Source: Firmicutes bacterium OM04-13BH (GTDB lineage: Bacteria > Bacillota > Clostridia > Lachnospirales > Lachnospiraceae). From it: 64,000 nt of DNA. The translations under genes and the position numbers were made by a program. Numbering within the stretch: the first letter of the stretch is position 1; each line of letters begins with the position of its first letter. The notes beneath the pieces are model-generated. The model did no database searches. It worked only from the letters and a program-made list of their open reading frames with translations, and was not told where the DNA came from. Below, in pieces: positions 1-64,000 of this stretch. The stretch is from positions 1-64,000 of the forward strand of contig QULP01000003.1 in assembly GCA_003481745.1 (NCBI GenBank), read 5' to 3'.

Positions 1-44
1 TTTTTTTTATTCTATACCAAATTTGTACCGATTTTTCACACCAA

Positions 45-93
45 AAAACAGTGCTGATTCAAGAGCCCTTCCGTATTAAACCGACACTGTTTT
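45..93 (-). terminator. Rho-independent terminator after ilvBN
   Basis: Perfect 9-bp inverted repeat (AAAACAGTG / CACTGTTTT) with a 31-nt interior, just past the ilvN stop. Read on the minus strand it is followed by a run of T. It is the likely end of the ilvBN transcript. The large loop lowers confidence. Confidence 0.55.
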
Positions 94-116
94 CTTATTT
101 TCTGTTTTTCTTAATC

Positions 117-620
117 TTATTTATCCTGAATACTAACTCCCTGGATTGCTACACTCCCTCCTCTTACTACTTCAATATTTTTAAAGTACTGTGAAAAATA
201 AGCAATCATTTCATCATTCCTGGTTTCTGTCTGCATACATTCCAGCAAAATTTCTTCTTTTCCATAATCCACAATCGGAAGTTTAAAGATACCTGCAATT
301 CTAAGCACTTCATTTTTTATTTTTTCATCACATTTTTTCACTTTGATATACAATACTTCTTTTCTGTGAATCGGACAATTTGTAAAATCAATAACTTCGA
401 TTACTTCGACACAGCGGTTGAGCTGTTTTTTTATCTGTTCAAATGTGGCATCATCACTTTCCACACTGATTGTCATTCGTGACATGGTCGAATCTTCCGT
501 TGTTCCTACTGTCAGGCTCATTAAATTATAGGATTTTCCTGAAAATAATCCTGCAATTTTTGCCAGTACACCTACTTCATTTTCCACATATAATGAAATC
601 CATCTTTTTTTCATAATCAT
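117..620 (-). CDS. ilvN: Acetolactate synthase small (regulatory) subunit
   Basis: Regulatory subunit of acetohydroxyacid synthase, the first common enzyme of valine, leucine and isoleucine synthesis. It binds the IlvB catalytic subunit and usually confers valine feedback inhibition. The 167 residues show an N-terminal ACT domain (about residues 4-75; the stretch WISLYVENEVGVLAKIAGLF is typical) followed by the usual C-terminal domain. The length matches the family. It lies 12 nt downstream of ilvB with its own SD (AAAGGGG), so it is co-transcribed. ATG codons at 620 and at 614 (third residue) are both compatible with that SD. Expression is probably set by the T-box ahead of ilvB. Family assignment is firm; valine sensitivity is inferred. 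Confidence 0.95.
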   Translation of the reverse strand: MIMKKRWISLYVENEVGVLAKIAGLFSGKSYNLMSLTVGTTEDSTMSRMTISVESDDATFEQIKKQLNRCVEVIEVIDFTNCPIHRKEVLYIKVKKCDEKIKNEVLRIAGIFKLPIVDYGKEEILLECMQTETRNDEMIAYFSQYFKNIEVVRGGSVAIQGVSIQDK

Positions 621-632
621 TTTCCCCTTTCC

Positions 633-2351
633 TTAGCAGTCCAAAATCATACAGTCAAGTGCCTGTCCGCCTTGTACCATAGGAAGTACCAGCTCATCGC
701 TGTCAATCATAAATTCAAGTATGGTCGGTGCATCTGTATGTTCTTTTGCAAATTCAAATGCCTTTTTGATATCTTCTTCTTTTTCAATTCTCATTCCATA
801 AGCTTCATAGCTCTCTGCTAATTTCACAAAATCCGGCTGATATTTTGGGCACTGTTCTCCAGGTCCTTTGCAGGTAGCACTGCAAGATTTTCTTCTTCTG
901 GTACAGGTAGAGGAATAACGTTTTCCATAAAATAACTGTTGCCACTGGCGAACCATTCCCAGATAACTGTTATTAAAGATACAGAGAATAACCGGAAGTC
1001 CGTAAGCTGTTGCGGTAGCAAGCTCCTGAATATTCATCTGTACTCCACCATCACCGGAAACACAGATAACAGGGGTATCCGGATAACCGAATTTTGCACC
1101 GATTGCTGCCGGAAGTCCATATCCCATCGTTCCAAGACCACCGGAAGTCAAAAGTTTTTTGTTTTCATCCATTTCCAGATATTGTGTTACCCACATCTGA
1201 TGCTGTCCAACGTCTGTTACAACAACCGCTTTTTTAAATTCTTCATTCATACATTCAATAATCTTCTGCGGTGTGATTCCCTTATCTTTCCTCATACCAA
1301 GTGGCTGTTCTTTTTCCCATCCACGAATTTCTTCGAGCCAGTCTTTGGTATCACATGGTTTGGCATGTTTTAAAAGTGCTGTCATTGCTTCTTTTGCATC
1401 GGCTACAATCGGGATATCAACCTGAATGTTTCTGGAAATCGAAGCCGCATCAATATCGATATGAACAATTTTTGCATTTTTTGCAAACTCATCAATCTTA
1501 CCGGTAATACGGTCATTAAAGCGTGTTCCAATTGAAAACAACAGGTCACATTCACTGATTGCGTGATTTGCGGCATAGCATCCATGCATTCCAACATTTC
1601 CAATATACAGTTCATGATTGGTTGGAAGTGCCCCTTTTCCCATAATGGTTGTAATAACCGGAACCTGTGTCAGCTCTGCAAGTTTTTTTGCTTCTTCATT
1701 TGCACCGGAAATATTGACTCCGCCACCCATTAAAAATAATGGTTTCTTTGCCTGTGAAAGCAGGGAATTTGCTTTTTTAAGCTGCCCGATATGAACACCT
1801 TTGCTTGGCTTATAGCTTCTGATTTTTACTTCTTTTGGATAAAGGTCATCGCCCTCTTCTAACATAATATCTTTTGGAAGGTCTACTACAACCGGTCCTT
1901 TTTTTCCGGTATTTGCAATATAAAATGCCTCTTTAATAATTCTTCCAAGATCTTCTCTTTTTCTTACTGTTACCGCATATTTACAGATACTTCTTGTAAT
2001 CCCTACAATATCAACTTCTTGAAATGCATCATTTCCAATCAAGCTTGTCGGTACCTGACCGGTAAAACAAACAAGCGGAACACTATCATAATTGGCAGTT
2101 GCAATTCCTGTTACCAGATTTGTTGCTCCAGGTCCGCTTGTTACAAGACAGACTCCGGTTCTCCCAGTTGCTCTTGCATATCCATCCGCTGCATGTACCA
2201 GCCCCTGCTCATGACGTGGCAGAATTACCTGAATGGAATCCTGCTTATATAATTCATCAAAAATATCAATCGCATATCCTCCTGGATAAGCAAAAAGAAA
2301 ATCAATTCCCTCTTTTTGTAATGCCTTTACAAACAATTCTGTCCCTTTCAT
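633..2351 (-). CDS. ilvB: Acetolactate synthase large (catalytic) subunit
   Basis: ThDP-dependent catalytic subunit of acetohydroxyacid synthase. It condenses pyruvate with pyruvate or 2-ketobutyrate in branched-chain amino acid synthesis. The 572 residues contain the ThDP-activating Glu (LPRHEQG, E48) and the ThDP/Mg motif GDGGVQMN followed by NNSYLGMVRQWQ. The start follows a strong AGGAGG. An unusual feature is an insertion after GKRYSS carrying four cysteines (C483, C490, C494, C501; C-x6-C-x3-C-x6-C) where most homologues run straight into NPDFVKLA. This could be a metal or redox site. The gene is first in an ilvBN operon preceded by a T-box leader. Catabolic AlsS is unlikely because of the ilvN partner and the leader. 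Confidence 0.95.
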   Translation of the reverse strand: MKGTELFVKALQKEGIDFLFAYPGGYAIDIFDELYKQDSIQVILPRHEQGLVHAADGYARATGRTGVCLVTSGPGATNLVTGIATANYDSVPLVCFTGQVPTSLIGNDAFQEVDIVGITRSICKYAVTVRKREDLGRIIKEAFYIANTGKKGPVVVDLPKDIMLEEGDDLYPKEVKIRSYKPSKGVHIGQLKKANSLLSQAKKPLFLMGGGVNISGANEEAKKLAELTQVPVITTIMGKGALPTNHELYIGNVGMHGCYAANHAISECDLLFSIGTRFNDRITGKIDEFAKNAKIVHIDIDAASISRNIQVDIPIVADAKEAMTALLKHAKPCDTKDWLEEIRGWEKEQPLGMRKDKGITPQKIIECMNEEFKKAVVVTDVGQHQMWVTQYLEMDENKKLLTSGGLGTMGYGLPAAIGAKFGYPDTPVICVSGDGGVQMNIQELATATAYGLPVILCIFNNSYLGMVRQWQQLFYGKRYSSTCTRRRKSCSATCKGPGEQCPKYQPDFVKLAESYEAYGMRIEKEEDIKKAFEFAKEHTDAPTILEFMIDSDELVLPMVQGGQALDCMILDC

Positions 2352-2394
2352 ATCGTTTCCTCCTAATTCAAATTTACTTGAGTGCCCTCACGAG

Positions 2395-2700
2395 GGGATA
2401 AAAAAACGCCCTAAACCATCTCTGGCTTAGGGCGAATAAACAATCCGTGTTACCACCTAATTTCAGGAATCTCTTCCTGCACTCTGCTGATACGGAAAAA
2501 AATCAGATTTTTTCGATATCATTTTCCATATAACGTTGGAAACTTCCGTTGAGCGCTACTGAAAACCTGTTATCCGCTTCGTTCGTCTCACTGCTCAGAG
2601 GCTACTTCCATACTCCCTTGCTGAAGATTCTCACCTGCCATCTTCTCTCTGAAAACCGGTTGAGCATGTACTCCTCCTCGTCTTAGCATTTTTCTTTATT
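2395..2700 (-). promoter_or_regulatory. T-box leader of ilvBN, specifier GUA (Val) proposed
   Basis: The minus strand carries the conserved T-box sequence AGGTGGTAACACGG (2445-2458) followed by a terminator (2400-2434). Upstream are Stem I hallmarks: AGTA, AGAGAG and GGTG. Helix II pairs GAGG just before AGTA with CCTC (2598-2601). The codon before the G that precedes CCTC is GUA (2603-2605), so the predicted sensor is uncharged tRNA-Val. Uncharged tRNA should stabilise the antiterminator and let transcription enter ilvBN. The T-box class is clear; the specifier assignment rests on hand-drawn pairing. Confidence 0.88.
2400..2434 (-). terminator. T-box regulated terminator
   Basis: The hairpin arms CGCCCTAA / TTTAGGGCG are followed on the minus strand by seven T. 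The 5' arm overlaps the sequence that would pair with the T-box bulge in the antiterminator, so the two structures are mutually exclusive. Confidence 0.88.
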
Positions 2701-2707
2701 GAAAATA

Positions 2708-2736
2708 ATTATATCAAATCCTGTATTGTCTGTCAA
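2708..2736 (-). promoter_or_regulatory. Sigma-A promoter of ilvBN
   Basis: Perfect consensus on the minus strand: TTGACA (2731-2736), 17-bp spacer, TATAAT (2708-2713). The predicted start is near 2700, at the 5' end of the T-box leader. Confidence 0.85.
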
Positions 2737-2795
2737 TTCATATTTTTATTTTCATTATTTCTAACGTATTTTAACGTGCTTTAACGCACTTTTTC

Positions 2796-4901
2796 CTATT
2801 CGGTACAACGAAGAACGACTGCACCATGTGATGGCAGGGTCAGCTGAAGCACACCGCCTCTACAGACAGATACTTTCTTTATCAGGCTATAACCGAAATC
2901 ACCGGTTGCAATTAACTGTTTAAAGTGAATTTCTCTGGATCGTGAGATTCCAAGTTCCCATACCGACAGAGAAATTGTTTTAGCTTCATTACTGTTATTG
3001 ATTGCAATCACACTTCTTTGTGTATTCGTAAATCTTCCATAACAAAGCAATTGATAATCATTTGCAAGGAATTTTAAAGAACCTTTGATAAATTCTTCAT
3101 TTTCTTTATGAATCGCAATCATTTCTTTATGAAATTCGATTAACTCTTTATCTTCATTTCCCCACGGATAGGTTCTTCGGTTATCCGGGTCTGTAAATCC
3201 ACATACCCCTGCTTCGTCTCCATAATAAACAGTCGGTGCGCCAGGCCAGGTCATCTGCATGACAACGGCTTCTCGCAATACTGCTTTATTAATACCTTCT
3301 GATGCTGCATGGGAACCTAAATTAGCCACACGACCTACTTTATGATTGGTTCTTGTAAGAAATCTGGAATGGTCATGGTTGGAAAGCTCATTCATGGATA
3401 CCATCAAAGATGGAGCATAAAAGCTTGCCATATGATATTTCATTGCCCCGATAAAGCAGTCACTGTTTCCGTACATGCCTTCGTTGTATTCATCACTGTG
3501 TTTTTCCATTCCGGTCAGAAACCAAGTCACCGGTTCCATAAATGCATCATAATTCATAACAGTATCCCACTGGTCACCCTCTAACCAGCTCTTGGCATCT
3601 CCATAATGTTCCGCCAGAATAATCGCATTTGGATTGGCTTCTTTTACATTCTTTCTGAAATCACGCCAGAATTTATGATTATATTCGTTGCTGTGTCCCA
3701 AATCTGCTGCCACATCCAGCCTCCATCCATCTACATTATAAGGCGGAGAAACCCATTTTCTTGCCACTTTCATAATATATTCATACAGACTGTCCGATGC
3801 CTCATAATTCAGTTTTGGCAGAGTTTCATGTCCCCACCAGCCATCATAGTCTTTATTATACGGCCAGTCATTTTGATTATGGAATAAAAAGAAACTGCGG
3901 TATGGGCTGTCTGCCGATACATAAGCCCCTTTTTCATAACCTGCCTGATTTTCATAAATACGCTCTCTGTCCAGCCATTTATTAAATGAACCACAGTGAT
4001 TAAAGACACCATCCAGAATCACCTTCATTCCTCTTTTATGTACTTCTTCTACAAATCGTGCAAAGAAACGATTACTTGCTTCCAGGTTTTCATAATCAGT
4101 TACTCTCTGAATATATTTTGATGCATGAGAATTGTCCTGGTCACCCCAGTTTAACGGTTCTCCTCCATCTTTTACGATTTTTCCGTAATGCGGATCTACA
4201 TAATCGTAATCCTGAATATCGTATTTATGATTGGATGGAGAGACAAAAATCGGATTAAAATAAATCACATCTACGCCTAAATCCTGAAGATAGTCTAACT
4301 TATCCCATACTCCCTGTAAATCTCCACCATAAAAATCACGAACATCCATTGCCTGTGGCGGTCGATTCCAATCTTCTACTTTTTGTACCGGTGCTGAAAT
4401 ATAAGAATATTCATTGGTCACAACGTCATTTGATTTGTCTCCATTACAGAAACGATCCACAAAAATCTGGTACATGACTGCACCTTTTGCCCAGTCCGGA
4501 GTCTCAAATCCCGGAACAATTCCAAATGCATAATGTTCGTCTAAGTCTTTTACAATACCAAAACGGTTATAGTAGCAATGCACTTTACCGGAAAATAATT
4601 CAAAATGATAATGAATGGTTTCTGTTCCAACCAGAAGTTTAGTTTCGTAATAATCAAAACCATCTCTTGTCTCGACCAGATTCATCTTCTTTTTTTCTTG
4701 TCCGCTGACCAGACAGACCATATCAACATTTCCACGTTTCGTACGAATTCTGATTTTTACTGTGTCTCCGGTTTTTGGCTCAAACGGCATACGGTAACTT
4801 TCCGTCTCATCACTGAACACCGCACGTTTATTGAAAGCAGGGCGCATGTTTGTCACATACTCCTGAATTTTTTGCATATTTTTTAAGTTTTCGTAATTCA
4901 T
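2796..4901 (-). CDS. GH13 alpha-glycosidase (neopullulanase/cyclomaltodextrinase-like)
   Basis: Alpha-amylase superfamily enzyme acting on maltodextrins, pullulan fragments or cyclodextrins. An N-terminal beta-sandwich (about residues 30-140, CBM34-like) precedes the TIM barrel, which begins near VMYQIFVDRF. Catalytic residues are visible: nucleophile Asp in GWRLDVAAD (about 399), acid/base Glu in LAEHYGD (about 434) and transition-state Asp in SNHDHSR (about 513), counted from an ATG at 4910. That ATG abuts the SD (AGAGAGG), so the ATG at 4901 (MNYENLK) with 9-nt spacing is the better start. There is no signal peptide, so it is cytoplasmic and probably works on imported oligosaccharides. No transporter is adjacent. 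Exact substrate cannot be told. Confidence 0.88.
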   Translation of the reverse strand: MNYENLKNMQKIQEYVTNMRPAFNKRAVFSDETESYRMPFEPKTGDTVKIRIRTKRGNVDMVCLVSGQEKKKMNLVETRDGFDYYETKLLVGTETIHYHFELFSGKVHCYYNRFGIVKDLDEHYAFGIVPGFETPDWAKGAVMYQIFVDRFCNGDKSNDVVTNEYSYISAPVQKVEDWNRPPQAMDVRDFYGGDLQGVWDKLDYLQDLGVDVIYFNPIFVSPSNHKYDIQDYDYVDPHYGKIVKDGGEPLNWGDQDNSHASKYIQRVTDYENLEASNRFFARFVEEVHKRGMKVILDGVFNHCGSFNKWLDRERIYENQAGYEKGAYVSADSPYRSFFLFHNQNDWPYNKDYDGWWGHETLPKLNYEASDSLYEYIMKVARKWVSPPYNVDGWRLDVAADLGHSNEYNHKFWRDFRKNVKEANPNAIILAEHYGDAKSWLEGDQWDTVMNYDAFMEPVTWFLTGMEKHSDEYNEGMYGNSDCFIGAMKYHMASFYAPSLMVSMNELSNHDHSRFLTRTNHKVGRVANLGSHAASEGINKAVLREAVVMQMTWPGAPTVYYGDEAGVCGFTDPDNRRTYPWGNEDKELIEFHKEMIAIHKENEEFIKGSLKFLANDYQLLCYGRFTNTQRSVIAINNSNEAKTISLSVWELGISRSREIHFKQLIATGDFGYSLIKKVSVCRGGVLQLTLPSHGAVVLRCTE

Positions 4902-4972
4902 ATTTTGCATCCTCTCTTTTTATTCCGGTCTGTGTTTGAATTACTCTTTATAATTCTAAATGAGTGTAAAGT

Positions 4973-5002
4973 AAAAGAGGCAGTCTCTCGACTGCCTCTT
5001 TT
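4973..5002 (-). terminator. Hairpin terminator between ftsH and the GH13 gene
   Basis: 12-bp perfect inverted repeat (AAAAGAGGCAGT / ACTGCCTCTTTT) with a 6-nt loop, 165 nt past the ftsH stop. It has a short T run on the minus strand and probably ends the ftsH operon. The rest of 4911-5167 holds no gene that I can support. Confidence 0.7.
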
Positions 5003-5167
5003 GGAGAAGGTATTTCTTCTTATGGGGTGTAGCAAAAACTATATAATGTATTGGGGGGTTTTTACAGTTATTATAATAGCATGTACGGCACAAAAAGTGT
5101 GCACAATCTTATTATTATTTTAAAACTTTTTTTGAATAATTTTACATGCTCTATAAAACGACTCTGC

Positions 5168-7060
5168 TTATCTCTTTGTTAAATCATACAAAGTACCGCC
5201 CAAATCATTCTCTAAGCTTTTTTGCTCCTCATTTTCTGAAAACAATGCCTCAAATTCTTCCCGTCCGATTTTTTCCTTTTCCAACAGCAGTTCCACACAT
5301 TTGTGTAAGACATCTATATGTGAACCAATCAGCTCTTTTGCCTGTGAATACGCTTCATCAATGATTCTTTTTACTTCGCTATCTATCACTGCTGCGGTCT
5401 GTTCGCCATAATTTCTTGTATGCGCCAAATCACGACCAATAAATACTTCGTCCTCATCACTTCCGTAGTTAATCAATCCGACTTTATCTGACATTCCGTA
5501 CTGTGTCACCATCGCCCTTGCAAGCTGTGTTGCCTGTTTGATATCCTGAGAAGCACCGGTCGTCACATCCTTGAAAATAAGTTCCTCAGCAACTCTTCCT
5601 CCTAAGTCTACTACAATGTTCTCAAGCATTTTATTTTTGCTGTTAAACATTTCATCTGCCTCTGGAAGCGGCATCGTATATCCAGCTGCCCCAAGACCGG
5701 TCGGAATGATAGAAATCGTGTGAACCGGTCCCATATTTGGCAGAAGGTGGAATAAAATTGCGTGTCCCGCTTCATGATATGCTGTAATTTTCTTTTCTTT
5801 TTCTGAAATAACCTTACTTTTCTTTTCTGCACCGATTCCAACTTTTACAAATGCCTGACGGATATCTTTCTGCGTCAGATAATACCTTCCATCTTTGGCA
5901 GTTAAAATCGCAGCTTCATTCATAAGATTTTCCAAATCTGCACCGGTAAATCCGGCGGTTGTTCTTGCAATTTCATGTAAATCGACATCCTCTCCAAGAG
6001 GTTTCTTTCTTACATGAACTTTTAAAATTTCCTCTCTGCCTTTAATATCCGGTCTTCCAACTCCAACTTTTCTATCAAAGCGTCCCGGACGTAAAATGGC
6101 AGGGTCTAAAATATCTACACGGTTTGTCGCAGCCATCACAATGATTCCCTCATTGACTCCAAAACCATCCATTTCAACCAATAACTGGTTCAAAGTCTGT
6201 TCTCTTTCATCATGACCACCGCCCATTCCAGTGCCTCGTTTTCTTGCTACCGCATCAATCTCATCGATAAAAATAATACATGGTGCATTTTTTTTGCCTT
6301 CTTCAAATAAATCACGGACTCTCGATGCACCTACACCAACAAACATCTCTACGAAATCCGAACCGGAAATCGAGAAGAACGGCACTCCGGCTTCACCCGC
6401 AACTGCTTTTGCAAGCAGGGTTTTACCGGTTCCCGGAGGTCCGACTAAAATCACACCTTTTGGGATTCTCGCCCCGACTTTTGTATACTTTTGTGGATTC
6501 TTTAAGAAATCGACTACTTCTTCAAGGTCTTCTTTTTCTTCTTCCAAACCGGCAACATCTTTAAATGTCACCTTATTTTCTTCATTCACCGTCATCCTGG
6601 CACGGCTCTTTCCGAAGTTCATCATCTTGGCATTGGTTCCGCCACCTCCGCCTCCAGACATCTGTCTGCTCATCATACTAATCAGGAAAAATGCCATCCC
6701 TGCCACTAAAATAATCGGCAGTACAGAAGACAGGAAAATATTATCTCCCGGAACATCTCCGACTTCCAGTGCAATTTCTGAATAATCTCCCAAAAAATCC
6801 TGTATTTCTTTTACATCTAAAGCGTAAAACTGTACGGAATTTCCATTTGTTAAATCAACTGACACTCTTCCGGTTGGGTATTCTTTGTTCGGATGGATGT
6901 ATACACTTTCCACTTCATTATTCTGTACGGATTCATAGAAATCCTGCTGGGAATAACTGTTATTAATTGTAAACTGTCTGGTCATAAACCAGTAACCGCC
7001 AACAAACAATACAATCAACAGCAGAATACTTGGAATCCAGCTTCTTGCCTGCTTATTCAC
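5168..7060 (-). CDS. ftsH: ATP-dependent membrane zinc metalloprotease FtsH
   Basis: Membrane-anchored AAA+ protease that degrades misassembled membrane and regulatory proteins. In Bacillus it is needed for efficient sporulation. The 630 residues show an N-terminal membrane segment (about 10-26), an extracytoplasmic domain and a second membrane segment (about 107-130). A Gly-rich linker follows, then Walker A GPPGTGKT (207-214), Walker [10 protein letters not shown] and the zinc motif HEAGH (429-433). The start is a GTG at 7060 after AAAGGAG. It is the last gene of the spoIIE-tilS-hpt-ftsH block, 29 nt after hpt, matching Bacillus gene order. Confidence 0.97.
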
Positions 7061-7089
7061 TTCGTGTATCTCCTTTCACCGGACTGACC

Positions 7090-7611
7090 TTAGAATTCTA
7101 CCACTCCAATAAATGGAAGATTTCTGTATTTCTGTGCATAGTCCAGACCATATCCCACTACAAATTCATCCGGAATATTGAAACATACATAATCTACTTT
7201 TACATCTTTTACTCGTCTTTCCGGCTTGTCAAGCAAGGTACACAGACGGATGCTTGCCGGATTTCTCTGTTTTAATACTTCGATTAAATAGCTTAATGTT
7301 CTTCCGGAATCAATAATATCTTCTACAATAAGAACATCTTTTCCTTCAATACTCTCATCTAAGTCTTTAATAATCTTTACCACTCCACTTGATTTAGTAT
7401 CATCCCCATAACTCGATACAGACATAAAGTCAAGGCTTACCGGCACTTCAATTCTTTTTGCCAGTTCACAGGTAAAGAACACTCCGCCTTTTAAAACGCA
7501 GATTAAATGAACCGCTTTACCTTCATAATCTTTTGTAATCTGTGCTCCGATTTCTTTTACTTTTGCAGCCACATCTTCTTCACTGATTAACTCTCTGATT
7601 GTTTCACTCAT
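7090..7611 (-). CDS. hpt: Hypoxanthine phosphoribosyltransferase
   Basis: Purine salvage enzyme converting hypoxanthine or guanine plus PRPP to IMP or GMP. The 173 residues are typical in size, with the PRPP motif VLIVEDIIDSGRTL at residues 93-106 and the early PPi-loop region LKGG (40-43). The start overlaps the end of tilS by 8 nt, indicating translational coupling. The tilS-hpt-ftsH order is conserved in Firmicutes, and in Bacillus HprT and TilS act together as a regulator of ftsH. Whether that holds here is inference. Confidence 0.96.
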   Translation of the reverse strand: MSETIRELISEEDVAAKVKEIGAQITKDYEGKAVHLICVLKGGVFFTCELAKRIEVPVSLDFMSVSSYGDDTKSSGVVKIIKDLDESIEGKDVLIVEDIIDSGRTLSYLIEVLKQRNPASIRLCTLLDKPERRVKDVKVDYVCFNIPDEFVVGYGLDYAQKYRNLPFIGVVEF

Positions 7612-8971
7612 CTTCGCTTTCTCCTTTTACATGTACTCTGATTACTGTTTTCGTCTTTTCCGTAACTTTATAGTATTCGCTGATACGATATCCTACTACC
7701 CATAAAATATGAGAACCGTCTGCTAAAACAGTAAGACTGTCTCTTTCTTGTCTTGGAACTTTACAGTCAATCAAATAATCTTTTAATTTTTTTCTTCCTC
7801 CCTCTTTCGTTACGGTAAGGAAATCTCCCGCCTGTCTTTTTCTCACACACGGAATCTCTTTTATTTTATCATAATCAAACCATTTCGTATACTTTTTTTC
7901 CTGAATTTGCATGTTTTCATAAGGAAATACTTCCATTTTCAGCTCTATTTCTGATTTTTTTTCAAGTTCTCCCTTTATCAGACAGATATCCCCATAATTC
8001 TGCCAGACTGTAATCCCGTAAATCAGAGAAATTCGGCTTCCGCTTTGCTTCTTTTCAAGCTCCTGTATCAGCTTGACATGTAACATTCCGATATCCTTCT
8101 TTTTACCTGCTGTCTCAGAAATCGCTCTTTGAATCACATAAGACTGCATTAATCTATCTTCCTGAAATAATCCCTGTTTTATGATTGTTCTGTCCTTTTT
8201 ACAGATTACATATCTGTTATACATCATATCCGCATTTCTGCCAATATATTCCTCTGCCATAAGAAAAGTTTCTGCTGCATTTGCCAGATGCAGGACTGCT
8301 TTTTCATTCAGTTCTTTCAACTGTGGAAGAATATTCTGACGGATTTTATTTCTTGTATAAGAAGCTTCCTTGTTGGTACTGTCTTCTACCCAAAGCTGAT
8401 TTTTATTTTCCAGCCATTCTTTAATTTCTTCTTTTTCCACACAAAGGAGCGGACGAATATAAGAAATCCCATTAATCTCTGTAACCGGACGGATTCCCGC
8501 CATTCCACCGATTCCTGTTCCCCGTACCAGATTATGAATCATTGTCTCCGCCAAATCATCTCTGTGATGTGCAAGTGCGATTTTAACGGTCTCTTTCGCC
8601 TTTTTCGCCTGCGTCTCAAACGCCCGATGTCTGACCATCCGCCCTGCTTCTTCTTCCGTTAAATGTTGCTTTTTTGCCAGTTCTAAAACCGGATAGGAAT
8701 AACAGGAACAGGAAACACCAAGTGACTCACACAAGTCTTTTGCAAATGTTTCGTCCCTGTTTGCTTCTTCACCTCGAATCTGATGATTGACATGGACTGC
8801 CTCAAGCAAAAAAGAATTTTTTTCCGGAGATTTCTTTTGACATTCTGTCTGATATTCTTTTAATAAAAGCAGAAGCCCTACTGAGTCTACGCCTCCTGAA
8901 AGCCCCACAATCACCCTGTCATCCGGTTTTATCATCTGATATTGTTCGATATAGGAAAATACCTTTTTCAT
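7604..8971 (-). CDS. tilS: tRNA(Ile)-lysidine synthetase
   Basis: Modifies C34 of the CAU-anticodon tRNA-Ile to lysidine, switching its reading from AUG to AUA; it is essential in most bacteria. The 455 residues contain the N-type ATP pyrophosphatase loop SGGVDS (25-30), the downstream HHRDDLAETMIHNLVRGTG signature and a C-terminal substrate-binding domain near TKEGGRKKLKDYLID. It overlaps hpt by 8 nt and starts 19 nt after spoIIE, so it is part of one operon. Confidence 0.96.
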   Translation of the reverse strand: MKKVFSYIEQYQMIKPDDRVIVGLSGGVDSVGLLLLLKEYQTECQKKSPEKNSFLLEAVHVNHQIRGEEANRDETFAKDLCESLGVSCSCYSYPVLELAKKQHLTEEEAGRMVRHRAFETQAKKAKETVKIALAHHRDDLAETMIHNLVRGTGIGGMAGIRPVTEINGISYIRPLLCVEKEEIKEWLENKNQLWVEDSTNKEASYTRNKIRQNILPQLKELNEKAVLHLANAAETFLMAEEYIGRNADMMYNRYVICKKDRTIIKQGLFQEDRLMQSYVIQRAISETAGKKKDIGMLHVKLIQELEKKQSGSRISLIYGITVWQNYGDICLIKGELEKKSEIELKMEVFPYENMQIQEKKYTKWFDYDKIKEIPCVRKRQAGDFLTVTKEGGRKKLKDYLIDCKVPRQERDSLTVLADGSHILWVVGYRISEYYKVTEKTKTVIRVHVKGESEDE

Positions 8972-8990
8972 TTCATCTGTTTTCCAATCT

Positions 8991-10478
8991 TTATTTTTTC
9001 CATACGCCTGCTGCCAGCACAGTCATATCATCTGCTGCCTTATATTCACAAAGTGCCAGCACTTTCTGTAAAATTCCTCTTCCTAATTCCTGAGGCGCTT
9101 TCGCATGAGTCTGTAAAATAATTTCCTTTAAAGTCTCCTCGGCCCGCTCCTCCGGAAGTGCATCTAAAACTCCATCCGTCACCATAATTAAAAAATCACC
9201 ATTATACAACTTTTTTGTCAGTGATTCGTAATCTGCCGGAAATACCAGCCCCAGTGCCATACTCTCCGATGAAATACTCTCAACCCACTGGTCACGCTTG
9301 ATAAATGTCGTTGCTGCACCAGCCTTTAAGAAATGGCACATTCCCGTATATAAATCAATGATTGACACATCAACGGTTGAAAATTTACCGCCCCGCATCT
9401 GAAGATTTAAAACAGAATTCACTAATTTTGCCGCACTTTCCCCTGAAAATCCAGACTCCACCAGCTGTTCCAATAAATCTACCACATGTTCGCTTTCTTT
9501 ACAAGCCTCGAGTCCAGAACCCATTCCATCCGAAAGACACATAAAAAACTGACCATTATCTTCTGCCGTGCACATATAATTATCACCGGAAATTGTTTCT
9601 CTGTCTTTTGTTACCTTTGCAGCTCCATATAAAATCCGAAAATTTACATCCTCTACAAATCGCACGGTCATCTTTTCTTTTGTCAGAAACATCTTGCCCT
9701 CTATTCGGGGTGTCATCTGACAGCCACACATTTTTGAAAGTACCTGTCCTGCTTCTGCTGCCGAAATACAGCGTTTTCCTTTCGTATATAATTCACAGAA
9801 ATACTGGATTTTCTCGTCTGGCTGTTCTAACATCCAGATATTTCCTGCCAAAATATGTTTTTTCTTTAAACGACGTTTTAACTCTTCCTGAAACACGGCA
9901 TCTACAGGGATAATATCAAAGAGTTCATTCGACAGCGTATTCATAAGCTGTGCCATCTCTCCCAACTGTTCTGCAACCGCCATCCGATTTTCCAGCAGTT
10001 TATTATTCCAAATCAGGATTTGCTTCTGTCGTTCCATCAGCCTCTGCATCTGTTCCGTCATTTTCCCCTGATTGATACAAAACTCTGTTAAATTCGCTCT
10101 TGCCGACATGATTTTCTGTACATCCTGTTTTTCCATCAAACGAAGCAGATGATATAAAATCTGATACGTCTGCAAAGGATGTTCTTCCCAACAGAGTTTT
10201 CCCGCCGTACAACTTCTGCAAGGACCATCCCGAAGCTGTCGAATCATGTCTTCCAGCTCTCCATTGCTGATATAGTCTTTTCGATAAGGAAGTCCATAAA
10301 AACTATCCGCAAGCTTTTGAAATGCAGCGGCATAACGTCTCATTCTCTCTTTTTGCGGATGCTCTTCATAAATTACAGTTGCCGCACTTTTTCTCATATC
10401 TGAAAAAACAGTTTTTGCCATGTCCCTCAGTATTAACAGGATACTGACTATGAACATGGCAATCATCCATTCCTGCAT
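8991..10478 (-). CDS. spoIIE: SpoIIE-family PP2C serine phosphatase, short N-terminus
   Basis: Phosphatase that in Bacillus dephosphorylates SpoIIAA to release sigma-F in the forespore. The C-terminal PP2C domain shows SGDN (297-300), SDGMGSG (316-322) and MVTDGVLDALPEE, all of which mark SpoIIE. The protein has 495 residues rather than about 820. Only one membrane helix (about 5-18) replaces the ten-helix N-terminus of Bacillus SpoIIE, followed by a central region with C87, C90 and C96 and a helical stretch. The gene sits exactly where spoIIE sits in Bacillus (after divIC, before tilS) and has a 21-bp-spaced promoter with Spo0A-like boxes. Function in sigma-F activation is inferred. The anti-sigma operon is not in the window. 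Confidence 0.88.
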   Translation of the reverse strand: MQEWMIAMFIVSILLILRDMAKTVFSDMRKSAATVIYEEHPQKERMRRYAAAFQKLADSFYGLPYRKDYISNGELEDMIRQLRDGPCRSCTAGKLCWEEHPLQTYQILYHLLRLMEKQDVQKIMSARANLTEFCINQGKMTEQMQRLMERQKQILIWNNKLLENRMAVAEQLGEMAQLMNTLSNELFDIIPVDAVFQEELKRRLKKKHILAGNIWMLEQPDEKIQYFCELYTKGKRCISAAEAGQVLSKMCGCQMTPRIEGKMFLTKEKMTVRFVEDVNFRILYGAAKVTKDRETISGDNYMCTAEDNGQFFMCLSDGMGSGLEACKESEHVVDLLEQLVESGFSGESAAKLVNSVLNLQMRGGKFSTVDVSIIDLYTGMCHFLKAGAATTFIKRDQWVESISSESMALGLVFPADYESLTKKLYNGDFLIMVTDGVLDALPEERAEETLKEIILQTHAKAPQELGRGILQKVLALCEYKAADDMTVLAAGVWKK

Positions 10479-10518
10479 CTTATATCCCTCCCTAAACAGC
10501 CACTCCTGTCCAAAGAGT

Positions 10519-10551
10519 ATTATAGATGTTTTTTCTTTTAAACTTTGTCAA
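10519..10551 (-). promoter_or_regulatory. spoIIE promoter, 21-bp spacer, Spo0A-type
   Basis: Minus strand: TTGACA (10546-10551), 21-bp spacer, TATAAT (10519-10524). The hexamers are perfect but too far apart for unaided sigma-A, the architecture known for Spo0A-activated spoIIE and spoIIG in Bacillus. TTTGTCAAAA (10544-10553) overlaps the -35, and TTTGTCTAAAA lies upstream (10576-10586, minus strand). Each differs from the 0A box core TGTCGAA at one base. Confidence 0.7.
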
Positions 10552-10590
10552 AAACATGTTCTGGTTTTCAAAAAATTTTAGACAAAATTA

Positions 10591-10935
10591 TCACTTTTCT
10601 TTAAAAATAATTTCATCTCCTTCCACCAGTCCAAGTTTTTCTCTTGCTACCTGTTTTGCATATTCATCACTCTGCATATATTCTTTTAATGCTTCAATCT
10701 CTTTTGTGCGCTGCTCCTCTGCTGATATCTGTGCCTTGACTTCTTTTCTCTGGCTTTTATAGTCACCTATTTTTTCTTCTAATGCATAACTTCTTGCCAT
10801 TAAAGAAATCGAAAGTGCAGAAGCAACTAAAATCACACTAATCATCGCCGTTTTGCTTTCCGGTTGTCTATTTTCATCTTTCTTTAATTTTTCTCTTCGT
10901 TTCCGACTGAATTTTTGATTTTCTTTCTTTCTCAT
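10591..10935 (-). CDS. divIC: Septum formation initiator, FtsB/DivIC family
   Basis: Small bitopic cell-division protein that links FtsL/FtsQ to septal wall synthesis. A basic N-terminus of about 30 residues is followed by one membrane helix (MISVILVASALSISLMARSY), a coiled coil (EEKIGDYKSQRKEVKAQISAEEQ) and the conserved end AREKLGLVEGDEIIF. An ATG at 10974 is also in frame, but the ATG at 10935 has a well-placed AGGAAG and gives 114 residues. Even so it overlaps yabQ by 62 nt, so the overlap is real. The position between yabQ and spoIIE is as in Bacillus. Confidence 0.85.
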   Translation of the reverse strand: MRKKENQKFSRKRREKLKKDENRQPESKTAMISVILVASALSISLMARSYALEEKIGDYKSQRKEVKAQISAEEQRTKEIEALKEYMQSDEYAKQVAREKLGLVEGDEIIFKEK

Positions 10936-11374
10936 TCTGATTCTTCCTGACTTTTTGTATCGACTTTTGTTCATACAAAAAAAGTTTAACTCTTTTAATA
11001 CATAATTTCAACCTTTTTCTTCCCCTGTGTAGAGGAGTCAGCAAGATTCCAAATAAAGTTACGATTTTCAACAATAAAAATCCAAACAGTCTCACAATCC
11101 ATCTGCTTATTGTCGCATAATAGAAAAGAGCTCCTGCTGCCATTCCAGCCAGCGCATAAACACGTATCTGACCATTATTTTCCATATATATAACATAAAA
11201 AACAAAAAGACCCGCACTACTCCAATAAATTAAATCCTGTAAATCAATCCAGAAACGGCTGTTCGTCATCACACTGCGCCAGATTCTAAGGCAGTCATAA
11301 AGCAGACCAAGGAAAATCCCCGTCAGGAAAAGTTTCAGAAGAAGCAAAAATTCCTGTTCCATATATTTGCTCAT
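10874..11374 (-). CDS. yabQ: Spore cortex biosynthesis protein YabQ
   Basis: Membrane protein required for spore cortex formation in Bacillus, where it localises around the forespore. The 166 residues show membrane helices near 7-30, 45-62 and 70-95, the family-typical GIFLGLLYDCLRIWR, and a long basic tail. It starts 2 nt after the yabP stop, so the two are co-translated. Its last 62 nt also encode the start of divIC. Expression is expected from the sigma-E-like promoter ahead of yabP. Confidence 0.85.
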   Translation of the reverse strand: MSKYMEQEFLLLLKLFLTGIFLGLLYDCLRIWRSVMTNSRFWIDLQDLIYWSSAGLFVFYVIYMENNGQIRVYALAGMAAGALFYYATISRWIVRLFGFLLLKIVTLFGILLTPLHRGRKRLKLCIKRVKLFLYEQKSIQKVRKNQNEKERKSKIQSETKRKIKER

Positions 11375-11376
11375 CT

Positions 11377-11667
11377 TTATTTAAAAAACCTCTTTATCAT
11401 TCCTTCTTTTCCCTGCACACTTTCTCCCCTTGCCCGGTCGTAAATAAGGCTGTCTACTTTCCCTGCAATGTCTACCTCTTGTTTTTCCAAATCAAGCCGT
11501 GTCACATGCAGTTCTTTTCCCTTTACACTTAAAATACCCAATTCTGTCACCAAACGAATCTCTTCTTCATCAAAACAGAGCACATCACTGACTCCGGTTA
11601 TACTCCCCTTATTTCTTGCACGAAGTTCCAGTTTATGTGCTCTTCTTTCCACCACTTTTTCTTCCAA
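11377..11667 (-). CDS. yabP: Sporulation protein YabP
   Basis: Small sporulation protein of the YabP/YqfC family, associated with spore coat and cortex formation in Bacillus (sigma-E regulon). The family core runs from RRAHKLELRARNKGSITGVS through VLCFDEEEIRLVTELGILSVKG. An ATG at 11730 is in frame, but the extra 21 residues run through a terminator hairpin. A TTG at 11665-11667 preceded by GGGGGA with 9-nt spacing gives 96 residues, the usual size, and I prefer it. The SD lies in the 3' arm of that hairpin (11673-11714). This separates the housekeeping genes hup-rqcP from sporulation genes yabP-yabQ. Confidence 0.85.
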   Translation of the reverse strand: MEEKVVERRAHKLELRARNKGSITGVSDVLCFDEEEIRLVTELGILSVKGKELHVTRLDLEKQEVDIAGKVDSLIYDRARGESVQGKEGMIKRFFK

Positions 11668-11672
11668 AATAA

Positions 11673-11714
11673 AAAATCCCCCAACTCTCTTAAAAAGATT
11701 ATATGGGGGATTTT
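11673..11714 (-). promoter_or_regulatory. Terminator/SD-masking hairpin ahead of yabP
   Basis: On the minus strand AAAATCCCCC (11714-11705), a 22-nt loop, then GGGGGATTTT (11682-11673) continuing as TTATT and the TTG start. The 10-bp stem with T run looks like an intrinsic terminator for hup-rqcP, while its 3' arm is the only SD available to yabP. Confidence 0.75.
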
Positions 11715-11726
11715 CCTCTAATATAC
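11698..11726 (-). promoter_or_regulatory. Candidate sigma-E promoter of yabP-yabQ
   Basis: Minus strand GTATATT (11720-11726), 14-bp spacer, CATATAAT (11698-11705). This is close to the Bacillus sigma-E pattern (ATATT, 13-14 bp, CATACAAT). The start point would fall inside the loop of the hairpin, so the mRNA would lack the masking 5' arm. Confidence 0.55.
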
Positions 11727-11733
11727 ACAAATT

Positions 11734-11973
11734 TTAAAGGTAACGGAACAGCTCGCTTGCTGCTTCTTTTTTCACCGTTTCCTGCACATCCAGCACTTCC
11801 ACTCGAACATTCTTGCTTCCGAACTGGATTTCCAGAATATCTCCTGCTTTTACCTGCGCAGATGCCTTTGCCGGTTTGTCGTTAATCAGAACACGTCCCG
11901 CATCACAGGCTTCATTTGCAACAGTTCTGCGCTTAATCAGACGGGAGACTTTTAAATATTTGTCTAATCTCAT
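11734..11973 (-). CDS. rqcP: RqcP/YabO, S4-domain ribosome quality control protein
   Basis: S4 RNA-binding protein of 79 residues (MRLDKYLKVSRLIKRRTVAN, then ACDAGRVLINDKPAKASAQV). It is the homologue of Bacillus YabO/RqcP, which binds stalled 50S subunits and drives alanine tailing with RqcH. It may also be called an Hsp15-like protein. It follows hup by 3 nt and shares its promoter. It is followed by the hairpin that ends this housekeeping unit before yabP. Confidence 0.92.
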   Translation of the reverse strand: MRLDKYLKVSRLIKRRTVANEACDAGRVLINDKPAKASAQVKAGDILEIQFGSKNVRVEVLDVQETVKKEAASELFRYL

Positions 11974-11976
11974 TTT

Positions 11977-12252
11977 TTATGCGTTTACCATATCTTTTAA
12001 TGCTTTACCAGCTTTAAATTTTGGATTTTTAGAAGCTGCGATTGTCATAGTTTCACCAGTCTGAGGATTTCTTCCTTCTCTTGCTGCTCTTTCAGCTACT
12101 TCGAAAGTACCAAAACCAACTAACTGAACTTTTTCACCTTTCTTTAATTCAGCAGATACTACATCGATAAATGCTTTTAAAGCTGCTTCTGCATCTTTTT
12201 TTGATAACTGAGTTTCTGCTGCCATAGCTGCAACTAATTCTGTTCTGTTCAT
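11977..12252 (-). CDS. hup: HU-type DNA-binding protein
   Basis: Nucleoid protein of the HU/IHF family, 91 residues, full length. The DNA-binding arm signature [22 protein letters not shown] and [16 protein letters not shown] are intact. The start [13 protein letters not shown] follows AGGAGG. It is the first gene of a hup-rqcP unit with a strong promoter, as in clostridia. A highly expressed housekeeping gene is expected. Confidence 0.97.
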
Positions 12253-12336
12253 GAATATTTCCTCCTAAAATAAATAATCTTATTTACAATGTTGATTCTA
12301 ACTGTGGCTGCAAAATACAACCTCAACATACTGTTA

Positions 12337-12365
12337 TTTATACCTTGTTTCCTATAGTTTGTCAA
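12337..12365 (-). promoter_or_regulatory. Sigma-A promoter of hup-rqcP
   Basis: Minus strand TTGACA (12360-12365), 17-bp spacer, TATAAA (12337-12342), about 77 nt upstream of the HU start. Confidence 0.8.
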
Positions 12366-12398
12366 GCGTATTCAAAAAGCCCCGGACATCTTTTTCTC

Positions 12399-13382
12399 TT
12401 ATTTTTCCAATGTGTTGATACTTTCTACAAATTCAAGCCACTTTTCGTACTGAGAAATCAGCTTTTTAAGTTTTTCCAGATTTTTTTTCGGAATCCATAC
12501 TTTATTGTGCGTATAATAATAATTTGCAAGTTTCCAGAATTTTTCCGGATAAGCAAATCGGACGGCAAGATTTTCCCTCTCTTCTTTTATGAGCGGGCGA
12601 ATCTCGCAATAGCTTTGAATCATCTCTTTTCCCAGTTCTTTGTCCCAACCGTGTTTCTCTAATATCTTTCTCATAAACTGATACAAATCTGCCATCTGCA
12701 CATCATAATTCCAATTATCAAAGTTGACAACCGCAGTTTCTGAATCCCACATCAAAATGTTATGCTGATGAAACGCTCCATGGCAGACACAGCCTCTTTC
12801 CAGGCTTACGGTACGCAGTCTGTCATAAGAAGATTGACTGATACGCTTAAAAGCCTCTTCTGCACAGCAAAGATAACGGTCTGCATGTTCCAGATAACAG
12901 CGTTCAAATTCATTTTTCTGATGTTTTTGAAATATAAACTTTTTAATTTTTCTCAATTCCCGATTGTGGCGTTCATATTCGCTCAAAAGAGATTCCCTCA
13001 CATAATGCTCCCAGACCGGCATCTGCATTGTTTTATGTAAGCTGGCAAGTGCTTTTACACTGCGCATGATATCCTTGCGGGACTGTGTATCACATTCTTT
13101 TCCATCGTACCAGTTCTTTACCAGATATGGAATATTTTCTTTATCAACTGTAATATAGTTTTCTTCTTTATTTCGTTTTAGTGTATCTACATGAATTTCT
13201 TTTTGACCTGAAATTTTTTCAAGTAGTTTCGCCTGATATTCTAATTTTCTTGTTGAACCGTAATACTCTCTGATTAAAACAAGCCCCTGCCCGGTCTGGC
13301 AAATTAAAGCACCACGACCTCTGCTTGCAGCCGATGCTTCTAAATCATACTTTTCTAAAATGCTAATCCCCCTGTCATGCAC
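12399..13382 (-). CDS. cotS: CotS-family spore coat protein, kinase-like fold
   Basis: Member of the CotS/YtaA/CotI family, spore coat proteins with an aminoglycoside-phosphotransferase-like fold. Recognised from DRGISILEKYDLEAS, RGRGALICQTGQGLVLIREY and LVKNWYDGKECD. The catalytic loop reads CHGAFHQHNIL, with Ala where kinases have the catalytic Asp (HGDxxxxN), and the metal motif is VNFDNW. It may therefore bind without phosphorylating. The reading frame is open to an ATG at 13454, but the GTG at 13382 with AGGGGGAGG upstream matches the normal family N-terminus (327 residues). A sigma-E-like promoter lies at 13473-13501. It is adjacent to the yabPQ/spoIIE sporulation block. Confidence 0.75.
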   Translation of the reverse strand: MHDRGISILEKYDLEASAASRGRGALICQTGQGLVLIREYYGSTRKLEYQAKLLEKISGQKEIHVDTLKRNKEENYITVDKENIPYLVKNWYDGKECDTQSRKDIMRSVKALASLHKTMQMPVWEHYVRESLLSEYERHNRELRKIKKFIFQKHQKNEFERCYLEHADRYLCCAEEAFKRISQSSYDRLRTVSLERGCVCHGAFHQHNILMWDSETAVVNFDNWNYDVQMADLYQFMRKILEKHGWDKELGKEMIQSYCEIRPLIKEERENLAVRFAYPEKFWKLANYYYTHNKVWIPKKNLEKLKKLISQYEKWLEFVESINTLEK

Positions 13383-13472
13383 TCCTTTTTTCCTCCCCCT
13401 TATTTTCCATACATACGATAGGACTCTTTCTAAAAACCAAAAGAACTCACTCATACATTAATCTGTCTTTTT

Positions 13473-13501
13473 ATTGTATGCAGTTTTTTTGAGGACTAGT
13501 A
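13473..13501 (-). promoter_or_regulatory. Candidate sigma-E promoter of the CotS-family gene
   Basis: Minus strand TACTAGT (13495-13501), 14-bp spacer, CATACAAT (13473-13480). The -10 equals the Bacillus sigma-E consensus; the -35 matches 5 of 7. A start near 13465 is only about 10 nt from the upstream ATG but leaves about 80 nt of leader for the preferred GTG. Confidence 0.5.
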
Positions 13502-13555
13502 TAAGAAAGAATACGAAAGAAACGGAAATCAAAAAACAGACAGAAAACATGGGCA

Positions 13556-14896
13556 TCATGCTTCCTGTCCGATTTTATTTTTCGCCAGTTCAAGTAAATA
13601 TTCTTTTGTATTATGAGACGGTTCTTCTAAAACATCTTCTAAAAGTATATTTAAGATTTCTCCTATCTGTTTTCCCTGCGTTACTCCAATTGCAATCAAA
13701 TCTTTTCCATTCACTGCAAGATTACGAATAGAGAAACACTGTTTCTCTTCAATAATCTGTTCATAAATTACTTTTACTTTATGAATCCGTTCCAGTTTTT
13801 CCTCTCTTTGATAGGTACTCTGCGCCATTGTATCGGCATACTGTACCTGTAGAAGCAGAGGATACAATTCTTCTCCCAGTTTATTCATGGCTTTTCTTAC
13901 TGCTTTTGGTGTCGGCTGGGTTCTCACATCATGCCATTTTACCAGTTTGGTCACTTTCTTTATCGTGTCATTATCCATTTTTAGCCGATGCAGCACTTCA
14001 TTTGCGATTCTCTCGCTTTCTTCCCCATGTCCTTTAAAATGATCTCTTCCATTTTCATCGGTAGTTTTCATTTTCGGTTTCCCCATATCATGAAGCAGCA
14101 TGGTATAACGCAAAACCTTATTTGCCGGAATGAGTTCCAAAGCCTTTAATGTGTGTTCTCCCACATTGGTAAAATGATGTGGTGTATTTTGTTCGGTCTG
14201 CATTATGGCATCAAATTCCGGAAGTACTACTTCTGTAATTCCAAGTTCATAAGCTGTTCTTAAAAGTTCCGGATGATTTGATAACAAAAGTTTTCGAATT
14301 TCTGTCTCGATTCGTTCTGCACTGATTTTCTCAAGATTACCTGAAAGTTTCGATGCTGCCTGTTTTGTTTTTTCTTCAATTGAAAAACCAAGCTGACCGG
14401 CAAAACGCACGGCACGCATAATCCGAAGGGCATCCTCTGTAAAACGTTCTTCCGGATTTCCCACACACCGAATAACTTTCTTATTCAGATCATCAATCCC
14501 TCCAAATAAATCAAGTAGTCCTTCTTTGTCATTGTACGCCATCGCATTAATGGTAAAGTCTCTTCGACGTAAGTCTTCTCTTACCTCTCCGGTAAAAGTT
14601 ACTTCTTTTGGATGACGTCCATCCTCATACTCTCCATCAATACGGTAAGTTGTTACTTCAAATCCTTCTTTGCCAAACATAACAGTTACCGTTCCATGCT
14701 GGATTCCAGTATCAACGGTACGACGAAAAAGGCGCTTTACTTCCATCGGTTTTGCTGATGTTGTAATATCCCAGTCTGCCGGTGCTCTGCCAAGGAGACT
14801 GTCCCTGACACAGCCCCCTACCGCATAAGCATCATGCCCATGTTCCTGCAAGACGGAAATGATTTCTTGAACTTCTTTCGGAACATTTATTTTCAT
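13556..14896 (-). CDS. cca: CCA-adding tRNA nucleotidyltransferase
   Basis: Class II nucleotidyltransferase that builds or repairs the 3' CCA of tRNA. The head has GGCVRDSLLGR (27-37) and the metal motif DWD (41-43), with RRDFTINAMAYN and the PolyA-pol RNA-binding region following. A C-terminal HD domain (MLLHDMGKPKMKTTDENGRDHFKGHGEES) suggests a hydrolase activity as in many clostridial enzymes. The 446 residues are normal for the HD-containing form. The start follows AAAGGAG. It stands alone, with a 173-nt gap to the CotS-family gene. Confidence 0.95.
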   Translation of the reverse strand: MKINVPKEVQEIISVLQEHGHDAYAVGGCVRDSLLGRAPADWDITTSAKPMEVKRLFRRTVDTGIQHGTVTVMFGKEGFEVTTYRIDGEYEDGRHPKEVTFTGEVREDLRRRDFTINAMAYNDKEGLLDLFGGIDDLNKKVIRCVGNPEERFTEDALRIMRAVRFAGQLGFSIEEKTKQAASKLSGNLEKISAERIETEIRKLLLSNHPELLRTAYELGITEVVLPEFDAIMQTEQNTPHHFTNVGEHTLKALELIPANKVLRYTMLLHDMGKPKMKTTDENGRDHFKGHGEESERIANEVLHRLKMDNDTIKKVTKLVKWHDVRTQPTPKAVRKAMNKLGEELYPLLLQVQYADTMAQSTYQREEKLERIHKVKVIYEQIIEEKQCFSIRNLAVNGKDLIAIGVTQGKQIGEILNILLEDVLEEPSHNTKEYLLELAKNKIGQEA

Positions 14897-15002
14897 TTTT
14901 TCTGTTTCTCCTTTTAGCCGTTATCTCAAAACTCTCTCTTTCATAGAAAATACAGTTTTTCTCACCAACTATAGAAGGTTGAAAATTTTTGCTGATTTTC
15001 TT

Positions 15003-15488
15003 TTAAACATCAAAGCTGATTTTTCTGCCTGTATGTGTATATTGATAATAACGGACTCCGGCTGCATCTAACATTCGTTTCGATGCTTTTACTGCCGGTG
15101 TATCACTGTATTTATCGCTGTCATAAACAATTGTCTTGATTCCCGCCTGAATGATTGCCTTTGCACATTCATTACAGGGAAACAGGGAAACATACAATTT
15201 TGCGCCCTCCAAGGAACCGCCTCTGTAATTTAAAATCGCATTGAGTTCACTGTGCGTTACATACAGATATTTGGTATTGTAAGGCTCGCCTTCTCTTTCC
15301 CATGGAAATTCATCATCAGAACATCCACTTGGAAATCCATTATATCCCATAGATAATATTTTATTGTCTGAACTTACAATACATGCTCCCACCTGAGAAT
15401 TCGGGTCTTTGGAGCGCATTCCGGAAAGCTTTGCAACTCCCATAAAATACTCATCCCAGGATATATAATCTTTTCTCTTCCCCGTCAT
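15003..15488 (-). CDS. comEB: dCMP deaminase (ComEB family)
   Basis: Zinc deaminase converting dCMP to dUMP for thymidylate supply. The 161 residues carry the zinc motifs H79-S80-E81 (HSELNAI; Ser in place of the common Ala) and PCNEC (104-108). The N-terminus MTGKRKDYISWDEYFMGVA and KDPNSQVGACIV are typical of the ComEB/dCMP deaminase group rather than tRNA adenosine deaminase. The start has GAGGAAAG upstream. The next gene upstream in transcription is upp, another pyrimidine enzyme, 79 nt away. Confidence 0.93.
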   Translation of the reverse strand: MTGKRKDYISWDEYFMGVAKLSGMRSKDPNSQVGACIVSSDNKILSMGYNGFPSGCSDDEFPWEREGEPYNTKYLYVTHSELNAILNYRGGSLEGAKLYVSLFPCNECAKAIIQAGIKTIVYDSDKYSDTPAVKASKRMLDAAGVRYYQYTHTGRKISFDV

Positions 15489-15567
15489 TACTTTCCTCTG
15501 CCTTTATTTATTCTCAGAATCTTCACTGTAACTATTTTCGTGTCTGAAACTTCGAAAGTGTGTTTTT

Positions 15568-16197
15568 TTATTTCGTACCGAAAATGCGGTCTCCTGCGTC
15601 GCCAAGTCCCGGTACAATATAACCATGTTCATTGAGACATTCATCTAATGCACCTACATAGATATCAACATCCGGATGTGCTTCGCTTAGTGCTTTTAAT
15701 CCTTCCGGTGCAGCAAGCAGACACAGGAAACGGATGTTGTTTACTCCTTTTTCTTTTAACATCGTAATTGCAGCAATCGCAGAACCACCGGTTGCAAGCA
15801 TCGGGTCTGTTACAAATACTTCTCTTTCTTCACAGTCTGCCGGAAGTTTACAGTAATATTCCACCGGTTTTAAAGTCTCCGGATCACGGTACAGACCAAT
15901 GTGTCCTACTTTTGCAGCCGGAACCATAGCAAGCATACCTTCTACCATTCCAAGACCGGCTCTTAAAATCGGAACAACCGCAAGTTTTTTTCCTGCCAGC
16001 TCTTTTACTACTGTTTTCTGAAGAGGTGTTTCAATTTCAATGTCCGTTAATTTTAAGTCTCTGGTTGCCTCATAAGCCATAAACATTGCAATTTCACTAA
16101 CCAGTTCACGAAACTCTTTTGAACTTGTCTCTTTTCTTCTGATGATACCAATTTTGTGCTGAATTAACGGATGTTCCATAATTTTAATTTTCGCCAT
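15568..16197 (-). CDS. upp: Uracil phosphoribosyltransferase
   Basis: Pyrimidine salvage enzyme making UMP from uracil and PRPP. The 209 residues have the PRPP-binding motif [11 protein letters not shown] (130-140) and the uracil-binding end [16 protein letters not shown]. Length and both motifs are standard. The SD is AGGAGA. It lies downstream of rpiB (76-nt gap), as in Bacillus, where ywlF (rpiB) and upp are close neighbours. Confidence 0.97.
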
Positions 16198-16273
16198 TTT
16201 CTTATCTCCTGTTTTCTTTGCAAAATTTTTAAGCCTGCTGTCTTAATTTTCCTGAATTCAATTTTTTTAATTT

Positions 16274-16702
16274 TTAATCTTCAATCTGGTTGATTCTTCT
16301 CTGATGTCTTTCTTCGCCTGAAAATTCTGTATTTAAAAAAGTATCTACGATTTTGATTGCAAGACCAGGTCCTACGACTCTGCCTCCAAGTGCAAGTACG
16401 TTAGAATCATTATGAAGTCTTGTTGCCTCAGCACAGAAGCAGTCTGTACAAACTGCCGCGCGGATTCCTTTCATCTTGTTTGCTGCAATTGAAATACCAA
16501 TTCCCGTTCCACAGATTAAGATTCCTTTTTCACACTCTCCAGACTGAATTGCTTTTCCTACTAATTTTGCATAAACCGGATAATCCACAGATTTATTATC
16601 GTAACATCCAAAATCTTTATACTCGATTTTACGTGCTTTTAAGTAAGCAATAATCTCCTGTTTTAATTCAAATCCCCCATGGTCGCACCCTAATGCTATC
16701 AT
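16274..16702 (-). CDS. rpiB: Ribose-5-phosphate isomerase B
   Basis: Interconverts ribose-5-phosphate and ribulose-5-phosphate. The 142 residues have the sugar-phosphate isomerase RpiB/LacA motifs GCDHGG (5-10) and the active-site Cys loop CGTGIG (64-69), then HNDSNVLALGGRVVG. The single-gene context with the Sua5 homologue and upp argues for RpiB rather than LacA/LacB, which come in pairs. It is 18 nt downstream of the Sua5 gene with a strong AGGAGG. Confidence 0.95.
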   Translation of the reverse strand: MIALGCDHGGFELKQEIIAYLKARKIEYKDFGCYDNKSVDYPVYAKLVGKAIQSGECEKGILICGTGIGISIAANKMKGIRAAVCTDCFCAEATRLHNDSNVLALGGRVVGPGLAIKIVDTFLNTEFSGEERHQRRINQIED

Positions 16703-16720
16703 AAGTTTTCCTCCTGTTTT

Positions 16721-17770
16721 TTATACTTTTATTACATGATGTCCCGCTGCCTTTAACAGACGGTTCATGATTGCCTGACCCATATTCGGTGTATCAAACG
16801 ATTCCGAAAAAATCAAATTAACATTTTCACTATCAAACTCTCTTAAAATTCTAAATAAATGCAGACCGATGCTTTCTTCATCCTGTCTGCTTCCGATGCT
16901 TTTTACAACAGATGCATGATAAAGCATTTTTGTCTCATCTGTTCCGATAACACCAACGCGAAGACCTTCGGCTTCTGCTTTACGGCATTTCTCATTAATT
17001 GCCGCTACAACTGCTTCTGTTTCTCCTTCAATAATGGTCAACTCCGCTCTCGGGGCATAATGACGATACTTCATTCCCGGTGCTTTCGGTCTCACAGAGG
17101 CATCGGTAATCAAAAGCCCTTTATCCATTCGCACTTCTCCGATTACCTCTGCAATCATCTTCTGATTGATATAGCCTGGTCTTAAAATAACCGGAATTTT
17201 CTCTGTAAAATCTACAATCGTTGATTCCAGACCAATTCCAACTTCACCGCCATCTAAAATCATATCTACTTTGCCATTCAAGTCCTCTATTACATGCTCT
17301 GCAAGTGTTGGACTTGGACGTCCTGAAGTATTTGCACTCGGAGCTGCCACATATTTTCCGCCATAGCATATTAGCGCTCTTGCCACCTTATGAGACGGCA
17401 TACGCACTGCCACACTTTCAAGACCTCCTGTTGTCTCAATCGGAACAATGTCTTTTTTCTTAAAAATCATCGTAAGAGGTCCGGGCCAATATTTTTCTGC
17501 CAGTTTTTTTGCGCCGTCCGGAACATCCTCTGCAATCTTATCCAAGTCTTCCAATTGGGCAATATGAATAATCAGCGGATTATCCGATGGACGGCCTTTT
17601 GCCTGATATATTTTTTCTGAAGAACGAGCATTTAATCCATCTCCACCCAAACCATATACTGTCTCTGTCGGAAATGCCACAAGTCCACCGTTTTTCAAGA
17701 TTTCTCCAGCTTCTTTTATTGCCGCTTCATCCGGATGTTCTTTATCTACTTTTACTATTTTTGTAATCAC
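16721..17770 (-). CDS. tsaC: L-threonylcarbamoyladenylate synthase (Sua5/YwlC type)
   Basis: Makes threonylcarbamoyl-AMP for the universal t6A37 modification of ANN-decoding tRNAs. The N-terminal YrdC domain (about residues 10-200) shows VAFPTETVYGLGGDG, KGRPSDNPLIIHI and SANTSGRPSPT. A C-terminal Sua5 domain follows after an extended linker (APGMKYRHYAPRA), giving 349 residues. It starts with GTG after AAAGAGAG. It forms a two-gene unit with rpiB, a Firmicutes arrangement (ywlC-ywlF). Confidence 0.95.
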   Translation of the reverse strand: MITKIVKVDKEHPDEAAIKEAGEILKNGGLVAFPTETVYGLGGDGLNARSSEKIYQAKGRPSDNPLIIHIAQLEDLDKIAEDVPDGAKKLAEKYWPGPLTMIFKKKDIVPIETTGGLESVAVRMPSHKVARALICYGGKYVAAPSANTSGRPSPTLAEHVIEDLNGKVDMILDGGEVGIGLESTIVDFTEKIPVILRPGYINQKMIAEVIGEVRMDKGLLITDASVRPKAPGMKYRHYAPRAELTIIEGETEAVVAAINEKCRKAEAEGLRVGVIGTDETKMLYHASVVKSIGSRQDEESIGLHLFRILREFDSENVNLIFSESFDTPNMGQAIMNRLLKAAGHHVIKV

Positions 17771-17823
17771 AATTACACTCTCTTTCTATCTTCACATACA
17801 TCTTTATCATATCATAAAAGCGG

Positions 17824-18507
17824 TTAATCTTCCAGATATTTTAAAATTCCTTTTTCAACTGCCTTCGCCACTCTTTCTTGATACTCATCTTGCACTAACA
17901 GCCCCGCTTCTTTTTTATTGCTTAAGAAACCACATTCCACAATATTTAAGATCCCCTCGCTTCTTTTTAAAAGATAATAAGTACGATTGGACTTCTCTAC
18001 CCTTGGATGCTCAATCTTTAATTTTTCATTCAATGCTTCTTGAATACATATTGCAAGCTTCTTCCCCTCTGCCGAACTTTCATAATAAAACACCTGCGGT
18101 CCACAGACCTGTTCATCCGGATAACTGTTCTGATGAATGCTGACTGTTAAAAGAGGATGATTTTCTTTAATTATCTCACATCTTTTCTGCATATCCTGCA
18201 CTTTTTTGTTTGGACTGTTTTCTTCATACAGTCCTTCGTCTTTTTTCCTTGTCATAATCACGTCATATCCAGCTGCCTTTAACAAACGTTCCAGCTTTTT
18301 CGCAATTGCAAGATTAATCTCTTTTTCTTTTAATTCATTTTGTCCAATCACTCCCGGGTCTATTCCGCCATGTCCGCTGTCTACAACAATTACCCCCTTG
18401 CTTTCTTTAGGTGTTCCATTTGCCAGCTGTGCCCCTTCTTTTGAAAGAAAAAAGACAGAAACCAGAAGAAGCAATGCCATAACAGTCTGTGCGATATGCT
18501 TTTTCAT
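17824..18507 (-). CDS. cwlD: N-acetylmuramoyl-L-alanine amidase, CwlD-like
   Basis: Zinc amidase that removes peptides from muramic acid. CwlD starts muramic-delta-lactam formation in spore cortex. One N-terminal membrane/signal segment (about 7-23) is followed by an Amidase_3 domain with VVDSGHGGIDPG (His46), the zinc Glu in KEINLAIA (E63), SIHQNSY and the catalytic Glu in VECGFLSN. The 227 residues match CwlD. Its SD (AAAGGA) lies in the 3' arm of a strong hairpin directly upstream, with a sigma-E-like -10 at the loop edge, so it appears insulated from the DivIVA-like gene before it. A general vegetative amidase is possible but less likely. Confidence 0.88.
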   Translation of the reverse strand: MKKHIAQTVMALLLLVSVFFLSKEGAQLANGTPKESKGVIVVDSGHGGIDPGVIGQNELKEKEINLAIAKKLERLLKAAGYDVIMTRKKDEGLYEENSPNKKVQDMQKRCEIIKENHPLLTVSIHQNSYPDEQVCGPQVFYYESSAEGKKLAICIQEALNEKLKIEHPRVEKSNRTYYLLKRSEGILNIVECGFLSNKKEAGLLVQDEYQERVAKAVEKGILKYLED

Positions 18508-18512
18508 AAATA

Positions 18513-18562
18513 AAAAATCCTTTAAAGTATACTCTGTTAAGTATATGCTTTAAAGGATTTTT
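18513..18562 (-). promoter_or_regulatory. Terminator/SD-masking hairpin ahead of cwlD
   Basis: 15-bp perfect inverted repeat (arms 18513-18527 and 18548-18562) with a 20-nt interior. The minus-strand 3' arm contains AAAGGA and runs into TTTTTTATTT and the cwlD ATG. It serves as terminator for the DivIVA-like gene and masks the cwlD SD. CATATACT at the 5' edge of the interior resembles a sigma-E -10. Confidence 0.8.
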
Positions 18563-18599
18563 ATTTTCTCAATCGAAATGATTCAGAACTTCTAAAAAA

Positions 18600-19496
18600 T
18601 TATTCTTCTTCATTTTCCATCATGTACTGGTCTTCCTGATTTAAGAGTTTTGAAATCTGAAGCGCAATCTTTTCATCTTCATCCAATGCCTCGCTGTTTT
18701 CTTCTTCTTCCTCTTCCTCCTCTTCAAGCGGAGTCAGCTCCAAGTCATCTAAATTTTCATCTAAATCATCGAGTGCATCCAAGTCTTCGTCTTCTTCATC
18801 TAACGGTTCGATTTCCTGTGTTTCTTCTGTTTCTGCATCTTCAGTCTCTGCTTCCGCTTCTGTTTCAAGCTCACTTTCTGTTTCTACTTCTGCCTCTGCC
18901 TCTACTTCTGCCCCTTCTTTCTCTGTTTCCGGCAGAAGTTCACTTTCCACACCTTCCATTTCAGCAAAAGAAGTCGGCATTGCATCAATGATTTTATGTA
19001 CTTCGTTATAAGAATCTGCGAAATGCTTCTGTGCACTGTTAATTAACTCTACAATCTGGCTCATTTCTTCCTGTAATGCCAGGTATTTTTTCTTTCCATC
19101 TAAGAGTTTGCCATCAATTTCCAACTCTGCATCGGCAATTTTCTGCTTTGCTTCCGCTTCTGCATCGGCAACCATCTTGTCGCATTTTTCCTGTGTTTCT
19201 TCAATCATTTTGTCCGCTCTTAACTGTGCTTCCAACGCAACTCTTCCGATGGTTTCATAATTATCTACATATTTCTGGTATTTTTCCTGAATCTCTCTTT
19301 CCAGACGTTCCTGATTGGCTTCTTTTAATTCCAGTCTTTTCTGCAGTTCAGCAATTCTTTGTTCTTTTTCTTCAATCTCTTTTTTGAAGGCAAGCTGCTG
19401 CTGAGCTGTTTCATCTTTCATCTTCTGTACTTTTTCCTGTACGTCATCCTTATCAAATCCACCCATTAATGTTGTTTTAAACATTTCTTCTGCCAT
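18600..19496 (-). CDS. DivIVA-like coiled-coil protein with acidic tail
   Basis: The N-terminus (MFKTTLMGGFDKDDVQEKVQKMKDE) resembles the membrane-curvature-binding start of DivIVA/GpsB proteins. A long coiled coil (about residues 25-165) follows. The last 120 residues are a very acidic low-complexity tail rich in Glu-Ala-Glu/Thr-Glu repeats, ending EDQYMMENEEE. There is no membrane segment. DivIVA proteins organise poles and septa, and in Bacillus polar DivIVA anchors RacA-bound chromosomes at sporulation. The neighbours are a GH18 envelope protein upstream and cwlD downstream. The DivIVA relationship is weak by eye and could be any coiled-coil scaffold. Confidence 0.6.
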   Translation of the reverse strand: MAEEMFKTTLMGGFDKDDVQEKVQKMKDETAQQQLAFKKEIEEKEQRIAELQKRLELKEANQERLEREIQEKYQKYVDNYETIGRVALEAQLRADKMIEETQEKCDKMVADAEAEAKQKIADAELEIDGKLLDGKKKYLALQEEMSQIVELINSAQKHFADSYNEVHKIIDAMPTSFAEMEGVESELLPETEKEGAEVEAEAEVETESELETEAEAETEDAETEETQEIEPLDEEDEDLDALDDLDENLDDLELTPLEEEEEEEEENSEALDEDEKIALQISKLLNQEDQYMMENEEE

Positions 19497-19553
19497 ATTA
19501 CTGTCTTCCTTTCTATTTTTGCAAAATAATTTTCATTACATTTTACGGATTTT

Positions 19554-21251
19554 CTACTCAAGGTACTGCTCAATCAAATCCCATACGCTGTTACGCTCCA
19601 GTCCCAGTTTCCATTCCGCCACTCCTGCCAGCTCATATTTTTGAAATAACTTCAGCTTTTCTTCCAGAGACTGTTCATCTTCCAGCCACATCTGGTATTT
19701 TCCGCTTCCTGTTTCCAGTTCTGCATAGTTCTGTGAAGTTTTTTCATCCCAGGCAGAGGTCATTCCCATATTTTCTACTGACTGTCCAGCCTGACTCATT
19801 CCAAGAATTTCACTCGTCACACTGCCAGTAGTATCAGTATACCACATTCTGGTGTAAAATGGCATTCCATTAATTACTTTATTTGCAGGAACTTCTTTTA
19901 AAGTCTGCGTAATCCCTTTTTCCACAAACGGAAGAGATGCCACCGAACCGGCTTTTTCTGAGCCTTCCATATGTTCATCATATCCCATAATAATCACATA
20001 ATCCGCTACAATCCCCTGCTCTTTACGATTATAGTAAGTTGTAAATTCCGGCACCGGATCATCCACAGATAACACAAGCTGATTTTTCCTGCATCCGATA
20101 GAAAGCTCACGGATAAACTGAATAAAATGAGGGGCTTCCTCTTTTGTCATAGACTCAAAGTCCACATTAATTCCATCCATTCCAACCCGTTTTGCTTCTG
20201 AGAGAAGCATCTCTACCAGATGATTTCTTGAAGCGGTATTCGAAAGCGTTGCAAGTGTACTGACACTCGAATTAAAATTGTCTACCAGTCCCCAGACTTC
20301 CATTCCGGCTTCATGCGCAGTCTTTACATAATCTGCACTTGCAAGCGAAGAAATTGCTCCATCTGTTCCGGTCACAGAAAACCAGGTAGGGGAAAGCACA
20401 TTAATTCCCTTTGTTCCGGAAAGTACTTCTGATAATGCCTTATTTGCATCTTCGGAAGTTACCTGATGCCAGGCTAAATTAATTTTATAATCTCTGGTCA
20501 GACTTGTATAAGTTTCATTAAATTCGCCCTGATACTCGGTTTTCTCTTCCTTTGCATCTGAAATACTGTCATTTTTGATATAACCGTCAAATCCATCTTC
20601 CGTTGCAACTCTTGACCATTCATCCAGTGTCTCCAGCAGCACCAATTTGTCCTTTTTCTTGACATCGGTTAGAATTTCACTTTTAATTCCACCGCGATAA
20701 CGAACTACCGTATCCTCTGTTACTGTTACCGTTTTTTGTGTTCCAAATTTATAAGAAATAATCACTTTATCCGGATTCTCACTCTTTGTCACCATAATCT
20801 GCATATATTGTTCGATAAATTCCAATGCCAGATATACGGTATCCTCTTTTTCACAGATAATCGGATATTCTTCTGTCTTTTCTTTTCCTACGGCAGTATA
20901 AGTATTACTGTCCGGTGAAATTGAAATCACTTCTGACGGTGTTGAATAAAGCATCTTTTGATTTGCTTCATCCCAGTAGAAACGTCCACCTAAAACATCG
21001 GATACTGTATCATAATCCAGATAAATATGTCCGTCTATCATTTTCGCTTTTCTATCACTGACTGTGTTTTGCAAAACCAGAGCGACATCGTCATCCGAAG
21101 TCAGCCCATAATAAGTGCGAACGTCCATCCTCTCATCCGACGGCGTCATTCTTTTGATAACTGCGGTTAGAGCACCCACACATCCAACCAGTACAATCAA
21201 TAAAATCACAACAATGACAGGAACCATTTCTTTTCTTTTTTTTCCACTCAT
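19554..21251 (-). CDS. Membrane-anchored GH18-family protein with SH3-like domain
   Basis: Single N-terminal membrane anchor (about 11-31), then a copper-amine-oxidase-N-like region (about 55-165) and a bacterial SH3 module (about 172-230, RYRGGIKSEILTDVKKKDKL). A GH18 barrel follows with the catalytic motif DGINVDFE (359-366, Glu366). Proteins of this build, such as Bacillus YaaH/SleL and YvbX relatives, act on peptidoglycan or spore cortex rather than chitin, and the membrane anchor fits an envelope role. The promoter has TATAAT at 21282-21287 and a perfect TTCGACA Spo0A box upstream. The 57-nt gap to the DivIVA-like gene allows co-transcription. Substrate is not known. Confidence 0.82.
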   Translation of the reverse strand: MSGKKRKEMVPVIVVILLIVLVGCVGALTAVIKRMTPSDERMDVRTYYGLTSDDDVALVLQNTVSDRKAKMIDGHIYLDYDTVSDVLGGRFYWDEANQKMLYSTPSEVISISPDSNTYTAVGKEKTEEYPIICEKEDTVYLALEFIEQYMQIMVTKSENPDKVIISYKFGTQKTVTVTEDTVVRYRGGIKSEILTDVKKKDKLVLLETLDEWSRVATEDGFDGYIKNDSISDAKEEKTEYQGEFNETYTSLTRDYKINLAWHQVTSEDANKALSEVLSGTKGINVLSPTWFSVTGTDGAISSLASADYVKTAHEAGMEVWGLVDNFNSSVSTLATLSNTASRNHLVEMLLSEAKRVGMDGINVDFESMTKEEAPHFIQFIRELSIGCRKNQLVLSVDDPVPEFTTYYNRKEQGIVADYVIIMGYDEHMEGSEKAGSVASLPFVEKGITQTLKEVPANKVINGMPFYTRMWYTDTTGSVTSEILGMSQAGQSVENMGMTSAWDEKTSQNYAELETGSGKYQMWLEDEQSLEEKLKLFQKYELAGVAEWKLGLERNSVWDLIEQYLE

Positions 21252-21281
21252 TTTGCGCTCCTTATCTTCAAATTCTTTTTC

Positions 21282-21324
21282 ATTATAACATACTTTTCGC
21301 TTCCGTCATTATCTTTCTTCGACA
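21282..21324 (-). promoter_or_regulatory. Promoter of the GH18 gene with Spo0A-like box
   Basis: Minus strand -10 TATAAT (21282-21287) with a weak -35 ATGACG (21304-21309, 16-bp spacer). A perfect 0A box core, TGTCGAA, lies at 21318-21324 about 45-50 nt upstream of the expected start, where a Spo0A activator site would fit. Confidence 0.5.
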
Positions 21325-21355
21325 ATTTATGTTTTTTTAAGATTCAGAGAAACTC

Positions 21356-21411
21356 AAAAAGACTGCTACTTTCCGAATTTTTATTCATGAAAGCAGCAGC
21401 CTTTCTTTTAT
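21356..21411 (-). terminator. Terminator after the 75-residue ORF
   Basis: Inverted repeat GACTGCTACTTTC / GAAAGCAGCAG with one unpaired base. It is followed by CTTTTTGAG on the minus strand, 30 nt past the 75-codon ORF. Confidence 0.6.
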
Positions 21412-21441
21412 GCCTAAGCGGGGACCTATAGCATTTTATTT

Positions 21442-21669
21442 TTATGTTTCTTCTTTTTTTAATTTTATCAAATCAAATTCAAGCCGTTCCACTTTCCCCC
21501 TTTCATTCTGCACATAATCCCGCATATAAGTACCTTCTTCTTCAATCATGCAGGCATGCACGATTTCTTCCGGTGTACTTGGTTTTCCGTTCAGCCACAG
21601 CGGAATTCCTTCTGTTTGATAGGTTTCCAGTTCACGCCCAAGCGGGGATGGTTCTTTTTCTTTGCTCAT
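21442..21669 (-). CDS. Small unknown acidic protein, 75 residues
   Basis: I do not recognise this protein. It begins MSKEKEPSPLGRELETYQTE and ends LEFDLIKLKKEET, with a central PLWLNGKPSTPEEIVHACMIEEE. It is soluble, acidic, has a single Cys and no membrane segment. The open frame extends upstream to 21801, but the ATG at 21669 with an AAAGG 13 nt away is more plausible. A perfect inverted repeat (21694-21714) lies just upstream and a terminator just downstream, so it looks like a real monocistronic gene. The Trp-Leu-Asn-Gly stretch followed by TPEEIV hints at a small regulatory helix bundle, but that is guesswork. Confidence 0.6.
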   Translation of the reverse strand: MSKEKEPSPLGRELETYQTEGIPLWLNGKPSTPEEIVHACMIEEEGTYMRDYVQNERGKVERLEFDLIKLKKEET

Positions 21670-21693
21670 ACACTTTTTCTGCCTTTCTGTATT

Positions 21694-21714
21694 TATGTAT
21701 TCACAGAATACATA
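21694..21714. repeat. Perfect 9-bp inverted repeat upstream of the 75-residue ORF
   Basis: TATGTATTC-ACA-GAATACATA, both arms exact. It sits 12-45 nt upstream of the start codon and could be an operator or a leader hairpin. Confidence 0.6.
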
Positions 21715-21879
21715 TTTGTGATATATGATAACAGCAGAAACAAAATAGCAGATATGTAACATTCTGATATTTGGCACAGGCGCAAATCTCCTTACAGACA
21801 AAAAAGCTTTGACGTTTTTTGATTTTTTTATATTCTTATATTTATGCTCTTATATTTTGTTCTTTCAAATTGGAAATTT

Positions 21880-22122
21880 CTACAGACATTCTGAATGAAT
21901 GTTCCGATTTAACCAGATGGTTATATGATTAGAAAATTGTCTCAGATTATTTTGATTTGTTTCTATAAATGAATTTGTTTCTATCATTAATTCATTTGCT
22001 TTTATTCTATTTGGCTTTCGACTAAATAAAGGATTTGAAGTTTTTTTATCCTCCTTTCCATAAAACCTGCCCAGCCTTTTTATCTGTAGTATTACTATAC
22101 CATGCTCCCTGCTTTCCCACAA
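21880..22122 (-). other. Decayed or leader-only region with orphan promoter and SD
   Basis: The stretch between the 75-residue gene and mecA holds no convincing gene. On the minus strand there is a plausible promoter, TTGTGG (22117-22122), 17 bp, TATAGT (22094-22099), and then a strong SD AAAGGAGG (22050-22057). No ATG, GTG or TTG is in reach of that SD. An open frame continues through a Met at about 21985 and a short repeat (FIETN twice) to a stop at 21880. It may be a small gene that lost its start. Confidence 0.3.
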
Positions 22123-22170
22123 GCATTTTTACTTAAAATTCGGAAGATTTATGAAAAAACAAGGAACTGC

Positions 22171-22200
22171 TTTACATTCTTCGTTTTGATAGTATATAAT
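22171..22200 (+). promoter_or_regulatory. Promoter of mecA
   Basis: TTTACA (22171-22176), 18-bp spacer, TATAAT (22195-22200), about 55 nt upstream of the mecA ATG. Confidence 0.75.
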
Positions 22201-22259
22201 ATAAATGAAAAAGTATATTCTTTTGATTGTAGAATAGTTTGAGACAGGATGTGATATTT

Positions 22260-23054
22260 ATGAAAATAGAAAAAATTAATGAAAATCAGATTCGATGCAC
22301 TTTAACAAAAGCGGATTTAGAAGACCGCCAGATTCGTTTAAGTGAACTTGCTTATGGCACAGAGAAAGCCAAAAGTCTGTTTCGTGATATGATGCAGCAG
22401 GCAAACATTGAATTTGGATTTGAAGCGGACAATATTCCTCTTATGATTGAGGCAATTCCAATTTCAATGGACAGTATCGTCTTAATCATTACAAAAGTAG
22501 AAGACCCTGACGAGTTAGATACCCGTTTTTCAAAATTTACACCGTTTTCTTCTTCCGGAAATGATGCGCTTTCCGCCCCTCCAGCTATTGAAGGAGCAGA
22601 TGATATTTTAGACCTCTTCCAAAAAGTTTATGATGCAAGAAGCAAAGCTGCCGCAAAAAAGAAATCTTCCAAACCACAGCCTGCTTCTTCTGAAACCAAT
22701 ACAGCATCTGCATCCTCTGCTAAATCAGAAACTTCCGAAGAGGATACAGAAATCAAGCTTGATTTAATCCGCAACTTTACGTTCCATACACTTGATGATG
22801 TAATTCTGGCTTCCAAAGCATTGAATCATTTCTTTACCGGAAAAAATTCTTTATATAAAGATGACTTTGCAGAAGAATACAGTTTAGTACTCCATCAGTC
22901 CGGAAGCTCTCCATCTGATTTTAATAAAGTCTGCAACATGCTCTCCGAATATGGAAGTGGAAAACCATTCTCTTTAGCCGGAGAAGCACATCTGATTGAA
23001 CATGCTGACTGTATTCTTTCCGGTCATGCGTTAGAACAACTTGCTGATTTATAA
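22260..23054 (+). CDS. mecA: MecA-type adaptor protein for ClpC
   Basis: Adaptor that delivers substrates to the ClpCP protease; in Bacillus it controls competence (ComK) and sporulation entry. The N-terminal substrate-binding domain runs from MKIEKINENQIRCTLTKADLEDR to about residue 85 and the C-terminal ClpC-binding domain covers about 165-264. Between them lies a Lys/Ser/Ala-rich linker longer than in Bacillus. An upstream in-frame Met exists at 22239, but the ATG at 22260 has the AGGA SD and is the family start. It has its own promoter and terminator. Target proteins cannot be deduced. Confidence 0.9.
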   Translation: MKIEKINENQIRCTLTKADLEDRQIRLSELAYGTEKAKSLFRDMMQQANIEFGFEADNIPLMIEAIPISMDSIVLIITKVEDPDELDTRFSKFTPFSSSGNDALSAPPAIEGADDILDLFQKVYDARSKAAAKKKSSKPQPASSETNTASASSAKSETSEEDTEIKLDLIRNFTFHTLDDVILASKALNHFFTGKNSLYKDDFAEEYSLVLHQSGSSPSDFNKVCNMLSEYGSGKPFSLAGEAHLIEHADCILSGHALEQLADL

Positions 23055-23063
23055 AACAGACTT

Positions 23064-23101
23064 AAAAATGCCATCAGGATAATTTTCCCGATGGCATTTT
23101 A
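23064..23101 (+). terminator. Terminator of mecA (bidirectional)
   Basis: AAAATGCCATC / GATGGCATTTT stem with one mismatch region and a T-rich 3' flank. It lies between the convergent mecA and DUF1858 genes. Confidence 0.8.
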
Positions 23102-23134
23102 TTTACCAAATCTCACAATTATTCGGCTTAATTC

Positions 23135-23335
23135 TTATTTGTTTGCCAAAAAATCATTAATCTGCGCAGTTAAAACATCTGCGTCGATTCCATGAACCAT
23201 AGCAGCTTCTTCTAAGCTTTCACCCTGAGCGGATGGGCATCCGATGCAGTGCATACCTGCTCTCATAAGAATCGGAACAATATTTTCATCTGTGCGGATT
23301 AATTCGCCAATTGTCATATCTTTAGAAATTGTCAT
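23135..23335 (-). CDS. DUF1858 redox-disulfide domain protein
   Basis: 66-residue protein made of a single DUF1858 domain. It contains [14 protein letters not shown] [20 protein letters not shown] and then [24 protein letters not shown] with the CxxC pair C30/C33. The family is described as a hybrid-cluster-protein-associated redox-disulfide domain. It probably cycles its disulfide with ferredoxin- or NAD(P)H-linked partners, but no biochemical role is established. The start follows GGAGG. It is divergent from the ferredoxin gene across 204 nt, which suggests a shared redox theme. Confidence 0.85.
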
Positions 23336-23458
23336 TCTTCATTTCCTCCTTAATTTTCGTACGTCCCTATTATAAACGTTTTTCCCCCGATATTCAACTA
23401 TTTTTATCTGAATTTATAAGATGATAATTTTTTTCACAAATTGTTTGTAAATAAAGAC

Positions 23459-23487
23459 TTGTATTCTCAATCTAAATATATTAGAAT
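23459..23487 (+). promoter_or_regulatory. Promoter of the ferredoxin gene
   Basis: TTGTAT (23459-23464), 17-bp spacer, TAGAAT (23482-23487), about 50 nt upstream of the start. Confidence 0.72.
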
Positions 23488-23539
23488 ATGCATATAAACT
23501 GAGCTATGAAGTTCAGAGAATATAAGGAGGATAATTATT

Positions 23540-23710
23540 ATGGCATATGTAATTACAGATGAATGTTTAAGCTGTGGAACTTGTGAAGGAGAATGTCCAG
23601 TAAGCGCTATCTCTGAAGGAGATGGAAAATACGAAATCAACGCTGATGAATGTGTAGATTGCGGAACTTGCGCTGGTGTCTGTCCTGCAGAAGCTATCGT
23701 AGAAGGCTAA
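23540..23710 (+). CDS. fdx: 2[4Fe-4S] clostridial-type ferredoxin
   Basis: 56-residue electron carrier with two cysteine sets, C9-C12-C15-C19 and C38-C41-C44-C48 (CLSCGTCEGECP and CVDCGTCAGVCP). This is the classic clostridial pattern with pseudo-twofold repeat. It accepts electrons from enzymes such as the pyruvate:ferredoxin oxidoreductase in this window and feeds hydrogenase or Rnf-type systems. The start MAYVITDEC follows AAGGAGG at 10-nt spacing. It is monocistronic, with its own promoter and strong terminator, as expected for an abundant protein. Confidence 0.97.
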   Translation: MAYVITDECLSCGTCEGECPVSAISEGDGKYEINADECVDCGTCAGVCPAEAIVEG

Positions 23711-23737
23711 TTTATTAAAAAGCTATTACAAAAATGA

Positions 23738-23770
23738 AGAGTGGTGCTTCATGCATCACTCTTTTTTTTT
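23738..23770 (+). terminator. Terminator of the ferredoxin gene
   Basis: AGAGTGGTGC / GCATCACTCT hairpin with a 5-nt loop followed by nine T. It overlaps the 3' end of the convergent MerR-like gene. Confidence 0.88.
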
Positions 23771-24447
23771 CGGAAAAAATGATGTTTTTCCTGTTTTTCT
23801 TTTTCTACTGCCACTGCAACCTCTTTTCTTGCTTTCTGACAGATTCTTATTTTTTCATCCAGCTTCCTGCATTTTTCTTCTTCCTGATTCCGGTAATTTT
23901 GCTCTTTCATCCGCTCTTTTACAATTCGGTTCAAAATTTCCATAAACTCTTTAGGAACTCCGCTCTCCTGCCCATCTGGTTTGTTCGTCTGTCTGTTCTG
24001 TTCCTTTTTCTTTTTTTGTTCCCTCGCTCTTGCTGCTTTCTGCGCTTTTTTACGTTTTCCAGAATATGCAGAACGACTTACAGAATTTACGGCTGTCTCG
24101 AACTTTCTCTCTGCTTTTTCTAAATTTTTTATTTCTGAAATTCTTTGTGAATTTTCTTTTTCTAATACTTCTCTTTCTAAATTATCTCCTTTCGAATTTG
24201 TTTCTTCCTGTTTTACAGTCTCATAAAACAGCGGAATTACTTTTTTTATCTCTTTCAATGAAAAACCTTTTTTCTTCAGTTCTTTAATACACAAAATAAC
24301 CTGTATATCATATCGGGTGTAGTACCGGTGTCCCAGTTCATTTCTTCCTATCGGTAATAACAGTTCTTCTTCCCAGTAGCGAAGCACATGAGACTGCACT
24401 TCAAGAAGTTTTGATGCCTGAGAAACCAAATAGCCGGACTCACTCAT
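23749..24447 (-). CDS. MerR-type HTH protein with long basic coiled-coil tail, RacA-like layout
   Basis: A MerR-type winged helix (about residues 5-75; YLVSQASKLLEVQSHVLRYWEEE, then GHRYYTRYDIQVILCIKELKKKGFSLKEI) is followed by 150 residues rich in Lys, Arg, Glu and Gln. That tail includes a strongly basic stretch (KRKKAQKAARAREQKKKKEQ) and a coiled coil near the end. There is no effector-binding domain, so classic drug or metal sensing is unlikely. The layout resembles RacA, the Spo0A-controlled chromosome anchor of sporulating Bacillus, and a perfect 0A box precedes the promoter here. Sequence similarity to RacA is not evident by eye beyond the HTH. A plain transcription factor is the alternative. 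Confidence 0.7.
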   Translation of the reverse strand: MSESGYLVSQASKLLEVQSHVLRYWEEELLLPIGRNELGHRYYTRYDIQVILCIKELKKKGFSLKEIKKVIPLFYETVKQEETNSKGDNLEREVLEKENSQRISEIKNLEKAERKFETAVNSVSRSAYSGKRKKAQKAARAREQKKKKEQNRQTNKPDGQESGVPKEFMEILNRIVKERMKEQNYRNQEEEKCRKLDEKIRICQKARKEVAVAVEKEKQEKHHFFRKKKSDA

Positions 24448-24507
24448 ATCCTGACCCCTTCCATTTTACTTTCTTTTTCTTATACACCCCTCTATTTTTA
24501 CGCTTCT

Positions 24508-24552
24508 ATTATATCCGCTCTATTTTAAAAAGGCAAGAAAATACGTTCGACA
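24508..24552 (-). promoter_or_regulatory. Promoter of the MerR-like gene with perfect Spo0A box
   Basis: Minus strand TTGCCT (24531-24536), 17-bp spacer, TATAAT (24508-24513). TTTTGTCGAA (24546-24555 region; core 24546-24552) lies 10 bp upstream of the -35 and equals the 0A box core. Confidence 0.62.
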
Positions 24553-24575
24553 AAAAACTCTGCTTCTGCCTCCTG

Positions 24576-25010
24576 TCAAGATTCCCACTTGAATAAAATA
24601 ATTCCACCAATTGCAACTGCCATTCCAATTACCTTTCTCCATTCAAAGGAAGCTTTTTCCATTCCAAAAATTCCAAGTAATTCAATTAAATAGGCTACTA
24701 CAAGCTGTGAAATCACGATTAACATTGCTGCTTTTGCCGGTCCAAGCCCCGCCATACTTTGAATGACTGTAATCGTAATAAATGCACCAATCACGCCTCC
24801 TGCTAAAATATACTTCGGCTCTGCGGTCATTAATTTTCCAATCGGTTCTCTTCCGGTAAAAAACCATGCTCCCACACAGATAAGAAAAGCCGTAATCTGT
24901 ACCCAGCCTGTTGCCAACCACAGACTCGTCTGTTTAGTTAAATTTGTATTAAACACACCCTGTATACTCATCAATGCTCCGGAAAGCAGCGCTGTTAAAA
25001 TTCCCCACAT
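24576..25010 (-). CDS. DMT-superfamily membrane protein, YdcZ family
   Basis: Small integral membrane protein of about 144 residues with five hydrophobic helices (near 1-21, 33-53, 69-89, 95-116 and 125-143), and the family-typical GALMSIQGVFNTNLTKQTSLW. YdcZ (DUF606) proteins are half-size relatives of drug/metabolite transporters and probably work as dimers or pairs; no substrate is known. The ATG at 25010 is preceded by GGAGGG and TTTTTT, whose sequence pairs with a segment about 60 nt upstream (25080-25091). It is transcribed after argD but perhaps not co-translated with it. Confidence 0.85.
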   Translation of the reverse strand: MWGILTALLSGALMSIQGVFNTNLTKQTSLWLATGWVQITAFLICVGAWFFTGREPIGKLMTAEPKYILAGGVIGAFITITVIQSMAGLGPAKAAMLIVISQLVVAYLIELLGIFGMEKASFEWRKVIGMAVAIGGIILFKWES

Positions 25011-25091
25011 AAAAAATCCCTCCACGTTGTTCTAAGTATGATTATTCTAATTATCATTTTTCTTTTTAGAATCTCCGCAGAAGGATTTTTT
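25011..25091 (-). promoter_or_regulatory. Long-loop hairpin masking the SD of the YdcZ-family gene
   Basis: Minus-strand AAAAAATCCTTC (25091-25080) can pair with GAGGGATTTTTT (25022-25011) over 12 bp including one G-U, with a 57-nt interior. The 3' arm is the SD plus T run ending at the ATG. This is the same design as at yabP and cwlD but with a large loop. Confidence 0.45.
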
Positions 25092-25147
25092 TATTCTTTA
25101 TTTTATTCTATTTTTTACCCTATATTTATTTCTCTAACTTTTGTATC

Positions 25148-26341
25148 TTACAGACTCTTCTCTAATTTTTCTATCATCTCATCAATATCTTTTTCAGTAA
25201 TGACAAGTGGAGGAACAAGACGCAGTACATCACTTCCTGCGGAAATCACAAGCAGTCCGTTTTCAAGTGCCTTAGAAGTAATTTCTGAAACCGGTCTTCC
25301 CGCTACAACCAGTCCCTGCATAAAACCTTTTCCTCGTCTTGCAGTGAAGCAGTCATATTTTTCAACCAGTTCATCCAGCTTTTTCTCCAGATATGGAGTA
25401 ACTTCTTTGACATGTTCTACAATTTTATTTTTTTCAAACAAATCAAATACTGTGCTCACTGCTGCACAAGCCAGTGGATTTCCACCATAAGTTGTTCCAT
25501 GGTCTCCAGCAACTAAAGAATGTTTTGCTGTCTTTTCATTTAAGACAAATGCTCCAACCGGAATACCGCATCCCAATGCTTTTGCTACGGTTACAACATC
25601 CGGCATCACACCATACTGCTGATAAGCAAACATGCTTCCGGTACGGCCCATGCCACACTGGATTTCATCTAAGATAAGCAAAATGTCTTTTTCATCACAA
25701 AGGGCACGGATTCCTTTTAAAAATTCCGCCTTGGCCGGATAGATTCCGCCTTCACCCTGTACAGTTTCTAAGATAATTGCACACGTTTTTTCTGTAATCT
25801 GTGCTTTTACGCTTTCAAGGTCATTATACTGTGCAAATTTAATTCCGCCAATTAATGGTTTAAACGGTTCCTGGTAATGTGCATTTCCTGTTACTGCAAG
25901 TGCGCCTAAACTTCTTCCGTGGAAAGAGTGCTGCATTGCAATAATTTCATGGTCATTTGAACTATCTTTTAACCATGCATATTTTCTTGCCACTTTGATT
26001 GCTCCTTCAATGGCTTCTGTTCCACTGTTTGTAAAGAATACTTTGCTCATCCCAGTTGCTTCTACTACTTTTTTTGCAGCCTCTGCAAGCGGTGCATGAT
26101 AATACAGATTAGAAGTATGAATGACTTTATCTACCTGATCTTTTAATGCCTGATTATAGTCTTCATTTTTATATCCAAGAGCAAATACTGCAATTCCTGC
26201 TGCGAAATCCAGATATTCTTTTCCATCTACATCATATAGATGAACACCCTCTCCTTTTTCCATTACAACCGGAAAACGGTTATAAGTATGAAGCACATAC
26301 TCTTCTGTTTGTTCCATATATTCACTACTTGTTTTCTTCAT
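25148..26341 (-). CDS. argD: Acetylornithine aminotransferase
   Basis: PLP enzyme converting N-acetylglutamate semialdehyde to N-acetylornithine; it often also acts in lysine synthesis. The 397 residues include the phosphate cup SGTEA (106-110), [21 protein letters not shown] (225-230) and the PLP Lys in TVAKALGCG (K254). It overlaps argB by 17 nt, so it is translationally coupled as the last gene of argCJBD. Operon context removes doubt between ArgD and other class III aminotransferases. Confidence 0.96.
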
Positions 26342-27224
26342 TGTAGTACTTTCCCTCGCCTTCTCTTAAGATTGCTGTTCCGATTCCTTTATTGGTAAAG
26401 ATTTCAAGTAACAGACAGTGCTGGATTCTTCCGTCCAAAATATGTACACGATTTACACCGGACTCAATTGCATCAATACAGTTCTGCAATTTTGGAATCA
26501 TTCCACCACCGACATTTCCATTTTCGATTAATGCTTTTGCTTCATTTACAAAAAGCTCTGAAATTAAACTGGATGTATCTTCCGGGTCTCTATAAACACC
26601 TTCGATATCCGTAAGAAATGCCAGTTTTTCTGCTTTCATTGCGCGTGCAATTGCGCAGGCTGCATCATCTGCATTAATATTATAAGTTGCAAAATCATCA
26701 CCAAGACCAACCGGGCAGACAATCGGGAGAAAATCTTTTTCAAGTAATTCATTTAAGATTGCCGGATTGACCTCTTTTATCTCTCCTACATATCCTATAT
26801 CCTGTCCCTGAGAAAGTTTTTTATTTACCTTTAAGAGTCCACCATCTTTTCCACTGATTCCGATTGCTTTTACTCCTAAAGATTCCACTAAAGTGACCAG
26901 TTCTTTATTAACTTTCCCAAGCACCATCTCTGCAATTTCCATAGTTTCTTTATCTGTCACACGAAGTCCATTTACAAATTTTGCTTCTTTTCCGACTTTT
27001 CCTACCCAGCGGCTGATTTCCTTTCCACCACCATGTACAATAATCGGTTTAAATCCAACTAACTTTAACAGTACAACGTCTTTGATGACATTTCTTTTGA
27101 GTTCTTCATCGACCATTGCGCTTCCGCCGTATTTTACAACAATGACTTTTCTGTTAAAACGCTGTATGTAAGGAAGTGCCTCAATAAGTACTTCTGCTTT
27201 TTCAAGATATTTCTGATTTACCAT
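26325..27224 (-). CDS. argB: Acetylglutamate kinase
   Basis: Phosphorylates N-acetylglutamate; usually the arginine-inhibited step in organisms with the cyclic pathway. The amino acid kinase fold is evident from [27 protein letters not shown] and the nucleotide region. The N-terminal helix ([21 protein letters not shown]) is the one associated with hexamer formation and arginine inhibition in the family. An ATG at 27242 is also in frame but overlaps the SD (GGAGG); the ATG at 27224 is preferred (299 residues). It sits between argJ and argD. Confidence 0.95.
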
Positions 27225-27260
27225 GTTCTCCCGTTCCTCCATCTGTTTCTTTTTGTACTT

Positions 27261-28484
27261 TTATGAGCGGTAATCCGCATTAATTTTTACATAATCATAG
27301 GTTAAGTCACAGCCCCATGCAGTTGCTGTAGCTGTTCCCATTTTTACATCTGCAATTGCTGTTACTTCTTTTTCTGAAAGAATTTTGGTTGCCTCTTCTT
27401 CGCTATATCCGGTAGCCACACCGTTTTCAATAATTTTTAATTTTCCGGCTTTGCTTTCAAAATATAAATCTACTTTTTCAGGGTCAAATACTGCACCGGA
27501 ATAGCCCATTGCACATAAGATTCGTCCCCAGTTTGCATCATGACCGAAAATTGCTGCCTTCGTCAGATTCGATGTAATAATGGATTTGCTTAACGTCACT
27601 GCCTGCTCTTTTGACTTGGCACCAATCACTTTTACTTCAAATAAGGCGGATGCGCCTTCTCCGTCCGCTGCAATATGTTTTGCCAACCAGGTATTGACAT
27701 AATTTAATGCTTCCGCAAACTTTTTATAATCTTCTTCTTTTGTCTCGATTTTTTTATTTCCCGCAAGTCCATTTGCAAGTAATAATACCGTATCGTTTGT
27801 GGAAGTATCTCCATCTACGGATACCATGTTATAAGTATCTTTTACGCTCTCACTTAAGGCTGCCTGAAGCAGTTCTTTTGAAATTACAACATCCGTTGTG
27901 ATAAATCCAAGCATGGTACACATATTTGGATGGATCATACCGGAACCTTTACACATTCCTCCAACGGTTACGTTCTTTCCGTCAATTTCAACTTCAACTG
28001 CAATTTCTTTCTTTACGGTATCGGTTGTCATAATTGCTTCTGCTGCAAGTGTTCCTGCACCGATACTTTCTGAAAGTAACGGAGCCATATTTTCGATTCC
28101 TTTTTTAATCTTTTCAATCGGAATCTGCTGTCCGATAACACCGGTAGAAGCCACTAAAACTGAATCTTCCGGAATGTTTAATGCCAAAGATGCTGCCTTC
28201 GCAGTTTCCTTACAATAGCCAAAGCCCTCTTCTCCTGTACAGGCATTTGCAATTCCACTGTTGCAGATGACAGCCTGCGCTTTTTCTGATTCATATACAA
28301 TTTTCTGATCCCATTTCACCGGTGCCGCTTTTACAATATTGGTTGTAAAAGTTCCTGCGGCTTCACAAGGTACTTTGCTGTAAAGCATTGCCATATCTTT
28401 TGTATTTCCTTTTTTGATTCCTGCGGAAAGTCCTGCCGCCAAAAATCCCTGTGCTGCGGTTACACCGCCTTCTATTACTTTCAT
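27261..28484 (-). CDS. argJ: Bifunctional glutamate/ornithine N-acetyltransferase
   Basis: Transfers acetyl from N-acetylornithine to glutamate (cyclic pathway) and in the bifunctional form also uses acetyl-CoA. The proenzyme is 407 residues and cleaves itself before Thr190. The site reads NMC-TMLGFITTD, with Cys rather than the usual Ala at position 189. Other landmarks are VASTGVIGQ and FGHDANWGRILCA. The absence of argA or argE nearby fits the cyclic pathway. It lies between argC and argB. Whether it is mono- or bifunctional cannot be read from sequence alone. Confidence 0.95.
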   Translation of the reverse strand: MKVIEGGVTAAQGFLAAGLSAGIKKGNTKDMAMLYSKVPCEAAGTFTTNIVKAAPVKWDQKIVYESEKAQAVICNSGIANACTGEEGFGYCKETAKAASLALNIPEDSVLVASTGVIGQQIPIEKIKKGIENMAPLLSESIGAGTLAAEAIMTTDTVKKEIAVEVEIDGKNVTVGGMCKGSGMIHPNMCTMLGFITTDVVISKELLQAALSESVKDTYNMVSVDGDTSTNDTVLLLANGLAGNKKIETKEEDYKKFAEALNYVNTWLAKHIAADGEGASALFEVKVIGAKSKEQAVTLSKSIITSNLTKAAIFGHDANWGRILCAMGYSGAVFDPEKVDLYFESKAGKLKIIENGVATGYSEEEATKILSEKEVTAIADVKMGTATATAWGCDLTYDYVKINADYRS

Positions 28485-28574
28485 GAGTGTTCCTCCTGAC
28501 GTGTACTTCTTTTAATTTTATTTTTTTAATTATAATATCCCCTGATTGCTCTATTACAATGCTATTTCTGTAAT

Positions 28575-29615
28575 TTACGGGAACATCGGAACTAATTTTA
28601 AGCCCTCATTTTCTTCAAATCCAAATAAAAGGTTCATATTCTGAACTGCCTGTCCTGCTGCACCTTTTACAAGATTATCGATTGCACCCATCATAATGAT
28701 ACGGTTTGTTCTCTTGTCAATCTTAAAATTGACATCTACAAAGTTGCTTCCCTCTACCCATTTTGTCTGCGGGCATACATCTTTGTCTAAGACACGTACG
28801 AAATATTCATCTTTATAATATTTGTCATAAACTGCTTTTACCTCTTCATAACTAACATCTTTTGTCAGGGTTGCATAAGCAGTTGCTAAGATTCCACGGT
28901 TCATCGGAACCAAGTGTGGAGTAAAGTTGATGCAGAACTGTTTTCCTGCCGCATAACCAAGCTGTTCTTCAATTTCCGGTGTATGACGATGTGTTGCAAC
29001 ACCATAAGCCTTCATATTTTCATTTACTTCGCAGAACAGGTTATCAATCTTTGCGCCTCTTCCTGCACCGGATGTACCGGATTTTGCATCAATAATTAAA
29101 GTAGACGGGTCAATCAATCCTTCTTTTACTAACGGATAACAAGTTAAAATACTGCAGGTTGTATAGCATCCCGGATTTGCTACAATTCTTGCTTTTTTCA
29201 CCTGTTCTCTGTTGATTTCGCAAAGTCCATAAACTGCTTCATCAATATACTGTGGAGCTTTGTGTTCAATTTTATACCATTCTTCATATACTTTTACATC
29301 TTTTAAACGGAAGTCTGCACTTAAATCAATAACTTTTACTTTTGAAAGGATTTCTTCATTGATTAAAGAAGCACACAGTCCCTGAGGAGTTGCAGTAAAG
29401 ATAACATCTACCTGGTCTGCTAACGCATCCATGTTATCATCCATGCATTTGTCATCCACTAACTGAAACATATTCTGATATACTTCATAGTATTTCTTAT
29501 CAATATAGCTTCTTGAACCATACCATTTAATCTCAACATCTTTATGATTTAAAAGTAATCTTACCAATTCTCCTCCGGCGTAACCGGTTGCACCTATTAT
29601 TCCTGCTTTTATCAT
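28575..29615 (-). CDS. argC: N-acetyl-gamma-glutamyl-phosphate reductase
   Basis: NADPH-dependent reductase giving N-acetylglutamate semialdehyde. The 346 residues show the dinucleotide motif GATGYAGGEL (8-17), the catalytic Cys in NPGCYTT (C150) and HRHTPEIEEQL. It is the first gene of argCJBD with SD GAGGTTGGGAAG. A 90-nt gap separates it from argJ. Its upstream region carries the ARG-box array shared with the divergent argG. Confidence 0.96.
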   Translation of the reverse strand: MIKAGIIGATGYAGGELVRLLLNHKDVEIKWYGSRSYIDKKYYEVYQNMFQLVDDKCMDDNMDALADQVDVIFTATPQGLCASLINEEILSKVKVIDLSADFRLKDVKVYEEWYKIEHKAPQYIDEAVYGLCEINREQVKKARIVANPGCYTTCSILTCYPLVKEGLIDPSTLIIDAKSGTSGAGRGAKIDNLFCEVNENMKAYGVATHRHTPEIEEQLGYAAGKQFCINFTPHLVPMNRGILATAYATLTKDVSYEEVKAVYDKYYKDEYFVRVLDKDVCPQTKWVEGSNFVDVNFKIDKRTNRIIMMGAIDNLVKGAAGQAVQNMNLLFGFEENEGLKLVPMFP

Positions 29616-29754
29616 ATCTTCCCAACCTCTCTTTTAACGATTTTTTTTAAGGAACACACTCCCTGATTATATCTTTATCTTTACCATAATACCGCAGTTC
29701 TTCATTTGAGTAAAGTCCAAGAATCCTGTTTTTATGCGATATTTTTATTTTTTA

Positions 29755-29945
29755 TGCATAAGATTCGCTCCGATTGCATAATAATACATCTTTTATGCAT
29801 AATATTCAACCCCTATTTTTGATTTTTTTCATTTTCTGCAATTTCATTTGGTTTACATTTAAAATAGGTATTGATTCGACCTTTTATTTGCTTGTTTTTT
29901 TATTTTTTTTACACTTTTTTCAATTTTCTATTGCATAATTATAAG
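29755..29945. promoter_or_regulatory. ARG-box array between argC and argG
   Basis: Three ArgR-like sites at about 20-21 bp centre spacing: TGCATAAGATTCG (29755), TGCATAATAATACA (29775, a perfect match to TGNATN4ATNCA) and TGCATAATATTCA (29796). A half-match TGCATAATTATAAG (29932) overlaps the argG -35. Paired boxes at this spacing are how the ArgR hexamer binds. The array likely represses both operons when arginine is plentiful. The rest of 29616-30028 is AT-rich without genes. Confidence 0.75.
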
Positions 29946-29959
29946 AGTTGTTGTATAGT
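29931..29959 (+). promoter_or_regulatory. Promoter of argG
   Basis: TTGCAT (29931-29936), 17-bp spacer, TATAGT (29954-29959). The -35 overlaps the fourth ARG-like site. Confidence 0.78.
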
Positions 29960-30028
29960 AAACCGTGTTGAAAAACATAATTGAAATTTTTAAAATTTAT
30001 TTTTATAAATCTTAGGAGGAAACTTATC

Positions 30029-31258
30029 ATGAAAGAAAAAGTTATTTTAGCATACTCTGGCGGTCTTGATACAACTGCTTTAATCCCGTGGTTAAAAGAA
30101 AACTTCGATTATGAAGTAATCTGCTGTTGTGTAAACTGTGGACAGGGAAATGAATTAGACGGTCTGGAAGAACGTGCAAAACTCTCCGGTGCTTCTAAAT
30201 TATATATTGAAGATATTGTTGATGAATTCTGTGATGATTATATCATGCCTTGTGTTGAAGCAGGTGCTGTATATGAACACAAATATCTGCTCGGAACTTC
30301 CATGGCTCGTCCGGTTATCGCAAAGAAACTGGTTGAAATTGCAAGAAAAGAAGGCGCTTCTGCTATCTGCCACGGTGCTACCGGTAAAGGAAATGACCAG
30401 ATTCGTTTTGAACTCGGTATCAAAGCACTTGCTCCTGATTTAAGAATCATTGCTCCATGGCGTATGACTGATGTATGGACTATGCAGTCCCGTGAAGATG
30501 AGTTAGAATTCTGTAAAGCACATGGAATTGACCTTCCATTCGATGCAAACCACAGCTACAGCCGTGACCGTAACTTATGGCACATCAGCCATGAAGGTCT
30601 TGAACTGGAAGACCCATCTCAGGAACCAAACTATGACGATATGCTCGTTCTTAGTGTTACACCGGAAAAAGCTCCAGATAAACCAGAATATGTTACTATG
30701 ACATTTGAAAAAGGTATTCCGGTTTCTTTAAATGGAAAATCCATGAAAGTATCTGAAATCATCACTGAATTAAATACACTTGGCGGAAAACACGGTATCG
30801 GTATCATTGATATTGTAGAAAACCGTGTTGTTGGTATGAAATCCCGTGGTGTATATGAAACTCCTGGCGGAACAATCTTAATGGCTGCTCATGACCAGTT
30901 AGAGGAACTGATTCTTGACCGTGAAACAATGGAAACAAAGAAGAAACTCGGAAGCCAGTTCGCACAGGTTGTATACGAAGGAAAATGGTTCACTCCGCTG
31001 CGTGAAGCAATTCAGGCATTCGTTACTTCCACTCAGGAATATGTAACAGGTGAAGTTAAATTCAAACTGTACAAGGGTAACATCATCAAAGCCGGTACCA
31101 CTTCTCCATACAGCTTATACAACGAATCCCTTGCTTCTTTCACAACAGGTGACCTGTATGACCACCACGATGCAGATGGATTTATCACTCTGTTTGGTCT
31201 TCCGTTAAAAGTTCGTGCTATGAAAATGGCCGAATTAAAAAATGAAAAACAGAACTAA
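30029..31258 (+). CDS. argG: Argininosuccinate synthase
   Basis: Condenses citrulline and aspartate with ATP to argininosuccinate. The 409 residues begin MKEKVILAYSGGLDTT with the PP-loop AYSGGLDT (8-15). They continue with GNDQIRFELG and the citrulline/aspartate binding region around DANHSYSRDRNLWHISHEG. The open frame reaches back to a TTG at 29981, but the ATG at 30029 follows AGGAGGA and matches family length. It is divergent from argCJBD. argH and argF are not in the window, so argG is monocistronic, ending in a strong terminator. Confidence 0.97.
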   Translation: MKEKVILAYSGGLDTTALIPWLKENFDYEVICCCVNCGQGNELDGLEERAKLSGASKLYIEDIVDEFCDDYIMPCVEAGAVYEHKYLLGTSMARPVIAKKLVEIARKEGASAICHGATGKGNDQIRFELGIKALAPDLRIIAPWRMTDVWTMQSREDELEFCKAHGIDLPFDANHSYSRDRNLWHISHEGLELEDPSQEPNYDDMLVLSVTPEKAPDKPEYVTMTFEKGIPVSLNGKSMKVSEIITELNTLGGKHGIGIIDIVENRVVGMKSRGVYETPGGTILMAAHDQLEELILDRETMETKKKLGSQFAQVVYEGKWFTPLREAIQAFVTSTQEYVTGEVKFKLYKGNIIKAGTTSPYSLYNESLASFTTGDLYDHHDADGFITLFGLPLKVRAMKMAELKNEKQN

Positions 31259-31298
31259 GTTTTAATAGATTGCAAAACCATCAAATTTTAAAGCTATC

Positions 31299-31344
31299 AA
31301 AAAGCGCTCCGGCGAGTGATTTACTTTCTCGCTGAAGCGCTTTT
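31299..31344. terminator. Bidirectional terminator between argG and nrdD
   Basis: AAAAGCGCT-x-C-x-GCGAG pairs with CTCGC-xx-AAGCGCTTTT. T runs flank it on both strands, so it can end argG and the convergent nrdD. Confidence 0.82.
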
Positions 31345-31385
31345 CTTTTATCTATATCTTCATTTCTTATCTTATGTCTTGTTTC

Positions 31386-33767
31386 TTACATCTGGTCTAC
31401 ATATCTTTGAATATTCGATGCATTGACATATTTATGCATCTTGTCCCCATCAAACACAACCAGCGTCGGTGCCTGCATAATTCCAAATTTTCGCACCATT
31501 TCCGGATTCTGGTCTGCATCGATGACCTGATACTCTTCTCCCTCAAGCATTTTTTTTGCAATTTTACAGTTCGGACAGGTTGCCGTTGTAAATAAGTATT
31601 TTTCTTCTTTTGCAGTTTCCACAACTGTTTCTTGTTCTGTTTTCACCGGCTGTTCTTGTTCAAGCTTTTGTTCTGCCGGTTTTGCTTTCAAATTAGAATG
31701 TAAGATATCATATACGGTACGATTCTTATATTCCTGGCTCTTTCCATCATTCCAGTTCTGAACCGGACGATAATAACCGGTAATTCGGCTGTAAACCTCC
31801 GCTTTTTCTCCACATTTTGGACAAATAAAATGTTCTCCCGCAATATAGCCATGCGTCTTGCATACTGAATAAGTTGGAGACAGCGTATAATACGGCAGTT
31901 TATAATTCTCTGCAATTTTGCGAACCAGAGAAGCGGCTGCTTTCCAGTCTGGAAGTTTTTCTCCAAGAAATGCATGGAATACCGTTCCGGAAGTATAAAG
32001 GGTCTGAAGTTCATCCTGTACGTCGAGTGCGTCAAAAATATCGGAGGTATATTCCACTGGCAGATGAGAGCTGTTGGTATAATATGGTGTATCTCCCTCT
32101 TTTCCGGCAGTACGGATATCCGACCAGCGTTCTCTGTCATGTTTTGCCAGACGATAAGCAGTTGACTCTGCCGGTGTTGCTTCGAGATTATATAAGTCAC
32201 CATATTCTTCCTGATACATCACCAGACGCTCTCTCATATGATTTAAAACTCTCTTGGTAAATTCCTGTGTACGCACATCGGTCATATCACATTTGAGCCA
32301 TCTTGCATTTAATCCGGCTTCATTCATACCTACTAATCCAATGGTGGAAAAATGATTGTCAAAACTTCCCAGATAACGTTTGGTATATGGATACAAACCT
32401 TCCTCGAGCAGTTTGGAAATTACATCTCTCTTGATTTTCAATGAACGTGCTGAGATATCCATCATACGATCCAGCCGCATCATAAAATCATTTTCATCTT
32501 CTGCCTGGTATGCAATACGCGGCATATTGATTGTTACAACACCGACAGAACCTGTACTCTCTCCTGAGCCAAAGAATCCGCCTGTTTTCTTTCTTAATTC
32601 ACGTAAATCAAGGCGCAGGCGGCAGCACATACTTCTTACATCACTTGGCTGCATATCACTGTTAATATAATTTGAAAAATACGGTGTTCCATATTTGGAA
32701 GTCATTTCAAATAGCAGACGGTTATTTTCGGTATCAGACCAGTCAAAATCTTTGGTAATAGAATAAGTCGGAATTGGATACTGGAATCCTCGTCCATTGG
32801 CATCCCCCTCAATCATGGTCTCAATAAATGCTTTATTAACCATATCCATTTCTTTTTTACAGTCTTTATATTTAAACGGCATTTCTTTGCCGCCGACAAT
32901 TGCAGGAAGCTCTGCCAAATCATCAGGAACCGTCCAGTCTAATGTAATATTGGAAAATGGTGCCTGCGTTCCCCAACGGCTTGGTGTATTCACTCCATAA
33001 ATAAAGGCTTCAATGCATTTTTTTACTTCTTTATAGCTTAATCCATCTGCTTTTACAAACGGTGCAAGGTAAGTATCAAAGGATGAAAATGCCTGCGCAC
33101 CAGCCCATTCATTCTGCATAATTCCAAGGAAATTCACCATCTGATTACAAAGCACGCTTAAATGTTTTGCCGGCGCAGAAGTAATCTTTCCTTCAATTCC
33201 GCCAAGCCCTTCCTGAATCAGCTGTTTTAAAGACCAGCCGGCACAGTATCCGGTCAGCATAGACAAATCATGAATATGGATATCGGCATTTCTGTGTGCT
33301 TCTGAAATTTCATTGTCATAAATTTCAGAGAGCCAGTAATTTGCGGTAACTGCACCGGAGTTGCTTAAAATTAATCCACCAACAGAATATGTCACGGTAG
33401 AGTTTTCTTTCACTCTCCAGTCCTCTACTTTTACATAGCTGTTGACAATCTCTTTATAATCCAGAATCGTGGATTTCATGTTACGGATTTTTTCTCTCTG
33501 TTTACGGTATAAAATATATGCCTTTGCAACATCTGCATATCCTGCCTGAATCAGTACATTCTCCACACTGTCCTGAATATCTTCTACAGAAATTTTTCCT
33601 TTTTTGATTTTTTTCTGAAAATCAGATGTCACATGAAGTGCCAGCATGTCTAGCATATCGTCACTGAATTGTTTATTGGTTGCATCGTATGCTTTTTTGA
33701 TGGCCTTTGTTATTTTGTCTATTCGGAAATTGTCAATTTCTCCATCCCGCTTTACTACCTGAAACAT
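31386..33767 (-). CDS. nrdD: Anaerobic (class III) ribonucleoside-triphosphate reductase with C-terminal redoxin domain
   Basis: Glycyl-radical enzyme making dNTPs without oxygen. From the ATG at 33767 (MFQVVKRDGE, SD GAGGAGG) it has 793 residues: an ATP-cone (about 1-90) and the NrdD barrel. A Cys-rich zinc region follows (CKTHGYIAGEHFICPKCG), then the glycyl-radical motif RITGYYRP (Gly664). After a Glu/Gln-rich linker comes an extra thioredoxin-like domain with CPNC (731-734) and the cis-Pro loop APTLVVF. Fusion of a redoxin suggests the substrate-reducing electrons come from a thiol donor rather than formate. The activase NrdG is not adjacent. Paired NrdR-like boxes and a consensus promoter lie upstream. 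Confidence 0.95.
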   Translation of the reverse strand: MFQVVKRDGEIDNFRIDKITKAIKKAYDATNKQFSDDMLDMLALHVTSDFQKKIKKGKISVEDIQDSVENVLIQAGYADVAKAYILYRKQREKIRNMKSTILDYKEIVNSYVKVEDWRVKENSTVTYSVGGLILSNSGAVTANYWLSEIYDNEISEAHRNADIHIHDLSMLTGYCAGWSLKQLIQEGLGGIEGKITSAPAKHLSVLCNQMVNFLGIMQNEWAGAQAFSSFDTYLAPFVKADGLSYKEVKKCIEAFIYGVNTPSRWGTQAPFSNITLDWTVPDDLAELPAIVGGKEMPFKYKDCKKEMDMVNKAFIETMIEGDANGRGFQYPIPTYSITKDFDWSDTENNRLLFEMTSKYGTPYFSNYINSDMQPSDVRSMCCRLRLDLRELRKKTGGFFGSGESTGSVGVVTINMPRIAYQAEDENDFMMRLDRMMDISARSLKIKRDVISKLLEEGLYPYTKRYLGSFDNHFSTIGLVGMNEAGLNARWLKCDMTDVRTQEFTKRVLNHMRERLVMYQEEYGDLYNLEATPAESTAYRLAKHDRERWSDIRTAGKEGDTPYYTNSSHLPVEYTSDIFDALDVQDELQTLYTSGTVFHAFLGEKLPDWKAAASLVRKIAENYKLPYYTLSPTYSVCKTHGYIAGEHFICPKCGEKAEVYSRITGYYRPVQNWNDGKSQEYKNRTVYDILHSNLKAKPAEQKLEQEQPVKTEQETVVETAKEEKYLFTTATCPNCKIAKKMLEGEEYQVIDADQNPEMVRKFGIMQAPTLVVFDGDKMHKYVNASNIQRYVDQM

Positions 33768-33816
33768 ACTTTTCATTCCTCCTCGTTTGCGCCTTGTTTT
33801 GAAACGCTGTAGATTC

Positions 33817-33845
33817 ATTTTAGCAAATGCCCCTGGAGAAGTCAA
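33817..33845 (-). promoter_or_regulatory. Promoter of nrdD
   Basis: Minus strand TTGACT (33840-33845), 17-bp spacer, TAAAAT (33817-33822), about 45 nt ahead of the preferred start. Confidence 0.75.
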
Positions 33846-33851
33846 CCGTAA

Positions 33852-33903
33852 AAAATACCATATATAGGTTGAATTTTTTACATTCCACCATATATGGTAT
33901 TTT
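33852..33903. promoter_or_regulatory. Paired NrdR-like boxes forming a long inverted repeat
   Basis: CCATATATAG (33858-33867) and CCATATATGG (33888-33897), centres 30 bp apart, resemble the NrdR core CWATATATWG and stand 13 bp above the nrdD -35. The two arms also form a 14-bp inverted repeat (33852-33865 / 33890-33903) with a T run on the minus strand, so it could double as the terminator of hflX. Confidence 0.55.
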
Positions 33904-33921
33904 AATCTTCATAAAACTCTT

Positions 33922-35169
33922 TTATTCTCCAAGTCTTCCATAGATATCTTTTGGAACTCTTGCTTTGATTTCGATTCCATTTTCTGTATATTTTTCTTCA
34001 ATTAACTGACCGTATTTTCGTACCAGCTGTAACATTCCGGCATCTTTATAATCTAACACACGTTCGATATAAATCTGATTTCCAATCAAAATTTTTTCCA
34101 GTGTATTTTTTAATTCATCCAGACCCAAACCGGTACGCGCAGAGATTTTTAAAACATAATCTGCCTTAAAATCCCGAAGAATCTCATTACCTGCCAAACG
34201 ATCCTGCTTGTTAAATAACGTGACAATTGTCTTATCCTTTACACCCAGTTCCCGCAAAGTTTCATAGACGATGAACATCTGCTCTTCTACCTGAGGATTT
34301 GATGCATCTACTACGTGCAAAATCACATCCGCATACTTTGCTTCTTCCAGTGTACTTTTAAATGCTTCAATCAAATGATGTGGAAGTTTCCGGATAAATC
34401 CAACCGTATCGGTCAGATAAATCCTCTGTCCACCATCTAACTCTAACAGGCGAGTGGTCGGGTCTAACGTTGCAAACAATTTATCTTCAGATAACACGCC
34501 TGCATCCGTCAAGGTATTTAAGAGCGTCGATTTTCCCGCATTGGTATATCCTACAATTGCAGCAGTCATCACGCGGTCTTTTTTTCGTCCTTCTCTTAAG
34601 AGTTCTCTATGCTTTTTCACATGTTCCAGCTCTTTTTTCAACTGGGAAATCCGCTCTTTAATCAGACGACGGTCCATTTCCAGTTTTTTCTCTCCTGGTC
34701 CTCTTGTTCCAATTCCGCCTCCAAGTCTTGAAAGGGAACTTCCAAGTCCGACCAGACGCACCGCACGGTAACGGAGCTGGGCAAGTTCGACCTGAATCTT
34801 TCCTTCTTTCGTGACTGCACGGCTTGCAAAAATATCCAGAATCAACAGGGTACGGTCCATAATCTTAGATTCCAGTTCCTGCTGTAAATGATTCATCTGA
34901 ACCGGACTCAGTTCATCATCACAGATAATTCCAGTTGCATCAAGTGCATTTAACAGAGTACGGATTTCATCGATTTTTCCTTTTCCGACATAAGTCCCAG
35001 GATGAATCCGTTCCCTCTTTTGAATGACTGTTCCTACAACTTCTGCTCCTGCAGTTTTTGCAAGTTCTGCCAGCTCCTGAAGCGATTCTTCCGTATCATC
35101 TCCGTCATTTTCCTGTACACCGACTAAGATGACACGCTCGGTTTTATCACTTAAATCAAATAATTCCAT
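33922..35169 (-). CDS. hflX: Ribosome-associated GTPase HflX
   Basis: GTPase that splits or rescues stalled 70S ribosomes in stress. The 415 residues show the HflX N-terminal domain (VGTVIQKRERIHPGTYVGKGKIDEI) and a helical linker (GGGIGTRGPGEKKLEMDRR). The G domain follows: G1 GYTNAGKSTLLN, G3 DTVGFIRKLPHHL and G4 NKQD. A C-terminal extension resembles that of other Firmicutes. The ATG follows AGGAGA. It is 12 nt downstream of the TPR lipoprotein gene, so they are co-transcribed. Confidence 0.95.
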   Translation of the reverse strand: MELFDLSDKTERVILVGVQENDGDDTEESLQELAELAKTAGAEVVGTVIQKRERIHPGTYVGKGKIDEIRTLLNALDATGIICDDELSPVQMNHLQQELESKIMDRTLLILDIFASRAVTKEGKIQVELAQLRYRAVRLVGLGSSLSRLGGGIGTRGPGEKKLEMDRRLIKERISQLKKELEHVKKHRELLREGRKKDRVMTAAIVGYTNAGKSTLLNTLTDAGVLSEDKLFATLDPTTRLLELDGGQRIYLTDTVGFIRKLPHHLIEAFKSTLEEAKYADVILHVVDASNPQVEEQMFIVYETLRELGVKDKTIVTLFNKQDRLAGNEILRDFKADYVLKISARTGLGLDELKNTLEKILIGNQIYIERVLDYKDAGMLQLVRKYGQLIEEKYTENGIEIKARVPKDIYGRLGE

Positions 35170-35181
35170 CTAATCTCCTAT

Positions 35182-36225
35182 TTATCTGGTTTCCAGAAAA
35201 TAACTTTCTTTTACCGCTTTTTCATCGGACGGATATAATTTTAAATACTCTGCAATTTTTTCTTTTGCAGTTGCAAAATCAGAAGTCTTTTCATAGACTA
35301 CAATTTCATTAAACAGTAGTCCCTGTTTTTCTTCTTCATCTCCTGCATCCAGCCCTTTTTGGATATTTTTAAGAGCAGAAGCATAATCTTCTTCTAAAAT
35401 ATTACAGTATGCCAATCCATTATAAGCCTTTGCCTGATAGCCTTTTTCGTTCAGACATTCCTGATACATGGATTTTGCATTATCAATATCACCCAGCTCT
35501 GCATAAACCTTTCCAAGATAAATTGCAGCATCTTTATATCCATCTTCATAAGAACTCGAAAGTTCTTCTTTTGCCTTGTCATATTCTTCCAGATAATAAT
35601 AAATTCTGCCTTTATTGTAAGCGTCTTCTTTGCCTGTTCCGTCAATTTCAAGTGCCTGTTCCAGATAAGATGCGCCATCTGCTTTCAAGTCATAATCTGC
35701 ATAAACTTTGTAAACCTGCAGATAATCATCATAATCTTCTGATTTTTCTATCACTTTTGAAAAATCTTCTTTTGCATCATCATACTGGTCAAGATGCAGT
35801 TCTGCACTTCCTTTTAAGAAATGAGCTTCCTTGCTTTCTTTTAAATCCATCAGTGCCTCTGCATGTTTTAAACTACTCTCATAGTCTGCCAGCTTATATT
35901 CTACCGAGGAAAGATAGGATAAAATATCTGTCTTTACCTCTGTCTTTGATTTTTCTGCTTTTTTTAATGCAGAGGAAAACGCTTTCTCGGCCTCTTCATA
36001 ATTTCCGAGTCGAAGATAGGCAATTCCTTCTCCTCTTAACGCTTCTGCGGTGTGCTCTTTTTCTGCCACTGCCAGTTCAAAGTTTTCAATTGCACTTTCA
36101 TATTCTTTATTTTCCAAATCCAGTGCACCCTGCTCATAATTACTGTTCTGATTACCTGCACAGCCAGTCAGCAGACAAAGAAGGCATCCGCCAACTATCA
36201 AACTTCTTCTATATTTTCTGTTCAC
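35182..36225 (-). CDS. TPR-repeat lipoprotein
   Basis: Exported lipoprotein of 347 residues. A basic start and hydrophobic stretch end in the lipobox LLTGC (Cys22), after which about eight tetratricopeptide repeats fill the protein (for example YEQGALDLENKEYESAIENFELAVAEKEHTAEALRGEGIAYLRLGNYEEA). TPR arrays bind protein partners; here at the outer face of the membrane, so a scaffold or assembly role is likely but unproven. It starts with GTG after GAGGAA and lies 16 nt from glmM. Operon partners glmM and hflX do not define its function. Confidence 0.85.
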   Translation of the reverse strand: MNRKYRRSLIVGGCLLCLLTGCAGNQNSNYEQGALDLENKEYESAIENFELAVAEKEHTAEALRGEGIAYLRLGNYEEAEKAFSSALKKAEKSKTEVKTDILSYLSSVEYKLADYESSLKHAEALMDLKESKEAHFLKGSAELHLDQYDDAKEDFSKVIEKSEDYDDYLQVYKVYADYDLKADGASYLEQALEIDGTGKEDAYNKGRIYYYLEEYDKAKEELSSSYEDGYKDAAIYLGKVYAELGDIDNAKSMYQECLNEKGYQAKAYNGLAYCNILEEDYASALKNIQKGLDAGDEEEKQGLLFNEIVVYEKTSDFATAKEKIAEYLKLYPSDEKAVKESYFLETR

Positions 36226-36241
36226 TCACTGTTCCTCATTT

Positions 36242-37585
36242 CTACTGAACCAGATTCTGGGCTCTCATCACTGCAATCACTTCATCGACATACTGATTAC
36301 AGATTTCATCTGTAGATGCCTCAACCATAACACGTACAACCGGTTCTGTTCCGCTTTCTCTTACAAGGATTCTTCCATCCTCTCCGAGTGCTTCTTCTAC
36401 TTTTTTAATTACCTTTACCACTTCCGGATTTTCTCTGGCTTCTTTTTTATCATACACACGCACATTTTTCAAAACCTGCGGATAAATCTTTACTTCGGAT
36501 GCCAGTGTACTTAACGGCAGTTTCTTTTCGATAATAACTTCCATAATCTTCAGAGAAGTTAAGATTCCATCACCCGTAGTCGCATGTTTGGAAAAAATGA
36601 TGTGTCCGGACTGTTCTCCACCGATGGAATGTCCATTCTGCATCATATTTTCACAGACATATTTGTCTCCAACTGCTGTCTTTTCGTAAGAAATTCCTTC
36701 TCTGTCACAGGCTTTATACAGCCCCAGATTGGACATAATTGTGGTAACAATCGTATTGTTGTTTAATTTGCCCTGCTCTTTCATATATTTCCCACAGACA
36801 TAAAGAATTAAATCTCCATTGATTTCTTCGCCCTTATCATCTACTGCGATACAGCGGTCTGCATCTCCGTCATAAGCAAATCCGACATCTAACTGATTGT
36901 CTTTTACAAACTGCTTTAAGACTTCAATATGGGTAGAACCACAGTTCATATTAATGTTTGTTCCATCCGGCTCATTATTAATGACATAAGTTTTCGCACC
37001 TAATGCGTCAAATACACTTTTTGCAATTGCAGAAGCGCTTCCGTTTGAGCAGTCCAGACCCACTCTTTTGTTTTTAAATGCACGGGTCGGAATGGAAATC
37101 AGATATCCAATATAACGATTTCTTCCTGCTGAGAAATCTACAGTACGTCCAATGTCCTCTCTTTTTGCAAATGGAAGTTCCGGTATTTTTCCATCAATGT
37201 ATTCTTCGATTTTTGCTTCTACAGAAGCCTCTAGTTTCTGTCCGTTTCCATTGATAACCTTAATACCATTGTCATAAAATGGATTGTGGCTTGCAGAAAT
37301 CATAATTCCGCAGTCAAATCCTTCTGTACGAACAACGTAGGAAACACTTGGAGTTGTCGTTACGTGCAGTAAGTATACATCCGCACCAGACGCAGTCAGA
37401 CCTGCTACCAGTGAATATTCAAACATATAACTGCTTCTTCTTGTATCTTTTCCGATTACAATCTGCGCTTTATGCGCCTGTCCATAGTACCATCCTAAAA
37501 AGCGTCCTACTTTATAAGCATGTTCTACTGTAAGATTTACATTTGCTTCTCCACGAAAACCATCTGTTCCAAAATATTTTCCCAT
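36242..37585 (-). CDS. glmM: Phosphoglucosamine mutase
   Basis: Converts glucosamine-6-phosphate to glucosamine-1-phosphate for UDP-GlcNAc and peptidoglycan synthesis. The 447 residues have the start MGKYFGTDGFRG, the active-site phosphoserine loop ISASHNP (Ser99), the metal loop DGDADRC, the sugar loop GGEQSGHI and the phosphate loop RESGTEPVVRVMVE. The Ser-Gly in GGEQSG fits GlmM rather than phosphomannomutase. SD is AGGAG. It opens a glmM-TPR-hflX unit. Confidence 0.96.
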   Translation of the reverse strand: MGKYFGTDGFRGEANVNLTVEHAYKVGRFLGWYYGQAHKAQIVIGKDTRRSSYMFEYSLVAGLTASGADVYLLHVTTTPSVSYVVRTEGFDCGIMISASHNPFYDNGIKVINGNGQKLEASVEAKIEEYIDGKIPELPFAKREDIGRTVDFSAGRNRYIGYLISIPTRAFKNKRVGLDCSNGSASAIAKSVFDALGAKTYVINNEPDGTNINMNCGSTHIEVLKQFVKDNQLDVGFAYDGDADRCIAVDDKGEEINGDLILYVCGKYMKEQGKLNNNTIVTTIMSNLGLYKACDREGISYEKTAVGDKYVCENMMQNGHSIGGEQSGHIIFSKHATTGDGILTSLKIMEVIIEKKLPLSTLASEVKIYPQVLKNVRVYDKKEARENPEVVKVIKKVEEALGEDGRILVRESGTEPVVRVMVEASTDEICNQYVDEVIAVMRAQNLVQ

Positions 37586-37639
37586 CGCTATTTACTCCTA
37601 TCTTTTAAGATTAAAATAACACTTAAAACTATTTATTTT

Positions 37640-38716
37640 TTATTCTTCACCCTGCAGATTACTCAGTTTGGCTGCCTGGTCTGCTGCAATCAGACTGTCG
37701 ATGATTTCTTCAAGGTCTCCATTCATAATAGAATCTAAACGGTGTAAAGTCAACTTAATTCTGTGGTCTGTTACTCGTCCCTGTGGGAAATTATAAGTTC
37801 TGATTTTCTCTGAACGATCTCCTGTACCAACCTGACTTCTTCTTGCTTCTGCCTCTTCATCATGTCTCTTTTCCAGTTCCATCTCATACAGACGGGAACG
37901 AAGAATTTTCAATGCTTTATCTTTATTCTTTAACTGTGATTTTTCATCCTGACAGGAAATAACAATTCCCGTCGGGATATGAGTCAGACGTACTGCAGAG
38001 TCTGTTGTGTTGACACACTGTCCACCATTTCCTGAGGCACGGAATACATCGAATTTACAGTCATTCATATCCAGATGGAAATCGATTTCTTCTGCTTCCG
38101 GCATAATTGCAACCGTAATGGTTGAAGTATGGATACGTCCGCCACTTTCTGTCTCCGGCACACGCTGTACACGATGTACACCACTTTCGTATTTTAATTT
38201 GGAATAAGCACCGCGTCCGGTAATCATAAAGGTAACTTCCTTGAATCCGCCAATTCCGTTTTCATTTAAGCTGAGCATTTCTGTTTTCCAGTTTTGAGAC
38301 TCTGCAAATTTTACATACATACGATAGATTTCAGAAGCAAACAACGCAGCTTCATCTCCACCTGCACCTGCACGAATTTCAACAATTACGTTTTTATCAT
38401 CATTCGGGTCTTTCGGAAGTAATAAGATTTTTAATTCATGCTCTAACTCTTCGATTCGTTTCTTTGCATCAGAAAGTTCTTCTTTGAGCATTTCTTTCAT
38501 CTCTTCATCTGTTTCTTCCTCTAACATCATCAGGCTGTCTTCTACGGTCTGCTTACAGTTTTTATACTCTGTATAAGCGTCTGCAATCGGCTGTAAGTCA
38601 CTTTGTTCTTTCATCAGTTTCTGAAATCTTACAGTGTCATTTGCCACTGTCGGTTCATTTAATTCATTTAATACTTCTTCCAGACGAATTAAAATATCAT
38701 CTAATTTATCAAACAT
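37640..38716 (-). CDS. prfA: Peptide chain release factor 1
   Basis: Recognises UAA and UAG and triggers peptide release. From the ATG at 38716 ([27 protein letters not shown]) it has 358 residues with the catalytic GGQ at 231-233. [19 protein letters not shown] and [14 protein letters not shown] follow, all RF1-type. A longer open frame to 38743 overlaps prmC further and is unlikely. It overlaps prmC by 8 nt. The order prmC then prfA, opposite to many genomes, still couples RF1 with the enzyme that methylates its GGQ glutamine. Confidence 0.96.
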
Positions 38717-39572
38717 GGGAATCCTCCTGTTTTTTTCTTCCAATTACTACCCTGTCAAGTCCTGCCAGGTCTTTTACTACTTTTATTTCTTCATATTGTT
38801 CTTCTTTAAGCATTTGGCTGACTGCTTCTCCCTGATTATATCCAATCTCAAATGCTAAAATTCCTCCGGCATTTAGATAAACTCCGGCCTGCTTTGTAAT
38901 TTCACGGTAAAAATACAAACCATCTTCCTTACCATCCAGTGCCATTCTCGGTTCATGTTCCCTTACTTCTTCCATCAAGGTTTCAATCACTGCACTCTCA
39001 ATATAAGGCGGGTTTGACACGATTATATCATACTTTCCATTTATATGGGAAAATAAATTGCTTAAACACCACTCTGCTTTTAAATTCAGCAGACTGCCAT
39101 TTTTTTGTGCAACCTCAAGTGCTTTTTCAGACAAATCTGCTCCAAGTCCCTCTGCGCCTTCTATATTTGCAAGCAGACTCAGCAAAATACATCCACTGCC
39201 CGTACACATATCCAGGATTTTTGGTGTCTGTATGCTATACTTCTTTACAGCTGACAGCACTTCTTCTATCAACACTTCCGTATCCTGTCTTGGTATCAGC
39301 ACATTCTCATTGACATAAAAAGGCAGACCGAAAAACCATGCTTCATGCGTAATCTGCTGAACCGGAATATGTTTTGCCCTCTCGGCTAACAGACTGCGGT
39401 ATGTTTCTGCTTTTTCTTCTTCCACCGTTTCATTTTGTTCCAGAAAAAAGCGGGCACGGTCAATTTGAAATACAAATTCCATTAACAGCCATGCATCTAT
39501 CTCAAAATCCATTATCTTTGCTTTTTGAAGGACTTCTTTTCCCTCCGAAAGCAGAGTTCTATAAGTTATCAT
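38709..39572 (-). CDS. prmC: Release factor glutamine methyltransferase
   Basis: SAM-dependent N5-glutamine methyltransferase that modifies the GGQ glutamine of RF1 and RF2. The 287 residues have an N-terminal helical domain, the SAM motif [16 protein letters not shown], the catalytic SNPPYIES motif and a closing segment [10 protein letters not shown]. It overlaps yqhQ by 14 nt upstream and prfA by 8 nt downstream, so translation through yqhQ-prmC-prfA is coupled. Confidence 0.95.
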
Positions 39573-40584
39573 TTGCTTCTCCTGCTGTATGTTCTGCCTC
39601 TTCTGCTTTTTTTATTTCTCCTTCGGCATTTTCAAAATTCTCTCGCAGATATGCTTTCCAGTCAAATACCGCTTCTACTGCCATAATCGCAACTTCTGCC
39701 ATATCCGGTGTTGGCTCTTTTGTCGTAAGTTTCTGCATACAAAGTCCTGGTTTTGATAACAGCGCAACAACTTTATTTTCACTGTTTCCGGCAAGGCGGA
39801 TAAATTCATAAGAAACACCCGCAACAACCGGCACAAGCAGAACACGAATCACAACACGCATCCACATTGTTTTGACCGGCACAATCGCAAAAAATCCGAT
39901 AAAGAAAATAATACTGATAATAATGACAAAGAACAGAAAACTAGTTCCGCATCGTTTATGAAAACGGGAACTCTTCATTACATTTTCAACGGTAAGCGCT
40001 TTTCCGCTCTCTACGCAGTTAATACATTTATGTTCTGCTCCATGATACATAAAGACTCTTTGAATGTCCTGCATCTTGGAAATCAGAACCAGATAAGCTA
40101 AAAACAATACAATTCGGATAAATGCCTCTGCAACTGTTACTGCGGATTCACCGGCTCCCACTTTTCTTAAAAGACTGGCAATCAAATACGGAAGCACCAT
40201 AAAAAGTCCAACCGATATCACCACAGAAAAAATCATCGTAATTGTCATTAAGACTTTTTCCTGCTTCTTCTGTTTTGCCTCATATTTTGTAAGCTCATCC
40301 CCGCTTAATGCCTCTTTTTTTGCTTTTTCCTCTTCTTCCTCTTCAAAGAATGAAGCGGAATACATCAGACATTTTGTACCAATTACAAGGGAATCAATAA
40401 AACTAAACACACCTCTTATAATTGGCAGAGAGAGGATTTTTTTATTTTTCATGACGCTTTTGTAGTCTTCTACTTTTACTTCGATTTCTTTATCCGGTTT
40501 ACGGACTGCAATCGAATAGACGTCTTTATGGCGCATCATAATGCCTTCCATAACTGCCTGTCCACCAATATTTGATGATTTCAT
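39559..40584 (-). CDS. yqhQ: DUF1385 membrane protein (YqhQ family)
   Basis: Membrane protein of 341 residues with the family start SNIGGQAVMEGIMMRHKDVYSIAVRKP. A charged region and about four or five hydrophobic helices follow, with the conserved YHGAEHKCINCVE and KRCGTSFLFFVIIIS. Molecular function is unknown; it belongs to a widespread Firmicutes family commonly found near prmC, prfA and rpmE. A conserved His-Cys region (HGAEHKCINC) suggests metal binding. It starts 69 nt after rpmE with SD AGAGGAG and overlaps prmC. Confidence 0.88.
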   Translation of the reverse strand: MKSSNIGGQAVMEGIMMRHKDVYSIAVRKPDKEIEVKVEDYKSVMKNKKILSLPIIRGVFSFIDSLVIGTKCLMYSASFFEEEEEEKAKKEALSGDELTKYEAKQKKQEKVLMTITMIFSVVISVGLFMVLPYLIASLLRKVGAGESAVTVAEAFIRIVLFLAYLVLISKMQDIQRVFMYHGAEHKCINCVESGKALTVENVMKSSRFHKRCGTSFLFFVIIISIIFFIGFFAIVPVKTMWMRVVIRVLLVPVVAGVSYEFIRLAGNSENKVVALLSKPGLCMQKLTTKEPTPDMAEVAIMAVEAVFDWKAYLRENFENAEGEIKKAEEAEHTAGEANDNL

Positions 40585-40606
40585 ATATAAAACTCCTCTG
40601 AAACGA

Positions 40607-40645
40607 AAGAAGAGGCTGAAGTCCGAAAACCCCAGCCTCTCTTAT
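40607..40645 (-). terminator. Hairpin between rpmE and yqhQ
   Basis: AGAGGCTG / CAGCCTCT stem (40611-40618 and 40633-40640), followed on the minus strand by TCTTTCGTTT. It probably attenuates readthrough from the highly expressed rpmE into yqhQ-prmC-prfA. Confidence 0.6.
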
Positions 40646-40653
40646 TTGTTTTC

Positions 40654-40857
40654 TTATTTGTCCATTCCGTATTTTTTATTGAATTTATCAATACGGCCAC
40701 GAGCCTGTGCAGCTTTCTGCTGTCCTGTATAGAATGGATGACATTTGGAGCAAACTTCAACACGAAGTTCTGGTTTTACAGAACGAGTTGTAAAAGTATT
40801 TCCGCAGTTGCATACTACTGTACATTCCTGATAATTTGGATGGATTCCTTCTTTCAT
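40654..40857 (-). CDS. rpmE: 50S ribosomal protein L31 (zinc form)
   Basis: Ribosomal protein of 67 residues with the zinc-type cysteines C16, C18, C36 and C39 (VVCNCGN and [13 protein letters not shown]), i.e. the C+ form that stores zinc. The start [10 protein letters not shown] at 40857 follows GAGGTG; an in-frame GTG three codons upstream is inside the SD. It is preceded by a 160-nt structured leader with a consensus promoter that sits at the end of rho. Confidence 0.97.
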
Positions 40858-41021
40858 GATTTTCACCTCTTCTAAAAAATTTATTATTTATACCTTCCGG
40901 CACCTGGTACAAAATACAAAACCAAACAGACCAGGCGCATCCACGCAAAGTTTCCATGATAAACAGAATCTTCGATGGAGTATTAATTTTGCGTTTCTAA
41001 TTCCAAACAGCTTTTAAATTA
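40858..41021 (-). promoter_or_regulatory. Structured 5' leader of rpmE (candidate L31 autoregulatory RNA)
   Basis: The 160-nt leader can form a long stem GCGCCTGGT / ACCAGGTGC (40938-40930 with 40908-40900, 21-nt loop). A second 7-bp stem, ACGCAAA / TTTGCGT, encloses about 40 nt upstream. Ribosomal protein genes commonly carry such leaders for autogenous control, and L31 leaders are known in Firmicutes. Identity with the known motif was not tested. Confidence 0.55.
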
Positions 41022-41027
41022 TATCAT

Positions 41028-41056
41028 AGTAATTTTGGAAATGCAAGCCTTAATAG
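41028..41056 (-). promoter_or_regulatory. Promoter of rpmE
   Basis: Minus strand TTGCAT (41051-41056, inside the last codons of rho), 17-bp spacer, TATAAT (41028-41033). Confidence 0.8.
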
Positions 41057-42420
41057 AGAAAACGTTGTTTTTTTACTGTCTGTACAAACTCCTTATTATC
41101 TTTTGTATGTGCAAACATATTTAAAATATTCTCAAGCGCTTCATCGGACTTCATTCCATTTAATGCTTTTCGCATAATATCCACTGCTTCAAGCTCTTCT
41201 TTGCTTAATAATAAGTCTTCTCTTCTGGTTCCGGATTTTGCAATATCAATCGCAGGGAAAATTCGTTTTTCCTGAAGTTTTCGGTTTAACACCAGCTCCA
41301 TGTTACCTGTTCCCTTAAATTCTTCGTAAACCACATCATCCATCTTACTTCCGGTATCTACTAAAGCAGTCGCAAGAATAGTCAGGCTTCCGCCCTCTCT
41401 CATATTTCTCGCTGCTCCAAAGAAACGCTTCGGCATGTGCAGGGCTGCCGGGTCAAGACCACCGGAAAGAGTTCTTCCACTCGGCGGAACGGTAAGGTTA
41501 TACGCCCTTGCCAGTCTGGTGATACTGTCGATGAAAATCGTAACATCTTTTTTATGTTCTACCAGACGTTTTGCACGCTCAATTGTCATTTCAGATACAC
41601 GTTTATGGTGTTCCGGCAGTTCATCAAAGGTCGAATAAATAATCTCCACATTTGAACCTTTAATTGCTTCTTTAATGTCCGTTACTTCCTCCGGGCGTTC
41701 ATCAATCAATAAAATAATCAGATGCATCTCAGGATTGTTTTTCAAAATTGATTTTGCCACATCTTTTAACAATGTTGTTTTTCCGGCCTTTGGAGGAGAT
41801 ACTATCATCCCTCTTTGCCCTTTTCCAATCGGACTGACTAAGTCTACCACTCGCATTGCTACGCTTCCACCCGGACGTTCTAAATGCAGACGCTCATTTG
41901 GGAAAATCGGTGTCATATCTTCAAAATTATAACGACGCATCTCATTTGGCTTCATTCCATTAATGGATGTCACATAAAGCAGAGCCGAAAATTTTTCATT
42001 CTGACTCTTTACTCGAGTATTTCCCTTTAAAATATCTCCTGTCTTTAAATTAAATCTGCGAATCTGAGATGGAGAAACATAGACATCATTCTCACCCGGC
42101 AGATAATTATCACTTCGGATAAAACCATATCCGTCTGGAAGTACTTCTAAAATTCCTTTTACACAGATTCCGCTGTCTAATTCAGATTGCTCCATGGGTG
42201 GACGATCTGAACGTGGTTCTGGCTTTGTTGCAGGCTGCGTATTTAAAATTTCTTCTTTCTCTACTTTTTTCTCTTTTTCTATTTTTTTATCTTTTTCATC
42301 TTCTTGCAACATTCGTTCAATCAGTTCACTTTTTTTCAATGTCGAAATACCCTTCATTCCCCTTGCTTTTGCAAGCTCCTTCAATGTGCCTAATGACAAG
42401 GACAAATACTTTTCTCTCAT
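41050..42420 (-). CDS. rho: Transcription termination factor Rho
   Basis: Hexameric RNA-dependent ATPase helicase that ends transcription. The 456 residues begin with the Rho-N helix motif ([28 protein letters not shown]) and a short charged insertion. The primary-site OB fold follows ([34 protein letters not shown]), then Walker [12 protein letters not shown], Walker [16 protein letters not shown] and the R-loop [10 protein letters not shown]. Upstream are a promoter and a perfect 17-bp palindrome in the leader. It is followed by rpmE, whose -35 overlaps its 3' end, as in many clostridia. Confidence 0.97.
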
Positions 42421-42487
42421 ACTATTTATAACCCTCTTTTCAAGTATTGCTATTTTCAGTTTTTATTCTTCTTAAACGATAGGAAAT

Positions 42488-42504
42488 TTGTCAGACTCTG
42501 ACAA
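42488..42504. repeat. Perfect 17-bp palindrome in the rho leader
   Basis: TTGTCAGA-C-TCTGACAA, both arms exact, about 30-45 nt downstream of the predicted rho start point. It could be an operator or, as RNA, a 6-bp hairpin with 5-nt loop. Confidence 0.7.
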
Positions 42505-42534
42505 GAACTTGATATTTTCTCTTGTATGTGCTTA

Positions 42535-42563
42535 ATCATATCATAGTTTTTTTCAAAATGCAA
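42535..42563 (-). promoter_or_regulatory. Promoter of rho
   Basis: Minus strand TTGCAT (42558-42563), 17-bp spacer, TATGAT (42535-42540). The leader is about 110 nt long. Confidence 0.68.
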
Positions 42564-42577
42564 AAAAATATTGTGCA

Positions 42578-42644
42578 AAAAAAGAGAGCCATCCATCTTT
42601 TCGGCGTTTTTAGCCGATTTTTAAAGATTTTTGCTCTCTTTTTT
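42578..42644 (-). terminator. Terminator of the rsmH paralogue
   Basis: Outer stem AAAAAAGAGAGC / GCTCTCTTTTTT encloses a small inner stem CGGC / GCCG. T runs lie on both strands, 7 nt past the rsmH stop. Confidence 0.8.
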
Positions 42645-42650
42645 GTTTCT

Positions 42651-43703
42651 TTACGCTTTAATTGCCCAACGCATTTTTGTAGAACGTGCCCTTCCGTTTT
42701 GTGCACACTCCTGTGCAGACGGCCGAATCACATCTTTTGCATAATCCAAATAGATGCCGTCTTTGTAGCCTTGCTTCAACGCTTTTTTTACTAACTTGTC
42801 CTCTCCGGAATGAAAAGTAAGAATTGCCACTCTTCCGCCTGGGCGCAATGCATCCGGAAGTTTTTCCATAAATTCATATAACACTTCAAATTCACGATTA
42901 ACATCAATTCTAAGTGCCTGAAAGGTTCGCTGACAGGTCTTTTTAATGGTCTCTTTCTTTTCTTTTTCCGGAAGAAAATCCAAAGTCTTTCCAATGATTT
43001 CCCGCAATTTTGTTGTCGTATCAATCGCATTTCCTTTTCGGATTTCGTCGGTAATCGCTTTTGCCAGTTCTTCACAGTATGGCTCATCCGAATTTTCATA
43101 GAGCATACCGGCAAGCTCCTCTTTTGTAATTGTCTTCAAGCGTTCTGCCGCACTGATTCCTGTCTCCTGATTCAGGCGCAAATCCAGAGGTCCATCTACC
43201 TTAAAAGAAAAACCACGCTTTGGATTGTCAATCTGCATCGAAGAGACTCCAAGATCAGCAAGCAAAAAGTCAAAGCCTCCAACTTCTTTTGCAATTTCAT
43301 CAATCGTACAGAAATTCTGAAGCTTAATGGTTAACATATCCTCACCAAATCCCGCTTCTTCTAATCGTTTTTTTGTCTTTGCAGCTTCTTCATGGTCGAC
43401 ATCTGTCGCATAGATATGCCCCTCTCCCTTTAAGCACTCCAGCATTGCTTTGGTATGACCACCATATCCAAGTGTAGCATCAAATCCTGTTTGTCCCGGC
43501 TTAATCTCCAAAAAATCAAGGATTTCTTTTACCATAATCGAAATATGCATACCAGCCGGTGTATTTCCTTTTTGGATGACATGTGCAATCGTGTCCTGAT
43601 ATTTTTCAGGCTGTAATTCTTTATATTTTTCCTCAAATTTTTTCGGATATTTTCCTTTATAGCGTACTCTTCTTTTATGTGGCTGTTGTGATTCCTGTGT
43701 CAT
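42651..43703 (-). CDS. rsmH: RsmH-family methyltransferase, divergent paralogue with N-terminal extension
   Basis: SAM-dependent methyltransferase of the RsmH (MraW) family, which N4-methylates C1402 of 16S rRNA. The fold is recognised from GFDATLGYGGHTKAML, DFLLADLGVSSMQIDNPKRGFSFKVDGPLDLRL, ALRIDVNREFEVL and AILTFHSGEDKLVKKALK. It differs from canonical RsmH: about 50 extra basic residues at the N-terminus (KRRVRYKGKYPKKFEEKY), GMHISIMVKEIL in place of H-x-PVLL-x-E, and GYGGHT in place of GGGGHS. It is monocistronic between ppdK and rho, not in a mraZ-ftsL division cluster. A second copy elsewhere is expected, and this one may have another RNA target. Confidence 0.85.
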   Translation of the reverse strand: MTQESQQPHKRRVRYKGKYPKKFEEKYKELQPEKYQDTIAHVIQKGNTPAGMHISIMVKEILDFLEIKPGQTGFDATLGYGGHTKAMLECLKGEGHIYATDVDHEEAAKTKKRLEEAGFGEDMLTIKLQNFCTIDEIAKEVGGFDFLLADLGVSSMQIDNPKRGFSFKVDGPLDLRLNQETGISAAERLKTITKEELAGMLYENSDEPYCEELAKAITDEIRKGNAIDTTTKLREIIGKTLDFLPEKEKKETIKKTCQRTFQALRIDVNREFEVLYEFMEKLPDALRPGGRVAILTFHSGEDKLVKKALKQGYKDGIYLDYAKDVIRPSAQECAQNGRARSTKMRWAIKA

Positions 43704-43743
43704 AAAATATATCTATTCCTTTCTTTTTTGATTTTTCTTTTTA

Positions 43744-43784
43744 AAACAAAAAACCTTGAAGACCTGAATTACTTCAGACCTCCA
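43744..43784 (-). terminator. Terminator of ppdK
   Basis: Long stem CCTTGAAGACCTGAA / TTCAGACCTCCAAGG with a 4-nt loop and one mismatch, flanked by T runs on both strands, 43 nt past the ppdK stop. Confidence 0.85.
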
Positions 43785-43826
43785 AGGTCATTTTTTATGC
43801 TTTTATCATGTTATTACATGAACAAA

Positions 43827-46457
43827 TTATGCATTTTTTTCAGCGATTGCTGCCTGAGCTGCTGCCAGTCTTGCAATCGGTACACGGAATGGTGAGCAGG
43901 AAACATAATCCAGACCAAGTTTGTTGCAGAATTCTACGGAAGATGGGTCTCCACCGTGTTCTCCACAGATACCAACATGAAGGTTTGGATTAACCGGTTT
44001 ACCAAGTTTGATAGCCATATCCATAAGTTTACCAACGCCTGTCTGATCCAGTTTTGCAAATGGGTCATTTTCAAAGATTTTAGCGTCATAGTAAGCATCT
44101 AAGAATTTACCGGCATCATCACGTGAGAAGCCGTAAGTCATCTGTGTTAAGTCGTTTGTACCGAAGCAGAAGAAATCAGCTTCTTTAGCGATATCATCAG
44201 CTGTAAGAGCAGCTCTTGGGATTTCGATCATAGTACCAACTTCATATTCAAGGTCAGAACCTGCAGCTTTGATTTCTGCATCTGCTGTCTCTACTACGAA
44301 TTTCTTAACATATTTAAGCTCTTTGATATCTCCAACAAGTGGAATCATGATTTCCGGTTTTACATTCCAATCCGGATGAGCATTTTTCACATTGATTGCT
44401 GCACGGATAACAGCGCTTGTCTGCATTTTAGCGATTTCTGGATAAGTTACAGCAAGACGGCATCCACGATGTCCCATCATTGGGTTGAACTCATGCAGAG
44501 AATCGATGATTGCTTTAATCTGTTCAACAGTTTTACCCTGAGCATCAGCAAGTTTTTTGATGTCTTCTTCTTCTGTTGGAACGAATTCATGAAGCGGTGG
44601 GTCTAAGAAACGGATTGTAACTGGGTTACCTTCCAGTGCTTCATATAATTTTTCGAAGTCACCCTGCTGTTCCGGAAGGATTTTAGCAAGTGCAGCTTCT
44701 CTTTCTTCTACTGTTTCAGAACAAATCATTTCACGGAATGCATCAATTCTGTTGCCTTCGAAGAACATATGCTCTGTACGGCAAAGACCAATACCTTCTG
44801 CGCCAAGTTCGCGAGCTTTTTTAGCATCTGCAGGAGTATCTGCATTTGTACGAACTTTCATTGTTCTGTATTTATCAGCCCATCCCATGATTCTGCCGAA
44901 TTCGCCTGCGATTGTTGCATCAACAGTTGCGATTACGCCATCATAGATGTTACCTGTAGAACCATCCAGAGAAATGAAATCTCCTTCATGGTATTCTTTA
45001 CCAGCTAATGTAAATTTCTTGTTTTCTTCATCCATTGTGATATCGCCACAACCGGATACACAGCAAGTACCCATACCACGGGCAACTACTGCTGCGTGAG
45101 ATGTCATACCACCACGAACAGTTAAGATACCCTGAGCAGATTTCATACCTGTGATATCTTCCGGTGATGTTTCAAGACGAACAAGAACAACTTTTTCTCC
45201 TCTTGCAGCCCAAGCTACAGCGTCATCTGCTGTAAATACAACTTTACCGCAAGCAGCTCCCGGTGATGCACCAAGTGCTTTTGCAACTGGTTCAGCAGCT
45301 TTTAATGCAGCAGCATCAAACTGTGGGTGAAGCAGAGTATCTAAGTTACGTGGGTCGATCATAGCTACTGCTTCTTCTTCTGTTCTCATTCCCTCGTCAA
45401 CAAGGTCACAAGCGATTTTTAAAGCAGCCTGAGCTGTTCTCTTACCATTACGTGTCTGCAGCATGTACAGTTTACCATGTTCTACAGTAAACTCCATATC
45501 CTGCATGTCTCTGTAGTGATTTTCCAGAGTTTTGCAAACTTCTTTGAACTGTTTGAATGCTTCTGGGAATTTCTGTTCCATTTCGGAAATGTGCATAGGT
45601 GTACGAACACCGGCAACAACGTCTTCACCCTGAGCATTTGTAAGGAATTCACCAAACAGTCCGTTATTTCCTGTAGCCGGGTCACGAGTAAATGCAACAC
45701 CTGTACCACAGTCATCACCCATGTTACCAAATGCCATCATCTGTACGTTAACAGCTGTTCCCCAGGAATATGGGATATCGTTGTCACGACGATATACATT
45801 TGCACGTGGGTTATCCCATGAACGGAATACGGCTTTGATAGCACCCATTAACTGTTCCTTCGGATCAGTTGGGAAGTCAGCGCCGATTTTTTCTTTATAT
45901 TCAGCTTTAAACTGTTCTGCCAGTTCTTTTAAATCTTCTGCTGTCAGCTCAACGTCCTGTTTTACGCCTCTGTCAGCTTTCATTTTATCGATAAGTTCTT
46001 CAAAGTATTTTTTACCTACTTCCATAACTACATCAGAGTACATCTGAATGAATCTTCTGTAGCAGTCCCAAGCCCAACGAGCATTGCCGGATTTTTCAGC
46101 TAATACTTCTACTACTTCTTCATTTAAACCAAGGTTCAGGATAGTATCCATCATACCTGGCATAGATGCTCTCGCACCGGAACGAACGGAAACAAGAAGT
46201 GGATTTTCTTTATCACCGAATTTTTTACCGGTAATTTCTTCCATCTTTGTGATGGATTCCATAATCTGCTCCATAATTTCGTCATTGATTTTTCTACCAT
46301 CTTCATAGTACTGTGTACAAGCTTCTGTTGTAATTGTGAAGCCCTGTGGTACCGGAAGACCCAGGTTTGTCATTTCAGCAAGGTTTGCACCTTTTCCACC
46401 AAGCAGGTTTCTCATGGTTGCATTACCTTCTGTGAACATATAAACCCATTTTGCCAT
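43827..46457 (-). CDS. ppdK: Pyruvate, phosphate dikinase
   Basis: Interconverts PEP, AMP and PPi with pyruvate, ATP and Pi. In anaerobes it often replaces or backs up pyruvate kinase. From the ATG at 46457 (MAKWVYMFTEGNATMRNLLGGKGANLAEM, SD AGGAGG) it has 876 residues. The ATP-grasp domain comes first, then the phosphohistidine loop GGMTSHAAVVARGMG, then the PEP barrel with the acid Cys in GICGEHGGDP. The open frame reaches 46541 but that extension is not conserved-looking. It has its own promoter and terminator. The next gene upstream is a PPi-dependent phosphofructokinase, pointing to PPi-based glycolysis. Confidence 0.97.
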   Translation of the reverse strand: MAKWVYMFTEGNATMRNLLGGKGANLAEMTNLGLPVPQGFTITTEACTQYYEDGRKINDEIMEQIMESITKMEEITGKKFGDKENPLLVSVRSGARASMPGMMDTILNLGLNEEVVEVLAEKSGNARWAWDCYRRFIQMYSDVVMEVGKKYFEELIDKMKADRGVKQDVELTAEDLKELAEQFKAEYKEKIGADFPTDPKEQLMGAIKAVFRSWDNPRANVYRRDNDIPYSWGTAVNVQMMAFGNMGDDCGTGVAFTRDPATGNNGLFGEFLTNAQGEDVVAGVRTPMHISEMEQKFPEAFKQFKEVCKTLENHYRDMQDMEFTVEHGKLYMLQTRNGKRTAQAALKIACDLVDEGMRTEEEAVAMIDPRNLDTLLHPQFDAAALKAAEPVAKALGASPGAACGKVVFTADDAVAWAARGEKVVLVRLETSPEDITGMKSAQGILTVRGGMTSHAAVVARGMGTCCVSGCGDITMDEENKKFTLAGKEYHEGDFISLDGSTGNIYDGVIATVDATIAGEFGRIMGWADKYRTMKVRTNADTPADAKKARELGAEGIGLCRTEHMFFEGNRIDAFREMICSETVEEREAALAKILPEQQGDFEKLYEALEGNPVTIRFLDPPLHEFVPTEEEDIKKLADAQGKTVEQIKAIIDSLHEFNPMMGHRGCRLAVTYPEIAKMQTSAVIRAAINVKNAHPDWNVKPEIMIPLVGDIKELKYVKKFVVETADAEIKAAGSDLEYEVGTMIEIPRAALTADDIAKEADFFCFGTNDLTQMTYGFSRDDAGKFLDAYYDAKIFENDPFAKLDQTGVGKLMDMAIKLGKPVNPNLHVGICGEHGGDPSSVEFCNKLGLDYVSCSPFRVPIARLAAAQAAIAEKNA

Positions 46458-46546
46458 TTGAACATTCCTCCTAAAAAGTGAGATATACGATGAATCGAAT
46501 TGCTTCTTTTCACCGCGCTGTGTCAGCCTAAGCTCACACACTAACT

Positions 46547-46575
46547 ATTTTAATCATTTGACGATTATTAGTCAA
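46547..46575 (-). promoter_or_regulatory. Promoter of ppdK
   Basis: Minus strand TTGACT (46570-46575), 17-bp spacer, TAAAAT (46547-46552), about 90 nt ahead of the start. Confidence 0.75.
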
Positions 46576-46600
46576 GTAAAATGGAAAAAAATATTACATT

Positions 46601-47860
46601 TTATCCCCTTTTATTGCCTTTTTTTAAGCGAAGCACCAGATGTCTTGGCAGACCATTTACCATAATCGGCTGATAGTCGCCCTGAATCAACGGTTTTACA
46701 TAATCTATGAAGTCTTTTGTCACATAAGTGGCATCACGATTCATCCAATTTCTAGGCACTAATTTTTCCTCATTTGCAATGCGGTGCACGTCATAAATAC
46801 CGGTTGCACTCATATATGGGTCATCTGAAACACGGTCAATGACTACCATCTTTCCGGTGTCTCCTTCATCGGCTGCTTTTACGGCTGCACCTCCAACCAT
46901 AAATGCCTCATCAATATCCACTCTGGAGGCCATATGAGACGCACTTCTTTGCAAGGTAGAAAGTTCTACTGCTCTTGTCTTGCATCCACACTCTGCTGCA
47001 AGAAAGTTTGCCAGATACGTGGCTGTTCCCTGCAACTGTTTATGACCAAATGCATCGACATAATCACCGGAACTTCCAAGCTCACACACATAACGACCAT
47101 CTGCAAGCTTGATTCCTTCCGAAACTGCAATTACAACAGAAGTTTGTTTTTCAAGCAGCTCTTTTACTTTTTCCAAAAATTTTTTAATATCAAAAGGTAC
47201 TTCCGGCAAGTAAATCAAATCCGGTCCGTCACAGTCTTCTGCTTTTGCCAGCGCTGTTGCTCCGGTCAGCCAGCCTGCATTTCTTCCCATGATTTCCATA
47301 ATAGTAACCATGTTTTTCTTGTAGGTCAGTCCGCTTGCATCACGAATCACTTCTTTTGTGGATGCTCCTATGTATTTTGCGGCACTTCCAAATCCTGGTG
47401 TATGGTCTGTCAGTGCAAGGTCATTATCAATCGTTTTTGGAACACCTAAAAATTTCTGGCTCTGTCCGGTCAAAATAGCATAATCCGATAATTTTTTAAT
47501 CGTATCCATCGAATCGTTGCCTCCGATATAAATAAAAGCATCAATATTGAGTTTATTTAAAATCGAAAAAATTTTTTCATAAATTGCTTTATCTTCATGG
47601 ATTTCCGGCAGTTTAAAACGGCATGAGCCTAAAAATGCTGACGGAGTTCTCTTTAACAGTTCAATATCCAGTTCTGTATGAATCTGTGTTGATAAATCCA
47701 CGTATTGTTCATCTAAAAGTCCCTGAATTCCGTGCAGCATGCCATATACTTTGTCAAATCCCCTCTCAATTGCATTTTTATAGACTCCTGCAAGGCTTGA
47801 ATTGATTACAGATGTAGGACCGCCCGACTGACCTACAATGATATTTCTTTTTTTTGCCAT
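46601..47860 (-). CDS. pfp: PPi-dependent 6-phosphofructokinase
   Basis: Phosphorylates fructose-6-phosphate reversibly with pyrophosphate. The 419 residues belong to the PfkA fold, but two sites diagnose PPi use: GGNDS (113-117), where ATP enzymes have GGDGS with Gly, and PKTIDND (141-147), where ATP enzymes have PGTIDND. Other motifs are IEIMGRNAGWLTGATAL-like MEIMGRNAGWLTGATAL and QRSASHMASRVD. SD GAGGAGG; own promoter (47901-47929). It is upstream of ppdK, which makes or uses PPi. Confidence 0.93.
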   Translation of the reverse strand: MAKKRNIIVGQSGGPTSVINSSLAGVYKNAIERGFDKVYGMLHGIQGLLDEQYVDLSTQIHTELDIELLKRTPSAFLGSCRFKLPEIHEDKAIYEKIFSILNKLNIDAFIYIGGNDSMDTIKKLSDYAILTGQSQKFLGVPKTIDNDLALTDHTPGFGSAAKYIGASTKEVIRDASGLTYKKNMVTIMEIMGRNAGWLTGATALAKAEDCDGPDLIYLPEVPFDIKKFLEKVKELLEKQTSVVIAVSEGIKLADGRYVCELGSSGDYVDAFGHKQLQGTATYLANFLAAECGCKTRAVELSTLQRSASHMASRVDIDEAFMVGGAAVKAADEGDTGKMVVIDRVSDDPYMSATGIYDVHRIANEEKLVPRNWMNRDATYVTKDFIDYVKPLIQGDYQPIMVNGLPRHLVLRLKKGNKRG

Positions 47861-47900
47861 CTTGTTTTCCTCCTCTGGTCAAATTCTGCTGTTGCTGTCT

Positions 47901-47929
47901 ATTATAGCAAATCTTTTTCTTTTTCGCAA
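47901..47929 (-). promoter_or_regulatory. Promoter of pfp
   Basis: Minus strand TTGCGA (47924-47929), 17-bp spacer, TATAAT (47901-47906), 40 nt ahead of the start. Confidence 0.8.
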
Positions 47930-48020
47930 GAAATTTATAGGGATTTCGCACAGTTATTTTGCTAATTTTTGTAGTTTTTTGTAGTTTTTATACAACATTT
48001 TCTTGCGTTTAAACCAAAAA

Positions 48021-48045
48021 GAAACCCTGCTTTAAGCAGAGTTTC
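48021..48045 (-). terminator. Terminator of glyQS
   Basis: GAAAC-x-CTGCTT / AAGCAG-x-GTTTC stem with TTTTT on the minus-strand side (48016-48020), 22 nt past the glyQS stop. Confidence 0.82.
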
Positions 48046-48067
48046 TCTTCTTTTTAGATACGCTTAA

Positions 48068-49462
48068 TTAAAATTCAAATTTCTTTTCAAAGTAAGCTTT
48101 TAAGTCTTCGATTTTAATTCTTTCCTGTTCCATTGTGTCACGGTCACGTACGGTTACTGCACCATCGTTCTCAGACTCAAAATCATAAGTAACACAGAAC
48201 GGAGTTCCGATTTCATCCTGGCGACGATAGCGTTTTCCGATGTTTCCTCTGTCATCAAATTCACAGTTGTACTGTTTTGCCAGTCCTTCAAATACTTTTA
48301 ATGCACCTTCATTTAATTTCTTTGAAAGTGGAAGTACACCGATTTTTACAGGTGCTAATGCCGGATGGAAATGAAGTACGGTACGAACATCATTTTTTTC
48401 AGCATCTAATACTTCTTCATCATAAGCACTGCATAAGAATGCAAGCACCATACGGTCTGCACCCAGTGAAGGTTCAATAACATAAGGGATGTATTTTTCA
48501 TTTGCCTCATCATCAAAGTAAGTCAAATCCTGTCCTGATACATTCTGATGCTGAGTTAAGTCATAATCTGTTCTGTCAGCAATTCCCCACAGTTCGCCCC
48601 ATCCGAATGGGAAGAGGAATTCTACGTCTGTCGTTGCTTTACTGTAGAAGCTTAATTCTTCTTTGTCGTGGTCACGATAACGAACCTCTTCGTCTTTTAA
48701 TCCAAGGCTGTACAGCCAGTCAAGGCAGAACTGTTTCCAGTAAGCAAACCATTCCAGGTCTGTATCTGGTTTACAGAAGAATTCCAGTTCCATCTGCTCA
48801 AATTCACGGGTACGGAATGTAAAGTTACCCGGTGTGATTTCGTTACGAAAAGATTTACCAATCTGTCCAATACCAAATGGTAATTTCTTTCTGGAAGTTC
48901 TCTGTACATTTTTAAAGTTTACAAAGATACCCTGTGCAGTTTCCGGTCTTAAATACACCGTATTTTTGGCATCTTCTGTTACACCCTGGAAGGTTTTAAA
49001 CATCAGGTTGAACTGACGGATATCTGTGAAATTATGTTTTCCACAAGTTGGGCATGGAATCTGATGTTCATCAATGAAGGATTTCATCTGTTCCTGAGTC
49101 CATGCATCTACACTTCCTTCTAATGCAATTCCATTTTCCTGACAGAAGTCTTCAATGATTTTATCTGCACGGAAACGTTCATGACACTCTTTACAATCCA
49201 TTAACGGGTCAGAGAATCCACCAAGATGTCCAGATGCAACCCATGTCTGAGGGTTCATTAAAATTGCACAGTCTACGCCAACATTATATGGACTTTCCTG
49301 AATGAATTTTTTCCACCATGCTTTTTTTACATTGTTTTTTAACTCAACCCCGAGATTACCATAATCCCATGTATTAGCAAGGCCACCGTAAATTTCGGAA
49401 CCCGGATATACAAAACCTCTGGATTTAGCGAGTGCTACGATTTTTTCCATCGTTTTTTCCAT
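48068..49462 (-). CDS. glyQS: Glycyl-tRNA synthetase, dimeric type
   Basis: Class II aminoacyl-tRNA synthetase of the single-chain alpha2 type (464 residues), charging tRNA-Gly. Recognised from [31 protein letters not shown] and a treble-clef zinc region ([11 protein letters not shown] and CPTCGKHNF). Motif 2 is around [25 protein letters not shown], motif 3 [10 protein letters not shown], and the anticodon-binding domain is at the end. It has its own promoter and only about 65 nt of leader, too short for a T-box, and none is visible. Confidence 0.97.
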
Positions 49463-49534
49463 TTTACAATACTCTCCTTATCTCTTTTGCTTTTTTAAAT
49501 CATTTTCATTTAAAATGAAAAACCTGTAAATTGT

Positions 49535-49563
49535 ATTATACCCATAAAAATCCCTGTTGTAAA
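49535..49563 (-). promoter_or_regulatory. Promoter of glyQS
   Basis: Minus strand TTTACA (49558-49563), 17-bp spacer, TATAAT (49535-49540), directly past the recO stop. Confidence 0.8.
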
Positions 49564-49576
49564 GCGTGTTCTTTTG

Positions 49577-50326
49577 CTACCACTCCATAACCCGCAAAAC
49601 TTCAAGACTCTTCAACTCCCTGTCCACCTGTCCTTTCATGTACTCCTTCATCATTTTGCAAAGGGTCTCCAGCACTTCTTCGGTTACTGTAAATGTATAT
49701 AATTTTTGAAGCTTTGAAGTTACAATATATTGGACGGTATACAAAACCGAGGCATCCATCTTGATGGCATATCCCTTTGTCTTTTTGTGACAGGACTCGC
49801 AGACTACCCCTGATTTTGCCGGATAAAACCAGAAAAGCTGTTCCGAATTACAACACTCCTGACAGGAAAAGAAATCCGGACATTCTCCATTAAGCAAAAC
49901 CGCACGAAGTTCAAAGACGCACCGGATAAGCCGATTATCCATTTTTCCTACTGTAAGTGCACGAAGTGTCACATACAAAAGATTTAACATCTCTGTCGCA
50001 TCCATGTATTCCCGATAATAATAGGACGCAAGTTCCAGAAAATAAAATCCGTAATAGACCCCTGGCTGCTTTTTGGCAAGTTCAGTAAAATAATTTTTTA
50101 TCCTTGCTGATTTTAACTGGTAGCTGGTTCTTCCCTCATAGATAAAAAACGTTCCAAATACAAAGGGATTTGCAACGGCCAGAAATGCACTGTTTGGCTT
50201 TCTGGCTCCTCTTGCAAAAACTGTTATTTTTCCATATTCTCTGGTTAACAGCACCAGTCTCTTATCAAAATCTCCAACCGGTGCTGCCAAAAGCACCATA
50301 CCGGTTACTTCTCTTGCTTCTGTCAT
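49577..50326 (-). CDS. recO: DNA repair protein RecO
   Basis: Recombination mediator that loads RecA with RecF/RecR. The 249 residues have an N-terminal OB fold (VTGMVLLAAPVGDFDKRLVLLTREYGKITVFARGAR) and a helical domain. The zinc site lies near SCQECCNSEQLFWFYPAKSGVVCESC. It overlaps era by 4 nt (ATGA), the usual era-recO coupling in Firmicutes. It ends just before the glyQS promoter. Confidence 0.95.
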   Translation of the reverse strand: MTEAREVTGMVLLAAPVGDFDKRLVLLTREYGKITVFARGARKPNSAFLAVANPFVFGTFFIYEGRTSYQLKSARIKNYFTELAKKQPGVYYGFYFLELASYYYREYMDATEMLNLLYVTLRALTVGKMDNRLIRCVFELRAVLLNGECPDFFSCQECCNSEQLFWFYPAKSGVVCESCHKKTKGYAIKMDASVLYTVQYIVTSKLQKLYTFTVTEEVLETLCKMMKEYMKGQVDRELKSLEVLRVMEW

Positions 50327-51228
50327 ATTTCTTTTTTATCGTATCCAAAATTCTTAATAAGGTAATCACTGTCTCTCCAGTCTTTTTTTACCTTTACCCA
50401 GAGTTTCAGATTTACTTTCTGTTCTAACATGCGCTCAATTTCAAAGCGTGCTGCACTGCCGATTTTCTTAAGCATTGCCCCCTGTTTTCCAATAATAATT
50501 CCTTTGTGAGAATCCCGTTCACAAATAATCGTTGCTTCAATATCCACAATTCTTCCGTCCGGGCGTTCCTTCATTGTATCAATTGTAACTGCAATTCCAT
50601 GTGGAATTTCTTCATCGAGGGTACGCAGTGCCTTTTCACGAATCAATTCTGCCACAATCTGACGCTGAGGCTGGTCTGTAATCGTATCTTCATCATAAAA
50701 CTGTGGTCCATAAGGCAAATATTTAAAAATGCAGTCAATTACCGTATCCAGATTCTGGGCGCGCAGTGCAGAAGCCGGAACAATATCTGCAAAATCGATT
50801 AATTTTCTATAAGTTTCGATAAAACCTGCCACTTCTTCTTTCTTTACTGTATCTACTTTATTGATGACCAGAATCACCGGCAATTTGCAGTTTTTTAACT
50901 GCTCTGCAATGTGACGGTCTCCTGGCCCAACCTGTGTTCCGGGTTCAACCAGCCATAAAATCACATCTGCATCTTTAAACGTACGGCTCGCTACATTTAC
51001 CATGTACTCGCCTAATTTATTTTTTGCTTTATGAATTCCCGGTGTATCTAAAAATACAATCTGTCCACGTTCACAGGTATACACCGTCTGAATTTTATTT
51101 CTTGTTGTCTGCGCTTTTCTCGAAGTAATTGCAATCTTCTGACCAATCAGATGATTCATCAATGTCGATTTTCCTACATTCGGACGTCCGATAATTGCGA
51201 CAAAGCCTGATTTATAATCTTCTCTCAT
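50323..51228 (-). CDS. era: GTPase Era
   Basis: Essential GTPase assisting 30S maturation by binding the 3' end of 16S rRNA. The 301 residues show G1 GRPNVGKST, the switch regions, G3 DTPGIHKAKNKLGEYMV, G4 NKVD and G5 SALRAQN. A KH domain follows (IIGKQGAMLKKIGSAARFEIE). Start MREDYKSGFVAIIG follows AAGGACAG. It is translationally coupled to recO and separated from the M16C peptidase by 79 nt. Confidence 0.97.
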   Translation of the reverse strand: MREDYKSGFVAIIGRPNVGKSTLMNHLIGQKIAITSRKAQTTRNKIQTVYTCERGQIVFLDTPGIHKAKNKLGEYMVNVASRTFKDADVILWLVEPGTQVGPGDRHIAEQLKNCKLPVILVINKVDTVKKEEVAGFIETYRKLIDFADIVPASALRAQNLDTVIDCIFKYLPYGPQFYDEDTITDQPQRQIVAELIREKALRTLDEEIPHGIAVTIDTMKERPDGRIVDIEATIICERDSHKGIIIGKQGAMLKKIGSAARFEIERMLEQKVNLKLWVKVKKDWRDSDYLIKNFGYDKKEI

Positions 51229-51307
51229 TTCACTGTCCTTTTTTCTTTCTATTTTTCTCAGCCTATTTCGGTCTCTCTATCGTTCTCTCTACCGTTTTCA
51301 GCCGATA

Positions 51308-54226
51308 TTACAATAAATGCTCTACTGTCTTAAAGAGGTCTTTCTCCTGTTCAATTTTTTCTTCGCTTCCAACGACACAGATTCTCTGCTGTTTTACGAC
51401 GCAGTCTACAAGTTCTGCAAGTGCACGGATATCTTCTACGGTTGCATTTAAAATTTCCATCCGCTCTTTCTTTAACTCTTCTTCCGTCACATTGCTGAAC
51501 CATGCATTTAAAGAGACGGAACCTTTGGTTGCCGGAGTCATCGGTACATCAAGATCACTGATTGTTCCAATCACATATTTTGTCATTTCTCTTTCATCTG
51601 CATCAAAGTTACGGATATAATCTGCAGTATGTTCAAATACTTCCAGCGTTTTTTTCAAATTCGGGTCCCTGTAAGACACCAGATAGCTGTCTCCACTTGT
51701 CTTAAAATCACTCATACAGCCATAAGCTCCACCTTTTACTCGAACATTCATCCAGAGATATTCATAGCTTAACATGACTTTTAAAATTTTCAGGCATCCG
51801 GTATACTCAAATCCCTGTTCTCTGAAGTTTCCGGCAGTCGCAACATACTGTACCTGTCCGGATGTTTTAAAGCCTTCGTTTTTCACTTCATAAATGGGTG
51901 TGCATACCGTATCTTCAGCCGGTTCATCAAACAGACATTTTTTAAAGGATGGAAGTTCTTTTTCCACTAAGTTACAGCCTTCTTCATCTGCGGTACAACT
52001 GACAGTAAGATTTTCTTCTCTGAAAATCAGCTTCATTAAAGTCTTAAGATTGGAAATTAATTCGCCTTTTTTTGCTTCAAAATTGCTTTCCAGCCCATCA
52101 ATGACTTTATAGAACTCAACACCTGCAATCTGTTCCTGATAATATGCATTTGCAGAAAAATAAGACAGCGCACGCTTGACTGCAGTGCTGTGACCTGCCT
52201 GTGCAAGTCCCATCTGCAATCTGGATTTCATTCTTGCAATAATCTCATACAGACGTTTTTCATCATCAAAAACAGAAGTGATCAGGATTTCTTTTATCAT
52301 TTCAAATACAAATGGGACTTTATTATACAGCATTTTTGCCTTAATTCCTGCCATATTTCTGATATCCTGATTATCTTTATAATCGCCAAATCCCTGTATT
52401 CCAAATAAAATGCCACCACTGTTGGCATTAATTTCATTAAAGAGTTCTCCATATTTATAATTTTCTGTATCCACATAACCCAGTACAGATTTCAAGATGG
52501 ATGTGTATGGAATTAATTCCTGCGGCACTTTTTTCAAATCAAAAAGCAGGTCTAAATAGCAGATTCCATTGGTATCAATGTTATGATGAAGTAGAAGCGT
52601 GTCTCCTGATTTTTTCGGTGTATTATAAATTTTAATCGTTTCTTTACTGATGTCCGAACGTTTTAACATTGGAATCGTTGCAAGTGCTTCCGGAGTTTCC
52701 GGTGCATCCTGATATTCTTTTAAATGTGCACTTTCCGCCACGATTTTTTCTACTTCTTCTTTGGAAAGAGAACTTTTGTAGGCTTCTAATTTTTCTTCTA
52801 AGGCTTTGTCTCTCTGTGCTGCAAGTCCACGCTTTGGATTAACCACTACTATTGATGCATGAGTATTGTCTAATAAATACTCTTTGATTAAATCTTCAAA
52901 ATATCGAGTCTGCGCTTTTTCTTTTAAATTCTCAAAGACCTTTAATTTGCAAAGATAATCAAATGGATGATGGTCATCATACAGCCAGCTGTCAAACACG
53001 TCCAGTCCATACATTAACCCCTTTGGATAGGAAGCGTAATCTGCCTCTCTGAAGCGAAATTCCATGTAGTTAATTCCTGCCAAAATCGCTTTTTTGTCAA
53101 TTCCTTTTTTTACAATCTCTTCTAAGGTACTGCGAATCAGCGCAACAAATTCATCTTTTTTCTTTGGGTCTGCATTTTTTGCAACGATTGAGAAAAATGG
53201 CTGATAAATTCCATCTTCATAAGAACCCATAATATCTTTTCCCATACCGGCATCTAATAATGCTTGTTTGAGTGGTGCACCAGGTGCAGATAACAGGGTA
53301 TAATCCAAAATATCAAATGCGGTATTTTGTTCTACATCAAGACTGTTTCCTGCCACAATATTGTAGGAAAGATAAGAGTTTTCCTCTTCCGGCTCATTCT
53401 CAGAAACCGGATATTCCATTGTCAGCTCTTTTACTGTATCAAAGGCTTTCTGCTTTGGAATGGCTGAATCAATCACAGTCTCATCATACTTAGAAAGATA
53501 ATGTTCGTCCATCCAGTTTAAACGTTCTTCCATATCCATATTTCCGTACAAGTAAATATAGCTGTTGACCGGATGATAATAACGTTTATGGAATTCCAAA
53601 AATTCCGAATAGCTCAACTCCGGAATTACATTCGGGTCACCTCCGGATTCCACACCATAAGGAGTATCTGGAAACAAAGAGTTAAACACTTCACGGTCCA
53701 ACACTTCTTCAGGAGAAGAAAATGCCCCTTTCATTTCGTTATAAACAACACCGTTTAATTTCAAAGGTGCTTCGGCATTTTCTAACTCATAATGCCAGCC
53801 TTCCTGACGGAAAATTTCTTCTTTCTGATAAATGTTTGGAAAAAATACAGCATCCAGATAGACATGCATTAAATTCTTAAAATCAGCATCATTACAGCTT
53901 GCCACCGGATACATGGTTTTATCAGGATAGGTCATTGCATTTAAAAACGTATTCAAAGAACCCTTTACCAGTTCTACAAATGGGTCCTTTAATGGAAATT
54001 CTTTTGAGCCGCAAAGGACACTGTGTTCCAGAATATGCGCTACCCCTGTACTGTTTGCCGGCGGTGTACGAAATGCAATATTAAACACCTTATTTTCATC
54101 TTCTGTTTCAAGCACCATCACTCTGGCACCACTTTTTTTATGTTTCCATAAAGAGCCTTTTGCATGAATATCCGGAATTTCCTGTTCTAAAATCTGCTCA
54201 TAAGCCGGTATGTTTTCTATCTTCAT
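51308..54226 (-). CDS. M16C zinc peptidase (presequence protease family)
   Basis: Large clamshell metallopeptidase of 972 residues, similar in build to mitochondrial/plastid presequence proteases and falcilysin. The inverted zinc motif is in GVAHILEHSVLCGS (HxxEH), with the distal zinc Glu in the following EVLDREV region. Four insulinase-type domains fill the length. In bacteria it probably degrades short unstructured peptides in the cytoplasm, as there is no signal peptide. The ATG has GGAGG 12 nt upstream. No functional partner is adjacent. Confidence 0.93.
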   Translation of the reverse strand: MKIENIPAYEQILEQEIPDIHAKGSLWKHKKSGARVMVLETEDENKVFNIAFRTPPANSTGVAHILEHSVLCGSKEFPLKDPFVELVKGSLNTFLNAMTYPDKTMYPVASCNDADFKNLMHVYLDAVFFPNIYQKEEIFRQEGWHYELENAEAPLKLNGVVYNEMKGAFSSPEEVLDREVFNSLFPDTPYGVESGGDPNVIPELSYSEFLEFHKRYYHPVNSYIYLYGNMDMEERLNWMDEHYLSKYDETVIDSAIPKQKAFDTVKELTMEYPVSENEPEEENSYLSYNIVAGNSLDVEQNTAFDILDYTLLSAPGAPLKQALLDAGMGKDIMGSYEDGIYQPFFSIVAKNADPKKKDEFVALIRSTLEEIVKKGIDKKAILAGINYMEFRFREADYASYPKGLMYGLDVFDSWLYDDHHPFDYLCKLKVFENLKEKAQTRYFEDLIKEYLLDNTHASIVVVNPKRGLAAQRDKALEEKLEAYKSSLSKEEVEKIVAESAHLKEYQDAPETPEALATIPMLKRSDISKETIKIYNTPKKSGDTLLLHHNIDTNGICYLDLLFDLKKVPQELIPYTSILKSVLGYVDTENYKYGELFNEINANSGGILFGIQGFGDYKDNQDIRNMAGIKAKMLYNKVPFVFEMIKEILITSVFDDEKRLYEIIARMKSRLQMGLAQAGHSTAVKRALSYFSANAYYQEQIAGVEFYKVIDGLESNFEAKKGELISNLKTLMKLIFREENLTVSCTADEEGCNLVEKELPSFKKCLFDEPAEDTVCTPIYEVKNEGFKTSGQVQYVATAGNFREQGFEYTGCLKILKVMLSYEYLWMNVRVKGGAYGCMSDFKTSGDSYLVSYRDPNLKKTLEVFEHTADYIRNFDADEREMTKYVIGTISDLDVPMTPATKGSVSLNAWFSNVTEEELKKERMEILNATVEDIRALAELVDCVVKQQRICVVGSEEKIEQEKDLFKTVEHLL

Positions 54227-54316
54227 GTAATTTCATAACCTCCAAGTCTTTGTCGTCTTATGGAACTATTCTTTCTCCATTGTGTTTATTTTACCACATA
54301 TCTTGAAAATATAAAA

Positions 54317-54348
54317 CCAAAAACGGACGTCACCCGAAGGTGACGCCC
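54317..54348 (-). terminator. Terminator of nifJ
   Basis: GGGCGTCACC-TTCG-GGTGACGTCC on the minus strand: a 10-bp stem (one G-U) capped by a UUCG tetraloop, followed by GTTTTTGG, 36 nt past the nifJ stop. Confidence 0.9.
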
Positions 54349-54383
54349 GCCAATTTTATTGAGCTATCATTCTAACTTATGAA

Positions 54384-57300
54384 TTACTCTTCTGTTTTTC
54401 CGTACAGAGTAACCAGTTTGTTCAGATATTCGTATCTAGCTTTAGCCTGTTCTTCATTTAATGCAAACAGTCTTGCAGCTTTTTCCGGATTAGAACGTTT
54501 CAGAGAATTGTAACGAACTTCTCCATCAAGGAATGCCTGGTAGTCTTCTGTTGGAGCTTTAGAGTCAAGTGTGAACTTGCTTTCTGCTTCCGGATTGAAG
54601 CGGAAGTTATGCCAGTATCCACATTTAACAGCTAATTCTTCTTCTGTCTGAGCTTTAGACATACCTTTCTTGATACCATGGTTGATACATGGAGCATAAG
54701 CAATAATCAGAGATGGTCCCGGATATGCTTCTGCTTCTGCAATTGCTTTTACAGTCTGGTTGAAGTCAGCACCCATAGAAATCTGAGCAACGTATACATA
54801 ACCATAGCTCATTGCGATAGATGCCATATCTTTCTTCTTCACTTCTTTACCACCGGCAGCGAACTGTGCGATTGCACCTGTCGGAGTAGATTTAGAAGAC
54901 TGTCCACCTGTATTAGAGTAAACTTCTGTATCGAATACCATAATGTTGATGTCTTTTCCACTTGCTAATACGTGGTCAACACCACCGAATCCGATATCGT
55001 AAGCCCATCCGTCACCACCGAAGATCCACTGGGATTTCTTAGCGAGGAAGTCTTTATTTTTAACGATGTCTTTGCATACATCACAGTCAATGCCTTCTAA
55101 TGCTGCAACCAGTTTATCTGTTGCTGCACCGTTTGTAGCTCCTACAGTATAAGTATCTAACCATTCCTGGCAAGCTGCTTTTACTTCTTCAGAAGCTTTT
55201 TCGTTTGCTGCTACAGCTTCAACTTTTGCTTTTAATCCTTCACGGATTGCTTTCTGAGCCAGTAACATACCGTAACCAAACTCTGCGTTATCTTCGAACA
55301 GAGAGTTATCCCATGCAGGACCCTGTCCTTTTGCGTTTACAGTGTATGGTGTAGACGGTGAAGAGTTACCCCAGATAGAGGAGCATCCTGTTGCGTTTGC
55401 GATGTACATTCTGTCACCGAATAACTGTGTGATCAGTTTTGCGTAAGGTGTTTCACCACAACCAGCACAAGCACCTGAGAACTCAAGTAATGGCTGTTTG
55501 AACTGAGAACCTTTTACAGTGTTTTCTTTGAATTTAGCGATAACGTCTTCTTTTTCCGGAAGAGTTACAGAGTAATCAAAGAATTTCTGCATTTCGATAT
55601 TTGCTTCCATGTTTTCCATAGCAAGTGCTTTTGCACCTTTTTTACCTGGGCAGACATTTACACAAGAACCACATCCTGTACAGTCAAGAGCGGATACTGC
55701 GATAGCAAATTTGTACTGTTTTAATCCAGTCATTTCAAGTGTCTGAGGAGCATTTGCTGCTTCTTCTTCTGTCAGAGCTACCGGACGGATAACTGCGTGC
55801 GGGCAGACATAAGAACAACGGTTACACTGGATACAGTTTTCCGGATTCCATACAGGAACGTTAACTGCGATACCACGTTTTTCGTAAGCGGATGTTCCGG
55901 ATGGTGTTGTACCATCTACATAATCTTTGAATGCAGATACTGGCAGTGTATTACCTTCCTGAGCAGTAACTTTAGACTGAATATTGTTAACGAAGTCGAT
56001 AACTTCTTTTCTTCCCTGTTCTGCATGTGTTGTGTCAAGACCTTCGTCTGCTGCTGTTTTCCAGCTTTCCGGAACAGTAACTTCAACGATCTGTTTTGCA
56101 CCTTCATCGATAGCAGCCCAGTTCTTAGCAACTACATCATCACCCTTACGTCCGTAAGTAGCTTTTGCAGCAGCTTTCATTAAATCAATAGCCTGTTCTT
56201 CCGGAATGATTGCAGCCAGTTTGAAGAATGCAGACTGAAGAATTGTATTGATACGTGTAGGACCCATACCTGTTTCAATACCGATTTTAACACCATCAAT
56301 TACATAGAATTTGATGTTGTGGTTTGCGATAAACGCTTTTACCTGTCCTGGAAGATGTTTTTCAAGTCCTTCCATATCCCATGGGCAGTTTAACAGGAAT
56401 GTACCACCATCTACTAATTCCTGAACCATGTTGTATTTTCTTACATAAGAAGGATTATGACAAGCAACAAAGTTTGCCTGGTGAATCAGGTAAGTAGATT
56501 TGATTGGTTTTTTACCAAAACGAAGGTGAGACATTGTAACACCGCCGGATTTCTTTGAGTCATAATCAAAGTAAGCCTGAGCGTACATATCTGTATTATC
56601 ACCGATAATCTTGATGGAGTTCTTGTTAGCACCTACAGTACCATCTGCACCCAGACCCCAGAACTTACAGTTGATTGTTCCTTCCGGAGTTGTAACAAGT
56701 GCAGCACCTGTTTCCAGAGAAAGATGTGTAACATCATCAACGATACCGATTGTGAATTTTTTCTTTTCTGTGTTATTGTATACAGCAACAATCTGTGCCG
56801 GTGTAGTATCTTTAGAACCTAAACCGTAACGACCTGTGAAAATCGGAACTGCATCGAATTTTGTTCCTTTTAATGCTGCAACTACGTCCAGATACAGAGG
56901 CTCGCCAAGTGCACCTGGTTCTTTTGTTCTATCTAATACAGAAATCTGTTTTACAGTTTCCGGAATAGCTTCAACTAAAGCTGCTGCGCTGAATGGTCTG
57001 TACAGACGAACTTTAACAACACCGACTTTCTGTCCAGCTGCTGTTAAGTAATCGATTGTTTCTTCGATTGTATCATTAACAGAACCCATAGCGATGATTA
57101 CGTGTTCTGCGTCAGCTGCACCATAGTAGTTGAACAGTTTGTAATCTGTGCCAAGTTTTTCATTTACTTTGTTCATGTATTCCTGTACGATTGCCGGAAG
57201 AGCATCGTAGTATGGGTTACATGCTTCTCTTGCCTGGAAGAAGATATCCGGGTTCTGAGCTGAACCTCTCTGACATGGGTGATTTGGATTCAGAGCATTT

Positions 57301-57914
57301 CTACGGAACTCATCGATTGCATCCATATCTGCCATATCTTTTAAATCTTCATAATCCCATGTTTCAATTTTCTGAATTTCATGAGATGTACGGAATCCGT
57401 CGAAGAAGTTGATGAATGGAACTTTACCTTTGATTGCTGCTAAATGTGCAACTGGTGTTAAGTCCATAACTTCCTGTACAGAAGATTCACAAAGCATAGC
57501 GCATCCTGTCTGACGACATGCGTATACGTCGGAATGATCACCGAAAATAGAAAGTGCGTGGCTTGCAAGAGCACGAGCTGATACGTTGAATACACCCGGT
57601 AACTGCTCACCAGCGATTTTGTAAAGGTTTGGAATCATCAACAGAAGACCCTGTGATGCTGTATATGTTGTAGTCAGGGCACCTGCTGCAAGGGAACCGT
57701 GTACAGCACCTGCTGCACCTGCTTCAGACTGCATTTCTGTAACCTGAACTTCCTGTCCAAAAATATTTTTTCTTCCCTGTGTTGCCCATTCGTCTGTAGC
57801 TTCTGCCATAACGGATGATGGGGTGATTGGGTAAATTGCTGCAACGTCAGAAAATGCATAAGAAGCATGAGCTGCTGCATGGTTACCATCCATGGTTTTC
57901 ATCTTTCTAGCCAT
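54384..57914 (-). CDS. nifJ: Pyruvate:ferredoxin (flavodoxin) oxidoreductase
   Basis: Oxidises pyruvate to acetyl-CoA and CO2, passing electrons to ferredoxin: the central catabolic step of anaerobes and oxygen sensitive. The single chain has 1176 residues. The start MARKMKTMDGNHAAAHASYAFSDVAAIYPITPSS carries the pyruvate-binding domain. The ferredoxin-like domain has CIQCNRCSYVCPH and CTGCGSCVNVCPG. A ThDP domain (GGDGWAYDIGFGGVDHVLASG) follows the cluster-ligand CAGCGETPY. SD AAGGAGG. The promoter and two dyad sequences lie upstream. The likely electron acceptor is the 2[4Fe-4S] ferredoxin in this window. Confidence 0.98.
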   Translation of the reverse strand: MARKMKTMDGNHAAAHASYAFSDVAAIYPITPSSVMAEATDEWATQGRKNIFGQEVQVTEMQSEAGAAGAVHGSLAAGALTTTYTASQGLLLMIPNLYKIAGEQLPGVFNVSARALASHALSIFGDHSDVYACRQTGCAMLCESSVQEVMDLTPVAHLAAIKGKVPFINFFDGFRTSHEIQKIETWDYEDLKDMADMDAIDEFRRNALNPNHPCQRGSAQNPDIFFQAREACNPYYDALPAIVQEYMNKVNEKLGTDYKLFNYYGAADAEHVIIAMGSVNDTIEETIDYLTAAGQKVGVVKVRLYRPFSAAALVEAIPETVKQISVLDRTKEPGALGEPLYLDVVAALKGTKFDAVPIFTGRYGLGSKDTTPAQIVAVYNNTEKKKFTIGIVDDVTHLSLETGAALVTTPEGTINCKFWGLGADGTVGANKNSIKIIGDNTDMYAQAYFDYDSKKSGGVTMSHLRFGKKPIKSTYLIHQANFVACHNPSYVRKYNMVQELVDGGTFLLNCPWDMEGLEKHLPGQVKAFIANHNIKFYVIDGVKIGIETGMGPTRINTILQSAFFKLAAIIPEEQAIDLMKAAAKATYGRKGDDVVAKNWAAIDEGAKQIVEVTVPESWKTAADEGLDTTHAEQGRKEVIDFVNNIQSKVTAQEGNTLPVSAFKDYVDGTTPSGTSAYEKRGIAVNVPVWNPENCIQCNRCSYVCPHAVIRPVALTEEEAANAPQTLEMTGLKQYKFAIAVSALDCTGCGSCVNVCPGKKGAKALAMENMEANIEMQKFFDYSVTLPEKEDVIAKFKENTVKGSQFKQPLLEFSGACAGCGETPYAKLITQLFGDRMYIANATGCSSIWGNSSPSTPYTVNAKGQGPAWDNSLFEDNAEFGYGMLLAQKAIREGLKAKVEAVAANEKASEEVKAACQEWLDTYTVGATNGAATDKLVAALEGIDCDVCKDIVKNKDFLAKKSQWIFGGDGWAYDIGFGGVDHVLASGKDINIMVFDTEVYSNTGGQSSKSTPTGAIAQFAAGGKEVKKKDMASIAMSYGYVYVAQISMGADFNQTVKAIAEAEAYPGPSLIIAYAPCINHGIKKGMSKAQTEEELAVKCGYWHNFRFNPEAESKFTLDSKAPTEDYQAFLDGEVRYNSLKRSNPEKAARLFALNEEQAKARYEYLNKLVTLYGKTEE

Positions 57915-57929
57915 TTGTTTTTTTCCTCC

Positions 57930-58015
57930 TTGTAAATTGTTACAACTTTAAACAATGTTCACTTCGCTCTCCGAAGTCTGTCAATAATTATATCACGATT
58001 TACAAATTATGTCTA
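57930..58015 (-). promoter_or_regulatory. nifJ promoter with two dyads
   Basis: Minus strand TAGACA (58010-58015), 17-bp spacer, TATAAT (57987-57992). ACTTCG-CTCTC-CGAAGT (57961-57977) covers about +3 to +19, an operator-like place. TTGTAA-ATTG-TTACAA (57930-57945) abuts the SD and is reminiscent of, but shorter than, Rex sites. Confidence 0.65.
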
Positions 58016-58060
58016 TTTTTATAAGAAAAGAAAATGCAATGTTTTCTCAAAAAAACATTT

Positions 58061-58459
58061 TTATGCTTCTATAATTTCCTTAATTGTCTTAGCACTTAAC
58101 TCTCTTGTCAGTACTTTCTGAATTCTGCATAATTCTTTATGTACTTTGCAGCCATCTCCCTGATTTCGAACACACGGCTTATCTGGATTCATACATTCAA
58201 TCATGAAAAATTCCGGCTCAACTGCACGGTAAATATCCATTAAAGTAATTTCATCAATTCCTTTATTTAAGGCATAACCTCCATTACTGCCACGATAACT
58301 TTTCACAAGTTCGGCTTTTTCCATCTTTTTTAAAATCTTATATACAAAAGCAGGTGTCAACACTTCTTCTTCACAAATCTGTGTCACACAGATTTTCTGA
58401 CCTCCTGCCAGTGCTCTGACAATACGTACTGCATAATCACATTCTCTGGTAATCAGCAT
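58061..58459 (-). CDS. Rrf2-family transcription regulator
   Basis: Winged-helix regulator of 132 residues. The DNA-binding part reads MLITRECDYAVRIVRALAGG ... LTPAFVYKILKKMEKAELVKSYRGSNGGYAL, and the C-terminal half has four cysteines (C89, C96, C104, C111) in the region where IscR/NsrR/RsrR bind an Fe-S cluster. So a redox or Fe-S sensor is plausible. The open frame extends to 58600, but the ATG at 58459 has GAAGGGAG upstream and is the family start. It is upstream of nifJ on the same strand, 146 nt before it, hence a candidate regulator of it. The leader is unusually long and contains a perfect palindrome. Confidence 0.9.
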   Translation of the reverse strand: MLITRECDYAVRIVRALAGGQKICVTQICEEEVLTPAFVYKILKKMEKAELVKSYRGSNGGYALNKGIDEITLMDIYRAVEPEFFMIECMNPDKPCVRNQGDGCKVHKELCRIQKVLTRELSAKTIKEIIEA

Positions 58460-58547
58460 AGCTTCTCCCTTCTTCTTTAACGTACTTTCAGAACCTTTCT
58501 GTGCTTGATTTCTGTACTTGATTTCGTGAGAAGATTTTTTGTCAGGT

Positions 58548-58560
58548 ATGCGGCGCATAT
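58548..58560. repeat. Perfect palindrome in the rrf2 leader
   Basis: TATGCG-G-CGCATA, 90 nt ahead of the Rrf2 start codon. It is GC-richer than its surroundings and is a candidate autoregulatory operator. Confidence 0.5.
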
Positions 58561-58699
58561 GTTGATAAAATTCGGGTGCATCCGACGAAAAATCAGCCAC
58601 AAAAGCAAATACAATAAGAACTCCGAGAGTACATTTTATCTATAAAAAATTTTTACTCATTTAGTTCCTGTCATCATTCGACATGCTCTAAGTGCCATC

Positions 58700-58728
58700 A
58701 TTATACCTATGTATACTTAATTTATCAA
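58700..58728 (-). promoter_or_regulatory. Promoter of the Rrf2 gene
   Basis: Minus strand TTGATA (58723-58728), 17-bp spacer, TATAAT (58700-58705). It leaves a leader of about 230 nt and is back-to-back with the ABC-F promoter. Confidence 0.72.
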
Positions 58729-58746
58729 GTATTTTGAAAGAAATGC

Positions 58747-58774
58747 TTGCAAATTCCCTATTTTACTGTAAAAT
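58747..58774 (+). promoter_or_regulatory. Promoter of the ABC-F gene
   Basis: TTGCAA (58747-58752), 16-bp spacer, TAAAAT (58769-58774), about 50 nt ahead of the start. Confidence 0.68.
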
Positions 58775-58827
58775 AGGAAGAGATTATGCACACACAGTTT
58801 GTATATAGAAATAAGTGAGGTAAAAAC

Positions 58828-60462
<1,635 letters not shown>

Positions 60463-60470
60463 ATAAAAAT

Positions 60471-60506
60471 AAAAATGCTCAGAGTCATAACGGCTCTGAG
60501 CATTTT
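60471..60506. terminator. Bidirectional terminator between the ABC-F and NCS2 genes
   Basis: AAAAATGCTCAGAG / CTCTGAGCATTTTT, 14-bp perfect stem with an 8-nt loop, between convergent genes. Confidence 0.9.
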
Positions 60507-60513
60507 TATTTTT

Positions 60514-61935
60514 TTATTCCGCTTTTTCTTCTTTCTTTTCAAATGGATCTGTTCCTACCGGAATTAAAATATTTAATACGATTGCAACAACCGCTGCCGG
60601 AACAATACCGGAACCGCCGAATACATAGCTGACCCAGGATGGAAGCTGATTTAATACATCTGCTGTCGAACCAAGTCCATAGCCAAATCCAAGTGCAACT
60701 GACATAATAGTTACTGCACGGGAATCAACTCCATCTTTTGTAAGCAGTTTAATACCACTTACTACAATAGAGGAAAACATCATAACTGCCGCTCCGCCAA
60801 GTACAGACTGTGGCATAATTTCCACTAAAGCTGCAACCTTTGGCACAAGACCGCAGATAATCAAAAAGATGGCTCCCATTGAGATTGCAAACAGATTGAC
60901 AATCTTTGTCATACCTACAAGACCAACATTCTGGCTAAATGAGGTATTTGGAAGTACACCAAATAAAGAACCAAATGAAGAACCAAAACCATCACATACA
61001 ACACCACCGGATAATTCTTTATCCGTTGCCTCACGGTCTAATCCGCCTTCTGCGACACCTGAAATATCTCCGATTGTTTCAACTGCAGTTACAATAAACA
61101 TGATTAAATACGGAATAATCGCTCTTAAATCAAACGTCATTTTAACCGGCATAAATTTCGGAATTTCAAACCAGGATGCATCTGCCACTTTAGACCAGTC
61201 AATCACCCAGGAACAGGTCTGCACAACCCCCTCTGCATCGGTATATGTAGTTGGAAGCACCAATGCCATAATCACACAGGCAATATAACCTACGATAATT
61301 CCCATTAGAATAGATGCAGAACTTGTCATTCCTTTTGTAAAGTGCTTAAATAAAATAACAGAAACCAAAACCAAAGTACCAACAAATAAGTTCGGAATAG
61401 AGCCAAAGTCTCCATTTGAATTTCCTCCACCAAAGGAATTAATTCCAACACTGATAAGAGAAAGACCAATTGCTGTTACAACTGTACCGGTTACCAATGC
61501 CGGGAAAAACTTTCTTAATGGTTTTAAGAAGAATCCCAGAACACCTTCCATCAGACCGCCAATCAAACAGGCTCCCATAATCGCTCCATAAGCTAAAACA
61601 CCTCCGCCGCATGAAGCAACAATTCCTTTTGAAACACCGATAAACCCTGAACTTGTTCCCATTACAATCGGTAATCTTGAGCCAACCGGTCCTATCGTCC
61701 AAAGCTGGATTAACGTAACAATACCAGCAATTAACATTGCATTTTGCAAAACCGGACGCATCAGTCCCGCATCTGCCAGTCCACACATTCCTCCGATAAT
61801 CAGAATCGGCGTCAGATTTCCGACAAACATTGCAAGCACATGCTGCATACCAAGCAGTATGGCTCTCCCCAGTGGAATTCGTCCTTCCAGTTCATACTCA
61901 CTCGTGTACTCTACTTGTTTTTTTTCTTTTCCCAA
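60514..61935 (-). CDS. NCS2-family xanthine/uracil permease
   Basis: Nucleobase:cation symporter of about 473 residues with some 12-14 membrane helices. The start region GRAILLGMQHVLAMFVGNLTPILIIGG and the signatures SSGFIGVSKGI and VGLVGMTKIVNLFAISMGAIFLI, plus the conserved FSQNVG, place it in NCS2. The sequence looks nearer to xanthine (PbuX/XanP) than to uracil carriers, but the substrate is not certain. An ATG-ATG at 61971 is in frame; however, AAAGGAG lies within that extension, 10 nt before a TTG at 61935, which I prefer. The leader is short, with no purine riboswitch, and has several AGCG repeats. Confidence 0.87.
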   Translation of the reverse strand: MGKEKKQVEYTSEYELEGRIPLGRAILLGMQHVLAMFVGNLTPILIIGGMCGLADAGLMRPVLQNAMLIAGIVTLIQLWTIGPVGSRLPIVMGTSSGFIGVSKGIVASCGGGVLAYGAIMGACLIGGLMEGVLGFFLKPLRKFFPALVTGTVVTAIGLSLISVGINSFGGGNSNGDFGSIPNLFVGTLVLVSVILFKHFTKGMTSSASILMGIIVGYIACVIMALVLPTTYTDAEGVVQTCSWVIDWSKVADASWFEIPKFMPVKMTFDLRAIIPYLIMFIVTAVETIGDISGVAEGGLDREATDKELSGGVVCDGFGSSFGSLFGVLPNTSFSQNVGLVGMTKIVNLFAISMGAIFLIICGLVPKVAALVEIMPQSVLGGAAVMMFSSIVVSGIKLLTKDGVDSRAVTIMSVALGFGYGLGSTADVLNQLPSWVSYVFGGSGIVPAAVVAIVLNILIPVGTDPFEKKEEKAE

Positions 61936-62036
61936 ACCTTTTTTTCTCCTTTCGCAATTTCGACCCATCATTTTTTACGGGCTTACGCTTCTACGCTTTT
62001 GTTTGGCAACGCTGTACCGCTTAAATTCCGCTGTTT

Positions 62037-62065
62037 ATTATATCCAAAGTTCATTCTGACGTCAA
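62037..62065 (-). promoter_or_regulatory. Promoter of the NCS2 permease gene
   Basis: Minus strand TTGACG (62060-62065), 17-bp spacer, TATAAT (62037-62042). The leader of about 95 nt contains AGCG four to five times. Confidence 0.78.
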
Positions 62066-62092
62066 TATAGAAATCGTTCTTTTTTTCTTCCA

Positions 62093-63025
62093 TTATTTTC
62101 CAATAATTTCAGCAGTATTAATAAAAGAATACGGAGTCGTCTGGTATACGTAATAATTCAACCAGTTTGTGTATAAATTGTTTGCATGAGAACGCCATAA
62201 AAGCAATGGTCTGTTTTCCGGATTATCCTCCGGATAATAGTTCTTCGGAATCTCAATATCCAGCCCTTTACTCTTATCTCTTTTATATTCTCCGTCCAGA
62301 GTAACACGGTCATATTCCGGATGTCCCATCACGAAAATCTGACGTCCATCTTCTGCCATGCATAAAAATACTCCTGCTTCGTCCGATTCTGCAAGTACAG
62401 TTAATGCTTCACAGGCATGAATCTCTGCTGCCGGAACCTCTGTGTGACGGGAATGTGGTGCCCAAAACTCGTCATCAAATCCCCGAACCAGCGGAATCTT
62501 TCGATTCTCTACACGATGTCTAAACAATCCAAAGACTTTTTTATCCATCAGTCTCTTTTTCAGACCATAATGGTAATATAATCCTGCCTGTGCTCCCCAG
62601 CACAGATAGATTGTAGATGTGACATTGGTTTTTGTCCAATCCATAATCTGTGTTAATTCTTCCCAATAATCTACCTCTTCAAACTCCATCTGTTCCACCG
62701 GTGCACCGGTAATAATCATTCCATCAAATTTTCTGTGTTTTACTTCAGAAAATGTTTCATAAAACTTATTCAAATGGCTGGTCGCTGTATTTTTTGCCTC
62801 ATGGGTTGCCACCATCATAAAAGAGACATCCACCTGAAGCGGAGTATTTGACAAGGAACGAAGCAGCTGAAGTTCCGTATCTTCTTTTAACGGCATCAGA
62901 TTTAAAATTAAAATTTGAATCGGACGGATATCCTGATGTGAGGCACGCTTTTCATCCATCACGAAAATATTCTCTTTCTCCAGAATCTCTTTTACAGGTA
63001 AATCACTTTGTATTTTAATTGGCAT
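62093..63025 (-). CDS. metA: Homoserine O-acyltransferase (MetA fold, probably acetyl-specific)
   Basis: Activates homoserine for methionine synthesis. The 310 residues have the Cys nucleophile in [11 protein letters not shown] (Cys142), the His in the MGHPEYD region ([10 protein letters not shown]) and [13 protein letters not shown]. Residue 111, the known acyl-CoA selectivity site of this family, is Glu ([11 protein letters not shown]), which goes with acetyl-CoA; succinyl enzymes have Gly. It starts 21 nt after the phospholipase-D-like gene and so may be co-transcribed with it. No SAM riboswitch is visible within the window. Confidence 0.95.
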
Positions 63026-63046
63026 TGTTTTTTTATCCTTTCTGTT

Positions 63047-64000
63047 TTACATAAGAGGGGCAATCAGACGAAGGACTTTTCCCTCTATCCTTGTTGCAAG
63101 TTTTAGTTTTTTATAATCAGCTAATGATATATGGATACACTTGTTCATTGTCTCTTCAAAATCTTCTTCGATTCTCTTGATTTCAGAATTCTCATAGAAA
63201 AAGACACCACATTCAAAATGATGATAAAAACTTCGATAATCCAGATTCACAGTTCCTACGACTGCTTTCTTGTTATCAGAAACAAATATCTTTGCATGCA
63301 CAAAGCCTGGTTTATATTCCGAAATTTTCACACCTGCCTCTAATAATTCATTATAATACGTCTTAGCAAGTGCAAATGCATATTGCTTATCCGGAATGTG
63401 CGGCATAATAATTGAAACTTCTACTCCACGCTTTGCCGCATAGGTCAGTGCACTAATCATTTCGTAATCTAAAATCAGATACGGTGTCATAATATGTACA
63501 TACTGGCAGGCAGTATTTAAAATATCCAGATAAATCTGTTTTCCGACACGTTCTGTTCCATAAGGCATGACATCATAAGGAATCACATAACCATCTTTTT
63601 CCTTTAATATTGATTTTGGTGTCAGATACGCTTCATAATCCGGTTCTTGTTTTTCTGTTGTATGCCACATTTCCAAAAACATACAGGTAAATTTCTGTAC
63701 GGCATCTCCGGTTATCATTACTGCGGTATCTTTCCAGTGACCAAATCGTTCTTTTTTATTAATGTATTCGTCTGCGAGATTTGTTCCTCCCGTAAAAGCC
63801 ACTTTTCCATCAATCACAACAATTTTTCTGTGGTCGCGGTTATTATAATGACTGGAAAAGACCGGACGAATTGGTGCAAACATTTTGCACTGGATTCCAT
63901 ATTTTTTCAGTAATTTTGGATAAAAATTTGGAAGTAATGTCAGTTCACACATTCCATCATACATAACACGTACTTCTACTCCGGCCTTCACTTTTTCCTG
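63047..64000 (-). CDS. cls: Cardiolipin synthase, C-terminal part (runs off the window)
   Basis: Phospholipase-D-fold enzyme joining two phosphatidylglycerols, or related lipids, into cardiolipin at the membrane. The 318 codons visible carry both HKD motifs: HRKIVVIDGKVAFTGGTN (first, in NRDHRKIV) and HAKIFVSDNKKAVVGTVNLD (second). The reading frame is open to the end of the sequence at 64000, so the N-terminal membrane helices are missing from view and this is a window-edge partial, not a broken gene. The next gene downstream, metA, is 21 nt away. Confidence 0.93.
   Translation of the reverse strand, partial: QEKVKAGVEVRVMYDGMCELTLLPNFYPKLLKKYGIQCKMFAPIRPVFSSHYNNRDHRKIVVIDGKVAFTGGTNLADEYINKKERFGHWKDTAVMITGDAVQKFTCMFLEMWHTTEKQEPDYEAYLTPKSILKEKDGYVIPYDVMPYGTERVGKQIYLDILNTACQYVHIMTPYLILDYEMISALTYAAKRGVEVSIIMPHIPDKQYAFALAKTYYNELLEAGVKISEYKPGFVHAKIFVSDNKKAVVGTVNLDYRSFYHHFECGVFFYENSEIKRIEEDFEETMNKCIHISLADYKKLKLATRIEGKVLRLIAPLM

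What the first reader, a model, noticed from the sequence alone, without database searches (positions are those of the whole stretch)
11665..11726. yabP start is welded to a terminator hairpin, with a sigma-E-like start point inside its loop
Seen: a 10-bp GC-rich stem plus T run follows rqcP. Its 3' arm GGGGGATTTT is the only SD for the TTG start of yabP, and CATATAAT with GTATATT 14 bp upstream overlaps the 5' arm. Known: yabP is in the sigma-E regulon of Bacillus. Inference: readthrough from hup is stopped or its yabP SD is masked, while sigma-E transcripts start in the loop, lack the 5' arm and are freely translated. One 60-bp element would act as terminator, translational lock and cell-type-specific promoter.
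Basis: partly seen in the sequence, partly recalled or inferred. Interest (0 to 1): 0.75.

Follow-up and report, generated by a model that had tools for sequence, protein, structure and literature searches.

The report
Sporulation promoter inside an RBS-masking hairpin
In this gut bacterium, probably a relative of Blautia, the start signal of a spore gene lies inside a hairpin that should stop or mute messages running in from the neighbouring housekeeping genes but would be missing from messages begun in sporulating cells; many related bacteria keep the pairing while changing its letters, and some other spore genes show the same design.

Summary
The hairpin is real. On the minus strand an 11-bp stem (AAAATCCCCCA 11714-11704, TGGGGGATTTT 11683-11673) lies between rqcP and yabP. 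Its 5' arm overlaps spacer and -10 of a sigma-E-like promoter (GTATATT-14-CATATAAT); the predicted start point is in the loop; the 3' arm and T run are the SD and spacer of the TTG start at 11667. Predicted fold: read-through leader -20.6 kcal/mol, SD 1% unpaired; loop-initiated RNA -3.1 kcal/mol, SD 68% unpaired.

Comparison supports the pairing. Over 139 thinned yabP loci, promoter arms pair better with their own leaders than with other loci's (-15.3 vs -10.2 kcal/mol; none of 20,000 permutations as low); a control arm shows no effect. Of 46 loci with strong stems 72% have 5 or more T in the last 10 nt before the start, against 11% of 826 ordinary genes.

spoIVA and spoIIID, fetched as controls, show the same design in about half of 30 loci each, and so does the cwlD-like gene in this window. 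An 800-kb scan of one relative found hardly any more, so how far it extends is open. Precedents: T4 gene e, I-TevI, B. subtilis sigG. Function is inferred; there are no RNA data.

The parts
11977..12252 (-). hup (HU protein), head of the housekeeping unit
   Evidence: PF00216, 126 bits
11734..11973 (-). rqcP (S4-domain protein; name by position and recall)
   Evidence: PF01479, 43.6 bits; NCBIfam hits only below cut-off
11720..11726 (-). -35 element GTATATT of the sigma-E-like promoter
   Evidence: sequence; score 22.6 with the -10
11704..11714 (-). 5' arm of the hairpin, AAAATCCCCCA
11698..11705 (-). -10 element CATATAAT
   Evidence: identical in the 19 loci aligned
11690..11692 (-). predicted start point in the loop (6-8 nt after the -10; rule recalled, not mapped)
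   Evidence: inference; 11691 used
11673..11683 (-). 3' arm of the hairpin, TGGGGGATTTT
11677..11682 (-). SD-like GGGGGA inside the 3' arm
11668..11676 (-). T run TTTTTTATT: terminator tail and SD-to-start spacer
   Evidence: association with stems in relatives
11377..11667 (-). yabP, TTG start
   Evidence: TIGR02892 78 bits, cut-off 75.4; N terminus by alignment
10874..11374 (-). yabQ, next gene
   Evidence: PF09578, 86 bits
18514..18561 (-). second element of the same design: 14-bp core stem AAAATCCTTTAAAG / CTTTAAAGGATTTT with -10-like CATATACT 18547-18540, before the cwlD-like gene 18507-17824
   Evidence: CwlD match 201 bits, below the cut-off of 221.6

Best explanation
The element is a sigma-E-type promoter whose spacer and -10 are complementary to the RBS of the gene it serves. 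RNA that runs in from hup-rqcP contains both arms and folds; it either terminates at the T run directly before the start codon or, if it runs on, hides the SD, so YabP is not made in growing cells. In the mother cell sigma-E polymerase starts in the loop; that RNA has only the 3' arm, so the SD is open and no terminator forms. Shown by sequence and comparison: the parts, their overlap, the keeping of pairing between changing arms, the association of stem and T run. Inferred: start site, sigma-E use, termination, masking, and the purpose (insulating a spore gene from a strong housekeeping neighbour).
For: Overlap of all parts. SD unpaired 1% in read-through RNA, 68% in loop-initiated RNA, 45% with shuffled spacers; means over 201 loci 21%, 55%, 34%. 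Cognate arms -15.3 vs non-cognate -10.2 kcal/mol over 139 loci, control arm -8.2 vs -8.0. Stem score 9 or more in 46 of 139 loci vs 8.3% of non-cognate pairs; 46 different stems, several pair types per column. Against nearest neighbours 13 of 15 two-sided and 97 of 149 one-sided changes keep a pair. T run with strong stems, p 1.7e-8. Same design at spoIVA and spoIIID. sigma-E control of yabPQ, cwlD, spoIVA and spoIIID in B. subtilis (PMC517825, abstract start and passages).
Against: No RNA or protein data. The loose folding criterion is met by 115 of 139 loci but also by 64% of spacer-shuffled ones, and the strict promoter-free criterion by only 45 of 139 yabP loci. Some loci lack it (one search lists 36 of 201 that fail even the loose test). 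T run broken in some stem-bearing relatives. In 800 kb of the relative G009, 12 promoter-ORF sites gave none with z below -2.5, its own yabP scoring -1.4. The loci are related, and the permutation tests do not correct for the tree.
Confidence: 0.65

Rival explanations
1. It is only the terminator of hup-rqcP; in a tight gap a spore promoter and SD share its letters for economy, and there is no translational role.
For: T run in the window and in 72% of 46 strong-stem loci; no other terminator found between hup and yabP.
Against: Several relatives keep the stem with a broken T run, and the T run stands after the SD, so masking of run-on RNA follows from the same fold. This rival differs from the best explanation in one step only.
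Confidence: 0.2
2. The inverted repeat is a DNA operator for a dimeric regulator of the promoter.
For: A palindrome over the -10 is typical of operators (recalled).
Against: Stem letters change freely while pairing is kept (46 different stems in 46 loci); G-U is 86 of 257 internal non-WC positions vs 270 of 1185 in spacer-shuffled controls; association with a T run.
Confidence: 0.06
3. Compositional coincidence: pyrimidine-rich sigma-E spacers pair with purine-rich SD leaders in any genome.
For: Spacer-shuffled loci still meet the loose criterion in 64%; the fold of the window alone is only z -2.1.
Against: Cognate beats non-cognate although all leaders have SDs; T-run association; spoIIR, cwlD and ordinary genes score much lower than spoIVA and spoIIID.
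Confidence: 0.06
4. Transcription starts upstream, the hairpin is part of the normal yabP message and tunes its translation.
For: No start site is mapped; the B. subtilis sigG leader has a small RBS hairpin in its own transcript (PMC5942855, passages).
Against: The best sigma-E-like promoter within 140 nt of the start is the one in the hairpin.
Confidence: 0.03

Closest known systems
B. subtilis sigG (spoIIIG) large read-through hairpin
   Same: Proposed to block translation of read-through RNA from the upstream spoIIG operon; cannot form in RNA from the gene's own promoter (PMC5942855, passages).
   Different: Upstream gene is itself sporulation-specific, promoter is sigma-F/sigma-G type, one gene; the passages seen mention no T-run terminator fused to the RBS.
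T4 gene e and I-TevI (also soc, segB, Aeh1 mobE)
   Same: Long early RNA masks the RBS; the late promoter lies in the DNA of the 5' strand, so late RNA lacks it and is translated (PMC3014915, PMC2988022, passages).
   Different: Phage genes; no terminator described in the passages seen; tested by experiment there, not here.
IS10 read-through protection
   Same: Read-through RNA folds over the transposase RBS, own-promoter RNA does not (recalled; the search was seen as a listing only).
   Different: Mobile element with terminal repeats, no developmental sigma factor.

Membership tests
Promoter-in-hairpin RBS masking (T4 e / sigG kind) | Upstream RNA can form a helix that covers the SD | tested here: met
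   Predicted only: -20.6 kcal/mol, SD 1% unpaired
Promoter-in-hairpin RBS masking (T4 e / sigG kind) | A promoter in the 5' strand or loop yields RNA without the 5' arm | tested here: inconclusive
   Sigma-E-like promoter in place, SD 68% unpaired in the shorter RNA; start not mapped
Promoter-in-hairpin RBS masking (T4 e / sigG kind) | Translation differs between the two RNAs | not testable with these tools
   needs a reporter
Intrinsic terminator | Stable stem followed by a T run | tested here: met
   Window sequence; T run in 72% of 46 strong-stem loci; stem core GC-rich only in part; not listed by the generic scan
Intrinsic terminator | RNA 3' ends at the T run | not testable with these tools
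   needs Term-seq
Sigma-E promoter | -35 and -10 near consensus with about 14 nt between | tested here: met
   Score 22.6 with a home-made matrix; consensus recalled
Sigma-E promoter | Sigma-E-dependent transcription | not testable with these tools
   yabPQ named among sigma-E-controlled genes in B. subtilis (PMC517825, passage)
Any Rfam family | Match at gathering score in 11300-12400 | tested here: not met
   4 matches, all below gathering score and unrelated

The most novel reading that the evidence does not exclude
Lachnospiraceae, and patchily other Clostridia, build a set of mother-cell sporulation genes with a promoter that is the antisense of the gene's own RBS, often with a T run between SD and start. 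One short element is then promoter, anti-read-through terminator and translational lock, so that only RNA begun by the sporulation sigma factor can be read. Some forespore sigma-G genes (spoVT) may do the same with their own promoter type.
Probability: 0.5. Interest if true: 0.85.

Novelty: new variant of a known kind. Interest (0 to 1): 0.7.

Why it matters
Spore genes often stand behind strongly expressed housekeeping genes. A promoter that carries the complement of its own RBS would be a simple, testable way to keep them silent against read-through. It could help to find sporulation promoters and correct start codons in unannotated gut Clostridia (yabP here starts with TTG), and it extends to development in bacteria a trick known mainly from phage T4 and one B. 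subtilis gene.

Tried and rejected
Loose minimum-free-energy counts of a lock were dropped as main evidence because shuffled spacers reach 64%. spoIVA and spoIIID were fetched as negative controls and turned out positive, so spoIIR, spoVT, cwlD and ordinary genes became the comparators. The orientation test (59 of 97 co-directional against 6 of 18 divergent, p 0.04, four genes pooled) is weak: the gene caller was crude and put a minus-strand ORF before 85 of 135 yabP loci, where rqcP often is. In 800 kb of G009, 20 genes of 826 (window included) had a promoter score of 15 or more and 3 of those a strong hairpin, two of them in the window; start picking there prefers ATG and did not list G009's own yabP among the strong hairpins. 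Independent upstream terminators were found in only 2 of 99 yabP loci, too few to test a trade-off. For spoIVA the T run is also high without a stem (4.4 in 5 loci, against 5.3 in 13), so there it says little. Rfam gave nothing. B. subtilis could not be compared: it appears only as a control tally without sequence.

Rows dropped: 244 sequences with a yabP match (window included) gave 220 distinct upstream regions after removal of identical ones and of those with too little upstream sequence or no start; 19 fell out for promoter score under 10, distance or SD position (201); 139 remained after thinning at 0.72 similarity. Of 248 matching genomes only listed places were taken (119 plus the loci), so the set leans to closer relatives. 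The 139 include Ruminococcus and other loci outside Lachnospiraceae and loci without rqcP next door. At phylum level 30 of 204 YabQ loci were taken and YabP found in 26. In some searches spoVT was scored with a sigma-E matrix, the wrong promoter model. In one search some neighbour pairs count in both directions and 84 columns with gaps were set aside.

Papers: nine searches listed no paper that, by title and start of abstract, describes such a terminator-fused promoter and RBS hairpin at sporulation genes of Clostridia. Passages were seen of PMC5942855, PMC517825, PMC2988022 and PMC3014915; no paper was read whole. Most subscription journals are not in that library.

Full report
What is there. 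On its minus strand the window carries hup (12252-11977), rqcP (11973-11734), yabP (TTG at 11667), yabQ, a divIC-like and a spoIIE-like gene (the name rqcP rests on position and recall). Between rqcP and yabP lies an 11-bp hairpin. Its 5' arm AAAATCCCCCA (11714-11704) is the end of the spacer and the first two bases of the -10 of a sigma-E-like promoter (GTATATT 11726-11720, 14 nt, CATATAAT 11705-11698). Its 3' arm TGGGGGATTTT (11683-11673) holds the SD-like GGGGGA, and the T run TTTTTTATT is also the spacer to the TTG start.

Is it more than chance? On its own, modestly: the strand 11721-11640 folds at -20.6 kcal/mol, z -2.1, with 9 of 200 shuffles as good. RNA beginning at 11691, in the loop, folds at -3.1 kcal/mol. 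The SD is 1% unpaired in the longer RNA and 68% in the shorter; with shuffled spacers the longer form averages 45%. No other minus-strand terminator was listed between hup and yabP.

Comparison. A protein search gave 43 relatives and a genome scan 72 loci. The closest 14 loci, L001-L014, nearly all titled Blautia, show by eye a hairpin at the same spot with the -10 in it; other loci titled Blautia (L020, L021, L024, L038, L040) do not, and L038 has a separate terminator-like hairpin before its promoter. CATATAAT is identical in the 19 loci aligned. More distant loci have other stems with the -10 (often AATATACT) inside the 5' arm, for example L036, L046, L048 and L050. The 84%-identical relative P0008 carries, as an apparent N-terminal extension, residues that read like the same hairpin. 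A search of 397 genomes of the family gave 248 with a match; 119 listed places were fetched. In all, 244 sequences gave 220 distinct upstream regions, 201 with a usable promoter call, 139 after thinning.

Covariation. (a) The promoter arm pairs with its own leader at -15.3 kcal/mol on average and with other loci's leaders at -10.2; none of 20,000 permutations came near (lowest mean -11.2). The own leader is the very best partner in only 22 of 139 and in the top 5% in 58. The 26 nt upstream of the -35 give -8.2 against -8.0. (b) Ungapped stems scoring 9 or more occur in 46 of 139 loci and in 8.3% of non-cognate pairs; the 46 stems are 46 different sequences, and columns hold several pair types, for example T-A 26, C-G 13, T-G 4 at one column. 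(c) Against nearest neighbours, 15 stem columns changed on both sides and 13 still pair; 149 changed on one side, 97 still pair, 52 do not (some pairs counted both ways). (d) G-U is 86 of 257 internal non-WC positions against 270 of 1185 in spacer-shuffled controls. On the other side: the loose fold criterion is met by 115 of 139 loci but also by 64% of spacer-shuffled ones, and none of these tests corrects for the tree.

Terminator character. Loci with strong stems (46) have on average 4.9 T in the last 10 nt before the start, loci with weak stems (62) 2.1 (p 1.7e-8); 72% against 6.5% have five or more, and 11% of 826 ordinary genes of G009 and the window do. The T run was not used to choose the stems, though T in the spacer can lengthen a stem whose 5' arm has A. 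The rule is not universal: L003 and L081 keep the stem with a broken T run.

Not only yabP. Under a strict promoter-free test (80-nt fold, z -2.5 or lower, at least 4 SD bases paired upstream) 19 of 30 spoIVA, 15 of 30 spoIIID, 45 of 139 yabP, 10 of 30 spoVT, 3 of 29 cwlD and 2 of 26 spoIIR loci pass, against 36 of 826 ordinary genes, which include the window's two. Cognate exceeds non-cognate for yabP, spoIVA and spoIIID (no permutation of 5000), for cwlD at p 0.007 (12 loci), not for spoVT under a sigma-E matrix (8 loci, p 0.2). Stems of 9 or more: 13 of 23 spoIVA, 13 of 28 spoIIID, 2 of 12 cwlD, 1 of 8 spoVT. That yabPQ, cwlD, spoIVA and spoIIID are under sigma-E in B. subtilis is in PMC517825; sigma-G for spoVT and sigma-F for spoIIR are recalled. 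In the window a cwlD-like gene (18507-17824; 201 bits, below the curated cut-off) has a near-perfect example, z -5.2, behind a co-directional gene without an NCBIfam match. Against a regulon-wide reading: in 800 kb of G009, 12 promoter-ORF sites had no strong hairpin. At phylum level 6 of 26 yabP loci pass the strict test, and cognate exceeds non-cognate (-14.3 against -12.0, p 0.01, 15 loci).

How it most likely works. Read-through RNA from hup-rqcP holds both arms and terminates or is masked; sigma-E RNA begins in the loop, lacks the 5' arm and is translated. Overlap of the parts, keeping of the pairing and the link to the T run are shown; start site, sigma factor, termination and masking are inferred.

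Known relatives. In T4, gene e and I-TevI have late promoters placed so that late RNA lacks the 5' part of an RBS-masking structure (PMC3014915, PMC2988022; passages). B. subtilis sigG is proposed to have a large hairpin that blocks read-through RNA but cannot form in its own transcript (PMC5942855; passages). IS10 is recalled. New here are the fusion with a T-run terminator, recurrence at several sigma-E genes and conservation with covariation in a family. Nine searches listed no such description, judged by titles and opening lines.

Verdict. It is a new variant of a known kind, more interesting than a single case because it recurs at other sporulation genes.

Noticed in passing
window 18561-18505 (-): A second promoter-in-hairpin element before a cwlD-like gene, with near-perfect stem and T run.
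   Followed up: partly
L246-L305: spoIVA and spoIIID of Lachnospiraceae, fetched as negative controls, show the same design in about half of the loci.
   Followed up: partly
L412, L416 and other spoVT loci in L406-L435: Some spoVT leaders have a far-upstream complement of the SD (CCTCCATTTAC with GTAAATGGAGG in L412), perhaps in a sigma-G promoter spacer; 10 of 30 pass the strict test.
   Followed up: no
L004 against window 11377-12252: RqcP identical and HU 99% identical to the window's, but YabP only 58% over the matched part: fast divergence or recombination of yabP.
   Followed up: no
window 10874-10974: The longest divIC-like ORF overlaps the end of yabQ by 101 bases; divIC may depend on the yabPQ message or start further in.
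   Followed up: no
window 29757 (+) and 46605 (-): Two weaker promoter-plus-stem matches (promoter scores about 12) in the scan, possibly chance.
   Followed up: no
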